From positions 62,001-126,000 of the forward strand of contig NW_024067998.1 of NCBI RefSeq assembly GCF_009389715.1: DNA of 64,000 nt. The letters run 5' to 3'. The translations under genes were made by a program, and so were the position numbers. Of the stretch, positions 1 through 64,000 are shown one piece after another (the first letter of the stretch is position 1; each line of letters opens with the position of its first letter). This DNA is from Phoenix dactylifera (lineage: Eukaryota; Streptophyta; Magnoliopsida; Arecales; Arecaceae). The notes under the pieces were generated by a model. That model had not been told where the DNA came from and did not search any database. It saw only the letters and a list, made by a program, of their open reading frames with translations.

Positions 1-499
1 TTATTGTAATTGAGATCTAATATGTCAATTCAATGAATTAGTTATTATGGATTAACCATTTTTCAAATTTTTTGTTTGAATGGGATCTAAAAATTACTCC
101 TTGATAAGTCCGAATGGAGGTATGATAAACCTCTTGGAGGTTAAGCAAATTATTACCTTTTTAGAATAATTGATTACTAATTTTGTGCTAGCAAAATAAT
201 TATTGTAATTAAAATTAAATATGTCACAATTGTAATAAAGAATTTAATGAATTATATATTACTAACAAAAAAAAAATCAAACACTTCTTTGGAATGTTAG
301 CAATATATCACCTAAATAAGCTCTCTATAATTACAATTAATAAAAAATCTTAAAAAGAATAATATATATATATTATTTGGTATCAAAATAAATCTATTTT
401 AGCACAATAGAAATCTATTATAGCACAAAATAAACCTATTCATTTAATAAATTTAAATCATAAAATTGCAAATACTACAAATCTACTAATATTAAATTT
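1..499. other. AT-rich non-coding DNA
   Basis: No gene is recognised here. The sequence is strongly AT-rich with short A and T runs. Read on the minus strand it continues downstream of the LTR-like segment at 500-1075, so it may be internal or flanking retrotransposon sequence. Open frames in this stretch have no recognisable domain. Confidence 0.4.
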
Positions 500-1075
500 G
501 AAATAAAAGTAAGAGAAAATAGCTTGATTGAAGGCAGGTCGAAGCGCGTAGACGCTATCCCAAAGAAGTGTTTGCCCCCACGTACGGATCTTCCGGCAAT
601 CCTCCTCAAAGATACGACGATCCAAAAGTTCTTCTTCGGTACGTCTCAGAAGAAACCAAAACGAATCCGATCGGACTTGCAGATCCAGCAAAGAACGAGA
701 TAAAAAGAATAAAATAAAATATGCTGAATAAAAGTGCAAAAATTAAAATTAGAAGTGGCTAAGAGGAGGAAGAACTTTTCTCTAGAATTTTTTTAGTATT
801 TTTCTCTATTTTTTCGTGTCCCAAATAGGAGGAAATAGGAGGCATTTATAGGATTCTTGGATATGTGTATTTTGAATTTTTTGCGGACACGTCTGCGGTC
901 ATTCCGCAGCCAGCGGGTGCCGGTACACGTCCACGATCCACGGACGCGGCCAGCCCACGAACATTTCGTGGACGCTCCAGCGGGCGCCACCCGCTGGCAG
1001 GCGCACGCGCACCCGAGACACGCGTCTCGGGCCGCGTGCGCCATTAATTTTTCCAATAGAAAGTATCCTTTCAAA
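500..1075 (-). mobile_element. LTR-like retrotransposon promoter segment
   Basis: Read on the minus strand, a GC-rich block (about 890-1045) is followed by a TATA-like sequence, TCCTATAAATGCC (complement of 841-853). A pyrimidine-rich leader comes next, then a stretch that can be read as protein. This order resembles the U3-R-U5 layout of plant LTR retrotransposons. I see no matching second LTR, primer-binding site or gag/pol in the window, so it may be a solo or truncated LTR. The ends were not resolved. The 93-codon minus-strand frame at 458-739 has no recognised domain and I do not treat it as a gene. Confidence 0.4.
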
Positions 1076-2091
1076 AGAAAGGATAGCATAAGTGATACAT
1101 GCAAATAGTAATTTTAGAGGAATAAATATGTAATAATCTATATTTTTGAGGAAATATATGCAATAGAAAATGCAAAACGTCTGATGGTGCATATTTATTT
1201 TGGTCTTGACCTTGATTAGAAAACTTCTTTTAATAACTATGGAATCGAATTAATTATCATATTTTTACGAAACTAAGAAAAGAAGCAGATTTAGAGGAGA
1301 GCAAGAACCACTCAGTACAAAATTGATAAATTATTCAGGTCACGTAGATGTTTGGGAGCACCTCTAGCGACTTGAACTTTCCAATCTTAGCATGAGCGTG
1401 ATGACTCTAGGAGTAAACAGCTCATTATTCAAGAATTGATATCATATTAAATGATATTCTATAGTTCACAACTAAATAAGAATCCTTCTAATCTAATTTT
1501 ATTTGCACATTTGTGATGCGTAAGAATATTTACTTTTTACATTTTTTTTTTTTTGGCTTGAGGCAAATTAACACAAATGCATGCTGCTAAGGATGGAACA
1601 AAATTAGTTGAATTTTAAAAAAAATGCAACAAAATGAAAAGAGTGGGCAAATGGCTTGGTTTCAAAACACAGTCGCATCTCTCCACCACTGATGTTCATG
1701 TATTGAAAAAAATTTCAAATGATCGATACAAGTAATTTCGATTGGTGATGTTTCCACAATTATTTTCAAAAAATAATTGGTCGGTACCTCCTCTTTGTAG
1801 AAGAGATCTTGGGTGTGACCCTGGTTGGTGGCAAACAAGTGATCATATTGCTAAAAAAAAAAAAACATAGAAATGTGTCTAGAGTAAATTGTTGGATCAT
1901 CATGCCTGACGGGAAGAGTAGCCTTGAAAAATGAGGTACCTTGGATCATTAACTTGGAGTTAAATGACAAGTCTATTTTTTTTATTATTATTAAAGTTGT
2001 AGTGAATAACCTAACCAACAAAAATTTTCCAATCCAAAGGCATAGAAGAAATAGATCTCACACCCAATTACCCCCTGTTGCCTTTATCCAA
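1076..2091. other. Intergenic, no gene seen
   Basis: AT-rich non-coding sequence with homopolymer runs. I see no coding exon, RNA gene or clear element ends. Confidence 0.4.
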
Positions 2092-2100
2092 TTACTATAA

Positions 2101-2638
<538 letters not shown>

Positions 2639-2647
2639 TTACTATAA

Positions 2648-5600
2648 AGCTTGTTAAGCGGGGAGTGAGGGAATGGTCCCAATAGATAACCCATGCAGCC
2701 AAAGAGAGTTCTTCAGCAAAAATATTAAGGCCACGTCGTTCACTAAGAGTCTAAGACCCATTAAAAATCATGCATATATTATAGAACTAATGCAGTCATA
2801 AAAATCTAAGGACATAATGCAGTCATAAGGACTTTCGGATCATGTTTCCCACTGCTTGCAATTCTTTCACATATATTCTTATTTTCATTTTATAAGCTTC
2901 AAAGTTGCCTCTTTTCCCGTTCATATATAGGGGAATCATGCTAAGAAAAATAACCTCAATCCTTTTTTCCTATAACAGCAACTTGAAATTGAAAATTGAA
3001 CTGAAAATTTTGAGAATAATGGAAGGTTGGAGATTCAACACACCTCATATATGGAGCATCTACAGAAACACTAGCGAGGATTTGCAGTGGTCTGTGAAGT
3101 CCTCAATGAGGCTGTTCCTCTATAATAGCAAAAGTGTGAGGAGGAAGAGGAAACTTCACCTGTTTTCATGGTGAGAATCTCACACCCTATCTTACCTTCT
3201 AGCTGCTCTTGTAGAAAAGAAACGGGAGTAGTAAGAGATAGCAATCACATCATTCACGTGAGCTCCCATGATTTCGAGTTGCCTTGGTACCGGATGCTTG
3301 CCACCCAAACAAGTTGAGCCAAATTTGTAAGGGTATTTTGATCCTAAAATGCCACTAATAGGCACATGAAAGGGTGTTAGTGAAAAATTTTAAACTAGAA
3401 CCAAGGGAACTCGGATAAAGTCATGAGTGTGGAAGAATAATTTTGTTACAACCTAGGTCCTAAACGTCTTATACATCTCATCATGTCTCTTTTTTTAATT
3501 TGGAACTATGCTACAACGATAGGTTCCATGTTGGACAACAAGACCTCATTTGCCTATGGACCCAATAAAACACAATACTCCTTATTGAGGACTTAATCCA
3601 AGGTACGATATCGATACAAATTTAGCTACAAATTTACTAACCTCCAAAATATGGTAAAATGTCCTATCTTTCAAGTCAAGGGATCATTTGCAAGCAGACC
3701 ACCATGTTCAAACTTATATCCTTGACAGTACTTTTTTGTATGGTGGATTGCCAATATTTACTGTTCGGTATTATAACATACTTGAGTGTTAGTGTGATGT
3801 ATCATCTTTGTGAAGAAGAAACTTCACGAAGTTATTGTCCACTTTAGCAGTCTTGTAAATCATACGTTTACCGATAATTATAAATATATTTCAAGTATTT
3901 AGATATATCTAATTCTCCTGTGGACTCCGTCCATGTAAATAAACCTTCTGGAGTACTCATGGACTTCTTGCTCTATGGCCGATATATGGCACATATCATA
4001 TACTGTTTGTGTAGTCATGGAAGAGGAAAAGCCAATGCATTAATCCATACAATGTTCCCAATTTAAATGCAAATGGCTTTTAAGGTGTATCCTATCTAGC
4101 ACTATTATTAGAGAAAATGGTCATCTCCAATACTATAGTATAGTACAGTAGTGTATCATATTATTATTTAGCATTACATAGTGCTAAATATCATTGTAAT
4201 CATATTATACATATAATACTATATAGTAATATAGTATTACATCATAATATTATAGTGTAATGTATACATTATATATTTTTATTATATTATTATATTATAT
4301 AATATACTGTTTTTTTACACAATAATGTGGTTATGAAGGGTGAAATTGTTCTATCTTATTAAAATCACTCTATCATCCACTAGTTCCCAAGTAACATCCA
4401 AATAAACGAATCTTGCCTTGTCATCATCCAAACACATGAAGAGATTAATTGCAATTACTACGAAATAACACCATATTTTTCCAAATAAAATTAAAATTTA
4501 TATCTGTTTATACCATGTAAATTAGTATTCTTTGGTATAACTTCTTATATCAAGAAACTCATACCCAACACAGAAAAGTTCTGATCTTACACGTGTGCAA
4601 TATTTCTTGGCTCTTGCTTTGCTCCTCCTTTAACATGGGCTCAACACTCGATCAACCAAAATAAAGTCCGGTGGAGATCCGAACCCTACGTATCCGACCC
4701 CACTACGTGGGCCCGGTCGGATCCCACCGACTCTTTTACGCCCCGCTGTGATTCTTCTTGCAGCCGACAATTTTCAAACGCTTCCGATATCCGCCAACTG
4801 TCAAATCCAACGGCCGATTTCCATTTCCAAATAATCCGTCTCTCGAGGAATGGAGCCGTCAAAAATACCGTTAAATTCCCAAGAAGCATCAGCCGTCAAA
4901 TATTACACCTGTCGCACGGCCAGGCTATCACGGAAAGCTCCACCGACTATATGAACACCTGTCGCTGGGCCTCCACGTCCCCTTTTCACCTTGTGCCCAT
5001 TTCCTCCGTCCCTCGCGCTCTCTCTGTGTCTCTCTCTCTGCCCCCCCAACTCCCTCTCTTCCCGATCAAAAAAAAAAAAAAGAAATAAAAGAAAATAATT
5101 GGATCTTTGTTCTATTTTTTCTGTAGATTGAATGGAATCCGATTACATTCTGTCCAGGTAAACTCACTGATTTTATCAGATTTATCGTTTCTAGATATCT
5201 TTTTTTTTTAGTGTAATTGTTTCTAGATATCACCTCCCATTTAGAAAATATTGGCTTGAAATATATTTTTGATTCCTTTATTCCTGTTTTAAATTGCATA
5301 TTTATTGAAAGTTTTAGCCTTTGATCTCTGGTTGTGATTGCGTTTTCACTGGAAAGCATTCCTTGCTTCATGTAAGTAGCCGAAGAAGATGTATATCTCC
5401 TTTATTTCATCGAGAAAACGAGTTTTTGATGGTCTGCTGCCTTGAATGTCATGCATGTATATTATGATTTATTTGTATCTTTTTGAATATAAATACTTGT
5501 GAAATTCATAGGAAAATTATTAAGTTGTGCAGATGGGGAGATGGAAATGTAGTCCTATGCGTTTATATTTTAATTATTTTGGATTAAATTTGGAGGCTGG

Positions 5601-6396
5601 ACTTCAAAATTCTAGCCTATGGATGTGCAAAGCCACTTCAAATTTTAACTCGCCGTTCTCTGTAGGAGAATTAACTGGATTCAGTTCCTCTTTTTATTCC
5701 AATCCAAGCCCATGAATGCTTTATGCCGTTTGCCTTCCGAATTCTGTTGTTTCTTTGAGGCCTCAATCGTGATCGTGATTTAATATGGTGTTGCTTTATA
5801 TTTTTTTTTATTTTTTATATAAAGTATGTGAATATGTGAGATTGTATCTCATATATATTTTTCTCATAACATAGATGGTCATTAAAACAAAGGATTTGAA
5901 AAAATTAAAATGCAACAGGATATGAACTTAGATACAATTGGTTGAGAAAAGAATTTATAACATCAAGATCTGCTAATTAAGTCAAGGCTAGGACATTAAA
6001 GTTTGAGTATGAACTGTATGTTCATTCCCTTCACAGTAACAGCAAGAACATGAACAAAAGAAGCAGAGGTGGGAAAGGGGTTAGAGTGACCACATACCAC
6101 CTTAGAAAACTTGTTAGTAGGGTTAGTTGTTAAGTGTTAGTTCTTTGATCCTAATGTATGAGGGGCTACCTCAATGGACTAATGGATCTATGATGTGTCT
6201 ACTAAAAGAAGAACTACAATGCAGAGAAGGATGGTTTCTTATCAATTTCCTCATTTGATAAGAATTTGCAGTGTTGAGTCTCCCTGTCAAAACACTTTTC
6301 TTCAAATAATCATTAGTATCCAGTAAGTTCTTGTTTATTAAATAAAAGGTATCCATAAATCTATGTTCTCCATACGGATACAACAAAACACTGTAT
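2648..6396. other. Intergenic, no confident gene; possible promoter near 5 kb
   Basis: No coding exon is recognised. 4130-4320 is very AT-rich with many short palindromes. 4980-5075 is a CT-rich stretch followed by an A run; it resembles a plant 5' UTR on the + strand and could be the leader of the gene whose coding part starts at 8424, but I cannot show splicing. Short open frames (for example 2905-3174 and 5527-5715) show no family features. Confidence 0.35.
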
Positions 6397-6549
6397 GGAA
6401 TCCGAACCTCGCAAACTTAGGTTCGGGAAACTTTAAAGATTTCAGGGGAAGGGAAGGTTTCCCCTCCCCCGAACCCCTCCCCTTCCTATCTTTTATAGGA
6501 TATTCTTACCCCCCTTCGGCCTACGGCCTCGTCCCCCTCAGGGGGAATA

Positions 6550-6593
6550 CTTACGCCTTACCATGGCGTTACTCTACCGCTGAGTTAAAAGGC
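6550..6593 (-). pseudogene. 5' half of plastid-type tRNA-Thr(GGU)
   Basis: The minus strand from 6593 reads GCCTTTTAACTCAGCGGTAG and continues through the anticodon arm with a GGT anticodon context (CCATGGTAAGG). This matches, from memory, the acceptor, D-arm and anticodon arm of plastid trnT-GGU, with one C missing in the 5' acceptor strand. Similarity stops just after the anticodon stem (GTAAG) and the T arm and 3' acceptor are absent, so it cannot give a tRNA. It is probably a nuclear copy of organelle DNA. The adjacent hairpin-forming sequence at 6500-6549 (CTTCGGCCTACGGCCTC) may be part of the same insertion. Confidence 0.55.
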
Positions 6594-6601
6594 TTATAGG
6601 A

Positions 6602-6812
6602 GGAAGAGTTATGATTTTGAGAAAGTTGCAAAGGGGGATGGATGCGCGCAAAGACCTTTTGGAGATGGTTCCTGTTTGGGGTAGTTTTACTCAGCTGGGA
6701 CTTCACCTGTGGTCTCAAAGGATGATCAGTCGGATAGCGAGTACCATTGGGAAGCCGTTATATATTTATCAACCTACGACAAGTAAATCAAGGCTCGCCT
6801 ATACTCTTTAAA
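6602..6812 (+). pseudogene. LINE ORF1 (DUF4283-like) fragment
   Basis: The frame from about 6611 encodes a 66-residue peptide with the segments LLEMVPVWGSF, LGLHLWSQRMISRIASTIGK and SRLAYTL, ending at a stop at 6811. The pattern of VPVW, then LHLW, then a SRIAS-IGKP-like segment, then SRLAY is that of the DUF4283 domain in ORF1 of plant L1-type LINEs. The fragment is much shorter than a full ORF1 and lacks the CCHC knuckle, so it is a relic. It directly abuts the tRNA-Thr fragment on its left. Confidence 0.55.
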
Positions 6813-7999
6813 AGACAAGCTTCAATAGTGCAGATATTTTGTCCATAACAGAACGTAGTCCCTCTTTAAAACATCTGTGCTAGGTTACCATTGAGGATTT
6901 TCTGCCATTTATTCTGACTGCAAACAAGTTTATACTGGCAAATGCAGTTTGTTTTTAGGAGTGTCAGCAAATATCTTGTTACCGTAACACTGTACTATGT
7001 AATCCATATCTTGATGCATGGTGTATTGCAACCATACAGCCCTTCAAGTCTTGTGTTTGGTTCCCCAAAAGAGTGCAGGAGATATGTCCTGGTCTATCAA
7101 AGAATCTAGGTATCTGCTCATTCTTAGGGATTTGATTTGATTGAATGTCCTGCTTGTGGTATATTGATATTGTTTGATTGTTTATGCTGACATTTGGAAG
7201 TAACTAATTACTGGTAGGGAATTGGTATGCCAGACAAGTAGGAAAATTTGGGCTCTCTGGGCTCTACTAATTAGGATTTAGCAACAGGTCCTGATACATA
7301 TTCAGTTTGTATTTATGCATGTGTGTGCTCCTTTATAAAGAACTCATGCATGTATGTGCATATTTGAAGTTTGTATAAGTCTATTCAATACAGTTTCATA
7401 CTGATACGTTCCTCAGAAATACAACAGACAAAAATAGAGATTAATCTTCTAGAATCTACAGTCATGTGCTTGGATTATGCATTAAAGCATAACATGAAAA
7501 CTTACAGAAGGGATTCAGCTTATAGAAGAAATAAAGTGGTTTTCTGTTTCCCATTTATGTTTTTCTAAGGTGGTGAATCATAGTCTGCAAATTTAACAAA
7601 ACGCAGATTTGACAAAGCTTTTAAATTTCATTGAATTTCATCCTTGGATCATTTTTTCTAAATTATTGTAGAAGAATCCAAAAGAATCCTGCAGGTATTA
7701 GCATTCGTGAGATTATCAATAATGACTGATAAATGATGCCTCAACCACGTTGAAGTATCCTTAAAACATACTTTTTGCAAAGTAGAGTGTATCTCAATCA
7801 TTAGAACATCAAAAAGTAAATCATCTTTGTGACTGAAATTTCCATAAGTGTGCAGGCTTAAGCACAGTTCTTGGTATCCAGTGAGTTCTTGAATAAGAAT
7901 TGCTCATACAATGGTAAAATTTATCTTCTGGTGTTTTTCAAATCTACTACTAATTTGTTCGCAGTTTCCACTCAAAAATAATTTTTTATCTTAATATAT
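6813..7999. other. Intergenic, no gene seen
   Basis: Ordinary AT-rich sequence with no recognised exon, RNA gene or element border. Confidence 0.4.
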
Positions 8000-8070
8000 T
8001 TAGTTTAGTTGGTTCGCATCCCTCTCCACATGGGAGAGGTTCAAGATTCAAATCTTGGTTGGCGGGATCC
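8000..8070 (+). repeat. tRNA-like (SINE head) segment
   Basis: The segment contains a Pol III A-box-like motif, TAGTTTAGTTGG, at about 8000-8012. A CCTCTC/GAGAGG stem follows, then a B-box-like motif GGTTCAAGATTCAAATC ending near 8053. Spacing is roughly that of a tRNA gene. There is no clean acceptor stem, so it is a tRNA-derived retroelement head rather than a functional tRNA. It lies directly upstream of the U6-like sequence. Confidence 0.5.
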
Positions 8071-8082
8071 CACTGCATTTCA

Positions 8083-8190
8083 TCTCTTCAGAGACATCTG
8101 ATAAAATTGGAACAATGCAGAGAAGATTAGCATGGCCCCTAAGAAAGGATGACATGCAAAAATCCAGGCGTCTCACCACATTTCTGAAAA
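8083..8190 (+). pseudogene. U6 snRNA-like retropseudogene
   Basis: The core at 8091-8165 matches U6 snRNA as I recall it: GACATCTGATAAAATTGGAA, then CAGAGAAGATTAGCATGGCC, then AAGGATGACATGCA. These include the ACAGAGA-box region, the AGCATGGCCCC block and the AGGATGACA block. The ACAGAGA box itself is altered (TGCAGAGA here), and the 5' stem-loop and 3' tail are diverged. No TATA box at the right distance, no canonical upstream element and no T-run terminator are visible, so a functional gene is unlikely. The 62-codon open frame across it is not a gene. Confidence 0.75.
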
Positions 8191-8215
8191 AAAGAAAGGA
8201 AGAAGGGAAGAGAGA

Positions 8216-8241
8216 GGGGGAGAGAGAGAGAGAGAGAGAAT
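8216..8241. repeat. (GA)n microsatellite
   Basis: A short GA-rich run lies just after the U6-like sequence. Confidence 0.8.
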
Positions 8242-8423
8242 GAGAAGGAGAGAGATTCTGATCTTGTCTTCCATTGTCCTGAGTTAAAAATAGTTTTGAT
8301 TATAATGGTGTCTTTCTTCATTTAACTACATTCTCTCTTCAGATTGTAACGTTTTCTCTTTGCTGCACAGAGATCCTCAGAACATAGTGGCATAGAAGGT
8401 CAGAGGTCTGTCAGAGACATCTT

Positions 8424-9583
8424 ATGGATCCTATTCATGGGGATTCAAGAAGCAAGCATACATACGATGAACAAAGGCATCCTGGTCTGGGAAACAAACC
8501 AGAAATAAAGAAAGTAACTCCTAGCTCATCTTCTGATGGGGAATCATTTGAAGAAGGTTTCTTCCAACTAGATGCAGCTGAACTCGACAAATCATTTCTG
8601 CAAATCACTGAGATTGCCAGTGATAAATTAGCCTCACAATCCAAGACTCAAAATGGCAAAGTTAATGATACCAATGATGTTGGGATGAGTGATAACTTGG
8701 ACATGTTTGGACGAAATCATTCTCCCCCACTTCAGGTGATGGGGAGGTCAGATGTCCCCGACCCAAATATAGTTCCATCTTCCATGTTCACAAGGACTAC
8801 GTCCTCAGCAATAGACGGGAGCGTGGTTTCAAATGAATCTTTGTTCAGCATCCAAATGGGGAATTCTAGCTTCTCTAGGGACCATGTTTTCTTGACAGGC
8901 AGGTCCAGAGATCTGACCAACTTCCCCATGGACCCGCCAAGTGCAGCAGAGGCAGCAAATGCTGCAGCCATGCAGGGTGTCTTGAGGGTAAATGCAGAGA
9001 AAGTTGGTGGTAAAGACAAGCATCCAGCTGGGGATATGCATCATTCTGCTAGCATATCTAACCTCTTCGACAGCAGAATGGCTAGTTTCCAATCTTTTAC
9101 ATTTGCAGAGTATGCTCTCTTCTGCCTTCTTTATAGACAAGATTTTCAATGACCATCTTGCTGCCTTTTGCTAGCAAAATTCACAAATTCAAAAGCAGAT
9201 AAAAACATAAGGGAAAGTAAATTAGGCTACAAATGTGGTAACATGATACTGATTTTTTAAGTTTGAAAGTTTGAAAGATAGGAAATGTGTCATTAGTGGA
9301 AGGATTATCATTGTGGTCAATGGTGTAATGTTTAAGTAAGTTTCCTATTCTTTCCTTTGGCAATAAAATAGTTAGTAGTGAATGTGGATGGATTTGGTTA
9401 TGAAACTCATTTTTTGGTGACTTCAGATTGACAGATGGAAGAAGTGGATCAGTTAAGGTAGGACCTGTGAACCAACCGCGGCACTGGGAGCAGGCACAGC
9501 AGCGTCCACCACAAACCAAGACCACAAAAGCAACTCCTGCTGCCAAGTGTTTTCCATGCTTTTCTTGTTCATTCTGTTCTTGA
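8424..9583 (+). CDS. Uncharacterised plant protein with C-terminal Cys-rich tail (2 exons)
   Basis: Two coding exons, 8424-9109 and 9427-9583, join through a GT-AG intron in frame and give 280 residues ending at TGA 9581-9583. The N-terminal two thirds is Ser/Asp-rich and low in hydrophobicity (SSSSDGESFEEGFFQLDAAE near residues 33-52). There is an Ala-rich stretch, SAAEAANAAAMQG. The C-terminal part has FQSFTFAELTDGRSGSVKV across the splice junction and ends in CFPCFSCSFCS. The order SF-F-L, SGSVKV, then a Cys-rich end matches a plant-only family of unknown function as I recall it (Arabidopsis At4g20190/At5g44660 type). The clustered Cys could be lipid-modified or bind metal; that is inference. 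There is no signal peptide or membrane helix. ATG 8424 is the first Met of the long frame. Upstream non-coding exons are possible. Confidence 0.7.
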
Positions 9584-11639
9584 GGGAGTGTGAGTACCCT
9601 AGCAACTCCTACGTTTCTTCCTCTAATTCCATTACGATCCCACAAATTGACGAGATGTCATGCAAAATGCCTTGCAGGTTTCTGATCAACAATATCGTGA
9701 GGGATACTCTGCCACTCACTAAGTAATGTTCTAAGAGCACATGTTTATCATCATCAATTGTTCCCCTCTCTCTCTCTCTCTGACAATGCATTGAATTTGA
9801 ATTAGGGAGATGAAGTTTCTGTGGTTTGGAGTCTGGACAGAAAAGTATACATGATTACAGAGGAACAGGAGAAGGCATGCATTTCTTTTAGTGGTTGAGA
9901 AGAACTGCATCCAATATAGTCTTGTTTTCAGTATTGTAATGCTAATGTTAGGCTCAGGTACTCATCTCTAGGGTCTAATGTTTTCTTTTCAGAGAAAGTT
10001 ACAGATTTAAGTCCTGCATTTGCTTTTGATATCATTACAACTTGAAAAGTACATTTGTTTCTGAGGACTAACATTGTCTGAGATAAAGCAAGGTAACAAA
10101 GCATTTGTTGGATCAATACCCCCGACTATCTTTCCTAATCTCATAGCACCTTCCACAATTTTATTAAGGTGACGTATCAATCATGTAAGATAGATCTAAA
10201 ACTCAGTGACGATTGCTTGAAGGAGATCCGCTAATGGAATTAGAAACTATCTAAGGTGGAAATTATTGAGTTCAACATGAAGCGACACCATTAGCGATGT
10301 TATCTAATTTTTCCAGGTATAACACTGCTACTGGTGATCCAGGCTGCAGTCAGAGGCACGTTGATAGATGAAGCAGGCTTGCTTGGCAGGTGCTATGCCT
10401 GGATGCCGCTGCAAAGGTGGTGGAGACCATTTCTCGGCAAATTGAATGCTGGACTCCAAACTGGCCTTAGTGGACTATCTGCAGGTTGTGCTCAAAAGTA
10501 TGCTCAAGAACTATGCCATAGAAATTTTTATTGTATATATATAGGGATAAACAAATGCAATTTGGTTGGCTTATAGTAGATAAAAGTAGCTTGGTGACTC
10601 CTTTTATAGAATTGATTGACCAAATCTCTTTGAACGAAACTTACCTTCCTAATAACCTACATTAGAGGTTCTTCTCACATGCATTAAGATTCCTTTCAGC
10701 ATCTTGTAAGAATTGGTGAAAATATTGATAATAGTTCCAGTAACTACCTTGAGATATCACTATATTACCAATGACCAATCGTTGCATGGAACAATTGAAT
10801 TGTTGAGGTGTTATCGTAGCACATCATACCAAAACAGCATGGATTATTCAAAATTCGTCACATTGTCATCAATACCTGGCTGCATCATGTGTATCTTTGT
10901 GAACAGTTCATTGACGTCACATGTGGATCATTTACACGCACGCGCAAATAAATCATTTTAATTGAAATAGTATAATTGCACAAAAATTTTATCTAACTCA
11001 TGCTCTAAATTTAAATGTCTGTTTTATGTAGACTCAATACGAATGAGGAAATTGCTGCTGATAATTTGTTTTTCACCACCTTATGAGGCTGTACAAACTC
11101 TCGAATATATTGCATGATCCTTGGATGCCAACCATTGAATCTGCATAACTTCTTTCCCATCTTCGAGTTGAAGAGTCTTAAGAAGTGCAGACAGTTTACC
11201 TTACAGGTTCCTGCAGTTTGTAGGAGGAATATGCGAGCGAGGTCATCCAATTTTTTTTGTGCTGCATGCTTGTTGATCCATATGCAAGTGCACATCACAG
11301 GCTGATTGAATTAGATTCACAGCCTCATTCGATGATCTCGCGAGTTCTTGCGAACTGCTGGAACCTCTGAGAGACAAACCTCATTAGTCAATGAATCTGC
11401 CTAAGCACCAAGATTTGCACAATTAAATTTCAGCCTGCTAGTGAACGACAGATGAGTGGCTATGCACCAAAGATTTGTCCGCTAGAAGCCCACCAATTCT
11501 ATTTATTCCAATATTAGATAACTCAAAACAAACAAACAAAAAACCCTAGATTTTAGGACCACTTCCTCCTATTCCTTCTTATGTGTTTCTTGCACCCGCT
11601 CTCTTTTTCATTCCCTCTACCTGCTTTCTTTCAGTAGAG
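9584..11639. other. 3' flank and intergenic; possible isolated exon-like block
   Basis: Mostly non-coding. A block at about 10318-10491 is flanked by AG and GT and is more GC-rich than its surroundings. It can be read in one frame with no stop for about 58 codons, but I recognise no family and see no partner exons. Short CT repeats occur at 9768-9781. Other open frames look like chance. Confidence 0.3.
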
Positions 11640-12818
11640 ATGATCCTGGCCTTACTGGTCACGGCTTGGGAGGAGCCCGACAGGTTACTTTGGTTGCCGA
11701 TGGGGCGGGCGCGGGTGCGGGTCAGGAATCTTCATGCCTTGATTAGTAAGGAGCCTGCCCGACAGATTGAGGTAGGATGGATTTGAAGGATGCGGCTTCA
11801 CCCGTGTGTGGCGTTCTTCATTTGGAAAGTAACATGGGGTTGCCTACCGACCAAGAGCTTATTGGCCAGACGGGGTGTGCGGATCACATAGTGCTACGAG
11901 GTATGCATGGATACCGAGGAGACCATTGATCATGTCTTTTTGTGGTGTCCTAGGGCCAGGGAGGTTTGGAGCAGGTCTTCTACACCGCTTCTTCACTCGG
12001 TGGTGTCGGCACAAGATCTGATTCATTTGCTGAGAGGATCCATGCGGAGTCCCAGTACTGCTGAGGTGGGGGTCTTTCAAGCATACTTAGCTTATTATAT
12101 TTGGTTGGACAGGAATGCTGATCAATTTAAGGGTAGGAGGTCGACTCCGAGGACTGTAGTGGACAGAGCTATGCTTCACGCGGAGGAGGTCACCTCAACT
12201 GCCGCTAGTTTCTCTTCTGGGATGGCCAAGGACATCTAGGGTACTCTTTCCGCTGCCACGGTGTCTAGGTTTGCCCTTATTGATTTGGTGCCCTCACCTC
12301 TTGGTCATCTCAACATAAACTTTGATGATAGTTATTCAGTGGATGGTGTGTCTGGAGGTGTTGGATTTGTGATCAGAGATGATCTAGGCAGGCTGATAAC
12401 GGCTGGCGGTCATCATACACCTGGACTCATGGTAGTGGGTGCTGAGCTTCAGACAGCCTGGAAGGGTATATCCTACGCGATGCGGATACTTGGAACCGAG
12501 TGTGTGTGCCTTGAGGGCGACTCTTCCATTGTGATCGATTGGATCCGAGGAGTGGACAGGTACGGTGATGGCCATCCTCTTATCCGGGAGACTCGCAGAC
12601 TAGCCCAGGAGCTGAACGAGTTTCAGGCAACACATGTGTTTTGGGAGGCGAACCAGGCAGCAGACTAGGTCTCCTCTTTTGTCGTCCGAAATTTCGAAGA
12701 GTTCCTCTGGACATCAGTAGCAGACATACTGTCTCCTTTGTACTCCTTATTATCTTTTGATTTCGCAGGTTGTACTCACGTTAGATCTATATGAATTGTC
12801 ATTTTTACCCAAAAAAAA
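11640..12818 (+). pseudogene. 5'-truncated L1-type LINE: zf-RVT and RNase H domains
   Basis: One reading frame (phase of 11583) runs through the whole block and is broken by stops at 11784, about 11892 and 12237 before ending at 12666. It reads as the C-terminal end of a plant L1-type polyprotein. First comes the zf-RVT region (RLHPCVAFFIWKVTWGCLPT, then DHVFLWCPRAREVW). The reverse-transcriptase-associated RNase H domain (RVT_3) follows from about 12309. Its acidic residues are in place: D in NINFDDSY, E in AELQTAW, D in EGDSSIV, and the last D in EANQAAD. An A run at about 12809-12817 fits the 3' tail. The polymerase domain is missing on the 5' side. The stops make it non-functional. Confidence 0.8.
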
Positions 12819-14543
12819 AGCATTTTCTTTCTGAAAATGAGAATATTATTTACCATAATAAAGAATTGAAATATATCTTCTTACTCAAAAATGCTCAAGA
12901 ACCCTATGGATGTCTTAAGATTGGTCTTCTACTCCATAAAGGCAGGAAAATCCAGTCGAATTAGGTAGAGCCTACATCAACCCAACACCCTCCCGGCCCA
13001 GATCATATGAGTGCAGACTAATAAGGCCCATAGATTGGGACTTGGGCTAAGCAGGCCAACATGCCCGATTTCTGCAGGATAATCTTACAGGAATATGCAA
13101 ACAGGTTCTTATTATGGTTGGATTTCCAACGAAGTGGTAAATCACTACTTGTTCTTTTTCACTTAAACACTAAACCTTTACAGTTGCAATACTCCAAGTA
13201 TATGCTTTAATTTTTTTCCCTTCAGTCTTGCGCTTTGTTTTCCTAATCAGCAACCCCACCAAAACACCACAAAACAGAAGGTTATTTGTAGCATGTGAAA
13301 AGATAGCTTACTTTGAAAAGGAAAAGACCATCTCCAGATTAACTCAAAAAAGTAGTCTCTTTCTGATGCAAGTCACTTTTTTCCATTTTTAAACAGGTTA
13401 AAAAAAACATTTCTGTAGAGATGACACTTTATTTAGTTTAACTAAAGTAGGAGTTTATGTTAAACTTATCTGAGGCAAAAATGTTTAGTTAACCAAAGAC
13501 ATCTAACTAAGCAAGCTAAAACAAAGAGACAGCTTCCATTAATCAAGGCTAAACTAATATAAGATTAACAGGGGAATCAATTTGCATCAAATGAATCCAT
13601 TATATAGTTTATTAGATAAGTAGCTCATGCTACGAAATTTTGATTCCTTTTTTTACAATTTAACAATGATTGATGGAGTATGTGGATCCATCTACTCCAA
13701 AGTTTGTCTCCACAGAGTCCAATATTTACTTATGCATATCATATGTAGTCGACATGGCGACATAAGAAAAGCAGGTTATGGATAACCTTGATGTCTCTTG
13801 TGATCTAAGCTGATGATAGTACGGAAGGAAGCAAGAGAGACCCACAATGGCCTGGACAACCATAGCAAATTTTGCCAATCCCATTCTAATAGTCAATGTG
13901 GAAGGAGCAATCAGTCCTTCCTCAAAAGATATTCCTGTTACTCTAAGCTCTACCAGTTGATTCTAAAAACCATCAGTAACTATCATGCAGATAGAATGTT
14001 GCAGTCTCAAAGAGGGCAAAGAGCATCAGAAATCTTTAATGTATATAGGTCACCACACAAGTTCTTCAAGAAAGGACAGCTTATTTGTAAAGCTTTAGCT
14101 ACAAGTTCCACTTCAGAAAGAAGCCTCCATCCAAAACATTTATCGAAGTTGCAAAGAAGCCATCATATGAATGGGAAACCTCAGCTTTCCATCCAAGCAG
14201 GAGAATATCAACTAGAATAAAACTAAGGGGAAGAGGCCCCGCAAAGAGAGAAGAAAAAGGGATAGCTTGTGACCCTTGTTCACAAAGCTTCAGATTTTGT
14301 TCCAGCTCAAGGCAGCACCCACCAATGACAGTCTACTTGTCTTCTAAGCAAAACTGACATCCAAAGCCACTTCCACCATCCATCCACACCTTCCCCACCT
14401 TTTTTTTTACTCCTGTTTTCCCCTGCTGCCTGCTATCCTAGATAATGCATCTCCAAGTCCATCTAGTACTCCATCAGAAACAAACATCAACAACCTGTTC
14501 TCAGTAATTCATCAGTTTATAATATTACAAAAAGTTCTGTGAA
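12819..14543. other. Upstream region of the MAP65 gene
   Basis: No confident gene. An isolated 135-codon frame at 13813-14220 has no recognisable domain, and its Ser/His/Lys-rich composition looks like chance. 14230-14543 is a plausible promoter and 5' UTR for the MAP65 gene; I cannot place the transcription start. Confidence 0.35.
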
Positions 14544-17500
14544 ATGGGATCATTTCAAATGCCTGCAAATTTTCCAAGTTCTGCATTGCCAGAGTCCTCT
14601 TGTGCCTATCTACTCCAAGAATTGAAGGTTAGTTTGTTGTGAAATTTAAGGTTCTTGATCTTTCGAAAAGAATTAAGGTTCTTGGTTGAATACTATGTAC
14701 TTTACTGATTTCTTCTTGCTAAATTTGATGAGCTGCTGGAACTGAATAGCTGATTTGGGATGAGGTTGGGCAAGATCAGCTTGAGCGAGAGAGAGTTCTC
14801 CTTGAACTGGAACAGGAATGTTTGGAAGTTTATAGGAGAAAAGTTGACAGTGCTAATATCTCTAGAGTTCGACTACATCAAGCACTGGCTGATTCAGAAG
14901 CTGAGTTAACTAATCTTCTGCTTTCCCTTGGAGAGCGATCATTACCAGGAAGAGTGAGCTCTAACAACAATGATCTCTATCATATGCATCAAATGCAATA
15001 GATACCATCAAATTAGGACATGTCTTGCTTTACATGTACTAAGTAGTACATATCTTGTACAGCCAGAAAAATTGACAGGGACACTAAAGGAGCAGCTTGA
15101 TTCGATTACTCCTGCCCTTCGAGAAATGCAGATGAGAAAAGAAATCAGGATGAACCAGTTCCGGGAGGTTCAGACACAAATCCAAAGGATTTCATCAGAG
15201 ATTGCAGGTCACTCAGAATATGATAGTGTTGTTGTGAATGAAGGTGATCTCTCACTGAAGAAACTCGAGGAATATCAACATGAATTTCAGAGACTTCACA
15301 AGGAAAAGGTACTTGGAATTAATCTGAAAAAATACTTGTACCCCTCTTAACGTGACATGATTTTTTTTTCCTTTCTTTCTTTCTTTCATTCTGAAAGAAT
15401 GATAGGCTCCGGAAAGTGGAAAAGTACATAAATGAGGTGCATCAGCATGCTGAAACAATGGGGATGGATTCCTCGAAAATCATTACTGATGTTCACCCGA
15501 GCTTATTGCATGGTTCAAGCGGACAGCAATCAAAGAATATTAGTGACACAATTTTGGACAGACTCAAAAGCACAGTACAGCAACTCAAAGATGAGAAGCA
15601 AAAGAGAATGGAAAAGGTGATTTTTTTTACCTTCCCTCCCATGCTTTTCGCCTTATGTGAGCATTCGAGTAACATAGCAACAGGAAGTAAGAAATGAAGA
15701 CAACCATTAATGTTGTATAAGTTACATAGCTTGTAAGCTGCTGAGCTTTGCACAACAAGTATTAATAGTTTATGAAAAGGTAAATGCAAAATCCAAAATA
15801 TTCATATTGTAACAATATGCAACACCATAAAGTATTCATATTTGCTGCCAGTGCAAAATGGCTATAGCCCAGTGGTTGGACCTCTCCAAATGGGTGGATG
15901 CTCTGGGTTTGAATCTTGGAGCTGTTTCCCATGTGTTTAACCCTGTTAAGTCTGCTTCATGGTGCTTCCACCGTTAATCCCCTGGAAGAAGAAGAGAATC
16001 AATTTGTTGTAATTTGCAAGCATCCAAATAAATGGTTGAAAAAAAGTCAGATCAGAAATGTGTGAATCTGGTCACTTTATAGTAATACATAGCATTATGA
16101 AATTGTGATCAGAACTCAGTTAAAAAAACAAACAAATTAAGACAATCAGAACCAAATATCCATAAGAATCCTATAATAGGAATAGAACAAGATCTTTTGC
16201 ATCTGATTTCATATAATTATTAGATGAACCTTAGTATCACCAGAATATTTGTAACATTTTGTAGAATAAACAAGGATCACTTATGTTGACTAAGATTGAA
16301 ATTACGCTCTTTAAAAATCATATTGTAGCTCTTTTTTCACAGAAATGTGGTAAGAATGTTGACACAATGTTTGACTGATCCATGGTCTAAGAAATTTCTT
16401 GAACTGAGATTCTAAATGATATTTCTTATTTTAGATGAGAAAGATACATATCAGGCATTTTAAGGTTCAAGATCATTTTCAAGACAGATTTAATATAATA
16501 GCCGCAGCATTTCAAGGTTGAAGGTTGCATTTGAGATGATTTGGATTGATGTCATACAATGCACAAACTTGAAATTACTGAATTATCAAAAGATGGATTG
16601 AAACAAAATTTTTGTAGCGGAGCACCAATATGATTAATTGTTTAGATTCAAATTCCAAACTAGTTTTTCCAGTCATGAAATTTTTCTTGATCATAACGTT
16701 ACTCACTCACCATTTCCACAATCAGTTAATTGCTGTAGATGCGAATGATAGCACAGTGTGCAATAGTTTCAACTGAAAATTACAGAAACTGCATATTTGC
16801 AGCTTCACAGGCTTGGGAAAGCATTGACAAATTTGTGGAATCTTTTGGATACACCCATGGAGGACCAGCAACCATTTTCTCATATCAAATTTTTTTCATC
16901 ATCAGCCTCAGTAAGTTACACTTTAGGCCCTGGAAGCCTTACCCTCGACATAATCCACCAGGTACAGGCACTTGTCCACATCATAAAACCTGAGGATTAA
17001 GAATATGTTTCAAATCTTCTTTAATAACTGTTTCAGTATTTAGTCTATTCTGGCTGCTTAAATGGCCCAGCTTTGCTTGAAACATAATCCAGGCTGAGTC
17101 TGAAGTAGAGAGATTGGATCAGTTAAAAGCAAGCAAGATGAAAGAGCTATTCTTTAAAAAGCAAATTGAACTCCAGGGCATATGCAAGAAATCTCACATG
17201 GAAGTACCCCCTCAGTCTGAGATGGAAAATATTATGAAACTTATCATATCTGGTGGGCCTCTTGCTTCAATTTTTTTTAATGATTCAAGAATTCTCAATG
17301 TTACTTTCAGTAATCCAAAAAATTTACATGCACTACCTGAAGGTGAGATGGACCATTCTGACCTCCTCATGTGCATGGAAGAGCATATATCTAAAGCAAA
17401 AGAAGAGGCTTGCAGCCGGAAAGACATAATGGAGAAGGTCAACAAGTGGATGGCTTCATGCGAGGAAGAACGCTGGCTGGAAGAGTACAGCAGGGTCATT

Positions 17501-19040
17501 CCTAATCCATCAAAATACATACTTGTCCAGCATTATCCCTGATATACTAAACTCTCATGTCATGTCATTTTGATAAATGAACTGTTTACAGGATGAGAAT
17601 CGTTACTCGGTAAGCAGAGGGGCTCACAAAAACTTGAAACGCGCAGAGCGTGCTAGAATTATAGTCAACAAGATTCCAGGTAAGAATTGATTGTAGTAAA
17701 TCAAGAATGATGATTATACCAAAAAAAAAAATCAAGAATGATGATGCAACATAAACTGATATGATCTAAATGCAGCTTTGGTCGAATCGCTGATGACCAA
17801 GACTAGAATTTGGGAAGAGGAAAGGAAGAAAGTTTTCTTGTATGATGAGGTCAGACACAAAACCCTTTTGAGAAACATACTCTGGATTTTACCCTTTTGT
17901 TAAGATCATGCATACAACTTGCTCGTGACAACCCATGAAGCATCTTTTGTATCTCATTGTGAAGTTCAGATATTCTGGTGTCAAGCTAAAACTTAAATGC
18001 AACAGAAACTCAGACAAAAAAAATTATGAATTTTTATTATGGTTACCTCCATTTTTCAACTATACAGCATGAAGGTTTAAGCCTTAAAAAGATTTAAAAG
18101 CTCCAAAGTTCTGTTTTTATACAGCCCAAGATATGCATTTGTTTAAATAAATTGTTAAAACAACACAGCCAACATTATCATGTTGGTTAAACCATGTACT
18201 AGGATCAATATAATTCCACTAAAGGGAAATCACTATTTGAAAAACCAGTAAGTAAAAACTGCATCAGTATGTCTAGCTACATATCATTTTGTGCGATAAC
18301 ATATAGCAATTATTAAGTAATTTTCTGTGCCGGGTGGCTGAGAAAGGAATCAAGGATCTGGGGCAGACAATATACTCCTTAAATGTAGACTTCTTGAGTC
18401 CAAATATCAATTCCATTTGATTTCCAAAAAAGAACAGTTCAAATTATTTTTTTCAGCATCCTCCTAATTCCACAACATCAACCAATCTTTCTGTGACTTC
18501 GCAGGCGCCTCTTTTGGCTATGCTTCAGCAATACACTTTGATGAGACAGGAAAAGGAAGAAGAGAAGTACAGGCAAAGAGTAAGTTTTTCATGAGGAACA
18601 AAAGAAAATTGGAAGGTCCTATGAGGATCCTTCATAGGACAGACTGGTAATTGTAACGGTATCAAATCATGAATACCACTTTCATAATATTACACACAAA
18701 TAATATGATTTTGGTACAGGAGAGAAAGAAGGTACAGGCTCAGGTTGCAGCACAGCAGGACAAGTTTAGCTCAAGGACAAACACAAGCGCCAGTCCTCTT
18801 TCAAACAGGAGCTTAAATAGCAGTTTCAGCAGTTATTCCCCTTCATACAGGAGGCTGTCTATCACGAACCAGCATCAAAGATCGAAAATTAATTCTGCAA
18901 CACAAGGACCAAATTTCAACAAAATGGGTCGGAAGAAACAGGTGGAGAGCATGTTGGTTAAGTACAACCATGTCCGTAAATTTAGAACAGAGACAGCATC
19001 AGAAATCTCTACCACAATTTCAGGCCCATCATCTCCATGA
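14544..19040 (+). CDS. MAP65: MAP65 family microtubule-bundling protein (11 exons)
   Basis: The MAP65/Ase1/PRC1 family cross-links antiparallel microtubules in interphase arrays, spindle and phragmoplast. Eleven exons with GT-AG introns join in frame: 14544-14627, 14750-14953, 15063-15308, 15398-15616, 16803-16961, 17093-17252, 17343-17494, 17592-17679, 17776-17849, 18505-18579 and 18720-19040. The product is 593 residues, within the family's usual 550-700. Hallmarks are an N-terminal dimerising coiled coil (LLQELKLIWDEVG, then [11 protein letters not shown]), [16 protein letters not shown], and the microtubule-binding part with [37 protein letters not shown] and [15 protein letters not shown]. 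The C-terminal tail after residue about 487 is basic and Ser-rich, like regulatory tails phosphorylated in the family. Start choice: ATG 14544 precedes the conserved LLQEL helix. I could not assign the paralogue. Confidence 0.93.
15857..15990 (+). mobile_element. tRNA-derived SINE in MAP65 intron 4
   Basis: An A box, TATAGCCCAGTGGTTGG (about 15863-15879), is followed by a B box, GGGTTTGAATCTTGG (about 15904-15918). That is the internal Pol III promoter of a tRNA-derived SINE. It lies sense to the host gene inside the 1.2-kb intron 15617-16802. The 3' end is uncertain; a GAAGAAGAAG stretch follows at about 15984. Confidence 0.6.
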
Positions 19041-19131
19041 CTTTTCTTAGCTAGGAAAAGTTGTCTTGCTTCATCATAAGATCGTATCAGTAGAGAAGAA
19101 AAAAAAAATGGTTGTTTGGAAAATAAAGATG

Positions 19132-19137
19132 CTTGTA
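19132..19137 (+). promoter_or_regulatory. Candidate polyadenylation signal of MAP65
   Basis: AATAAA lies about 95 bases after the MAP65 stop codon. Position and strand fit a near-upstream element. Confidence 0.4.
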
Positions 19138-20318
19138 AGAGAAAATCCTGTGTGTTACTACAACAATTACAAGACATCATATCCTACATCCCAGGCCTCA
19201 ACCGGTTTCCCAAAAATTGTTGATTGCATGAGGGAATGACTAAATTGCTGCATTTACTGTTAGCATCCCCCAACTCATTTCGCACCACGGAACTCGGAAT
19301 CTGCCATATGGTGAAAGATGATAAACGTTCCCAGTCAGTGGGTGACATAAGTGCCATTTTTTATGGGCACTTCCATTGTCATTTTGATACAAAACCTGTG
19401 AACCAAATTAATACATCAGGCAAAACAATCAACAAGACGGAGTTAAAAGGCATATTTGTATCAGTGTTAAATGGCAAGTTCATGATTCAAGACATGTGGT
19501 TCGAGGGAACTTCTCTGATGAGCATCAATGCTTCCAACCTTTTCACATGCACATATATTAGTGTCCCATTAAATAAACTGTCATAATAAAATAATTCATA
19601 AATGCACGTAACAACATACTTAACATCAATAACAACTAAATTGGTTAAAGATCTAATTATAACTGTGAACTAGGCCTAGAAACTACAAAAGGCAAGTACA
19701 AGTTGCATAACAAGTATGGAGCGGTTCTCCCAATTAGCATTACTTGGCATGATCCAATTGCCAGACAACAAATAATAATATCGTGTTTGACAGGGAAGAG
19801 ACACTCAGAAGATGGACAGAGCAACCATTCAATTAATTGAGAAACTTGCCCACATTATGATTTGATCATCCAATCGAAAAAACAGGGAGCTTCTGGTAAC
19901 AAAGGCTGAGGACAGTTCAACTGCATTCTTTTTACATTTCTTTTTCATGATTCTTAGAAAAATTTTAAGGATGACTCTGGAAATGCAAACCATATTACTT
20001 CTATCTTGAATCGGTGCGAGAATTCCAATATGTGTGAGGAGTATCATAAGAATACATCTAATTAGATACTCGACTAGGCAATTTGAATTTGATGGAAACA
20101 AGTTTAAGATTATTGTTGAAGTTATTGCTAGAGACAATTTTTGTCTAGCTCTACCAATACAATGGTAGAAATAAGTTCCTTTACTCCACTATTAAGTACC
20201 TTTATTGTGCAAGCGCGCACATCATCATGTGCATGAAGTTTATTCATGAATGGATACAAGCATACCAGTTACATACGTAGTATAGATTTAGAAATTTATC
20301 TAAGGCAACTTAGATAAC
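19138..20318. other. Between convergent genes, no gene seen
   Basis: This is the space between the 3' ends of the + strand MAP65 gene and the minus-strand WD-repeat-like gene. A 120-codon + strand frame at 19224-19586 has no recognised domain and is not accepted. Confidence 0.4.
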
Positions 20319-23300
20319 TTACAACTTTTCTGTGCATAAGTATTCATCATTTGGAGACATTGCAACCTGCAATTCACAATCAAATGTATCATTTAATCCT
20401 AGGACCAAGGGACCAAAGAAACGAATCATCATCAATAAAAGGCCACAGCAGATATAATTTACTGCAATAAAGAAAGAGATTACGAATGTACGGTATTAAC
20501 ACATCTTGTATGGTTGATGATATGCCTGACACAAGGATGACCGAGGACAACATCCCACATTGCCATGCTATATATATATTAATTCATTAAGATCAGTTAT
20601 AAGCATGATGGAGAATAGAGAAAAATTTTAAGGAAATGAATTACTCCCCATAACCGCTCACGGTAACCAATACAGGCTCCCTTTGAAGCCACTGAGTGAT
20701 CACCCTCATCAACATGACTGCACACAATCTAAAAATAAATAAATAAAACATATCAGTGAATATGACAAACAGATGTCATAAGACATGTACAACTCATTGC
20801 ACAACATAAAACCATCCATAAACAAAAAGCAGTTATATAACAATAAAATAAAATAAAAAAGTTACCAATATAGGGATTTATGATTAATAAGCAATAAGCT
20901 ATATTATGTCCATTAAAGGTTGGCTTTATAAATTAAACCCTTCGCAATTTTCATGCATCAACAGCTAAATCTTCTGCAAAGGCAAGCTTCTCCAAATCCT
21001 CATAAGTTTCATGCCGTTCCACTTTTGAATATTTCAATTTTACAAACCAAGTCATTCCCTTGTAAGCACTCCTTTAATTGTTCTTGCTCTGTTCATGCTT
21101 AATGCTTGCAATTCTCAAGCTTCATAATACTGACTCACTATGAGATCATACAATACCTGATTGTCATTGTGCATGTCCATGTCATATTTGTTAGGCATTC
21201 AACAAGATGTCCAACAATAAAATGTTCATGCCTATGGTGTATAGCCCATTATTCTATTGCTATTGAAAGTGTTGTCCATTAAAGATCACTCAATGATAAT
21301 CAAGGTTTACTGTACCAAGCCATAAAACTTGGTACCAAGCATACTGTACCATATGGTAAGATAACGGTATAGCATCAAGGCTCGATATAGCACTATGCTG
21401 ACACATAGTATAGCCACTATCTCACCTTCAACGGTGTATCGTGTTTCCATAGAGGTGTACCGTATAGTAGGATACTAGCATTGTGCCCAGTATCAACGTA
21501 GCATATCTTGATGAGATTGCCTACCAAACAGATAAGGACTGTGGACTCAGATCATAGAAGTCATTGACTATAGGTTAATAATTTTATTTGTTTGTTTAAC
21601 ATGAAAGAGCATGTTTATCATTTCTTCTTCAATCTTTACGGGACACCAAAGTACTACATATTTTAAATGATAATCCAATGTATTTGAAGGCACGTTTTTA
21701 TATAGAAATATAAAGAGAAGAACCAGCTGGATCAAGATTCGCCATCTCGATACCGAACCCCGTACTGGTACCATCCTATTATAATGTTGGTATGCAGTAT
21801 GGTGTGAGATCATGAAGCATGCTTAGTGTCGGTATGGTATAAGACTATATACCTATACGATCAGTAGCGACCAATACGGCATACTTTGAGCTGGACTTTT
21901 TGTGGCTCTAAGCATTTAACAATTGTATGAGTCTCAAATGATGGTGCAAGGCCCAAAAGTAGAATGAACAAGGAGTAGAGAAAGTAGTAATGGAAGGAGA
22001 GGAAGGGGAAAGAGGAAAGGAATGCATAGGCACAATGCCCATAATATTCTCCCCTTTAATCTTAGATAAACCAAAATGCCCACAAGTGGGAGAACCAACC
22101 ACTTTAAATGAATGTTATGCATGATCCGGGCAATCAACCAGGCCCAAATCCATACAATTGCAGCCCATATATAAAAAGATATACCTAACGCACTCTTACA
22201 CCTAAAATTATTCAAGTTTTTGATCGATGTCCTTCATTTTTTTAATAGCATGCAACAGAAGATTTAAAATACATGTATAATAATGTAAGTCCATCTTTCT
22301 CCTATAAAGCCATTTCTTACATATCAAACTCAAGAAGACAATTTTTGTTATGGTACTTAATGTTCAAAATAAATTAGAGAACTACTTGTTGTACTATCGG
22401 TACCATACTATACCGGCATGTATCGTACCGTATCAGGACATACCATACCAGTATGCAGTCTCATACCATATGGACACTCAGTATGTCTCGTCGTCTCATA
22501 CTGTACCACATACCAACACTATAATAGTCCGGTACCGATACCAGTCCGGTACCGAGAGAGCGAATCTTGGATGAAACCATCATCTTTTATTAGCTTTTGA
22601 CCCAGTAATATTAGTAAATAAGTACTTTGACCAATTTAGTTTGAATCAATGATATGAAGATAGATTCGCATCAGATTACCAAATGGTTGATGCCATCGGG
22701 CTTCTTTGAAAAGATAGAAGTTCAATGGTATAAATAGTATGCAACAAAGTTAGAAACTCACCCTGGCAGTTGATTAGCATGTTATGCAGTAGGCATTTGC
22801 TCAAACAATGTAGAGTAGGGCTGGAAGTGGGCTCGGGCCGGCCCGAAGCCCATCGGGCCGGGCTGCCTGCGGGCCGGGCTATGGGTTAAAAACTTAAGCC
22901 CAATTCTATTTCGGGCCGGGCTCGGGCTGAAATCTTAAGCCCAATTCTATTTCGGGCCGGGCTCGGGTTTTCCATTGGCCCGGCCCGGGCCCAGCCCGAG
23001 CCCGGGCCCAATGCGAGCCTGAACGAGATCGAAGACGGGCAGACGGCCCGAGCCAGTCGCGAGTCGCGACTTAGGGGGATTTTTGGGGTTTTGTAACTTT
23101 GTTTGACGAGTCGTGAACTCGTGATTGAACTCGTGAAACCCTAGGCGAGAGCGGAGAGCCGCGAGACCGAGACGCGGAGAGCCGGAGACGGTGGTCCAGT
23201 GGAGGCGTGGAGGCTCGTCGTCGTCTAGGGTTTCTCACCAGTCGTCGTCGGCGGCAGCGGCTTGTCGAGTGCAGAGGCGAGACGAGAGCAGTGGAGGCTC

Positions 23301-26300
23301 GTCGTCGTCGGCTAGGGTTTCTCCGCTCCCTTCTCGGATCGTCGTCGTCGCCGACTCACCGAGTGCCAATCGTCTCGGATCGTCGCCCTCATCTCCCTTC
23401 TCCTCCAGGCTCCACCCCCTCACCGCCAAAATTGATCGTCACTTGAGGTGCATCGGCTCTAGTCGGCTCTCAGATTAGGGTTTTTTGGATAATCTATTCT
23501 CTCTTGCCTCTTGGTGCTTTACCTTGTTCTATTCTCTCGAGTCTTGGTGCTTCACCGGCCCCGATCCTCTTCTCCTCCTTCCTCTGTGGCGCTGACCGAC
23601 CTGCCGAGAAAGAGGTAATTACTTATCCTCTTCTCCTCCTTCCTCTGTGGACTGTGGTGCCTAAAATATTATTTTTTTACTAATCTATTGCTTGCTCCCC
23701 TTCTCGAAAACAAAAGGGGGAGGCTTTAAAAGTTAGTAGAGCTCATTTCATCTGCCAAATATCACAAATAAGAGGATCATGTGCTTTTGAGGTGGTTGTG
23801 CTGCCATAAATCCACAAGTTGTGTTTAGTGCATTTTAGACATTTACTGTTATTTCTACAATTCTACTAAGTTTGTGGTTTTAATTAGGTTTGTGGTTTTG
23901 AATAGGTAATTAAAAGTGTGATGTGTAATGCCTGATGCTATTGGCTTGCTTTTCTTGTTGTTTGCCTCAGACACACTGAACTCAATCTTAATTTGTTGAT
24001 CAGTGATCACTGATCCATAGTCTCGCTGATTCCTTTCCTCTTTATTTTCTCCTCTCTTTATCTGATTTGAAGGTTTCAGAAAGTCCTTATTATCTTTCCA
24101 ACCTTAACAACCTGTAAGCCTAGGAACTAAATAATATATCTTCCATTCCAGAAGCTGCTCATATCTCATCTGTTTATAAGACTGTAACAAACAGGGGATG
24201 ATTCATTGAGATAGTAATGACATGACTATATCTCCAACTTTGTCAATAACAAGAGTTTTAAATTTTCGTACATATCTGATGCTATAGGTTAAATTTGTGA
24301 TATTTATTTTGTTATTTGGGCAGATTATTTTTACTAATGTCTCATTCTAAAGTTGGTGAAAATGAGACTGTTGAAGATTTAAGGAATGAGGATGATAGAA
24401 ATGAAGATACTGCTGAAAATATTTGTGACAATTCTTCTAAAAAAAGATCTTGGGTATGGAATCACTTTATCGAGGAAAAAAATTCTAAAGGGTCAATAGC
24501 TAAGTGCAAATATTGTAAAAAAGTTTTAAGTGGGAGCACTAAAGGAGGAACGAGTCATCTAAAACGCCATCTTGAAAATGTTTGCAAGAGGTATCAAAAG
24601 AATTCGACTAATCAGTTGCTCTTACTACCAAGTTCAAAAGATCCGATAAAGTGTTTCAAATTCAATCAAGAAGAGAGTAGAAAAATTCTTGCAAAATTTA
24701 TCATATGTGCTGAGCTTCCATTTCGTATTGTTGAGCACACTGTTTTTCTGGATTTTATGAGATCTCTTCAGCCATTATTCAAACTTATGGGTCGTAAGAC
24801 TGTAAAACATGATTGTATGGCTTTGTATCAAGAAGAGAGGAAAAAATTGCATGATGTATTCAAGAACCTAAGTTCTCGAGTCAGTTTCACTACTGATATT
24901 TGGACATCAAATCAGAAAATCGGTTATATTTCTTTCACAGCACATTATATTGATTCTGACTTTACTCTGCATAAGAAGATTATTAGTTTCAAGAAACTTC
25001 CATACCCTCACACCAGCTTTGCAATTGAAGATGCTGTAAAAAAATGTCTTGTTGAATGGGAATTGGATTATAAAATATGTGCTATTACTTTGGATAATTG
25101 CAGCACAAATGATGCTGTAATGAGAAGGCTCCGAGATCACTTTTGTGCTTCAATGTTGTTTAGTGGGGAGTACAGTCATATTAGATGTTGTGCACATATA
25201 TTAAATATTATGGTTCAGGATGGAATGAAAATCATTCATGAAGCTATTGAATGTATAAGAGAAATTGTTAGATATGTCTCTGCATCCCCATCTCGAATGC
25301 AAGCATTTAATGAAATTCTACAGCATATGAGACTTCCTGCTAGAAAAGGACTCACTTTGGATGTTCCTACAAGATGGAATTCTACTTATGAAATGTTGCA
25401 TGATGCACTTGGTTATAAAGATGCTCTTATTAGATATGCAACTGAGCATTCATGTGTATGCCCCACCAATGATGAATGGAAAAAGGCTTCTATAATTCTT
25501 AAATTTTTAGAAGCCTTTCTTGATGCCACTAAAGTATTTTCTGGTTGTAAGTATCCCACATCCAATTTATACCTAAAAGAAGTTTGGGGAATTAGGGCTT
25601 TGTTGATGGATGAAAGTATCGATACTGATGAAACAGTGAAGCAATTAACAAATGAGATGCTAAAGAAGTTTAACAAATATTGGTCTCAGTGCAATAATTT
25701 GTTGGTAATTGCTTCTATTTTGGATCCCAGATCAAAGTTGATATTTGTAGAATTTTGTTATCAAAAGGCATTTGAGTTGGAGGAGTGCAAGAAAAAGATT
25801 GATGATATTCGTGCTTGTCTTTTTAAATTGTATAATGAGTATGTAGATGCAACAAGAATGCACCCCTCTATGAGTTCAAGTGAGCGAACATCTAATTTTG
25901 GTGGACAAGGTGATATAAGTTCAGTTTCTTCCCAAAAAAAATTTGGTATGGACTTTGCTCAATTTAGAAGTCAGAGTTCTTCAAAACGCCCTAAGAGATC
26001 CGAGTTGGATAGTTATTTGGATGATGATGTACTTCCTGATTTGGAGAATAAAGAGTTTGACATCTTGGCTTGGTGGAAGAGCAATGCAGCAGTCTATCCT
26101 ATACTATCAAGAATGGCTCGAGATGTTCTAGCTATTCCAGTCTCCACTGTTTCATCTGAGTCAGCATTCAGCACTGGTGGTAGAGTTGTGGATCAGTATC
26201 GAAGCTCTTTGAGCCCTTCTACCGTAGAAGCCTTAGTGTGTACCCAAGATTGGCTTCGTGAACAATATGATGAAGGTATATAAATCTTTTAAATTTATCT

Positions 26301-29300
26301 AATATTTTTTATTTGCTTATTGTACTTATAATTTAAACATTTATGATTGATTTGTGTGTTAACAGTTGCAAATTGCTCGAGTTCTGTAACGTTGAATGTA
26401 GATGACGACACCCTGGACTCCTGGAGTGGGCAATTTGGGAGAACTGAATGACGATACCCTCATCAGATCTAGTTCATACCTAAAGTATCAAGTATGAAGT
26501 ATGTTTGTGGATGGAGTATTTTCATGTGGATCATGGTTATTTGTTGCAAAATTTTATGAGAGTTGTATGTTTTTGAACTGCAGGCTTGAAGCTGACTTCA
26601 GGGGGTTTCTCTATTACATGGATATGATGAATATATTATTGTGCAGGGAACAACGACTTCAGGCCGATGATTTTTTTTATCCTCTTGTTTTTGATGGAAT
26701 CCTTTTGTTTGGTTTCAGTTGTATCGTTGCAGTTGGTTGCATGGAATGAATTTTTTTGCAAGTTATCTTCAAACTATCAGATGCTATTTTGTTAATGATC
26801 TGTCTGATTGCCTACTTGGTCTATCTTATATTTGATTTAAGTTGAATAGGTTGTTTGCTTGTCGACATTTTTGCTTGTATGTTTACAAGAGCAGCATATG
26901 GAACCACTCAGGGGAATGACATTATAAAGCTGAATTTTGATCCGTATATCTACTGTTTCTTTGTGGTTCTTTAAAGGTAAGTGCACTATTATCCATTGCT
27001 GGGTTGCTTCAGTGACTTTATGATGAACCATGGAACCACTCAAGAGTCTCACTTTGTAGAGCTATCATGGTAAGCAGGTAGCCAGGTAGAGATATCAGGG
27101 TCGGCTTGTTATTTATTTTCTTCCTTGCTTTGCAGGCTGTATTGCTTATTGCATCGTACCTTGATGTTCCTCTACGATATCCTTTGCGCTTGGGAGGCTC
27201 ACGTTCATATATTCATGACTATGCTCCTTCAGTTGAGTCTATATCATCAGATTACAAAGCCGTCTGAATTCTATCAATTGATATTTTTCCTTATTCAATT
27301 AAGGTTCCATGATAAAAGAGTATTTCAAGATTACATTTTCATATATGCTTCATCTTTCTAACTGATTCATGCATAATAAAATCTGGTGGCCAAGTGGCAC
27401 TTATGGTTCAGTACTAAGATGGTACAATTTTCATCAGAAGTTAATTTTTATTTCCCTACCTCTCCTATCCCTCTTCCTCTACTCAATTTTCTGATAGGGT
27501 ATTATTGGTTAAGCAGTTGAAATCGAAGGTTGGTGAAGTGATGTCCTCTCCTGCCATCACTCTGTCACCTGACAAGACAGTTTTAGGTAAGTTTGTAACT
27601 GAACCTTCTTTCTTTATGAACATAATTGCGTATGTGATTCCATAAAATTTGGGAAATACTCTTGTTTCTTGGCTGCAATATCGTGCAGATGCTGCAGCTT
27701 TGATGCTTAAGATGAAGATCCATAGGGTACCAATCGTAAATGAAAAACAGCAAGTTGTAGGTAAGAGATATATACATAAAGACTAAACTGTTCTCTGGGG
27801 ATCTTGTCAATGAATATTTACTGATATGATCTGAAATGTGTTTAAACAGGAATGGTTTCTCGAACAGACATATTCCAGGCACTGGAAACCCAGGTGGTAT
27901 AAGCTCTCTGCTTCATAAGAATGCTTATCTGCTGTGTAAATATGAAAATAAGTGTAAATATGAAAAATAAGTTAAAGAAGCACATAAAACAGGGCAGCTA
28001 TGACTTTGTGACTCCTAATTGCATATTGTATGATATATTCTCTTCATTTCTTTGTGCAGCTTTTAAGCATAAAGCATCTGATATTTTATATGCATTTGTA
28101 TTTTGCCAATCACATTTTGTTTTCGTTTGGTAGGATTTAGAGCAGCTTTTAAACTACATTGGAGCTGACCCAAACGGGCTGGCCGGGCTCGGGATCGGGC
28201 CGGGCTGGGGATCGGGCCGGGCTCGGGATCGGGCTGGCCCAAACGAGCTGGCCCAAACGGGCCGGCCCAGGTTAGGGCCCAATTGGGCCGGCCCAAATGG
28301 GCTCGGGCCGGGCTCGGGCCTTGTTCCTTAAAAATTTTTCGGGCTCCGGCCCGGCCCGAAGCCCGGAAAAAAAATTCGGGCCGGGCTTGAGTAGGGGTTT
28401 GGCCCAACCCGGCCCGGCCCACTTCCAGCCCTAATGTAGAGGCCTAAAGAAACGCATATCATTGCTTTGACAAGATGCATCTGAAGAAACCTTCCCACAG
28501 TTTATTGGTAGGTATTATTTGATAGAGGCAACAAAATAGGTATCGCAACCACTAAATGAAACAGATGTCACCTGCAATAAAGAAATATAAATACACATCA
28601 AATAAAACTTAAAAGCTGCAAAAAAAAGAGAGATCAAAATAAAATAAAAGATAAAACCAAAAATTAAACAAAAGGCAAAATTAGAAGTTCATTTTGGAGC
28701 ATCACTATATTATCAGGCAAAATGCAGCTAGGATTTCTCGGAATTTGCCAAATTCACACCAATCTAAAACCAAAAAGTTGTCATACGCTGAACTTCTAGG
28801 ATTGGGGGAGGGGGATGAGGATAAGTAGTTAAAAGGATGCAACAATGAGTGTTATTAGACAACTATGCAAACCATACTCCTAACATATTACATTTGATTC
28901 TCAAGTAATTTACGCCAATGGTGTAACTCATACACATAGGACAACCATGAAAATGGGCAGCCTAGTGCACAAGGCTCCTACTATTATAGGATCTGGGGAG
29001 GGTCAAATATACACAACCTTACCACCATGCATGGAGAGGCTATTTCCATGTTTCGAACCCGTGACATCCAGGTCGCAATAGAACAACTTTACTATTATGC
29101 CAAGGCTAACCCGCAAAGGATGACCATATGTATGCAATCCAAACATATAAAGTACAATTATGTTACACCTCTATCCCATAGTGGATCAAGGATGAAAATT
29201 TGTAATTTAGATAGTGTGAACATAGTATCCAAATCTTATTAAACAGAGTAAAGGATACCTAATAAACTAAATATATGGAACAATAAGGTACGTGGGAAGT

Positions 29301-32300
29301 CATGGCTGAAAATGTGGAAGTCAATCACATATTGTCATCTATTTGTCACATCAAAATGTACAGTAAGGAGATGACAGGAAAATGAAGGCAACAACCATGT
29401 TAATTGCAAGGCATCAAAGTCAGATAATGAAAATAGAAATGTTAGTCATCACGAGAAGCATAACCTTGAAAATTGAAAATAGAACAAGAAATATGCCATA
29501 GTAAAGCAAAGAGCAATGGGATAGGCCTCAAAATTCACAATTCAACCGTCATAGAGAAACTTGATATTTCAGAACAGTACACAACATAAGTAAACCTTGT
29601 TTACACGAGGAACAAGATTCTAATTATATGTTCATTCACCAAAGAGTTCAAAGCCTGTCAAACACATACGCTGGCAATCATGGATGTTGGACAAGCTAAT
29701 AATAAAGTTAAGAATCTTAATAGTAAAAACTAGAAATACAGACAAATTGTCACAATCATCGTCTATGAAGGATGGGCAAGGGATGGTGATAAGAGTTATA
29801 AGAACCAATCGAGGAAAAAAGAATAAGAAAATAGGGATAGACAAAGTATTCAAAGATCGCAAAATGCATCAACAGTGAACCTAATTAACAGATAGATGCT
29901 TGGGAAGCAGTATAGAAGTATAGACCATAAGGATTTTGAGCAAAGCACAAGCATGACAATAAAGGTAAGGCCAAGGATAAGACAAAGCTGGAGAATTAGG
30001 AGAATCAGAATAATTTTAAAAGTAAATGGCAAATATCATATAAGGTTACAAACTCGGTGTAATTTGATACTTATGCATTTTACTCATAGATATTTATAGT
30101 CATATTAGATACATGGTATGCTGTACCGTACCGTACCGGACAGTACCGGGCATACCATACCGTACCGATGGCGTACCGCATACCGTACCGTACCGACACT
30201 ATGATAGTGTGGCACCGATATGGAGTCCGGTACCGGTACGGCGAACCTTGATTAGATAGGAAAAACCATGACTTTATTGAGTAGTACCTTGAATTAATAA
30301 TTTGCAGTTTTGGACTTTCATTAAAATACCAAATCCTACATCAAATGATTCCAAAAAAATGCATTTTTTTTAAAATGTGAAACATGAGTTTTCTTAACTC
30401 GCTTTATTTGTCAATTGTTTTTAGCAACAAAACTACAAACGTCAAAATTCAAGATGCCCAACCGATACCCAAGATTGGAACCTTGATCTCAGTCAACTAA
30501 ACTATCCTACAATCAGCATAACTAAGATTCGCCGAACCGATATCGGGGAGGTTGTACCGGCCAATGACCGGTTCAATTTAGTATGGGTCCGTACCATGCC
30601 ACTCTAAGGTGTACCGAAAATAAGGAGAGGAAGGGGAAGAGGGAGAAAAAGAGAGAGAAAGAGGGAGAGGGAGAGGGAGAGGGAGAGGGAGGAAAGGGGA
30701 GGGCTGAGGGTTAAGTCCTTACCCTAACCCTAACCCTAGCCCTAGCAGAGTGAGTGAGAGCAAGCGAGAAAGAGGGAGGGAAGGAGGAAGGGGAGGGTCA
30801 AGAGAAACCCTAACCCCAACCTTAGCAAAGCACGAGAGAGAGAGAGAGGAAGAAGGGAGGGAAAGAGGGAGAGGGGGAGACACTTATCAGCAAGGACGAC
30901 GAAACCGTCTCGTACCGCCCAATTCGGGCACACCGAGCCGTACCGGCGGCAGACCGAGATGATTCCAAACTTCAAATCAAGAAACCGGCGAAGGAGGGGG
31001 AGAGAGAGAAGAGAAAAAGAGAGAGAGGGGGGAGGGAGAGGGCAATGGTGAGCGAGGGCTGCCAAAACAAGGCCGAGGGAGGGGGAGAGAGGGCTTTCAA
31101 AGCCCTCCCTCCATGCATCAGAACAGGGGCGGAGCTCTAGTTTCAAAAGAAACTAGGGCTTCAGCTTCTTTTAATGTCCTTTTTAAATTTTTTTAAGTAA
31201 AATCGATAGCAACTACCGACTTCGCTTATCATGTTTTAAAAAAAAATTAAGTGAAGTCAACATGCTAACTTCAAAAATTCAAAAAAATATAAAAAGGGGC
31301 CAAAGCCCCTGTTTCCTTTCGAAACAGAGGCTCTACCCCTATTCCGATGTATGGAGGAGAGAAGGCTTCGACTTTGGCCCTATTTCGCCACCCTCTCCCT
31401 TTCTCTCCCTCCCTTCCTCCCTCTCCCTCTCTTCTTCCTTCTCTCTCCCCCCTTCTACCCTCTCTCTCCCTCCCTTATTCCCTCTCTCCTTTATTCCCTC
31501 TCTCCCTCTTTTCTAATCTTTCATTCTCCCTCTCCCACTCCCTCGCTTCTCTCTCTCTACCACGCTCTCCGCTCTCTCCCTCCCTTCCTCCCAATCCCAG
31601 CCTCTCTCTTTTCCTCTCTCCTTTTCTCTCTCCCCCTCCATGGCCGATTTCCCTGCGGCACGGCACAAAGACACCATACCACCGGCCTATCGGCACAAGT
31701 GCCGATTCGATACTTCAAACCTTGCTTACCACAATGCCATGGGGAGGGAAAGCAACATCGATCAAGTAGGGGGGTCAATCAAACCAGGCTTCTCTCCTGA
31801 GCTACCTCTACCATTTTCTAAGCCTTCCATTTCCAAATTTACTAAAGACTAATCTCAGCAGTTGTAGCTTTAACCAAACTTTTGCGCCTCAAGCATCATC
31901 TACTATGCATCAATCCAACTCCAACAAAATTCTTTACCTATTTTCCTCAAGTTTGAATGCCTGCAGTCATAAGACATAACTCAAAAAGTACCTGAGTATG
32001 GTCAGAAAAATAAAATCTTACCAGTTATGATCCCAGTAAATTGATGTTTAAGAAAATAGTCCAAAAATAATAATAAAATTTCAGCCAAGTATTTTACAGA
32101 AAAGACAAACCACCTCGTAACCAGATCCCACCGAGAAATGATTAATTGCAGCACAACTCTGGATATCAAATAAGCCATCAGTCCCATCCCCAGCACCTAC
32201 ACAAAATAGCATCCAACTAGTTAGTTGTCTTGCAAACCTGAAATTCGTACAAATTAATGTCAACCAAGCATCAGAGAACAGATTACGCCTGTTATTATAG

Positions 32301-35300
32301 TGTTGCAAGCTGGATTTGTTTTCAATGGTGTAATATACTGTTGAAAAAACTATGCCAGTGAGCTGTTGAATATGTAAGATTTTTGGGAGTCAAATAAAAA
32401 CAACATACAGAATCATTAGCAGGGAAAGATGGACAGGATTCTGGAGACTCAATATCCCATAACTGCACTACAGCTGGACAATCATATTCACAATCACTTC
32501 CGCAGACCAGAAGGTTTTTGCTGCCAACTCCACAGCATCAATGGAAGAATAAACCTGGTCTCTAGTCCTACACTCAAAAAACAAAAATAGAAATTTAGTG
32601 GAGCTTATAACAAGATCATTTAGAAATTAGAATAACTACATGTCTATTTTGGCCTGTACCATGATAGAACTGCAAATCATAATATATGATTGCATGAGAG
32701 AGAGGCATCCACACATGCAAAATTTCACATATGCATGCATAAGCAGAGCAGGCACATGGTACAACCTACCCCTTACACAAACAATAAATTATTGATGAAA
32801 CGAGTTGAACACTTATAGCTCTAAGAAATAAGTATCTTCCGAATTCAATTGATACAAATCAATTGGATAAGCTTACCCTTAAAGCTTGGCCTTAAATAAG
32901 CTGTCACTAGGGGCAGAGCCAGGATTTTAAGCAGAGAAAGGGCAGGCGAGGGGGTGCAATGAAGCAATGTTCAACAATTATCATCTAAATTTAGAACATT
33001 TGAAAAACAATACCAGCACTTGTTTACTCAAGATTAATCAGTACATACAACCGAAACATGTACTGGGTAATGGTCAATGAATTAAAAAAAATGGCATTAG
33101 AAATTAGAAAAAAATAATTCAAAAGAACTAAGCATGCGTCAAATAAAACTCAAATGGGTACTTGTTCCTGTTCTGCTTTTCTTTTTTTTTCAATAAAATG
33201 ATGGGCATAAAAGAAACAGCAAATCCTTACGAGCAGGTTATCCAATACTTACTTACCATATAAGTAAGTATTTAAAAATTTGAGGACAATATGGACTAAA
33301 GAATAAAGACAAAAAGCAGTGTCACTAGCTTCCAGGCAACTCAGTAACCTAATTTCAATGGGAGTTTGTAATTCCAAGTCACCAATTGGGTATTCTGGCC
33401 CACTTACAGGGCTCTTTTGCTAATATATTCGCTAAAATACTTGGACAGAGAAGGGAAAAGGATCTCAACTATAGAAACTTTTCTGGATTTCGAAGGTTTG
33501 TCTTCATTGAAATTCTAATTTGACAAGAACATCTCTATGCGTTGATGGCTTATTTAGTTAAGAAAACATTCCAAAAACAAGTCAATATTTTACGAGTTAA
33601 TATTCCAAAAAGAAGCCAATGAATTAGGAGTTATCTGTGGGTGCATGGAATCTCTTTAATGAAATATTCTTTTTAAAAAAGAATTCCAAGATACTTAGAA
33701 CAGCATTGAATAGTACTTTGAAACATTAAGTACAAGGAGGCGGAGGATAGGGGGGAAGTCACTGGGCAATTATTGCATACCAAAGAACCCCTGGCTCCAC
33801 CATTGGCCATCACACCAATTTTATAAGTCATGGTTCAAGTCAAAAAAAAGAAAAAAAGAATTGACATAAAAAAATCTGTGATTCATCTGATGTATTAAAC
33901 AGATTGAGTTACCCAAAGAAATACAATCTATGTTTAAAAGCCAGAAAATGGTATATAAGGCAAAATAAGCCACAGGTAGCCATAAAGTTTATATCATATA
34001 GCTGCCATGTCAGTCTCTGCATATGAGTTCTATAAAGAATTATAAGGTAATAGTAAATATTCTCTGCAATATACTATGAGAATTTAAAGAAATTAATATA
34101 TAGTACCGTTCCTTTTTTGGAACAATGGTCCTTGTACCATCAACACTCATTAGCAAAAGGAAAAAAAAATCACAAAAAGATTACTTATAAAAAATACACA
34201 ACCTCGGCTCAACTATAAAAATCTCTCTATAAACACATTGAGTACTTTGAATCGGGAACTTTTATATGCATTTGGTCTTGGACCCTTGTCTACAAAAGCC
34301 TCTGCATGACACAACAGAAGATAAACCCCCAAATTCTATGTGTAAGAAATCGAGTCTGTGTTGCATGCATTCCTAGATCTTAAACAGAAAACTTTATCCA
34401 ATCAGGATAGGACAACTTAATGGCTCAAACTACAGATCAGCAACCTTTAAGATATTTCTGAAACATGTCTAATCCAAATAAAAAATTTCCGAGGCTTGGT
34501 TTCAAAATATTATTTAACTTAATTGGGCAAAAGAGATGCATGCTTGCTATTTTCAAACTACATGCTCCTAAAAAGAAGAGAGAGCAATAACAAGAGTGTA
34601 GAGAAAAGTGATGCCACAATTTGGCTCTTTAATGGATACAATCAATGTTTTAAAAAATATGGTTCATAAGGCCACATTGCGGCCACATATAAAGATGCGG
34701 TACCTTCACTGCACTGCGTTGCCTATATGTGGTCATACAGCATATAGATCGAAAAGGAAGTCCATTTAGCACTATGTGGCTAGTATGTAGTTCAATTTGC
34801 ATTTTACAGCTGCATATGTGGCTCATTTACCAGTATGAGGCCTAACATCAGGCCCACTCTTATGCAGGGCTGTATGGGCAGAGCATGTGCAAACTAGTAA
34901 TGAGGTTGGATGTGGGTTTCATTTATGTTACAAATATTGTTAAGTACTAAGTATTAATAACTAATTATTAGTTGTTATTGTTACTAAAAATAAATATTTT
35001 TGATGAAAAAAAAAAAAGAATCCAAGATACTTGCACAGAAACAGGTTTACACCATATTGTTTTTGATAGATTCTGCAACATTTAAATATCAACAACTGGA
35101 TTGAGAATTACTACATGGATCATGACCACTAGTACAATCCTATCGGTACCCTGGCGAATAAAGCATCACAACAAGCAATCCAATAAGAATCACATTGAAG
35201 ATTGAGCTTTCAACCCGACACCTGCACCGCACACACTTGCATGTGAGTGGGGGAGGGAGGGTACCTAATAATGAAAATCTATCAACAAATTCACTCAAAT

Positions 35301-38300
35301 ACAGATTAGTAGCCTTATCTCTTGGTATTCACCTGTTAGATAAGGAAATTTGACAAAGTAATTCGAGGTGAATTAAGGTTCACGTGCGAGAACTTACTAT
35401 GAAAAATTGAGCTAAGCCAGTGCAGGTCAGAGGTTCACTCTTCCAAGAAACAGAGATTAGCTAATGTCAAATGTATGACATGGCAGAGTAGCACTGGTCT
35501 CCGACAGCATTTCTTTCACCCCAAATCAATGTCATATCAATTGTTCTATATGCTGCTTAAAGTATTACATGAAAGCATAGCACTCATCCCCAACAGCATT
35601 TCTTTCACTCCAAATGGGTGGCATAGTCAATTGTTAGATATGCTTCACAAAAATTCCATGTTTCACAAATTTTCCAGCAAAATAATTGATGTCTAAATTT
35701 TAATACAGATATCATGTAGATGAAATGCAAAAGCATGCCAATAAAAAGAGATTCTCCTAAATTATGCATTGATATTCAAAGCACATAAATAACACTATGA
35801 AAAGTTCCATACAACATCAAATAAAAATTCATACATGGAAGAGGAACTTCTCATGTTGTCATCCCACCATTAAGGGCCTTCACAGAAGCTCTGGTGGTTG
35901 GTAGCTGCAAACTCTGTTCCAAGTGGTGTCATATTATAATAAATATAAAATGACATAGATTTATACAAAATGTATTTAAAAATGTAGCATAACTATGAAG
36001 AGAATAAGAACTGTGTTTAAAAAAATAAATGCATGAACCCTACCAGTTTTAAATCCGTGTTGCGGAAGAAAACCTAGGAGATAGAGTTCTCTAGAAGGAC
36101 GTAAAATGACCGTAGTAAGATAATATAAGCCCACTACTATCTTTATATGCTTAAATGTCATATTCATGCCTTTATACATAGAATATGTGACACACTACAA
36201 GTGCTTTGTCCGTGCACAGCAAGCAGAGATTATCTCCCAAGTTTGTAGGTTTTGAGCCATACTGCTTTAACTCCAAAGCACTTTAGGAAAGGGTCATTTG
36301 GACTTGTCTTACTTGGTTCATGGCAACATTCAGCATGCTGTTTTACTCACGTACTTGAACCACTAGCTCAGATATAACTGTGTTATCCTTTGTCTATGTT
36401 GCGCATCACTACAGTAACTCAAAGTTTCTTATATCTTTTCCACGTTGATACCATACAAAAAATGTGACCAATTATCCGAAACATGCATGACAGGACATAT
36501 CTTTATCTAGTAGAAAATACGTACTAATGAGTGCATGTCTTTCATGTAAGAAATTAAATTCAGAGTCTGGTTTTTAATTATGAAGAGGTTAAATTTCTGC
36601 CTACCAAGATTGGCATGCCAACCTGAGCATCTCAGCCACTGCCATGTAACCATCTGGATGCGAAGATCAACAGAAAAATGTAACCATCTAGATGCAAAGA
36701 TCAATATATTGTTGTTTTTAGTAGTGAATACCACCATAAACAAGAAACTGCACAATTACGATACCCTCATCAATCAGCCAGAAATCAGAATGGCATCCAA
36801 TAAATTGACTAAAAGAATAGAAATGGGTCTGCGAGACACCATACAAACAAAAAAGGAATTAACAAGTGAAATACAGAAAGAACAAATAATAAACAAAGCA
36901 GAACATCAGCGCATTTAAATAGTCAAATGATATCAAATTAGTACCAATTTGCCCACTGAAAGTTCCCAATAATATCTTGACTAAATTTTCCAAGGCTCTG
37001 TTTTGACGCTTAGGAAGCAAGAGAAAAGAAAGTTTGTTTAAGGAAAATCCGTCTTCCCGGTGTTTGGCAGCTAAGGCAAAAAAAAAATCAAAAAGAAAAA
37101 CTTGAAGAGCATATATAGTGGTAACATTTCTCTAAGCACCTTAAAATTTTTCCATGTCAAAAGGTAGTGATCTTGGGATAGAAAATCAAAAATTTATTTT
37201 CCTCTTCTGGAATTTGAATAATATAACAACAAAAATACTCCATGCCCAACCACCTCTTGCACAACCAAACAATAAAATTTTCTTTAAAACTCTCTTGTTG
37301 ATCTTCTGGGTGAATCAAACAGCAAACACATCCCAGTTTTCCTTTTTAATGTAAGAACATAGAAATACCTGTCAATTCATTTCATGAGAAGATGAAGGTT
37401 TATATTCTTTTCTTTTACATCAGAGAAAAATTATATTTCTTTCACTTTCCCAGCAACCAAACAGTTCGCATGGGTTTTCTAGGCTACAAATAAAAATTAC
37501 CAACAAACAGAAAAAAAATAGAAGTAAGAAATGATTTACTCAAAGTTTGAATCCATCAAACAAGCCACCGATCAGTATTTTCAGTGACCGTGTGATCAAT
37601 ATTAAAACATTTCCCTCCAGTGAGCCCACAAAACTACCACACAGTATATGAGAAACATGGTTAATATTGGATTCCAAGAGAAGCAAGACAGGGCAGCATT
37701 TCATTGGATTGTGGTTACAATTTATAAAAAGATAAGAGAGATAAGGGAAATAAAAAATAAAAGATGAAAGGAATGTGAGAAACTTGGCACCTTTGGTAAT
37801 TTGCCCCTCTTCTTCAGCACCTTCGAGTGCAACCTCTGAATGTAGTGCATCATATGGTACCTAGAATGCTTCGAGAACAACCGCTCCATGACCGCCGGGT
37901 TCGCCGACAGCCACTCCGAGATCTCTCGACCACTGACCAGCACATCCATGTCCGGCGATTCCAACCTTCTGGGTCCGTGCGCTGGAATCGGCAGGGAACC
38001 TCAACCTGGCCGCTCTCATCCACCTGCAATGGGATCAAAATCGAAACGCCATAGAAATTTACGGCGAGTTTTACCGATTGAGCGGTCGGCATTGAGGGAA
38101 CGAGGGTATCAGCACCTGGTTGGGACTCGGCGCGGGGTGGTGGAAGGAGACGAGCCACTGGTGGACATCGGGGCCGGGGAGTGATCTGAAATCCTCCGGT
38201 AGAGCAGCCTGGTTCGAATCGATCCAGGCGTCGATCTCGCCGACCGTGGGTCTGCGTTCTTCGTCAGGGAGGAGAGCCAGGCTCGAGTGATCTCCTGCCA

Positions 38301-38301
38301 T
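20319..38301 (-). CDS. WD-repeat-like protein gene, partly resolved
   Basis: Recognised pieces, in transcript order: exon 1 38301-38159 (ATG in GCCATGG, starts MAGDHSSLALLPDEERRPTV); exon 2 38023-37791 (starts WMRAARLRFPADSS, ends KKRGKLPK); 35911-35872 (LPTTRASVKALNG, tentative); 32520-32409 (VVQLWDIES, a WD motif); 32196-32114 (GLFDIQSCAAINHF); a 23-base exon 31960-31938 (tentative); 20728-20645 with 20567 onward, joined as TVSGYGDMAMWDVVLG, a second WD-type motif; last exon 20366-20319, ending VAMSPNDEYLCTEKL. The pieces share splice phases where adjacent. Several exons are not found, so no full protein can be given, and I do not recognise the orthologue. Exon 2 needs a one-base shift near 37965 to stay open. 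Introns hold the hAT element, the fold-back element and a SINE. Confidence 0.55.
21298..21530. repeat. GTACC-rich dispersed repeat, copy A
   Basis: Starts TCAAGGTTTACTGTACC and carries many variants of GGTACC, GTACCG and TATGGTA. It resembles the copies at 21728, 22400, 30105 and 30525. Located in an intron of the WD-repeat-like gene. Confidence 0.5.
21728..21895 (+). repeat. GTACC-rich dispersed repeat, copy B
   Basis: Begins ATCAAGATTCGCCATCTCG and continues with GATACCGAACCCCGTACTGG and an ATTATAATGTTGGTATG block. The same blocks recur inverted in copies C and D. Confidence 0.6.
22400..22575 (-). repeat. GTACC-rich dispersed repeat, copy C (inverted)
   Basis: Ends with AACACTATAATAGTCCGGTA and GAGCGAATCTTGG, the reverse complement of the start of copy B. 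Copies B and C face each other. Confidence 0.6.
22808..22815. repeat. 8-bp target-site duplication of the hAT element, left
   Basis: ATGTAGAG, repeated exactly at 28434-28441. Confidence 0.93.
24337..26451 (+). CDS. hAT transposase (BED zinc finger, RNase H-like, hAT dimerisation)
   Basis: Exons 24337-26275 and 26366-26451 join in frame to 674 residues ending at TGA 26449-26451. If the intron is retained, the protein stops at 26283 instead. Domains: N-terminal BED finger (KRSWVWNHFIEE, CKYCKKVL, SHLKRHLENVC, about residues 37-85). The RNase H-like catalytic fold has D in TTDIWTS, D in AITLDNCSTND, the CAHILN motif and PTRWNSTYEML. The C-terminal hAT dimerisation domain (FDILAWWKSNAAVYPILSRM) contains E in STVSSESAFSTGGRV. 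All three expected acidic residues and the C-x2-H motif are present and there is no internal stop, so activity is possible. ATG 24337 follows the leader-intron acceptor at 24323. It belongs to the plant Ac/Tag-like hAT group in general form. Confidence 0.93.
27136..27275 (+). pseudogene. Captured exon resembling VPS38/UVRAG
   Basis: After a good acceptor (TTTGCAG) the frame reads LLIASYLDVPLRYPLRLGGS, then YIHDYAPSVESISSD, before a stop near 27266. The VPLRYP and LGGSRSYI-like pattern is that of the plant VPS38/UVRAG subunit of the PI3-kinase complex, as I recall the family. A one-base shift continues the likeness (TKPSEF), so the copy is damaged. It lies inside the hAT element, sense to the transposase, and is only a small part of that gene. 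It is probably a captured fragment of a gene located elsewhere. Confidence 0.6.
27498..27893 (+). pseudogene. Captured CBS-domain gene fragment (3 exons)
   Basis: Three exon-like blocks with consensus splice sites, 27498-27586, 27689-27760 and 27850-27893, join in phase. They give KVGEVMSSPAITLSPDKTVL, AALMLKMKIHRVPIVNE and QQVVGMVSRTDIFQALE. That is the classic CBS half-domain pattern (V-x-x-V-M, then a helix, then R-x-P-V, then G-x-V-S-R-x-D). No start codon or rest of the protein is present. It is embedded in the hAT element between two VPS38-like pieces. The parent gene is not identified; it could be a plant CBSX-type or other CBS protein. Confidence 0.65.
28134..28168 (+). pseudogene. 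Short VPS38/UVRAG-like exon piece
   Basis: After the acceptor TTTGGTAG the frame reads DLEQLLNYIGAD, which resembles the segment following the VPLRYP exon in plant VPS38 as I recall it. The piece stops where the GC-rich subterminal repeat of the transposon begins. Confidence 0.45.
28165..28433. repeat. GC-rich subterminal repeats of the hAT element, right side
   Basis: Many copies of GGGCCGGGCTCGGG, GGCCCAAACGGGC and close variants lie within about 270 bp. The left end (22830-23050) has the same motifs. In hAT elements such repeats bind transposase; here that role is inferred. Confidence 0.75.
28434..28441. repeat. 8-bp target-site duplication of the hAT element, right
   Basis: ATGTAGAG, identical to 22808-22815. 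Confidence 0.93.
28955..29112 (-). mobile_element. Au-type SINE
   Basis: Read on the minus strand from 29112 it gives AGCCTTGGCATAATAGTAAA (A-box region), TCACGGGTTCGAAACATGG (B box), TAGCCTCTCCATGCATGG, GTAAGGTTG and GACCCTCCCCAGATCC, and ends in AGCCTTGTGCACTAGGCTGC. These landmarks, in this order, are those of the Au SINE family known across angiosperms. It lies in an intron of the WD-repeat-like gene. The + strand open frame at 29027-29242 is an artefact of this copy. Confidence 0.85.
29113..30104. other. Intron sequence, no clear content
   Basis: AT-rich intron DNA of the minus-strand gene. A block at about 29677-29645 has splice-like borders and could encode RMCLTGFELFG as a small exon, but it is too short to support. 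No other feature seen. Confidence 0.3.
30105..30255 (-). repeat. GTACC-rich dispersed repeat, copy D
   Basis: Dense CGTACCGTACCG repeats, then CGACACTATGATAGTGTGG, GTCCGGTACCGGTACGG and the end GCGAACCTTGATTAG. It shares the TCAAGGTTCGC end (on the minus strand) with copies B, C and E. Confidence 0.6.
30525..31730. mobile_element. Fold-back element with long imperfect inverted arms
   Basis: The left arm starts TAAGATTCGCCGAACCGATA and the right arm, on the minus strand, starts CAAGGTTTGAAGTATCGAAT. Going inward, both arms carry purine-rich GGGAGA tracts (left 30610-31100; right is CT-rich at 31380-31640). Then comes a block with CATGCATCAGAACAGGGGCGG on the left versus the complement of CCCCTATTCCGATGTATGG on the right, then GACTTCGCTTA versus TAAGTGAAGTC, around a centre near 31238. 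The left arm is about 220 bp longer, with extra repeats including ACCCTAACCCTAACCC at 30721. No transposase is present. Target duplications were not clear. Confidence 0.6.
31800..32907. other. Exons and intron of the WD-repeat-like gene
   Basis: Contains the exons at 32520-32409 and 32196-32114 and a tentative 23-base exon at 31960-31938, with plain intron sequence between. No other feature seen. Confidence 0.4.
32908..33807. mobile_element. Candidate non-autonomous DNA element
   Basis: The left end CTAGGGGCAGAGCCAGG and the complement of the right end, CCAATGGTGGAGCCAGG, form an imperfect terminal inverted repeat about 0.9 kb apart. The motif GGGGC(A/G)GAGCCAGG is a common end of small plant DNA elements. 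No open frame of note and no clear target duplication. Confidence 0.4.
33808..37790. other. Intron DNA of the WD-repeat-like gene
   Basis: AT-rich sequence with few recognisable features: a tentative exon at 35911-35872, a degraded repeat rich in GCGGCCACATA at 34645-34880, and the imperfect tandem duplication at 35490-35650. Missing exons of the gene probably lie here but I could not place them. Confidence 0.3.
35490..35650. repeat. Two-copy imperfect tandem repeat
   Basis: AGCACTGGTCTCCGACAGCA (35490) recurs as AGCACTCATCCCCAACAGCA (35579). Both are followed by TTTCTTTCAC and a related TCAATTGTT block. Period about 89 bp. Confidence 0.7.
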
Positions 38302-39300
38302 GGCTGGGATGCCGGAGAGCGAGAAGTAGAAGGATTAGGATTAGCGTTAGGGTTCAGGCGGGGCGATCGGAATGCGTTGTCCGGTGGGATGGTTTGCAGG
38401 GGAAGAGCCTCCGACATTTTGGGCAGAATCGTGCGGCCGATCGGAGACGCAGCGGTCCGGGGTGCGGAGTTGCGGTTACTTGTGGCGCCAGGACGCCGAG
38501 TTTTCGTGGGAGGATTTGGGCTTTAGAAGGATGGAGATGGACCGAGCCTAAGGTTAAACTAGGCCCCGCCATTTTTTTTCATTTTCTTTGTCTTTTTCTT
38601 TTTTTTGTGCGCGTTTGATAGAGGGTTGCTTCAACCGCCAGATATGAAAAACTAGGGGAGGCAGGAAAAGATCCAAAACGCTCCATAGCAATTCTTACAG
38701 CGCTACTACTGCAGCCAGTTAGCGAAATTCTCCTCTACAATGAACAAAGTGAAAATTTCAGAACATCATCATGAGTCTCTCCCTTGTAACCAGAGAGCTC
38801 GGCATGAAGTGCGAGGCAATGTAGAAGATAATCGACCATTATGATTTCCAATGAAGAACCCGATCTTACCATCAGGAATAGCTCCATTGAAGTTAATTTT
38901 AAGTAATCCAGGTGAAGGAGCGTCGGTCTAACAAGAGACGTAAATAGAGGGTCTCAAGAATCTAAGACATCCTAATGCTTGGCATCAACAAGAGATGCAG
39001 TTTAATTGTCTACGTTTGTGAGTGTTTGTGTTTCTTCATTAGAGCTGCGTAAAAATAATATACAATACAATTCATCTACCTTATTAATTGCCTCCATACA
39101 CGAGGATGCCTATGTTGTTATGCGTTAAACAGGTGAATGACCAAGATTGATCGTTTATTCTAAGGAAAGAACATCATGTTGTCGTTGATTTCGAATAAGA
39201 TAATTTACATAGCTCATGCTAATAAAAAAATAATATAGGTTGATACATGATCATACTAATAGAGAAAAATATTATGCGTGATGCAAGTTGTTGATCCTTA
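38302..39300. other. 5' flank of the WD-repeat-like gene and intergenic DNA
   Basis: 38302-38550 is GC-rich and is the probable 5' UTR and promoter of the minus-strand gene. The overlapping frames there (such as 38109-38417 minus) are shadows. Nothing is recognised between 38600 and 39300. Confidence 0.4.
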
Positions 39301-39379
39301 AAATTATGCTAACATTTTTCCTCAAACTCAAGATGGTACTATAGGTGCTAACTTGAGTTTGAAAATTAGATCACGAATG

Positions 39380-40150
39380 TATCCAGAAGTTGATGTACTA
39401 AATCAAGAGCCAAAATAGCAACTTAGAAGCTGACGTGATGACTAGGAGTTGGCATAGCAGCTCAAAAGTTGATATGGTGGTAGATCAAGAGCTGATGTGG
39501 TAGAATAGAGCTTGATGTGGCAAAACATGAGTTGTTATAGCATCTCAGAAGCTAATGTAGCAGATTAGGAGTTGATATAATAACTTAGAAGCTGATATGG
39601 CAGACTGATGTGTCAAGCTAATGTGATAATACAGAATTGGATATGGCAGAACAAAAGCTGATGTAGCATCTTAGAAATTGATGTGATAGATCAAGAAGCT
39701 AACATAGTAAATTGATGTGTTTTGGTAATGCCGAAGTAGATAACTGATGCAGTAGAGTAATGCACCTATTAACGTGACTGACTAACATAGTAAATTGGTG
39801 CGTCTGTCGATGTGTCTAACTGATGTGATAGACTAGCGTGTCTGCCGATATGGCTGATTAACTTATCTGATGATGTGACAGCGAGTAAATACATAGAAAA
39901 TAACAGTTGCAGTAAAGGCAGAGCTCAAAGAGAAAACAACCGAAGGTCGACGATCTGCACAGATGGAGGCACTATATAAGAGGAGCAAGAGATATCGAAC
40001 TAAATGGTGAAGGACTTGGAGGCAGCAAACACCACCACCACCACCACCAAAATCAAATAAAGAAAATGTTGCAATCTCCGTGCTTGGTTTTGTAGTTCAC
40101 TGCTGAAGTGGTGCTTTTTCAAATTCATAAAGAAAGGTTTCTAATTGTAT
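39380..40150 (+). mobile_element. Probable LTR with degenerate short repeats and a TATA box
   Basis: 39380-39860 is filled with loose variants of AGCTGATGTGGCAGA spaced irregularly. A TATA-like sequence follows (CACTATATAAGAGG, 39970-39983), then AATCAAATAAAG at about 40050 as a possible poly(A) signal. Repeat-rich U3, TATA and poly(A) in this order suggest an LTR. Ends and target duplication were not resolved and no internal domain is seen. Confidence 0.4.
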
Positions 40151-41165
40151 TAGGCATGGCCAAAGCTGAATCAAGTTGGTTCCTATGCTAATCAAAAGAT
40201 CTAGAAAGATGGTATTGCAGCCCCATAATCACCATTAAGACCATGAATGATAAAACTGATAAAACCAAGAAAGGAACATGATTAAGGCTTTATTTAGCAG
40301 AGCTGTTGGTTAAAGCTTTTAGAAATAAAGCTTTTTGAAGTAGAGATTTTTGAAGTAAATCTTTTATAAAAAGCTATTTGTTGTTTGGTAACTATATTGT
40401 TAAAGTGATGTAGAACTTTAATATATATTTGGTAAACAAACTGAGAAAGTACTTTTGGTATGACAAAATGATTATAAAGAACATTGCATAATATTATACA
40501 ATAGAGCATAATAAAATATAAAATATATAAATGTATTATATAGTATAATATTACTGTAATATAATATAATACTATTATAATATAGTTAATATAATATTAT
40601 ATACTATAGCATAATAATATAATATAATATGAATATTATATAATATAACATATCAATGTATTATGATATAATGTAATATATTATTATATTTATAGTATAA
40701 TATAATATTTTGATATAAAATATTATCATTATTATCATTATATATTAATATTTTATTAATATAATATGTTTTAGGAACTAATTTTTGAAAAAAATATAGA
40801 GGCACACAATCACACTTGCAAAAGTAAGATTGTATAATTCTTTTCTTTTCAATACTTTTCTTATTCTTGCTTTTTTTTTATACACAATGAGATATTATAT
40901 GTTGGTTCAGATAAATCACTGAATTCTAAAAATATATTTGTGCAATATCAGATATAACAGAATATCAAGTATATATTCAATACCACCGAATCCATAACAG
41001 ATTCTCAAATATACATTAAGCATTAATGTCACCAAAGTATTTTACATTCTTGATGTAATAGCAATAAAAATACAAGAAACAATATTCATGTTTGCTCAAA
41101 TACAAAATATAAAAATATAAATCATAAAATCTATGTTATATAAACAATTTCATAAAGAAAAGAAG

Positions 41166-41400
41166 TCAAATGGCCGTAAGTAGAGTAACAATACGATATC
41201 GCAAAATATCCATCTTACGGTTATCCATTACTTGACTTTGCTCCATACTCAGTTCTTTCTATAGTTCATTAATCTCTAAACAATCAAAAGGGTATAGATC
41301 CTCATTATCATCATAAGGCTGAAACTCAAAATCTTTAATTGCATGATTTCTAATAAAGTTATGCATAACCACGGAACCCACCATAATTTGGACTCGTTTA
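41166..41400 (-). pseudogene. PIF/Harbinger transposase C-terminal fragment
   Basis: The minus-strand frame reads VVMHNFIRNHAIKDFEFQPY, then NEDLYPFDCLEINEL, an in-frame TAG near 41260, then KELSMEQSQVMDNRKMDILR and a stop at 41166-41168. The (A/M)HNFIR motif followed by an acidic stretch and a basic tail is typical of the end of Harbinger (DDE_Tnp_4) transposases. The catalytic region is absent, so this is a decayed copy. Confidence 0.75.
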
Positions 41401-42201
41401 TGATAGGGATGTCAATTAAAATAATATTATATACAAAAGTAACAATTTACGACATAATTCTAAGGATATCAATTAAATTAATATTATATACATGAACTAT
41501 CAACTATATTAAAAAAATAAAGTTCCATCAGAACCTAAACATATTGAGCAATGACTTTGCAGACATAATGATCAATGCTGGAACTAGAATATTGAACGGA
41601 CATGCAAGGTTTTCATTGCCCAAGGAAAAAAATATTATAAAAATAGTTTTATAATACTTCAAAACTTGATTTTGCAGAGACATAGCTTCTAAACTAAGAA
41701 AGAAGCTCATCCAAGAAACTGTAGATAGCTTTCCTACCTCCAGCACTCCAAATTTACGGATATCCAAAGAATTTTGAATAGAGTTTATGTCTTTGATCAT
41801 AGAAAAATTTAGAAAGGTAGAGAAGAGACAAATTGCAAGAGTGACCACTAATAGTGGACCGCGATATCGCAGTATACAATAGGATAGTTGATCACAATAT
41901 CGTAGTGTATGGTGGAACGGTGGACCATGATATCGTGGTCTATACTGAAAGGTGGACAACAATGTTGTGGTCTACGATTAAAGATGGATCGCGATGTCAC
42001 AGTCTATGATTAAAGATGGACCACGGTGTTACAGTCTACAATTAAAGGTGGACCATGATGTTGTGTACCACGATATCGCATTGTATCGTGGACCGCGAGA
42101 TCGATATTTTTGGAAGATAAATAGAGAGAGGGAGAGAGTGGGTCGAGTGTGATGTTGCGGCGGCGTACCATGGACTGTGAGATCGAGGGCGACATTTCTA
42201 G

Positions 42202-42204
<3 letters not shown>

Positions 42205-42256
<52 letters not shown>
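42205..42256. repeat. (GA)26 microsatellite
   Basis: An uninterrupted GA run inside the Harbinger element. The minus-strand Ser/Leu-repeat frames across it are artefacts. Confidence 0.9.
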
Positions 42257-42262
<6 letters not shown>

Positions 42263-42788
42263 GGGAGAGAGTTGGTGATGGAGGACGATGAGAAAGATGA
42301 AAAAAAGAAGATGAAGAGAGAACTTTGGAAGGAGAGAATGAGAGACCAATTGAGTGATGGAAGAGGGGGACGGTGATGAGAGGGCTTTGTCCATCTCTGC
42401 CAAACGGGCCTAAATGGTTGGCAATCGTATTTTCCCCTCATGCATCTCTGTTACTGTTCCTGAGCGTGCTGAGGACCTCGCAGAAATGATGACTCCAATT
42501 ATACATATAATGATTAAAGAAAGGCGGGACCAATCTAACGGCCAATATTATCTCAGCAAAATATCCGGTCCCGAATAACACATATCGGCCAGTCAAATCA
42601 CCACCCTGTGGAATTAAAACAATCTTAACCCTCCGACGCATAATAGACGGCGATGAAGGCAGCGAAACAAAGTGGGAGAGCAAAAAGGGGGGCCTTTCGA
42701 ACCCATTCGAATCTCCAAGGTCTTTGCCACCCTCGTACGGCACGCGTTCTCTTTTTCTTCTCTTCTCTCCTCTCCTCCCCTCCTGGAA

Positions 42789-42796
42789 AAACCCTA
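42789..42796 (+). promoter_or_regulatory. telo-box in the TOM20 leader
   Basis: AAACCCTA lies about 90 bases before the TOM20 ATG in a CT-rich leader. This motif is common in promoters and leaders of plant housekeeping and translation-related genes. Confidence 0.4.
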
Positions 42797-42887
42797 GAGC
42801 TCTCCCGAGCGAGAGTGAGAGTGTGGGAGAGAGCGGAAAGGAGGTTCTCTTGATCTGTTTTCTCCTTCTCTTCGATCGCTTAAAGCC

Positions 42888-45800
42888 ATGGAGATACCTT
42901 CGAACGACCTGGATCGGCTCGTCTTCTTCGAGCACGCCCGCAAGGCCGCCGAGGCGGCCTACGCCAAGAACCCCCTCGATGCTGACGTAGGTTCTTCCTA
43001 GCTATGGTTCCAATTTGTTTTTCTTTTCTGGAATAGTATCTTGGGTTCTACCGGCGATTTGAGCACTGGAAACCCTAATCACTGGATGAATTGTACCAAA
43101 TTAGCTTTTCTTATTCCTTTTCCTTTTTGTTATGGTATATCTAGGACGTATTTATTGCTGAAACCTGATCTATGTAATATATTTTTCGTTTTGAAGAATT
43201 TGACAAGGTGGGGAGGAGCGCTGCTCGAGCTATCACAGTTTCAAACTGGAGCTGACAGCATAAAAATGGTTAAAGGTACTGTTGATTTGCATAGGTCTAA
43301 TTTGGTATTTCTTTTCCTGTTTTTGTCTCCAAACTTCAAGAAGAAAATGAACTAGACTGCACAATATGAATGATGAATCCCTATTGTTTGTTAAATTGTT
43401 TGTAACATCTTTAGAGCTTTTGAAAGCAAAGATTTGTTGCTTACAAAAAAATAGTGAAACAAAAGTGACGAACAGCAGATGTTTTGCACAAATGTTGGAT
43501 TCAACATCAGTCTATATTTGCTATTTCACTAAATTGGGGAGGACCCCCCCCCCCCCCCAACCCTACAAAAAAAAAAAAAAAAAAAAAACAACGATGCCAA
43601 ACAGGCCCTCAAAAATCTCCTTTTATGTGGAAATTTTATTGTTAGAATGTGGGTATTTATTTATTTGATGGGCCAAAGCTTCATCTTGTTGATGTGGAGG
43701 TATCATAATCTATTTATTTTCTTTATAGTTTTCTTTTTAAATGTTTTTATGAGCTTCACAGATGCTGTATCGAGACTGGAGGAAGCCTTGGAGGTGAATC
43801 CTAGAAAGCATGATACTCTATGGTGCTTAGGAAATGCCCATACATCTCATGCATTCTACACTCCTGATAACGAGCAAGCAACAGTTTATTTTGCAAAGGC
43901 AACTCAGTGTTTCCAGCAGGCAGTGGAGGAGGTATCTGAGTTGTATTGATTATTACGCATTTTCTACATTGTTATATTTGTCAAGTGGAGGAAATGATGT
44001 TTGGGTTGCTTGTAGGATCCTGGAAATGAGCTATATCTCAAGTCTTTGGATTTATCAGCAAAGGTATATTGCAATTATTTATGTATATCCAGCTCAATTT
44101 TTAAAGCTATGACAATGTAGATTGGTTTTGGAGGATCATTTTTTGCCTGCTCGTTGCTGTTTCTTTTTTGTTGGTCATGTTTAGGATATCACATCAGGAA
44201 GTTTTACTATTATTGAAAGCTTGTTTATTTTGTCTTTTTATGGTTTTTAAATCATCTTGAGGGTATACTAGTATTGGGGGACTTATGTGTTCTGAGATGG
44301 TTTAAGTAATTGGAATGATATGCTGATGTTTCTGGAATGAGTGGACTCTTTGTTTGCAATAGTTTTGGTTAACCTATTTCGGCATGGGTTATACTGCTAA
44401 GAAAAGACAATGAACTTAATGATATCTAAGTTCTTGGAGGTGCTGTCTGGTTGTCATGGTTGTTTATTGGAGCCTGAAAGTTGTTTACTCAGGTACCTTA
44501 TTTCATTTATTACTGTATTATGCTATCTCTGTGTTTGTTATCAGTAGGTAATGGCATGGATGTTTATTCCTATGCGTTAGCAAAAAGGAATAGTTTTAAA
44601 TGTATTTGTTAAAGATTCAGGCTTAGATCACTTTTAAATCAGTTTATGTAGGAACATGATATACAGCAATTGAATGAATGAATATTTAAGGTAAACTGAA
44701 AATTGCAAGGAAGAGACATGCTAAAGTCAGATTGTGCCTATAATTTCGTACAAGTGGAAAATTATATAAAAAATTCATGCAATCATCCACTAATGATACA
44801 AGCAAATTACAATAATAACAATTTGACTGAGAAAGTCTTGGGAGAACCCTTTTTGGTTCTTTTGTTTTTTCCTGCCTAGGTTTTTAGATATGGTGATGGG
44901 GACATCAGAGCTTTCATTCAGATGATCCTGAGCCCCCAGATTGAGTCAGACCCGGATTGGGTCTATTTGAGTCCGACTCATTTTCTTTTATTACATTATT
45001 TGCTTTTATCTTAATCAAGTCAATTTGGTCAGTTGTTTTGTTGTTAGATTAGTCAATTAGGTTTATGTAATTGGGTCAATTTAGTGGACCAATTTTAGTA
45101 AGGGACTAATTGATGTAAGGGTCCAAATTTAGTCAGTGTCAATTGATTGATTTGGTCAATTGATTACTTGATTTGGTCAAGATGTAAGGTCTATATAAAT
45201 ACCACCCCTCTCATGTATGTGGCAATTGATGATCGAATAAAAAAATCCTAGTCTCCTTGTTATTCTTCTTCTTCCTCCTCTTCTCTTCTTCCTGCATCTC
45301 TATAACCTCTTCTTCGTTCTCCTTCCTTCTTATTCCTCTTTCTCCTCTTCTCCTGCAATGGTCTGCCATCATATGGGCTCTTGGTTTTGGTGGCAAAGAC
45401 ACTCACCACAGACAATGTCTTCCTTCTTGCCAAATCTGTGTGTCCACCTCTTTTTTATCTTAGCTAAAATGTATTTTGTGCTTGTTGCATATTTGCTTGG
45501 GATGCTAGAAGGCCTTTGTGTTCTTGAGGAAATTTCATTGTTCTGCCACTTCGGTTAGGACATCAATGTGGGTATATGAGGCTATGCTTTGGGCGCAGCA
45601 ATCTTTCTGTGTTAACTAATTAAGGCCTATTTAGAAACCAGCAAGTTGTGGGCATTATTTCAACTCACTGGCCGTGAGAGTGATTTACTTGTATTAATCG
45701 ATCTGACCTTGTTTGATCTGATATTCATGTCAAGCACCTAGTTGACATTATCTACTCATCATAGGCCTATTTCTTGTAATATATTAACTAATTCATGAAT

Positions 45801-48800
45801 CCGTAAAGTTAGGATTTAATAAGATATTCTGGCTTTTTGGATAACCTTTTTGTCATTGTACAATCAGAGTAATATATCAATATACGTATGTATGGTTTTT
45901 TTGCCTGCATATTGGACTTGGACATTCATACATTAGGAGAGAAATTTAGTAACTGTGTGCTGTTCATGAGAAATAAATAACTACATGCTGAAAGCATAAA
46001 AGCATGAGTTTACACTATATAACTATGACATAGTGAGCGATCAAAACTTAGTTATTTGCTTTGACTATATAACTATGACATAGTGAGCGATCAAAACTTA
46101 GTTATTTATTTCTCACTATGACATAGTGAGAAATAAATAACTACATGCTTTGACTGTGATACTATTTGCTTTTCTGTTGACAATGATTTTCTGGTGTAAC
46201 AGGGATCATTAAGGATCTAGGCTAATTGCTCTGGTAATTAATGCACAGTCAACATTTTTGTTTGAGCAATACACATTCAACTCTTAAAAGGTATTAAAAG
46301 CGCTTTTGAGTTATGTAACCTTGAAATCAGCAAAAAAAAAAGAATCTGGATGTTAGTGTTGTAGGTTCAACTTTTTGCAAAGTGGATTTGTGATAGGTTG
46401 CAACTTGTATATACAGCTTCCAAGACGAGTTATAATGAAAGTGTAAGACTTGTATATTTATTGGTTGAAGCGAAAGTTCAGGCAAGGCATCAAGTGGGAT
46501 AATTCAGTTTAAAACCCATGGAAGTGTGGGAACCTAGATGATGAGGTGTCCATAGTCATCTCAGAGAATTGTCTTTAGGTCCAACTTTTCTTGATGTATC
46601 TCTCTCTTTTGGAATCGGACATTTTTGGCCTGGCTTGACCAGCCCAGTTTTGTGCTATCCTGGGTAGACATTTCAGGTTGGAAAGGTCAAGCTGGATCCA
46701 GCTTTTTGGGTTTGGTTGGCATTTAGGCAAGCTTAGGTTTGATCAAAGTAAGCTTGGCCTAACCTAACACAACCTCACATTGTTATCATACAGTAATTCT
46801 AAACTACATTTTTGTTGTTATGGTTTTAATCCCCAATTTTTGTTCCACTCCTGCTCCTAAATTAGAAGTTCTCTATGGCTTTTTCACTTTCCTCTCCCTT
46901 TTCCGCCACCACCTCTAGGGCTTGTTTGGATACCTAGAATTTATAATCTTATGATAAAATTCATGATGGGATTTGGGTTTTGATCCAATAGCATTCATGA
47001 AATCTTGTTGAAGGCAAATTTTTTTGCATCATTGATCCTATCCTATGTTTGGATAGAGGGCAAAACTAGCAACCCCCCTCTTTCCCCCTTCTAGGATTAC
47101 ATTTGAGTTAAGCTAACAATCATTGATGTTAAGCAATGATTCAAATTAATGCAACAAAATAATTCGGAAGAATGCATGAACTGCTGTAGAGGAGAAAGGA
47201 TGGATCACCTGTCAATCTTGGACCAAGAAAACAATGCCAAAAGAATAGGATATGTGGTCGAGGGGATAGAAAAAGCTACCGATCGGTACAAAAGCTATCT
47301 CCGTCACTCTACGCTCATTGAGGAGATGGTGATAGAAAAAAAGAGGAGGGGGCGAACGAAAGAGATATGTGGCCGGGGGGAGGAGAGAGAGTGCATGCAT
47401 TGAAATTCTTTCTATTGGAGGTTCAAGAATCTATGATAGGAAGGACATAAGGCTAAGAAAGAATGCAAGGAAGTCCATTAGTTAAGGTGGTGATCTCATC
47501 TTGTCTTGCTTGCTAGGAGAGAGGAAGCATCCGGACCACCTTTTCAAGCTAGATAGCGAGCGGTCACTCAGCAATGATACCGTCAGTTGGGAATAAGTAC
47601 CTACCCCTTATAGAAATCGAACCTGTGTCTTCAACATGAAATGACAATGTTCTAACCAATGGACGAAAGGGACACAAGCAATTCTTTATATACCTTAGCT
47701 CCAAGAATAGATGTGGTTTGTTTTGTTTCTATACGAAATTCGACGATTTTTTTTTTGTGTTCATGTTGGCAATTTCTGATGTGAATTTGGCGAGTCATCC
47801 CCCATTCTGACCTAGTGACACATCAACCATGCACCTTCCTTTTCTCTAATCATAAAGCCTCCTGATCCCTTTATTTGTCTTTCATCCCCAACAATCATCA
47901 TAGGGTTGCCAAAGTTAACAAACGAACCAGTCCAAGCACGTTTAGTCACAAACATAGGACAAAAGCCCCAACCAAGCCCTTGGAACAATCCTCACCGGGT
48001 CATCAAAATCAACCAACAAACATGCAACAAAAATCACAAGAACAAGGAGCATACAAATGATCAAGCACAAAATCAATCAAAACACTCAACCATTTATTGA
48101 AGGAGCATGGGAGCAATGGCAACCACAAGGGGAGTAGCCAATCGAAGTGCAGACACTCAACCATTCAACTGCACTTCTTCCAACAGCTTTAGAACACCTC
48201 AACAAAACTACTAAGGATCAAGCAGAAGACCAATCTAAGCACTTGTTAGTAGCATCGAAGCAATGGCAACTCCAATGGAAGCAACCAAGCAAAATGTCAA
48301 CCACTCAACCATTGAGCCATTTTGATCAAGCAAATGCAAGAACGCCTCAACAAAACCATAGTACCAGCAGAAACACCATGAAGAGGACGACCCTATCAGA
48401 TTGAACCATTCATGTTGCTTACTGACTCGTACTCTTACCAATGCTAGCAAAGTTCGAGATCAAGTGGAGAAAAGGAAGAGGTAGAGTAGGGGCCTTGGCA
48501 TGCATCCAACTGAGGAGGGCGAGGCGTTGTGAGGGGGGTAGAGAAGGGATTGATTAGCAACCTAGCCGTGAGATAGAGAGAGGGAGGTGAGATGGGGGTG
48601 GCGAAGAGAAAGGGGTCTTACTTTTTGGATGACAAGATCGGAGGTCGGACTCTGCAGTTGGAGGACAGAGGAGGTAACCAAAGATGGCAAGTGGAGGTTG
48701 GAGGTGGCAGTGAGAGGTTGTGGTTGTAGGTGCTGGCCAATGGGTACCACGAGAGAATAGGTGGTGAAGAAGCAGAGCCCGATGACCATATGATAAAAAT

Positions 48801-51800
48801 AACATCCTCCTGACCACTTTATTTTTATCCTATAGGATACACTTATTCCTGCAGATCAGCTATCCCTAGGATTAGTCACCCAAACACCTATTCCTAACTT
48901 GTGCTCATTTTTTACCCTGGGATTTTAATCCTTTAGGATTGGCCTAGATTCTGCTCTATCTGAACAGGCCCTTATTCTATCCAGCACAAGCACTGACCTG
49001 CCAAGGCTTTGACCTTTTGATTGCTAGTCAAGTCTGACCGAACCCTCTTCTTCTCTACTCCATGATACCTTCTTAGCTGTCTCTCTTACTTCTATTCTAG
49101 TAATTCTATGTGGTCCAAGATGGAGCTAGGATTAAGTTTCGAGGATTCTCCAGCATGCTATTCATTGTGGTGCGCAATGCTGCCAAAAAGACAATTTGAG
49201 GGCTCGGCTTATGATTTGGCATGGGATCAGGGTTTGGTCATGGACAGATGGAAGTAGAAGAAGAGGAGGAGATGAGAGGAAAGAACAAGAGATGGAAGAG
49301 AGGAGCATGGGCATGTGGTAGGGTTTGTTGGTTCAGGTCCAGGCCTTATCGCTGGCTCTCAGGTTTCAGATTTAGGGACCAAGATCTGGCTCTGGCCAGA
49401 TCTATTTTTCTTAATGCTGGGTTGTAACCTGGCATTGCCCTAGTCCGGCTTGGCAAATGCCAAGGTTCTACTCTGCAATTTTATGTGTTTTCTGTGTAGA
49501 AGCACAAAGTGCTTCTGATCATTTCCATTTTATTTCATTCTTGTCTTTGACTGGCAATGCAGTAGTTGATGTTTTCTCTTGATTTTGTATGTGAATCTAA
49601 CTCTGTATGGTTTTGAGAGTTTCCAACATGCTGCATTACATATACTGTAATTTAACTAATGATGCCTTCTGTCTTGCCCACCTAGCTACTCCGAAAATTT
49701 GGGAGTTTAGTAGTTTATTGTTAACATGCCTTATTTCTGCCACAGGCCTCTGTCAATTGTAATTTCAAATGTGTAACATACATATTTGCCTCAGGCACCT
49801 GAGTTGCACTTGGAGATTCAGAGGCAGTTGGCAAGTCAACAGACTTCAGCAGGAGCATCTTCAACTTCAAACGTGAAGGTAATATATTTGTACTCTTGTT
49901 CTCAAAGGTAGCTAGAATAACTTGCAATCTATGAGCTTTAACATTTCCTTTGCGCCTTAAATAAACATGTGAAAGTAAACTCTTTGTCTTCTGCTCATTG
50001 ATAACCTTACTATTTCCCATGGTTGGTCGACTAATGATCGTCTAGTACTTCCAAACTGTGTTTTTTAACATTAATTCACTGTTTAGGGAATTTCTTTGCC
50101 AATCCTAATGGAAAAAAGAATGTCTATGACAAATTGCCTATGAGCTTAGTCCTCTTGTTTCCAAAATTATTGACTACCCAAATCTCTTTTTCTTGTAAAG
50201 TTAAGAGTAATGTTACCGATACATGTTGAATCTTAGTATGTTATGTGTATTATTTTTTGGTTTCTTTTCGTCGGTGCTAATAACTTAAAGTACAAATAAG
50301 ATTGTAAATTTTCCTTTTTTTTATTTCTAAGCTTCTAAGTCGCACTTCTTTTTTGATAAATGTAGACTCTGTGTTTTGTGAATATATGCTTAAACTTAAT
50401 AGTTTGTCAATCTCTTTGTATTTAGCTTCATTGGTGAAATAACTAAAGTATATTTATTCCTTAAAGTAAAACTTCTAGACTACAATGTGCAATGCTATGG
50501 TTCTAGTACAAGGAAAAAATATACAACGGCACACTTCGAGACTGGATTTTATTTAGGGAAAATTATAGTTTCAGCCCCTCAAGTTTGGGTGATTCCCACA
50601 CACAATCTCCTAATTTTTAAAAATTTTCAAAGTGGCCCTTCAAGTTTGCAAAATGTTCCAAAGTGGTCTTATTGTTCATCTCCGTTAACAGACTGGTGGC
50701 ATCTGACCATCACATGATAGCATAATATTGTTTTGGGACAAAAATGCCCTTGGTATCTGTTTGGGTTGGTGTCTTGGCATCAAGGATACTATGAATCATG
50801 TGAGGTCATGTGATTTGTATCTAAATAATAGGGACTGCTCTGCTGCATCCAGAGAAACTCCAAGTGAAAGGGGGAGGGAGAGGGAGAGAGAGACCATGAG
50901 GGTGTGAGAGAAAAGGCTTACTATTCTTGGATCGTGGATAATTCTTGCATGGTGATCTTCACATTCTCCTTTCAATTGAAGTCTCTCCCACTTGACCACC
51001 TAAGAGGAATTTTATATTTTTTTTGGTGCCGGAATCAAACAGCCTCTATCCCTTGCAAACTCTCGAGCAAATAGATGCTCATATTCAATTGGGGTGTCAT
51101 GATCTCCCAAATTCAACCTCTACAAATATTGTAGTAACATGGGACATAGTTCTCATACTCTTGGTGGGCAGAATCCAACACTCAATCTTGCTTTGTCAAG
51201 TGACATTTCACCAATATCCAAAAAGTTGGCTGCAGTGCAGTTGACAATGGCAGCAATCACATCAGGGAGGAGCTTGGAGGTGAGATTGGGGATGCCGGTG
51301 AGTGTCGAGACGTACGGGTCAGGGCAGATGGTGCCATTGCAATATTGAGCAACGACTTAAAGGTGGGTGTGGATGTGGAAATGGTGCTGGTGGCAGCCAT
51401 TGGCTGAGAGTTCTTGTCCTATGGCAACTATTAGTGGTAGTATAAAAAGAGTGGAGATGGGAAGTATGGTGAACAAGAAGTTGGTTCTTTTACTTAGCGT
51501 TAACAAGGTCACATGAATAGAGCAGGAGATGGAGAGTGATGGGTGTAGAGAGCTCTTAGTTCTTAGCTAGCTCTTTGGACGAATATTATTGTGTGTCTCA
51601 GTATGGGTGAGGGATTGGGTATACAGGTTGTGTTGATGGGAGGGTAATGGTGAGAAACTATGACAATGTCGGGGGTGTGGGATTTGTGTTATTTTGAGGG
51701 TGGGAGAAGTTGATGAATGAGAGGCTATAGGACTGAGTTCATGTGCGTGGTGACGAGATTATATTTTTGAGATTAAAAAAATGGGGTGGAGTTGATAGAT

Positions 51801-54800
51801 TGAGTTGACTGAGATGTTGAGAGGCTAACCAGGTGGTGGAGAGATAAGAGAAAAGGGGGTATGGAGAGATGGGTTTTGTTGGCCATGCCCCCATCTACCT
51901 CGTTCCACAGCAAATGAGGGGAAAGGCAGCTTTTTGAAGGGGAATCCTCCTACCTCGGTTCCGGTTCAGTGAAATGCAGAGCAATACATTAAAGGTCCTA
52001 TTTTCTACTTGCCAACAGAGCCCAACTTTTCATTCAAGACACCACATGAACGCAAAAATGAAGATAGTAAAAAAGGAAAGGAGGAATCTTTATCTGAGAA
52101 TTTGAAAAAACATTGAAGCAGTACCAGAAAAATCCTAGCTTTCTTAGGTTGGGATCTCGGGAGCTCGCTCGACGGAGTCATTCCACCATTACCATGAGTA
52201 AAAATACTTGGATTTTGCTTTGTCTTCTCCCAGATTAAATTCACTATCATGTTCTTCTTGTTTCTTCTTTTTTTCTTCGTCCACTTTGTCTTCTTCTTCT
52301 ACTCTCTTAACAAATGTGGAAGAGAGGAGGACTGGAGAGGAGGCAGCATTTCGCCAGATAATTGCTGAGGAGGGAGGATGGGAGCGGAGGGTCGGAACAT
52401 AATGGTTGACATTGGGGAGGAAGCAGAAAAGACATTTGAAGATGTTTGAAGAGGGTGAGGGCATTTTGGACTTTTGAAATGACAGGCTAACGGCATTGGC
52501 TAGTTGGCGAGTCGAAGGACCACTTTGGAACACTTAGGAAATTTGAACGGATACATTGAAAAATTTTAAAGATGAGGGTGTGTGTGTGAGAATCACCCAA
52601 ACTTGAGGGGTGAAACTGTAATTTCTCTTTTTATTTATTTGGTTGGGTAACGTTATGTCTCAGATAGGTAGCCTTGTTGGCATTAGCCTAAACTAGTGCT
52701 GGGAGCACAAGATGCTTGTGAGAGGAAGATGGATGCTGTAATCCTTTTAATTAATTTTCTTTATTTATTTACTTAGCTTAATAAGTAAACACCTACTTTT
52801 GACAGGCCATTTCTCTTGCTTCCTTACCTTAAAGGACCAACTAACAGGGATTATTAATTAAATATGGGCTTATTTATAGACGTGCGGACTGGGGGCATGC
52901 AGTCCATCATCAAGGTCGTAGGAGTTTGCATTATAATAGTTCACATTTTTAACTAGAATCACTTCATTTACAAATGTTAACAGTTTAAAATATCATGGTC
53001 TAATGATAAACATAGTCTCAGCTGGAACACATAATTGAATTTTTCCATTTATATAGAGAATCCTCAATCCTAATAGCTATCATGGGCTCCAATATCATTC
53101 TGCTGTAAAACACATGCATTTGCATGTATAAGATACTTTGAGGCCATTGTAAAATGAAAGGGATGCAGATTCTGCAGGAAGACTTTTCTTAGTGGAGAGA
53201 ATGACCACCGCTTTGTAAAAGATTGGCAGAGCCAGGGGCCTGGAGGCTGTTGAACGTTAGGATGGGGATGGTAGGACATAATTGAAGGGCCTGACATGTA
53301 ATTAAGGTTTTTCAGTAATATGTCATTTTGACTTTATTTATCAGAATTATGGTGTTGACATGTTTTAGATGTATCTTCAGCATGGTTCGTTAAGGTAGCT
53401 AATTGTTTTAGGCTTGTAGTGTCATAGGCTTGAGAAGCTGAGGTGGAGGCCAACAACAATTGGATGGAGAGGCTAGGTTAACTTGCTGCATGGTCAGCTA
53501 GACTGGTTTATACTTTATAGTGTGAAATTTATTTGAGTTTCAACTTCGGTGGAATATATCTGTACTTTAGGTTGGTTAAACTAAATTTAGATTCATGCTT
53601 CGGCATTTGTTGAAGTAGTATAGTTTTTCCTGGGATGAAGATTATTGTCTTACTACCAAAAAGATGAATAAGTCTATTGAATTGCAAGTTTCTTTGGAGC
53701 CGGAGTTGATCTCTGTTTCAAATGAGTAAAACAAATGCAATATACTCTCTTTATTTAACATGAACTAGAAGCAGTTCATTTTAGTTATTTTCTTGGATAT
53801 TGCTTGAAAGTAAATTTACTGCAAGGAAACTGAAAATCAACCATATTTGTCATAAGAGTCATGTAATTTGTTTAGATCAAGTAATCTTATGAATCAGGTC
53901 TCCTGCTAGGTTCAACTTTTAGCTACTTAAAGGTTACTTTTTCTATTATTCTGTGATTGCTTGGCATCATAGGTAACACAAAGATTACATATGTTCTCCA
54001 GTCACCTAGGCACCTAGGCAAACCCCCTGGGTGCCAAGGCGACCACCTCTTGAACGGCATGATTTGTGGCTGCTCACCCAGCCAATTTGGCATTGCCTAG
54101 GCAGCATCGCCCACTCTACCTATTTCAGATGGGTGCTTGCCTGGCTCAGCCCAGTTGAATTAGGCCAAGTTAAATATAATTGAAATGTGTTTGGACCATG
54201 GCTGGGGTCAAATCATGTAATGGAAAAAAAGGAAAAGAGCGAAGAGCCCGGACTTGTGTTTCTTCACTCTCCCATCCCTTCACTATGGCATGAATGGATA
54301 CTTCTCATCGCCACCTACTCATTCGCATCTTGGTGGTTGGCGGCTGGCCGGTGAGGCTTCTAGGATGCAGTTGACCGTTGGGGCTCTGAGTGAGTGATCT
54401 CCCTTCATTCTTTCTCCTTCTCCCTTGTATTCTTTTTTCCCCTTCTTTGTTTCTTCTTTTTTCCCCTTCCTTTTCTGTCTCCTCTTTCTCCATCGCCAGC
54501 TTGCTAGCAAGTGGCAAGGCTTCCATGGCTGGCCAGCACGGCCTGTTTGACATTGTTGCTGTTTTGATGTTTTTGTTTCTTTCACGTGGAAGTTAGTATT
54601 TGCTCAGACTTCTGCTATTCCTTGTTTCATTCACACTCTTTTCTGAAATTAATAAATCTTTGCTTCCAAATTGCAGGGTCCTTCCTGGTGGTTGGGTTTT
54701 TGAATGTTATTATGACTTTTATTCTTTTGTTGTGTTGTTCTGTTCTTTGTATTAGGAAAATCAGGAAAACGAGAAGTCGATCGTTTTTTTTTTCTACTGT

Positions 54801-56113
54801 ATTTCTCTTGTATTATGCTCAGTTTTTATTTTTTCAATATTGTAGTCATACCGGTGATTTTACTATTATCATAATAATAAGTACTAAGTAGTACATCATG
54901 TATAATTGAATCCACATCCACTTCGAATAGAGAATGTGTGCTCCACCATTTGATCTATGACGTGAATGGTGTTATATATTTGTATTCGATGAGTTTAGAT
55001 CAAACAATAATTGTTATAGACTTGGAAGTAATGTATTCTTAATAGAACTCATGTGTTAATTATTACCAATTTTATTTGTGTCGTGATATCGATAGTCTAT
55101 TGAGAACAATGCTGGAAATAAATCAAATATATGAAATAAATTATTTTATTAACTTTTTACAATTTTTTTGCACCTGGGCAATCATCTAATTGCCTAGGCT
55201 ATGGCTAGGCTATAGGAAGGTCCTTCGCCCAGGGCTGCCTAGGCTATTTGACAACTATGATCTGAAGAGATACTTATTGAGATATACTTGTGCCTTTTGC
55301 ACGCTCATTGTACTTACTGTTAAGAGGTGGCAGCATTAGAGCCCAAAAACCTTACGCACATATGCAGATTTATTGCCCAATGGGTGCCATAGTGGCTCAT
55401 CTAGATCTATGCAACCCAAGCAGATTGGTATTCCGTTAAAGTATTTCAGTATAGAGGTTAGCAAGTCCTGCATTTACTCAAATTCTTAACTGATTGTCTA
55501 TTTTCAACTTCGTACATTTGGATTGTCGTAAGTTGCACACTTGTCTAATTTACCTTCTTGTTTGCATCCTTTTATTTTCCTTTTTTCTATGTTATAAAGT
55601 CCTTAATACTGTTTATTCTCGCCACATTTTAATAGGCTCTAATTTTGACATTACCTTGCCTGCGCTGTCATTGTGATGGACATTCAGCATTTTTTAGGTT
55701 GATATTGCTGTAACAAACCTCGTCAAGAGGAAAAAAGGGGCTTTTTGCTTTTTTCCTATTGTAATTTCCAAAGATGAATGATTTCCTTAAATTGGCATCC
55801 TTGTCTGAACAGTGCCTCATCACTTAAAAAGTTATTTAATATTTTACTTTATGGTACTTACATCATGTTGGTATTCTAATGTGTGTTAGGTCTTTGATGA
55901 TGCCCTTGTATCGTAGTCTATTTCTGGTATGTGGTCTGTGCAGGCTGTCTTCAACAACTGAGTCTTATTTTTCTGTTTCAGGTGTCCAAGAAAAAGAAAC
56001 AAAAAAGCAGTGACCTGAAGTATGACATACTTGGGTGGGTAATCCTGGCAGTTGGCATTGTAGCCTGGGTAGGGATGGCCAAGTCTCATGTTCCTCCCCC
56101 TCCTCCCAGGTGA
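42888..56113 (+). CDS. TOM20: TOM20, mitochondrial import receptor subunit (6 exons)
   Basis: TOM20 is the plant-type presequence receptor in the outer mitochondrial membrane. Six exons join in frame: 42888-42986, 43197-43275, 43762-43931, 44016-44063, 49795-49878 and 55982-56113, giving 203 residues, the normal family length. The N-terminus reads [19 protein letters not shown], followed by TPR-like helices ([55 protein letters not shown]). A basic linker [15 protein letters not shown] precedes a single C-terminal membrane helix, [19 protein letters not shown], and a Pro-rich end. A C-terminal anchor is the mark of the plant protein. ATG 42888 is in good context (GCCATGG). Introns 4 and 5 are 5.7 and 6.1 kb because of inserted repeats. 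Confidence 0.96.
43544..43588. repeat. C15 run followed by A22 run
   Basis: Fifteen C (43544-43558) and then, after AACCCTAC, twenty-two A (43567-43588), within TOM20 intron 2. Such runs are prone to assembly and length errors. Confidence 0.9.
44930..45430 (+). other. Promoter-like retroelement segment in TOM20 intron 4
   Basis: A stretch of TCAATT(G/T)GGTCA-like repeats is followed by a TATA motif (TCTATATAAATACC, about 45190) and, 40 bases on, an AATAAAAAAA motif, then a pyrimidine-rich leader. This compact arrangement resembles an LTR or short LTR-type element. Ends not found. Confidence 0.3.
45968..46157. repeat. Tandem duplication with a perfect palindrome
   Basis: A 50-bp unit starting ACTATATAACTATGACATAG at 46013 is repeated at 46063, almost identical. 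At 46101-46141 lies a palindrome with 20-bp perfect arms, GTTATTTATTTCTCACTATG, around a single A. The sequence AGAAATAAATAACTACATGC occurs on both sides (about 45969 and 46129). Confidence 0.9.
46918..48971. mobile_element. Candidate non-autonomous PIF-like element in TOM20 intron 4
   Basis: The left end GGGCTTGTTTGGATA and, on the minus strand, the right end GGGCCTGTTCAGATA form a short imperfect inverted repeat. Flanking triplets are CTA and TTA, close to the TWA target of PIF/Harbinger. No transposase is recognised in the 2.05 kb. A tRNA-derived SINE sits inside it. Confidence 0.4.
47580..47675 (-). mobile_element. tRNA-derived SINE fragment
   Basis: On the minus strand an A-box-like TTCGTCCATTGGTTAGAAC (complement of 47649-47667) is followed by a B box AGGTTCGATTTC (complement of 47613-47624). 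This is the internal Pol III promoter arrangement. It is inserted within the candidate PIF-like element, so it is probably younger than that element. Confidence 0.5.
49000..49700. other. Intron DNA, nothing recognised
   Basis: Part of TOM20 intron 4. The open frame at 49221-49427 is Glu/Arg-rich low-complexity sequence with no family features. Confidence 0.35.
50556..52628. mobile_element. Mutator-like element with long TIRs and 9-bp TSD
   Basis: Both ends share long inverted repeats of more than 100 bp. The left starts GGGAAAATTATAGTTTCAGC and the right, on the minus strand, AGAGAAATTACAGTTTCACC; both continue with CCCTCAAGTTTGGGTGATTC, an ACACACA block and TTCCAAAGTGGTC. The flanks carry a perfect 9-bp duplication TTTTATTTA (50547-50555 and 52629-52637). 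No transposase is recognised. An open minus-strand segment inside (51153-51356) may be captured host sequence. It lies in TOM20 intron 5. Confidence 0.85.
52640..53960. other. Intron DNA, nothing recognised
   Basis: Part of TOM20 intron 5; AT-rich, without clear element ends or coding sequence. Confidence 0.4.
53965..55262. mobile_element. GCCTAGGC-rich repeat element
   Basis: The left end (CATCATAGGTAACACA, then CACCTAGGCACCTAGGCAA) and, on the minus strand, the right end (ATCATAGTTGTCAAATAGCC, then TAGGCAGCCCTGGGCG) resemble each other. Both are dense in CCTAGGC, as in a widespread plant DNA repeat. There is no coding content. It lies in TOM20 intron 5. Confidence 0.35.
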
Positions 56114-58200
56114 AAGGCCAGTTCTTTAGTTCAGTCCTCTGAAGGAAGTCTACTGCTTCATAGTACTTGGACTCTGAGGTTCCTATGCCCCGAGTAACTT
56201 GAGAAGCTGTTGAGGCCAAGGTGGAGAAATAGCCTATACCTATAGCTGCTTAGCTTGCATGCTGAGTTCTATTTTTTCTTGAGCCAGTCGCCATATACCT
56301 TGTTAAAGTCTGCATGTTTTAAATTTTCCAACTGTCTCCTTCTAATTTTGTTTTGATGCAATGAAGCCTTTCGCCTTGGTATGTTTAGCAAGGCTGTTTT
56401 GTTTGCAATAATGATCTTTGCTTTTTTATTTACCTTAATCTAAGATAGTCATGTGCAAGAGGCTATAGAATCATAGCAGGAAGCGAATTACTGGAGTCTT
56501 GATTTTGACATCAAAATCAGCTTGGTTTCTCCATCTAGTGCATCAAAGTGAATGGATGGATCAAGTGTTGCATGAGCCAGTGATTTGCTAATGACTTTTT
56601 TGGTTTTCAGATTGGTTTATTTTGAGTTGTGCATCTGCCAAGATTCGCATCTCTGCCAAGATTTTGAATTGTACCATGCGAAAGGCCCCATAATCTTCGG
56701 CTGGTAGGTCTCTTCTGTTGCTAGCTGGGGAACCAGGACGCCTGTTTTTTTCCCATGGAACATGAAATCACGATTCCATCTGATTGCTAGTGCACTCACG
56801 GTTTCTCCACTGGAGTGGGAGTTCCCATCGAAAGGGATCCTTTATTTTTCTCTTTTGTTTTTCTTGTGCCAAACATGTATACTCTGCAATTTTTCATTTG
56901 AGAAATGAGAGTGTGCAGGGTCCTTGTTCGGATTGCAGTTTCGAATTTTTTTTAATTCTTTTTATTTTTTCATGTTGAAAGATGCATGGGTTACGGCTAC
57001 TATTATGGCTTCTCCTTTATAAAATCTCGGAAAGTCTGAACGTTTTAAAAATTCCAGGTGTCTCCTAATTTTTTGTTTTGATCCAAAGAAGCCTTTGGCC
57101 ATGGCATCTTTGACAAGGCTGTTTTATCTTCAATAATGATCTTTACTTTTCTATATACCTTGATCCAAGTAGGCTTGCGCAAGAGGCTATAGCAGAAAGT
57201 GACTTACTGGAGTTTTTTTTTTTATCTTGCTTTTTTAAGTTCTTTTTTTGGGGTGGGAGAGATGTTAATGATTCTGGGAGCTGTTGTTTGTCTTCGATTC
57301 ATGGGATGGATTTTGTTGTTTAGGGATGGTGATACTTAGATCATGAACATCAAATCTAATAGCTAAATGGTTATATATTGCTAATTTGTATATGAAAACT
57401 TATGACATCAATCCCTGATTGTGAGGCATAAAGTTTATTTTGATGCAAAGCTCTCGTATCTTTCGTGATTGTAAAAATGCTTCTCCTTGCCATGCCATCC
57501 ATTTTAATTAGGTTTTATTAGTTTTAGTGGAATTCGCCTAGTCATCAGCCGACAAGATTTGCTATTTGTGAGCTGCGGGTAAAAGTAGATATCCAGGTAT
57601 TCTCAAACAACATAGATAAATCATATAAAATCTAACTTTTAGAGTACCTGACCCAATATAAATGCCATATGCGAGTCTCTTAACGCTTGCTAATGGAGGT
57701 TCAATTTGCTGCATGCAGCATGTACCAAGAGGTTCAGAATAGCGGACTTTATAATATAGTTTGGGATACCTTTTTATCATACTATATGTAATAATAATGA
57801 AAAAAAAGGCTATTAAATCACATTTAGCATTGCAATAATCCATGATAAAATAAATAACAAATATTATTTCAATTATACTATTTCTTTAAATAAAATACTA
57901 TTTCATGAAATATTCAATTTTTTTATTAATTTTCTTTCTAAAAAAGATGGTACAAGTGAAAAAAATTTAATTAAACACACAGTAGTTAAAAGAGCAGATA
58001 TTTTTCATTGACACCCTTTATTTCCTTTCACAACACCATTATAACCATCATTGTAATGATGATTGTTTTAATACCAAAAGAAATAAAACTATATTTTTTG
58101 AGATAAATAATGGTTATCATAATTGTTATAATGTGAATAACAATTTGGATTGAGATTGCTATAATAAAATGATGTTATTATTGAAATTTATGTATGAGGC
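56114..58200. other. TOM20 3' flank with duplicated block
   Basis: 56298-56498 and 57020-57217 are diverged direct copies (AATAATGATCTTT, GCAAGAGGCTATAG and TTACTGGAGT shared in order). The first probably lies in the TOM20 3' UTR. 57780-58190 is AT-rich. No coding exon is seen. Confidence 0.55.
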
Positions 58201-58339
58201 ACTATTTTTTTTATAAAAAAGTCTTGGAATCCAAGCTCTCAGGGTCATCAGCCGGAAAGTTTAGGCCATCACCGAGGCTTGATGGGGGAGGAAAGTTGGA
58301 GCGGCTAGAGGGGAGAAAGCTAAGACCACAATCTACTCT

Positions 58340-58900
58340 CGAAGAGACCAAACCTCATGGAGTCCTTGCATTTTAGACCAATTAGCTTATGTACCACACT
58401 ATATAAATTAGTTACAAAAATCATGGTGATAAGAATGCAGTCAATGGTGAACTCCTGATTAGCTCGGAGCAAGAGGCTTTTGTCAAACATCACAAACAAC
58501 ATCATTATAGCTTAGGGGTTCATGCATGATCTTATCAGAGCCCCCTCCCGCATGACTATCATGATTATCAGGATTGACATGAAACAAGCATATAACCAAG
58601 TCAGATGGGATTTTTGTTTTTCACTCCTTGTGACAATTTGGCTTTTATGATGGGTAGATCAATTGGGTTCAAGGTTGTATTGTGGAGCTCTTCTATACAT
58701 TGCTGGTGAATGGCACTCTAATCGGGATATGCCAAGGTTGCTCACTGTCTTCATGTCTATTCCTCGTCTATGTAGATGCTTTCTCGGATACTTCATGAGG
58801 CGGACAAGGCTGATCACTAGAGGCATATCAGCCTAGTCAACGCCTCCTTTATCTCACCTCTTATTTGCAAATGACTGCTTGCTCCTTGTGGTGAGATAGA
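58340..58900 (+). pseudogene. LINE reverse transcriptase remnant
   Basis: Shifting frames across the block give recognisable L1-type RT pieces: RPISLCTTLYKLVTKIM near 58378, SSEQEAFVKHH near 58460, then GTLIGICQGCSLSSCLFLVY and VDAFSRILHEAD near 58710-58800. These correspond to the FRPISL, EQ-AFV and G-(L/R)-QG-PLSP-LF motifs of plant LINE RT, in order. Stops and frameshifts are frequent and the YADD box is not clear. It is an old relic. Confidence 0.65.
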
Positions 58901-59204
58901 GGTCATCACCATTCGGCTGTCACACCTCCTCAGGCTCCTCTTACCACCATCACGAAAGCTCACTCTCATGCCAACAAATTCATGCAAGCAAACGCCGTTC
59001 GGCAGTCTTTAACAACAATAAAAAACCGAGCCAATCCTATAATAACTACTGCATCTTTTAGGGTGGTCCATTTCACTTGCGACCTTCATCATCTAATTTT
59101 CTCAATATCAATTTTACTAGCAGTATTTTAGAGAGGGTACACATGGTGGTGCTGAATTTGTTATCTAGAATCAGCCGTCAACACTAAAAGTTGCAGGTGG
59201 TTAT

Positions 59205-59477
59205 TGTTGTGGAAATAAAGGGTCTCGAACTTAGTTCCACATCGACTGAATAGCAAAAAGGTCTGTGCCTTAAATGGAGGGCTCGATTACCCTTTCCTCA
59301 GGAGGTACTTTTTAAAGGGCAAAATCGTGAGAGGAGTAAGCTGCCCACGATACGCGTCGCGCGATATGTATGCACTGTTCCAAAGCGGACAATACCTTTT
59401 GTGAGGACGCAGTATTTTTTTTCTGTTTCAATTCGGTGAGGGCTAAGGTCTGACGTCGGGGAACCCCGACCTCAACA
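59205..59477. mobile_element. Solo LTR or short LTR-type element
   Basis: The block starts TGTTGTGG and ends CCTCAACA, a TGTTG...CAACA terminal pair. It is flanked by near-identical 5-mers, GTTAT and GTTGT. Inside are TTCCACATCGACTG, CCAAAGCGGACAATACC and GGGGAACCCCGACCTC, a set I recall from a widespread plant LTR-type repeat. Only one copy is present and there is no internal region. Confidence 0.5.
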
Positions 59478-60280
59478 GTTGTCATCTTTATAATTGTGTA
59501 TTACCATATGCAAAGCTTGAAAAGTATTGGTGCATGCTACTTTAGCTCTTAGAGCCCCTAACATTATTTTAGAGAGGGTATTCCAAAACAATCATTATTT
59601 GGATTTCAGAACTGTCGATTGCTCATGATGATGTCTATCCCATTTTAAAGGGTTTGAAGCATTTGATCCCCAAATTGAGATATTTTAAAGCAATTCTTAT
59701 TTATTTACGGAGACCTGCCGTTTAGATAGCTTCTTACGTCGCGATCAATACTGCCTTAATGATATGAAAGTCCTCCTTTAGTGGTACCTCCAGTTGCATG
59801 ATTTGACGTATTTTGATTCGAGTGGCTGCTCGTATATTACGGTCGTGTCCGTCTTTATAAGAAAAAAAAAGAAAAATCTTGGCAAGAGGGGAGCCAAGGC
59901 AGAGAAGGGCCACTGTGGGAAGGTCACCGTTTATGGTCACATTTTTGGGTCCCGCGGGCAATTACCTGGGCTCCAAAACAAAAGCGCCGCCATTCTCCGT
60001 GCCCATCCGTGCGTCAGCCCACCCCGTACCCCAAGCTCCAAATTCAAATTCGTTTGATAGTTTTTCATTTATTTCCCAATTTAGTCCCCTCGATTTCAAA
60101 TTTTCCTCCAAACCCGAACACCTTCCTATTTTTCTCAAGACCAGTCCACGGATGCATCCCACCTGCCACTCAAAATGCGTGCCCCCAAGCGAACTTCTCG
60201 GGTCCGAAAAGAATCCACGGTAAAGGACTCCCGCACGAATCATGAAACTCACGCGGCAGCATCCATATCATAGTACTCCA
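59478..60280. other. Intergenic, possible promoter
   Basis: No gene recognised. Overlapping open frames at 59794-60252 on both strands have no domain features. This is probably the upstream region of the gene starting near 60.3 kb. Confidence 0.3.
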
Positions 60281-60349
60281 ACTTGATGGCCGAGCGGACC
60301 CTTTTTAACCTACCATGGGGAAAGATTTTTTTTTATCTGATTCTTTTTT

Positions 60350-62775
60350 TTCAGTCTCTCTCCCCCTCACTAAAGCTTTCCCCAGGAATCTTGGCTGCTC
60401 GTCATCTCCTCTCTCGTAAACCTCTATCCACGGGAGGAGAAAACCGTTTTCCCCCTTGTTTCCGAAGGGTTAGGGTACAAAGTCTCTTTCTCCGTCTTCG
60501 TCTCTGCTGATGCCTCTAGTTCTTTGACGGATTGAAGTAGCAGGTGATGGTGTTGGTTTTGATCTTCCGAGCGTCTGATTTGGGTGCTTGGATGGTTTTT
60601 CTATCATGATTTCTGCTTGCATTTCGGGAATGATTTAATAAGTTCTGGTTGTGATTTCGTTCCCTGTTTCTAGGGTTTCCACTAGTGACTTTGGTTTTTC
60701 AAACAGTATTTTGGAATATTCTTTAATAGTGATCCGAATTTGTAAAGTTCTACAGTTTTACTTGGAATTTATTATATGTTAGTGTGATTGAAGTAGGGTA
60801 AATTGTTTTATATTCATATTTTTTTTCATTGATTTTTCCCTTACAAATTGTCGTGTGATTTTAGGAGCGCTGTACAAAGTTTATTGATAATACTAATGTG
60901 AATCAGCAAGCACTGTCCCAGCTTCTCAAAGGTAGGTTCATGGATGAAATCCATTATCTGCAAATATCAGGGAATAGGAACAGCGAGATGGGATGGGGTT
61001 TGAAGGTTAGCGATTGATGGTTAATACCAATCTTTTCTGTTATTCGACACAGAAACATCGAAACACTATCATCTTACAAAGCTCAAACAGACACTTATCG
61101 GTCAAAAGTGTTGCTTCTTGTAAAGCTTGAGCAAGTTGTAGCATCAGTTAGAAGAGTAGGAATGCACTTTCAAAAGACAGAGGTAAGGCTTACAGGAAGG
61201 CTGACAATGTGGTGCAGGTTAGTATCTCGCCAATAACAAGATGTATAAGATCGATGGAGGAAAGATGGACTAGCTGATGTATGCATGTGTAAGTATGTAG
61301 GTGAGAGAGATTAGACAATGTACAAGAGTAGATTTGTTGATGAAGATAACTAGTCCCCTGTAGGAGGGGAAGTTATTTATATTGATGTCCTTGAAGAACT
61401 TGGAAACACCTGGGTGGAGATGCAAAATAGTCCAACATCCTGACTATGAGATGCCAAGACATAACAAGCTGAGCTATGCTGTGCCAGCTGGTGGCTAGAT
61501 GAAGTTTCCCGAACAAGTTCTCCCCAAATCAGCTTCAGGCATGAATCACAAAATAGTAGTTCATTATCTATTTTCAGATATGTCAAGATCAAATAATGTT
61601 AAGGAGATAGAACAAATTACGACCATCGAATGTAAAACTGTCCTTAATATTATTTTCTACCACCCTCCCTAACTTTCTCTCCTTCTCTGCCCGAACCCCT
61701 AAAACTCCTGCATTTCCTTCCCTCGTTCACGCTCTATGGGTGCTCATGGAAATATAATGTTATAAACCCTCGTTGATTCATCAAATCAATTACATGGTTT
61801 CCATATCATAAGACTGCTTTATACCTAAACTTGACATGACCGACGCGGTTAGGACCACTTTGCAGTTTTTATAGGTCGTCACTAGGTCATAGAACATTCT
61901 GGAGCTTTGTTAAGTCATGTCATTATATTGCCTAATAAAATACATGGATGTGTTTAGTCTTTTTTATTTATACTTTTTTGGTCTTCTTAAATCTGATTTA
62001 CAATGCGCTAGCCGTTGTGTTGTTTGCTATAGGTCATAACTGTTATATTGCATGGCACTGGTTTTTTAAACCCTTGAAAGGGCCAGGCTTGGTGAATCCA
62101 AAATCAAGTTTCCCATTTGTTTACACTTTTCTCTAGATCACTTCATATGTATAAAACCGCTGAAGCATAGCTCAGAGTTTTGAGTCTAATATTCTTTCTA
62201 TTTAATTTGGGTGATTTTTATGTGTAGTGATTCCCACCTGTTTCAAATAATTTTTAACCAATTTTTATTTTGCTTGTGCGTTTCATGATTTATATCTTAA
62301 TGATAAAGGGTTTTTTGTGGAATTTTCTTTTCCTAATGATATCAATTTTACTTGCATTATTATTACATTAAGCATTATCATCATTTGGCCATCACCCTTT
62401 GTATCCTTGTTCCAGATAGTGCTATATTTCCTCTGATTCTAGGAGATATGTAGAATGTTCATCTGAATCTTAACTTTAACTAACTGTCTTCCCATTAAAT
62501 TGGGCTTGTTTTTGTGGACATGGTGTAACCTACCAAAGTTTGAGAACAGTTTAGAACCATCTTTTATCTGTATATGTCAGGTATCTAGAAATTGTGCTGG
62601 AGAGAAGGTAGGTAGAACAACTCAATTGATTATGTAGTTTATGCTCGTTCTTGTAGGGAAAGATGCTTTAACAAGCCTGATTCTTGGTAAAATTTTGGAC
62701 AAAGTGGGAGGACCATTGAAGTTTGAGATTGGGAATGCTTATTTGTCGAAGAGATTGGTCGTGTTACAATCCTAA
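60350..62775 (+). CDS. Start of an unidentified spliced gene, tentative
   Basis: 60350-60540 looks like a CT-rich plant 5' leader ending at a donor (GTAGCAG|GTGATG, near 60542). Two later blocks have splice borders and join in frame: 60865-60931 (ERCTKFIDNTNVNQQALSQL) and 62657-62775 (GKDALTSLILGKILDKVGGP, then LKFEIGNAYLSKR). The joined stretch has a normal protein look with amphipathic helices, but I do not recognise the family and see no start codon. The second block meets a stop at 62773 unless a further splice exists. It could also be a damaged or non-coding copy. Confidence 0.3.
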
Positions 62776-64000
62776 TAGAAAGTGCACTACCAGAATTAGT
62801 GAAGACAAGGGCAACAACAGCAATGAAAGTTGAGTATCCACATTGGCATTTCTACCTGTATGTCAGGAGCTCTATAATAAACTATGTTACTGGAATACCA
62901 TTTCGAACAAATTATCTTGTGACAACAATAAGGTTAATATTTTTATGAGACAACTTCAATGATGGAAATGTTTCAGGGGTCTGTTTATCAATGAATAAAT
63001 CATATCCAAGATCCATGTTGCTGAAATGAGTAATATATAAGTTGGTAGAATGTAAATTTGTATTATGAGCACATAAGTCAAGTAAGTTAAAAGTTGTGCT
63101 GGTTGAAAATATAATGGCTGTAAGTCAAGTGGGGATGTTGGTGCTGTGCCATGAAGGCCACAAGAAAACTTCAAAAAGAGATCCTAATTTTTTGCATGTG
63201 TAGTAAATGATGAGGGAAAAAATTTGGGACTACATGAGTGGAAGTTGCAAAGAAGGATATCAAAGGCTTTTGCTTGTTGTGCTATCACTATTGGGAGTTA
63301 GCATAGAACTGATAAGAAATATGTGATATAGGTGCAGTAAGGCTCACACATATATGTTTACACAATATTTGAGATATCAGAATATTTTGGCATCCTGTTA
63401 TGATAATTATGTGGCTATAATAAGTGTTAAGTTGCAAATTGCGTTATCGGTATTCTCAATCAGTAGTGTTCCTAATTATATATTCAAACGTATTCTATTA
63501 TCTAGCACTGGCTCCTCCAAGTTTGGTGGCATGTGAGCAAGCACTGCCCACAAAGCTAAAGGAGAATGTGGATTCACGTTCATGGTTTAGAGGGATCTTG
63601 CAAGATCTTGGAATTTGATTCTGTTTAATTCCCCAAAAATAATATTTTGTTCTTGTAGTTTCTGATTATAAATGTTTAATGCCTTTGAACTCCGTGGAAA
63701 CAATAATTTTTGCTGTCCACTTATGTGTATCAGTGTGCATATATAGTAACTCATGCAAGGGTTTTGCTGAGGTCATCTTTAATTATTTCTCTGTTGACTA
63801 AATTAGATATAGCCAAACAATAAAAGGAAATAAGAGAGAGAGAATAAAGCAAAGTCAATTTCAAGAACAAAATGTAGTTCTTTTGGTAGCTTTTCCTCGG
63901 GATATAACTTAGTTCTGGTGGAGGTTGGTTAGTTAGTCATTGCCAAATGTAAACTTCCAATCTTTCAGTACTGTTAAGACCTCCAGATAAACCTAGTCTG
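62776..64000. other. No confident feature
   Basis: AT-rich. An exon-like frame at about 63509-63618 (QALPTKLKENVDSRSWFRGI, then a stop) follows an AG and may belong to the tentative gene or to a relic. Nothing else recognised. Confidence 0.3.

Follow-up and report, generated by a model that had tools for sequence, protein, structure and literature searches.

A recently mobile hAT transposon of Phoenix dactylifera, still encoding transposase, that acquired fragments from two host genes in separate events

The transposon and its transposase

A single hAT transposon spans positions 22816 to 28433 of the window, the 64,000-nucleotide stretch of Phoenix dactylifera DNA that was analyzed (Table 1). 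The 17-bp identical ends and the perfect 8-bp target-site duplication (TSD) described in an earlier note on this DNA held when the ends were re-read. A scan of the window for inverted 17-mers (and 11-mers) spaced 0.5 to 15 kb apart and flanked by a perfect 8-bp repeat recovered exactly one pair, the ends of this element, and the same scan of 20 Markov-1 resamples found 0 pairs for 17-mers and 0 for 11-mers. Within the window, the subterminal motifs GGGCCGGGCT, CGGGCCGG, and GGCTCGGG are present only in the element, and the GGGCCGGGCT repeats are confined to the neighborhood of its two ends. Short terminal inverted repeats (TIRs), here of 17 bp, with repeated subterminal motifs and an 8-bp TSD are features of Ac-like members of the hAT superfamily; the 8-bp TSD was also found at seven other transposase-bearing loci and at two short derivatives (L062 and L063).

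The open transposase previously noticed is a 648-amino-acid frame with three Pfam domains, zf-BED (E 2.7e-10), hAT-like RNase-H (E 4.2e-29), and dimerization (E 6.5e-34). It thus has the BED finger, RNase-H fold, and C-terminal dimerization region of Ac-like hAT transposases. Hermes was its best solved relative (E 2.2e-19). The first D and the final E of the catalytic D-D-E line up with Hermes, and the second D did not align cleanly. The open frame, the intact ends, and near-identical copies elsewhere suggest that the element is probably autonomous.

Table 1. Features of the hAT element and its flanks (window coordinates)
Feature	Position	Strand	Remarks
Left TSD	22808..22815	.	ATGTAGAG; same 8 bp again at 28434-28441
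Left TIR	22816..22832	+	17 bp, identical to right TIR; TAGGGCTGGAAGTGGGC at 22816
Left subterminal repeats	22833..23010	.	motifs GGGCCGGGCT, CGGGCCGG, GGCTCGGG
5' leader	23025..24229	+	largely native; pieces 88-99% on C659 (upstream of transposase match) and C262
138-bp leader piece	23679..23816	.	matches C7:773131-773268, 2 mismatches/138; not counted as gene
hAT transposase ORF	24337..26283	+	648 aa, intact; BED, RNase-H, dimerization
Predicted last transposase exon	26366..26451	+	donor after 26275, acceptor TTAACAG; alternative 28-aa tail
Stub of first VPS38 capture	26885..26900	+	parent L033 from about 5322
Second VPS38 bite	26898..27038	+	L033 4343-4483; joined at shared ATG; 2 substitutions/140
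VPS38 piece	27039..27253	+	L033 5035-5242; exon from 27136, acceptor TTTGCAG
CBS-domain gene fragment	27250..28055	+	from C2:17.93 Mb (L034); replaces inner VPS38; left junction shares GATT (4 bases)
CBS exon 1 (predicted)	27498..27586	+	Pfam CBS
CBS exon 2 (predicted)	27689..27760	+	parent's frame from donor after 26275
CBS exon 3 (predicted)	27850..27893	+	same phase as exon 2
8-bp filler GCAGCTTT	28056..28063	.	between CBS and VPS38, read by eye
Last VPS38 remnant	28064..28165	+	L033 from 5887; exon start at 28134
Right subterminal repeats	28166..28416	.	same motifs as left: GGGCCGGGCT, CGGGCCGG, GGCTCGGG
Right TIR	28417..28433	-	exact inverse of TAGGGCTGGAAGTGGGC, ending at 28433
Right TSD	28434..28441	.	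ATGTAGAG

Host genes that supplied the cargo

Native 3' sequence of the window element stops at 26884. A search of the 773-Mb source genome for parent genes and sibling elements, which the earlier note had proposed, found both, with the parents on contigs C3 and C2. The VPS38-type cargo derives from a host gene. Positions 26898 to 27253 and 28064 to 28165 match a VPS38-like gene on C3 (L033) with 0.5 to 1.4% substitutions, and parent positions 4484 to 5034 are absent between the two leftward pieces (26898-27038 and 27039-27253). Collinearity with a paralogue (L032) extends over about 7 kb, which marks this gene as real. The VPS38/UVRAG-like pieces had been placed at 27136 and 28134. Both match the C3 parent, but the VPS38-derived part begins at 26885 rather than at 27136 because introns are included, and the final VPS38 remnant, truncated by the subterminal repeats, accounts for the exon-like peptide at 28134.

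VPS38 is the likely name of the C3 gene. The parent reads NYIGAESLGPRHVLANLKELV, which we take to be VPS38-like. In a search of the PDB, the top match of the VPS38 peptide was UVRAG, weakly (E 0.19); the peptide gave no Pfam hit, Pfam UVRAG did not match the VPS38 pieces tried, and a second parental exon, searched against the PDB, gave neither UVRAG nor any other useful match. Chance similarity, considered for the PDB value taken alone, is ruled out by the parent locus as far as descent from a host gene is concerned.

The second source is a CBS-domain gene on C2 (L034), which matches positions 27250 to 28055 contiguously with 6 substitutions in 801 aligned bases. The fragment lies inside the VPS38 piece, where it occupies the place of parent VPS38 positions 5243 to 5886. 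The spliced exons matched the Pfam CBS domain (E 1.6e-17; bit score 64, cut-off 24), and beyond the captured fragment the parent is collinear with another locus (L037), as a real gene would be. These results confirm the three-exon CBS-domain fragment that had been proposed, its orientation and that of the VPS38 pieces, all sense to the transposase, and the presence of fragments of two host genes, both now located, in a coding-competent hAT. Because the cargo keeps introns, DNA was copied, and capture from mRNA is ruled out.

Sibling copies and the order of gains

VPS38 cargo was found at 16 loci, each with its own 3' flank; a full-length transposase match is present at 14 of them. L060 and L061, both hAT 3' ends that carry a small part of VPS38, are outside this count because the search for an exact 3' end found none in either, and their listed match to each other is an artifact of this. 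A seventeenth contig with VPS38 cargo (C2004) carries another allele of the window locus. All eight transposase-bearing loci with both ends read (the window, L026, L027, L029, L030, L031, L035, and L036) have perfect TSDs. Two others (L025 and L028) had no left end in the stretch examined, and in allele L024 the left end was displaced by one base in the scan. Copies on C2 and C182, flanked by perfect TSDs that differ from that of the window element, contain the combined VPS38 and CBS cargo as well. Therefore, this cargo was gained within the transposon lineage, and its capture after the element had landed at its current site is excluded.

Siblings that predate the capture also survive. Three 3' ends 98 to 99% alike to the window (L051, L054, and L056; L053 is the same locus as L051) retain the native 3' sequence, about 460 bp long, and three more distant ones (L044, L045, and L046) are 94 to 98% alike in the main matched block. 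None of these six contains VPS38; L043 and L055, with no 3' end in the stretch examined, were left out of this evidence. The cargo is thus a gain, and the absence of VPS38 is ancestral because L045 shares native sequence with L051, L054, and L056. The order of gains is readable as VPS38, then the second VPS38 bite, then CBS. According to the earlier note, siblings lacking the exons and later, separate insertions of them would count against its reading. The outcome is mixed: such siblings exist, and the gains of VPS38 and CBS were separate events, but they took place within the transposon lineage. In a 720-bp tree the VPS38 carriers were not resolved as one clade, with supports too low to date the captures. 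Copies seem to have recombined, since L035 and L036 have a deletion from one lineage together with cargo from a different one.

The transposase frame is intact at six of the nine loci read (the window, L026, L027, L029, L035, and L036) and broken at L025, L030, and L031, as it also is, by small indels, in allele L024. Ratios of pN to pS were 0.42 to 0.67 for the window copy against the five remaining intact frames (8 to 21 changes), 0.85 to 0.90 between intact L029 and L035/L036, and above 1 when L029 was compared with the broken frames of L030 and L031; between L035 and L036 there are 3 nonsynonymous changes and 0 synonymous ones. This spread points to weak or patchy constraint on the transposase.

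Close copies hold fragments from about five gene loci beyond VPS38 and CBS, namely, phospholipase D, aldo-keto reductase, AMP-binding-enzyme, and enolase-locus pieces and a piece of an unnamed gene; the additional cargo is in L025, L035, L036, L040, L042, and L047. A PDB search with the C6 gene found nothing useful. The filler of L039 (1357-2309) is not counted as cargo because it reads as a solo-LTR-like insertion, TGTTGG...CCAACA between GATGT repeats. Two complete 1.6-kb derivatives without transposase (L062 and L063) are Pack-hATs with 8-bp TSDs.

Mechanism of capture and known systems

We consider it highly probable that these elements form a young Ac-like hAT family in which a 3' cargo bay is filled by template-switching repair, followed by transposition and serial remodeling. 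Breaks or interrupted gap repair would arise in the 3' region and be filled by template switching with copies of unlinked genes. A VPS38 piece would have replaced the native sequence of about 460 bp, and the carrier, keeping its transposase and ends, would then have transposed. In the window lineage the bay would have been remodeled again by the second VPS38 bite, internal deletions, and the CBS piece; different genes would have entered it in sister lineages, and some descendants may have lost the transposase to become short Pack-hATs. The element may still be active. Shared bases were read by eye at four of the six junctions in the window element (T, ATG, GATT, and TGA), with none at one and the 8-bp filler at the other, and in siblings the bases CC are shared at the first right junction, also by eye.

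It is very improbable that a separate gene-carrying element (a Pack-MULE or Helitron) or nested insertions entered an ordinary hAT that itself captured nothing. CBS does sit within VPS38 sequence, as nesting predicts, and sibling L039 holds its solo-LTR-like insertion between 5-bp repeats. However, simple insertions leave their target undeleted, and here the first VPS38 gain swapped out native sequence and CBS replaced parental VPS38 sequence. Inspection by eye showed neither inverted ends nor target repeats where the VPS38 and CBS pieces join their surroundings, and the fragments are contiguous genomic stretches of their parents. Equally improbable is the proposed Pack-TYPE route, as for Pack-CACTA, in which two nearby hAT copies trap gene DNA and move as one (PMC8903248, in the passages available). 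Against it, short internal pieces of about seven loci lie in the middle of the 3' region of elements with transposase and both ends intact, and there is no hAT end within 3 mismatches in 9.9 kb at each of L032, L033, L034, and L037.

Under template-switching capture the cargo is probably a passenger rather than a functional gene, and its orientation and splice sites bear on this. All seven assigned sources are sense to the transposase (exact two-sided binomial P 0.016), a small number drawn from copies chosen by following cargo; one of them, the enolase locus, has no exon identified in its piece. Sense persistence would be explained if the VPS38 and CBS exons were spliced to the transposase transcript or acted as a decoy or regulator of their parents, which we regard as unlikely. 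The captured splice sites appear intact, and in predicted splicing a natural-looking donor after 26275 enters CBS exons 2 and 3 in the same frame as the parent gene. However, splicing to the nearest acceptor (26366) would give an ordinary tail, and that donor would read into the VPS38 exon and CBS exon 1 in the wrong frame, although weaker upstream GT sites would reach both in frame. Copies also repeatedly delete and replace their cargo. A bolder reading, less likely than not, is that an otherwise autonomous hAT uses its 3' region again and again as a capture bay. Only sense pieces would survive there, being splicable or tolerated in the transposase transcript, whereas any antisense piece would cause silencing of the element or of an essential host gene; the short Pack-hATs would then be late transposase-less offspring.

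The acquisition of gene pieces by cut-and-paste transposons is still debated because intermediate steps are usually lost. In this one genome, at about 1 to 2% divergence, pre-capture siblings, first and later captures, parents, and transposase-less end products all survive, and thus the order, junctions, and orientation of events can be read.

Gene collection by such transposons has already been reported in a few other plants. Copies of the grapevine hAT family Hatvine-6 share transposase and TIRs, as the palm copies do, and are otherwise variable, often matching genic introns or exons, with 35 copies having >90% transposase and 17 having potentially functional ORFs (PMC2528002). Hatvine-6 differs in its 13-bp TIR and TSD of 9, and the available passages of that paper give no gain order, pre-capture siblings, junctions, or orientation, all available here. 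This precedent tempers the earlier description of a transposase-bearing carrier as unusual, although the two-gene carrier itself stands, and makes the window element a well-resolved case of a known kind. The maize hAT elements Ds2 and Ds-l4 likewise contain intron-containing fragments of unlinked genes, for which repair errors at excision breaks were suggested; the available text calls gene fragments rare for hAT (2 Ds2 and 9 Ds-l4 elements), and those carriers are non-autonomous, whereas most carriers here keep transposase (PMC3260210).

Template switching with microhomology is also described for animal Pack-TIRs (gap filling, FoSTeST), in which 1 to 36 bp (median 2) are shared at one or both breakpoints of 67.6% and hAT is the commonest source superfamily; four cases in the passages available are multicopy, whereas the palm captures are multicopy and serial (PMC8277862). 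Fungal hATs with histone H3 are likewise multicopy, with a transposase domain and a host gene aboard, but their intronless cargo came from a transcript or retrocopy, according to the passages available (PMC6710886). Tgm-Express1 of soybean similarly combines five gene fragments with introns in one TIR element and has them spliced into chimeric transcripts, but it is described there as a CACTA element located in a host-gene intron (PMC1947982). The word "hAT" is absent from the available passages of a 2026 review of plant gene capture (PMC13317346).

Pack-TYPE hATs of maize and rice have hAT ends, 8-bp TSDs, and captured coding DNA, a description that L062 and L063 fit. The window element also holds host-gene fragments between hAT ends, but Pack-TYPE hATs are defined as non-autonomous and it has an intact transposase. 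In the available account, a transposase match is enough for the Pack-TYPE pipeline to assign an element to the autonomous class, and therefore a carrier of the window type would not be counted (PMC8903248). Surveys that label all transposase-bearing elements "autonomous" thus have a blind spot into which such gene-collecting transposons fall.

The element and its copies

Window 22816-28433 is a single hAT element. It is bounded by 17-bp identical inverted ends and a perfect 8-bp target-site duplication (TSD); no other such pair occurs in the window, and none appeared in 20 Markov-1 resamples. Its GC-rich subterminal repeats lie near both ends only. The transposase frame is open over 648 amino acids and has BED, RNase-H, and dimerization domains, with Hermes as its best solved relative. 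An earlier note had described such ends, TSD, and open transposase, and all were read.

The assembly searched (773 Mb, 2,391 contigs, window included) yielded both the parent genes and the sibling elements for which that note had proposed a search. Transposase matches at 94-100% numbered at least 41 (40 of 112 candidates scored). VPS38-like cargo from the same capture was present at 16 loci: the window, C2:5.70 Mb, C182, C1563, C4:25.97, C4:10.73, C1:12.18, C231, C11:20.79, C10:5.80, C107, C11:0.63, C14:4.34, C256, C13:11.78, and C43 (C-numbers are contigs of this assembly). The C2004 allele of the window locus (L024) shares its TSD and flank and was left out of this count. Comparison of the 3' flanks of the 16 loci (400 bp; 177 bp for sibling copy L039) gave no matches among them. 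A full-length transposase match was found at 14 of the 16; the transposase is lost at C4:25.97 and truncated at C43. The frame was intact in six of nine loci read (window, L026, L027, L029, L035, and L036) and broken in three (L025, L030, and L031). Small indels break the frame of the C2004 allele. Transposase pN/pS was 0.42-0.67 when the window copy was compared with the five other intact copies and 0.85-0.90 for intact L029 against L035/L036; it exceeded 1 for L029 against broken L030 and L031. These comparisons are weak evidence that the transposase may be under constraint.

Sources and order of the captures

Window cargo with its source genes, and other features of the window
Feature	Window position	Match	Substitutions
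VPS38-like cargo	26898-27038	C3 gene near 17.09 Mb	2/140
VPS38-like cargo	27039-27253	C3 gene near 17.09 Mb	1/203
VPS38-like cargo	28064-28165	C3 gene near 17.09 Mb	1/102
CBS cargo	27250-28055	C2 gene near 17.93 Mb	6/801
U6 spliceosomal RNA match	8082-8185	77.4 bits	
ORFs	14958-18900	presumably like exons of a MAP65/PRC1-type gene	
Short tandem repeat, GTACC-rich	30123-30196		

The proposal that the hAT element holds VPS38/UVRAG-like pieces and a CBS fragment was borne out by source genes on C3 (L033, probably a VPS38-like gene) and C2 (L034). Collinearity of these parents with their paralogues (L032 and L037, respectively) extends beyond the captured stretch, indicating transfer from gene to transposon, and the introns in the cargo indicate that DNA was copied. 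The assembled L033 (C3:17089500-17099400) has many one-base gaps relative to the element copies, with 17 gap columns over 27039-27253 alone. The element's VPS38 exon stays in frame despite them, and the gaps may be assembly errors or signs of a decaying gene.

Relatives L051 (allele L053), L054, and L056 are 98-99% alike to the window element over the common part and have, from 26884, 456-466 bp of native sequence followed by the right subterminal region. The more distant L045 has the same native 3' sequence, and L044 and L046 have the 3' end with no VPS38. Because close and distant relatives lack VPS38, and L045 retains the native sequence, the ancestral element had no VPS38 and the cargo was gained. 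The alternative that siblings lack the VPS38 exons holds for such relatives but not for the 16 loci with that cargo.

Judged from the sequence, the native stretch was first replaced by VPS38 (L033 5322-6656), a state found in L039, L040, L041, L042, L047, and L052, all with later deletions or additions. The second state has a switch at a common ATG, 16 bases into the VPS38 piece, to L033 4343 onward, which was read in the window, L025, L026, L029, and L035, and a probe detected it at the L027, L030, L031, and L036 loci; L028 is missing the left part. In the window type, a VPS38 portion is missing at 27038/27039 with zero shared bases, CBS enters at a shared GATT and exits via an 8-bp filler, and the right VPS38 portion is lost at a shared TGA. 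The CBS cargo is complete at the window locus, its allele, C2:5.70 Mb, and C182, whereas C1563 has only part of it.

A 161-bp deletion (window 26475-26635) is common to L035, L036, L040, L042, and L047, yet the first two differ from the other three in cargo and left VPS38 junction, so that copies appear to have recombined. L039 has a solo-LTR-like insertion in its VPS38 cargo (1341-2325; TGTTGG...CCAACA, with GATGT repeats outside and GAGTCGACTCGAG repeats). In two more hAT 3' parts, L060 and L061, a shorter VPS38 piece (L033 5552/5662-5745) abuts the subterminal region.

Other cargo and the likely mechanism

Siblings carry pieces of further genes, named from Pfam. In L040 and L042 (C256 and C13), stretches of four loci form a mosaic: the aldo-keto reductase cluster on C16, the phospholipase D locus on C9, a gene on C6 that has no Pfam match and is unnamed, and the enolase locus on C17, whose piece has no identified exon. 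L047 (C43) combines pieces of aldo-keto reductase and of phospholipase D. Both L035 and L036 contain, besides a 78-bp enolase-locus piece, part of an AMP-binding-enzyme gene at C3:5.88 Mb, presumably for an acyl-CoA synthetase, and L025 has C6 and enolase-locus pieces alongside CBS. Several copies of the aldo-keto reductase source lie close together in C16:4483849-4642239; six match at 89-96% across the same region, and the captured piece is most similar to one of the copies. With VPS38 and CBS, the sources number seven, each in sense orientation relative to the transposase (P 0.016, exact two-sided binomial test); this is only suggestive, because the set is small and was gathered by following cargo rather than by a census. 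Two complete 1.6-kb elements, L062 and L063, have perfect TSDs and contain pieces of the AMP-binding gene and the enolase locus but lack a transposase; they are ordinary Pack-hATs of this lineage.

Even between subfamilies whose transposases are ~99% alike, the 5' leaders are very different (window 23025-24229 versus L029 1385-2991 and L035r 2465-3740), so the 5' side is remodeled as well. The window leader includes a 138-bp piece that matches C7.

The likely mechanism is template-switching repair that would copy gene pieces into the 3' region, followed by transposition of the remodeled element. It fits several observations: the cargo replaced sequence instead of being inserted into it, introns were kept, most junctions show shared bases or filler, and the sources are spread over several contigs. 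The shared bases are few and may be chance. A report on animal Pack-TIRs describes gap filling with a median microhomology of 2 bp and hAT as the commonest superfamily (PMC8277862).

The captured exons lie past the transposase stop and would thus be untranslated by default. A predicted donor after 26275 enters CBS exons 2 and 3, but not CBS exon 1 or the VPS38 exon, in the parent's frame; therefore, a transposase-CBS fusion product is possible but unproven.

Comparison with known systems

The earlier note considered such an element unusual, which stands only in part. A maize study calls hAT gene fragments rare, with nonautonomous Ds as the carriers (PMC3260210), and the method outlined for a Pack-hAT catalogue of maize and rice puts transposase-bearing elements aside (PMC8903248). 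However, copies of grapevine Hatvine-6 have a transposase in common but differ in their genic sequence (PMC2528002), as do those of the family of the window element. The window element therefore belongs to a known kind. What is less common is how complete the record is: relatives from before the capture survive, as do the stepwise gains, several carriers that are still coding-competent, seven sources that all have one orientation, and Pack-hATs as end products.
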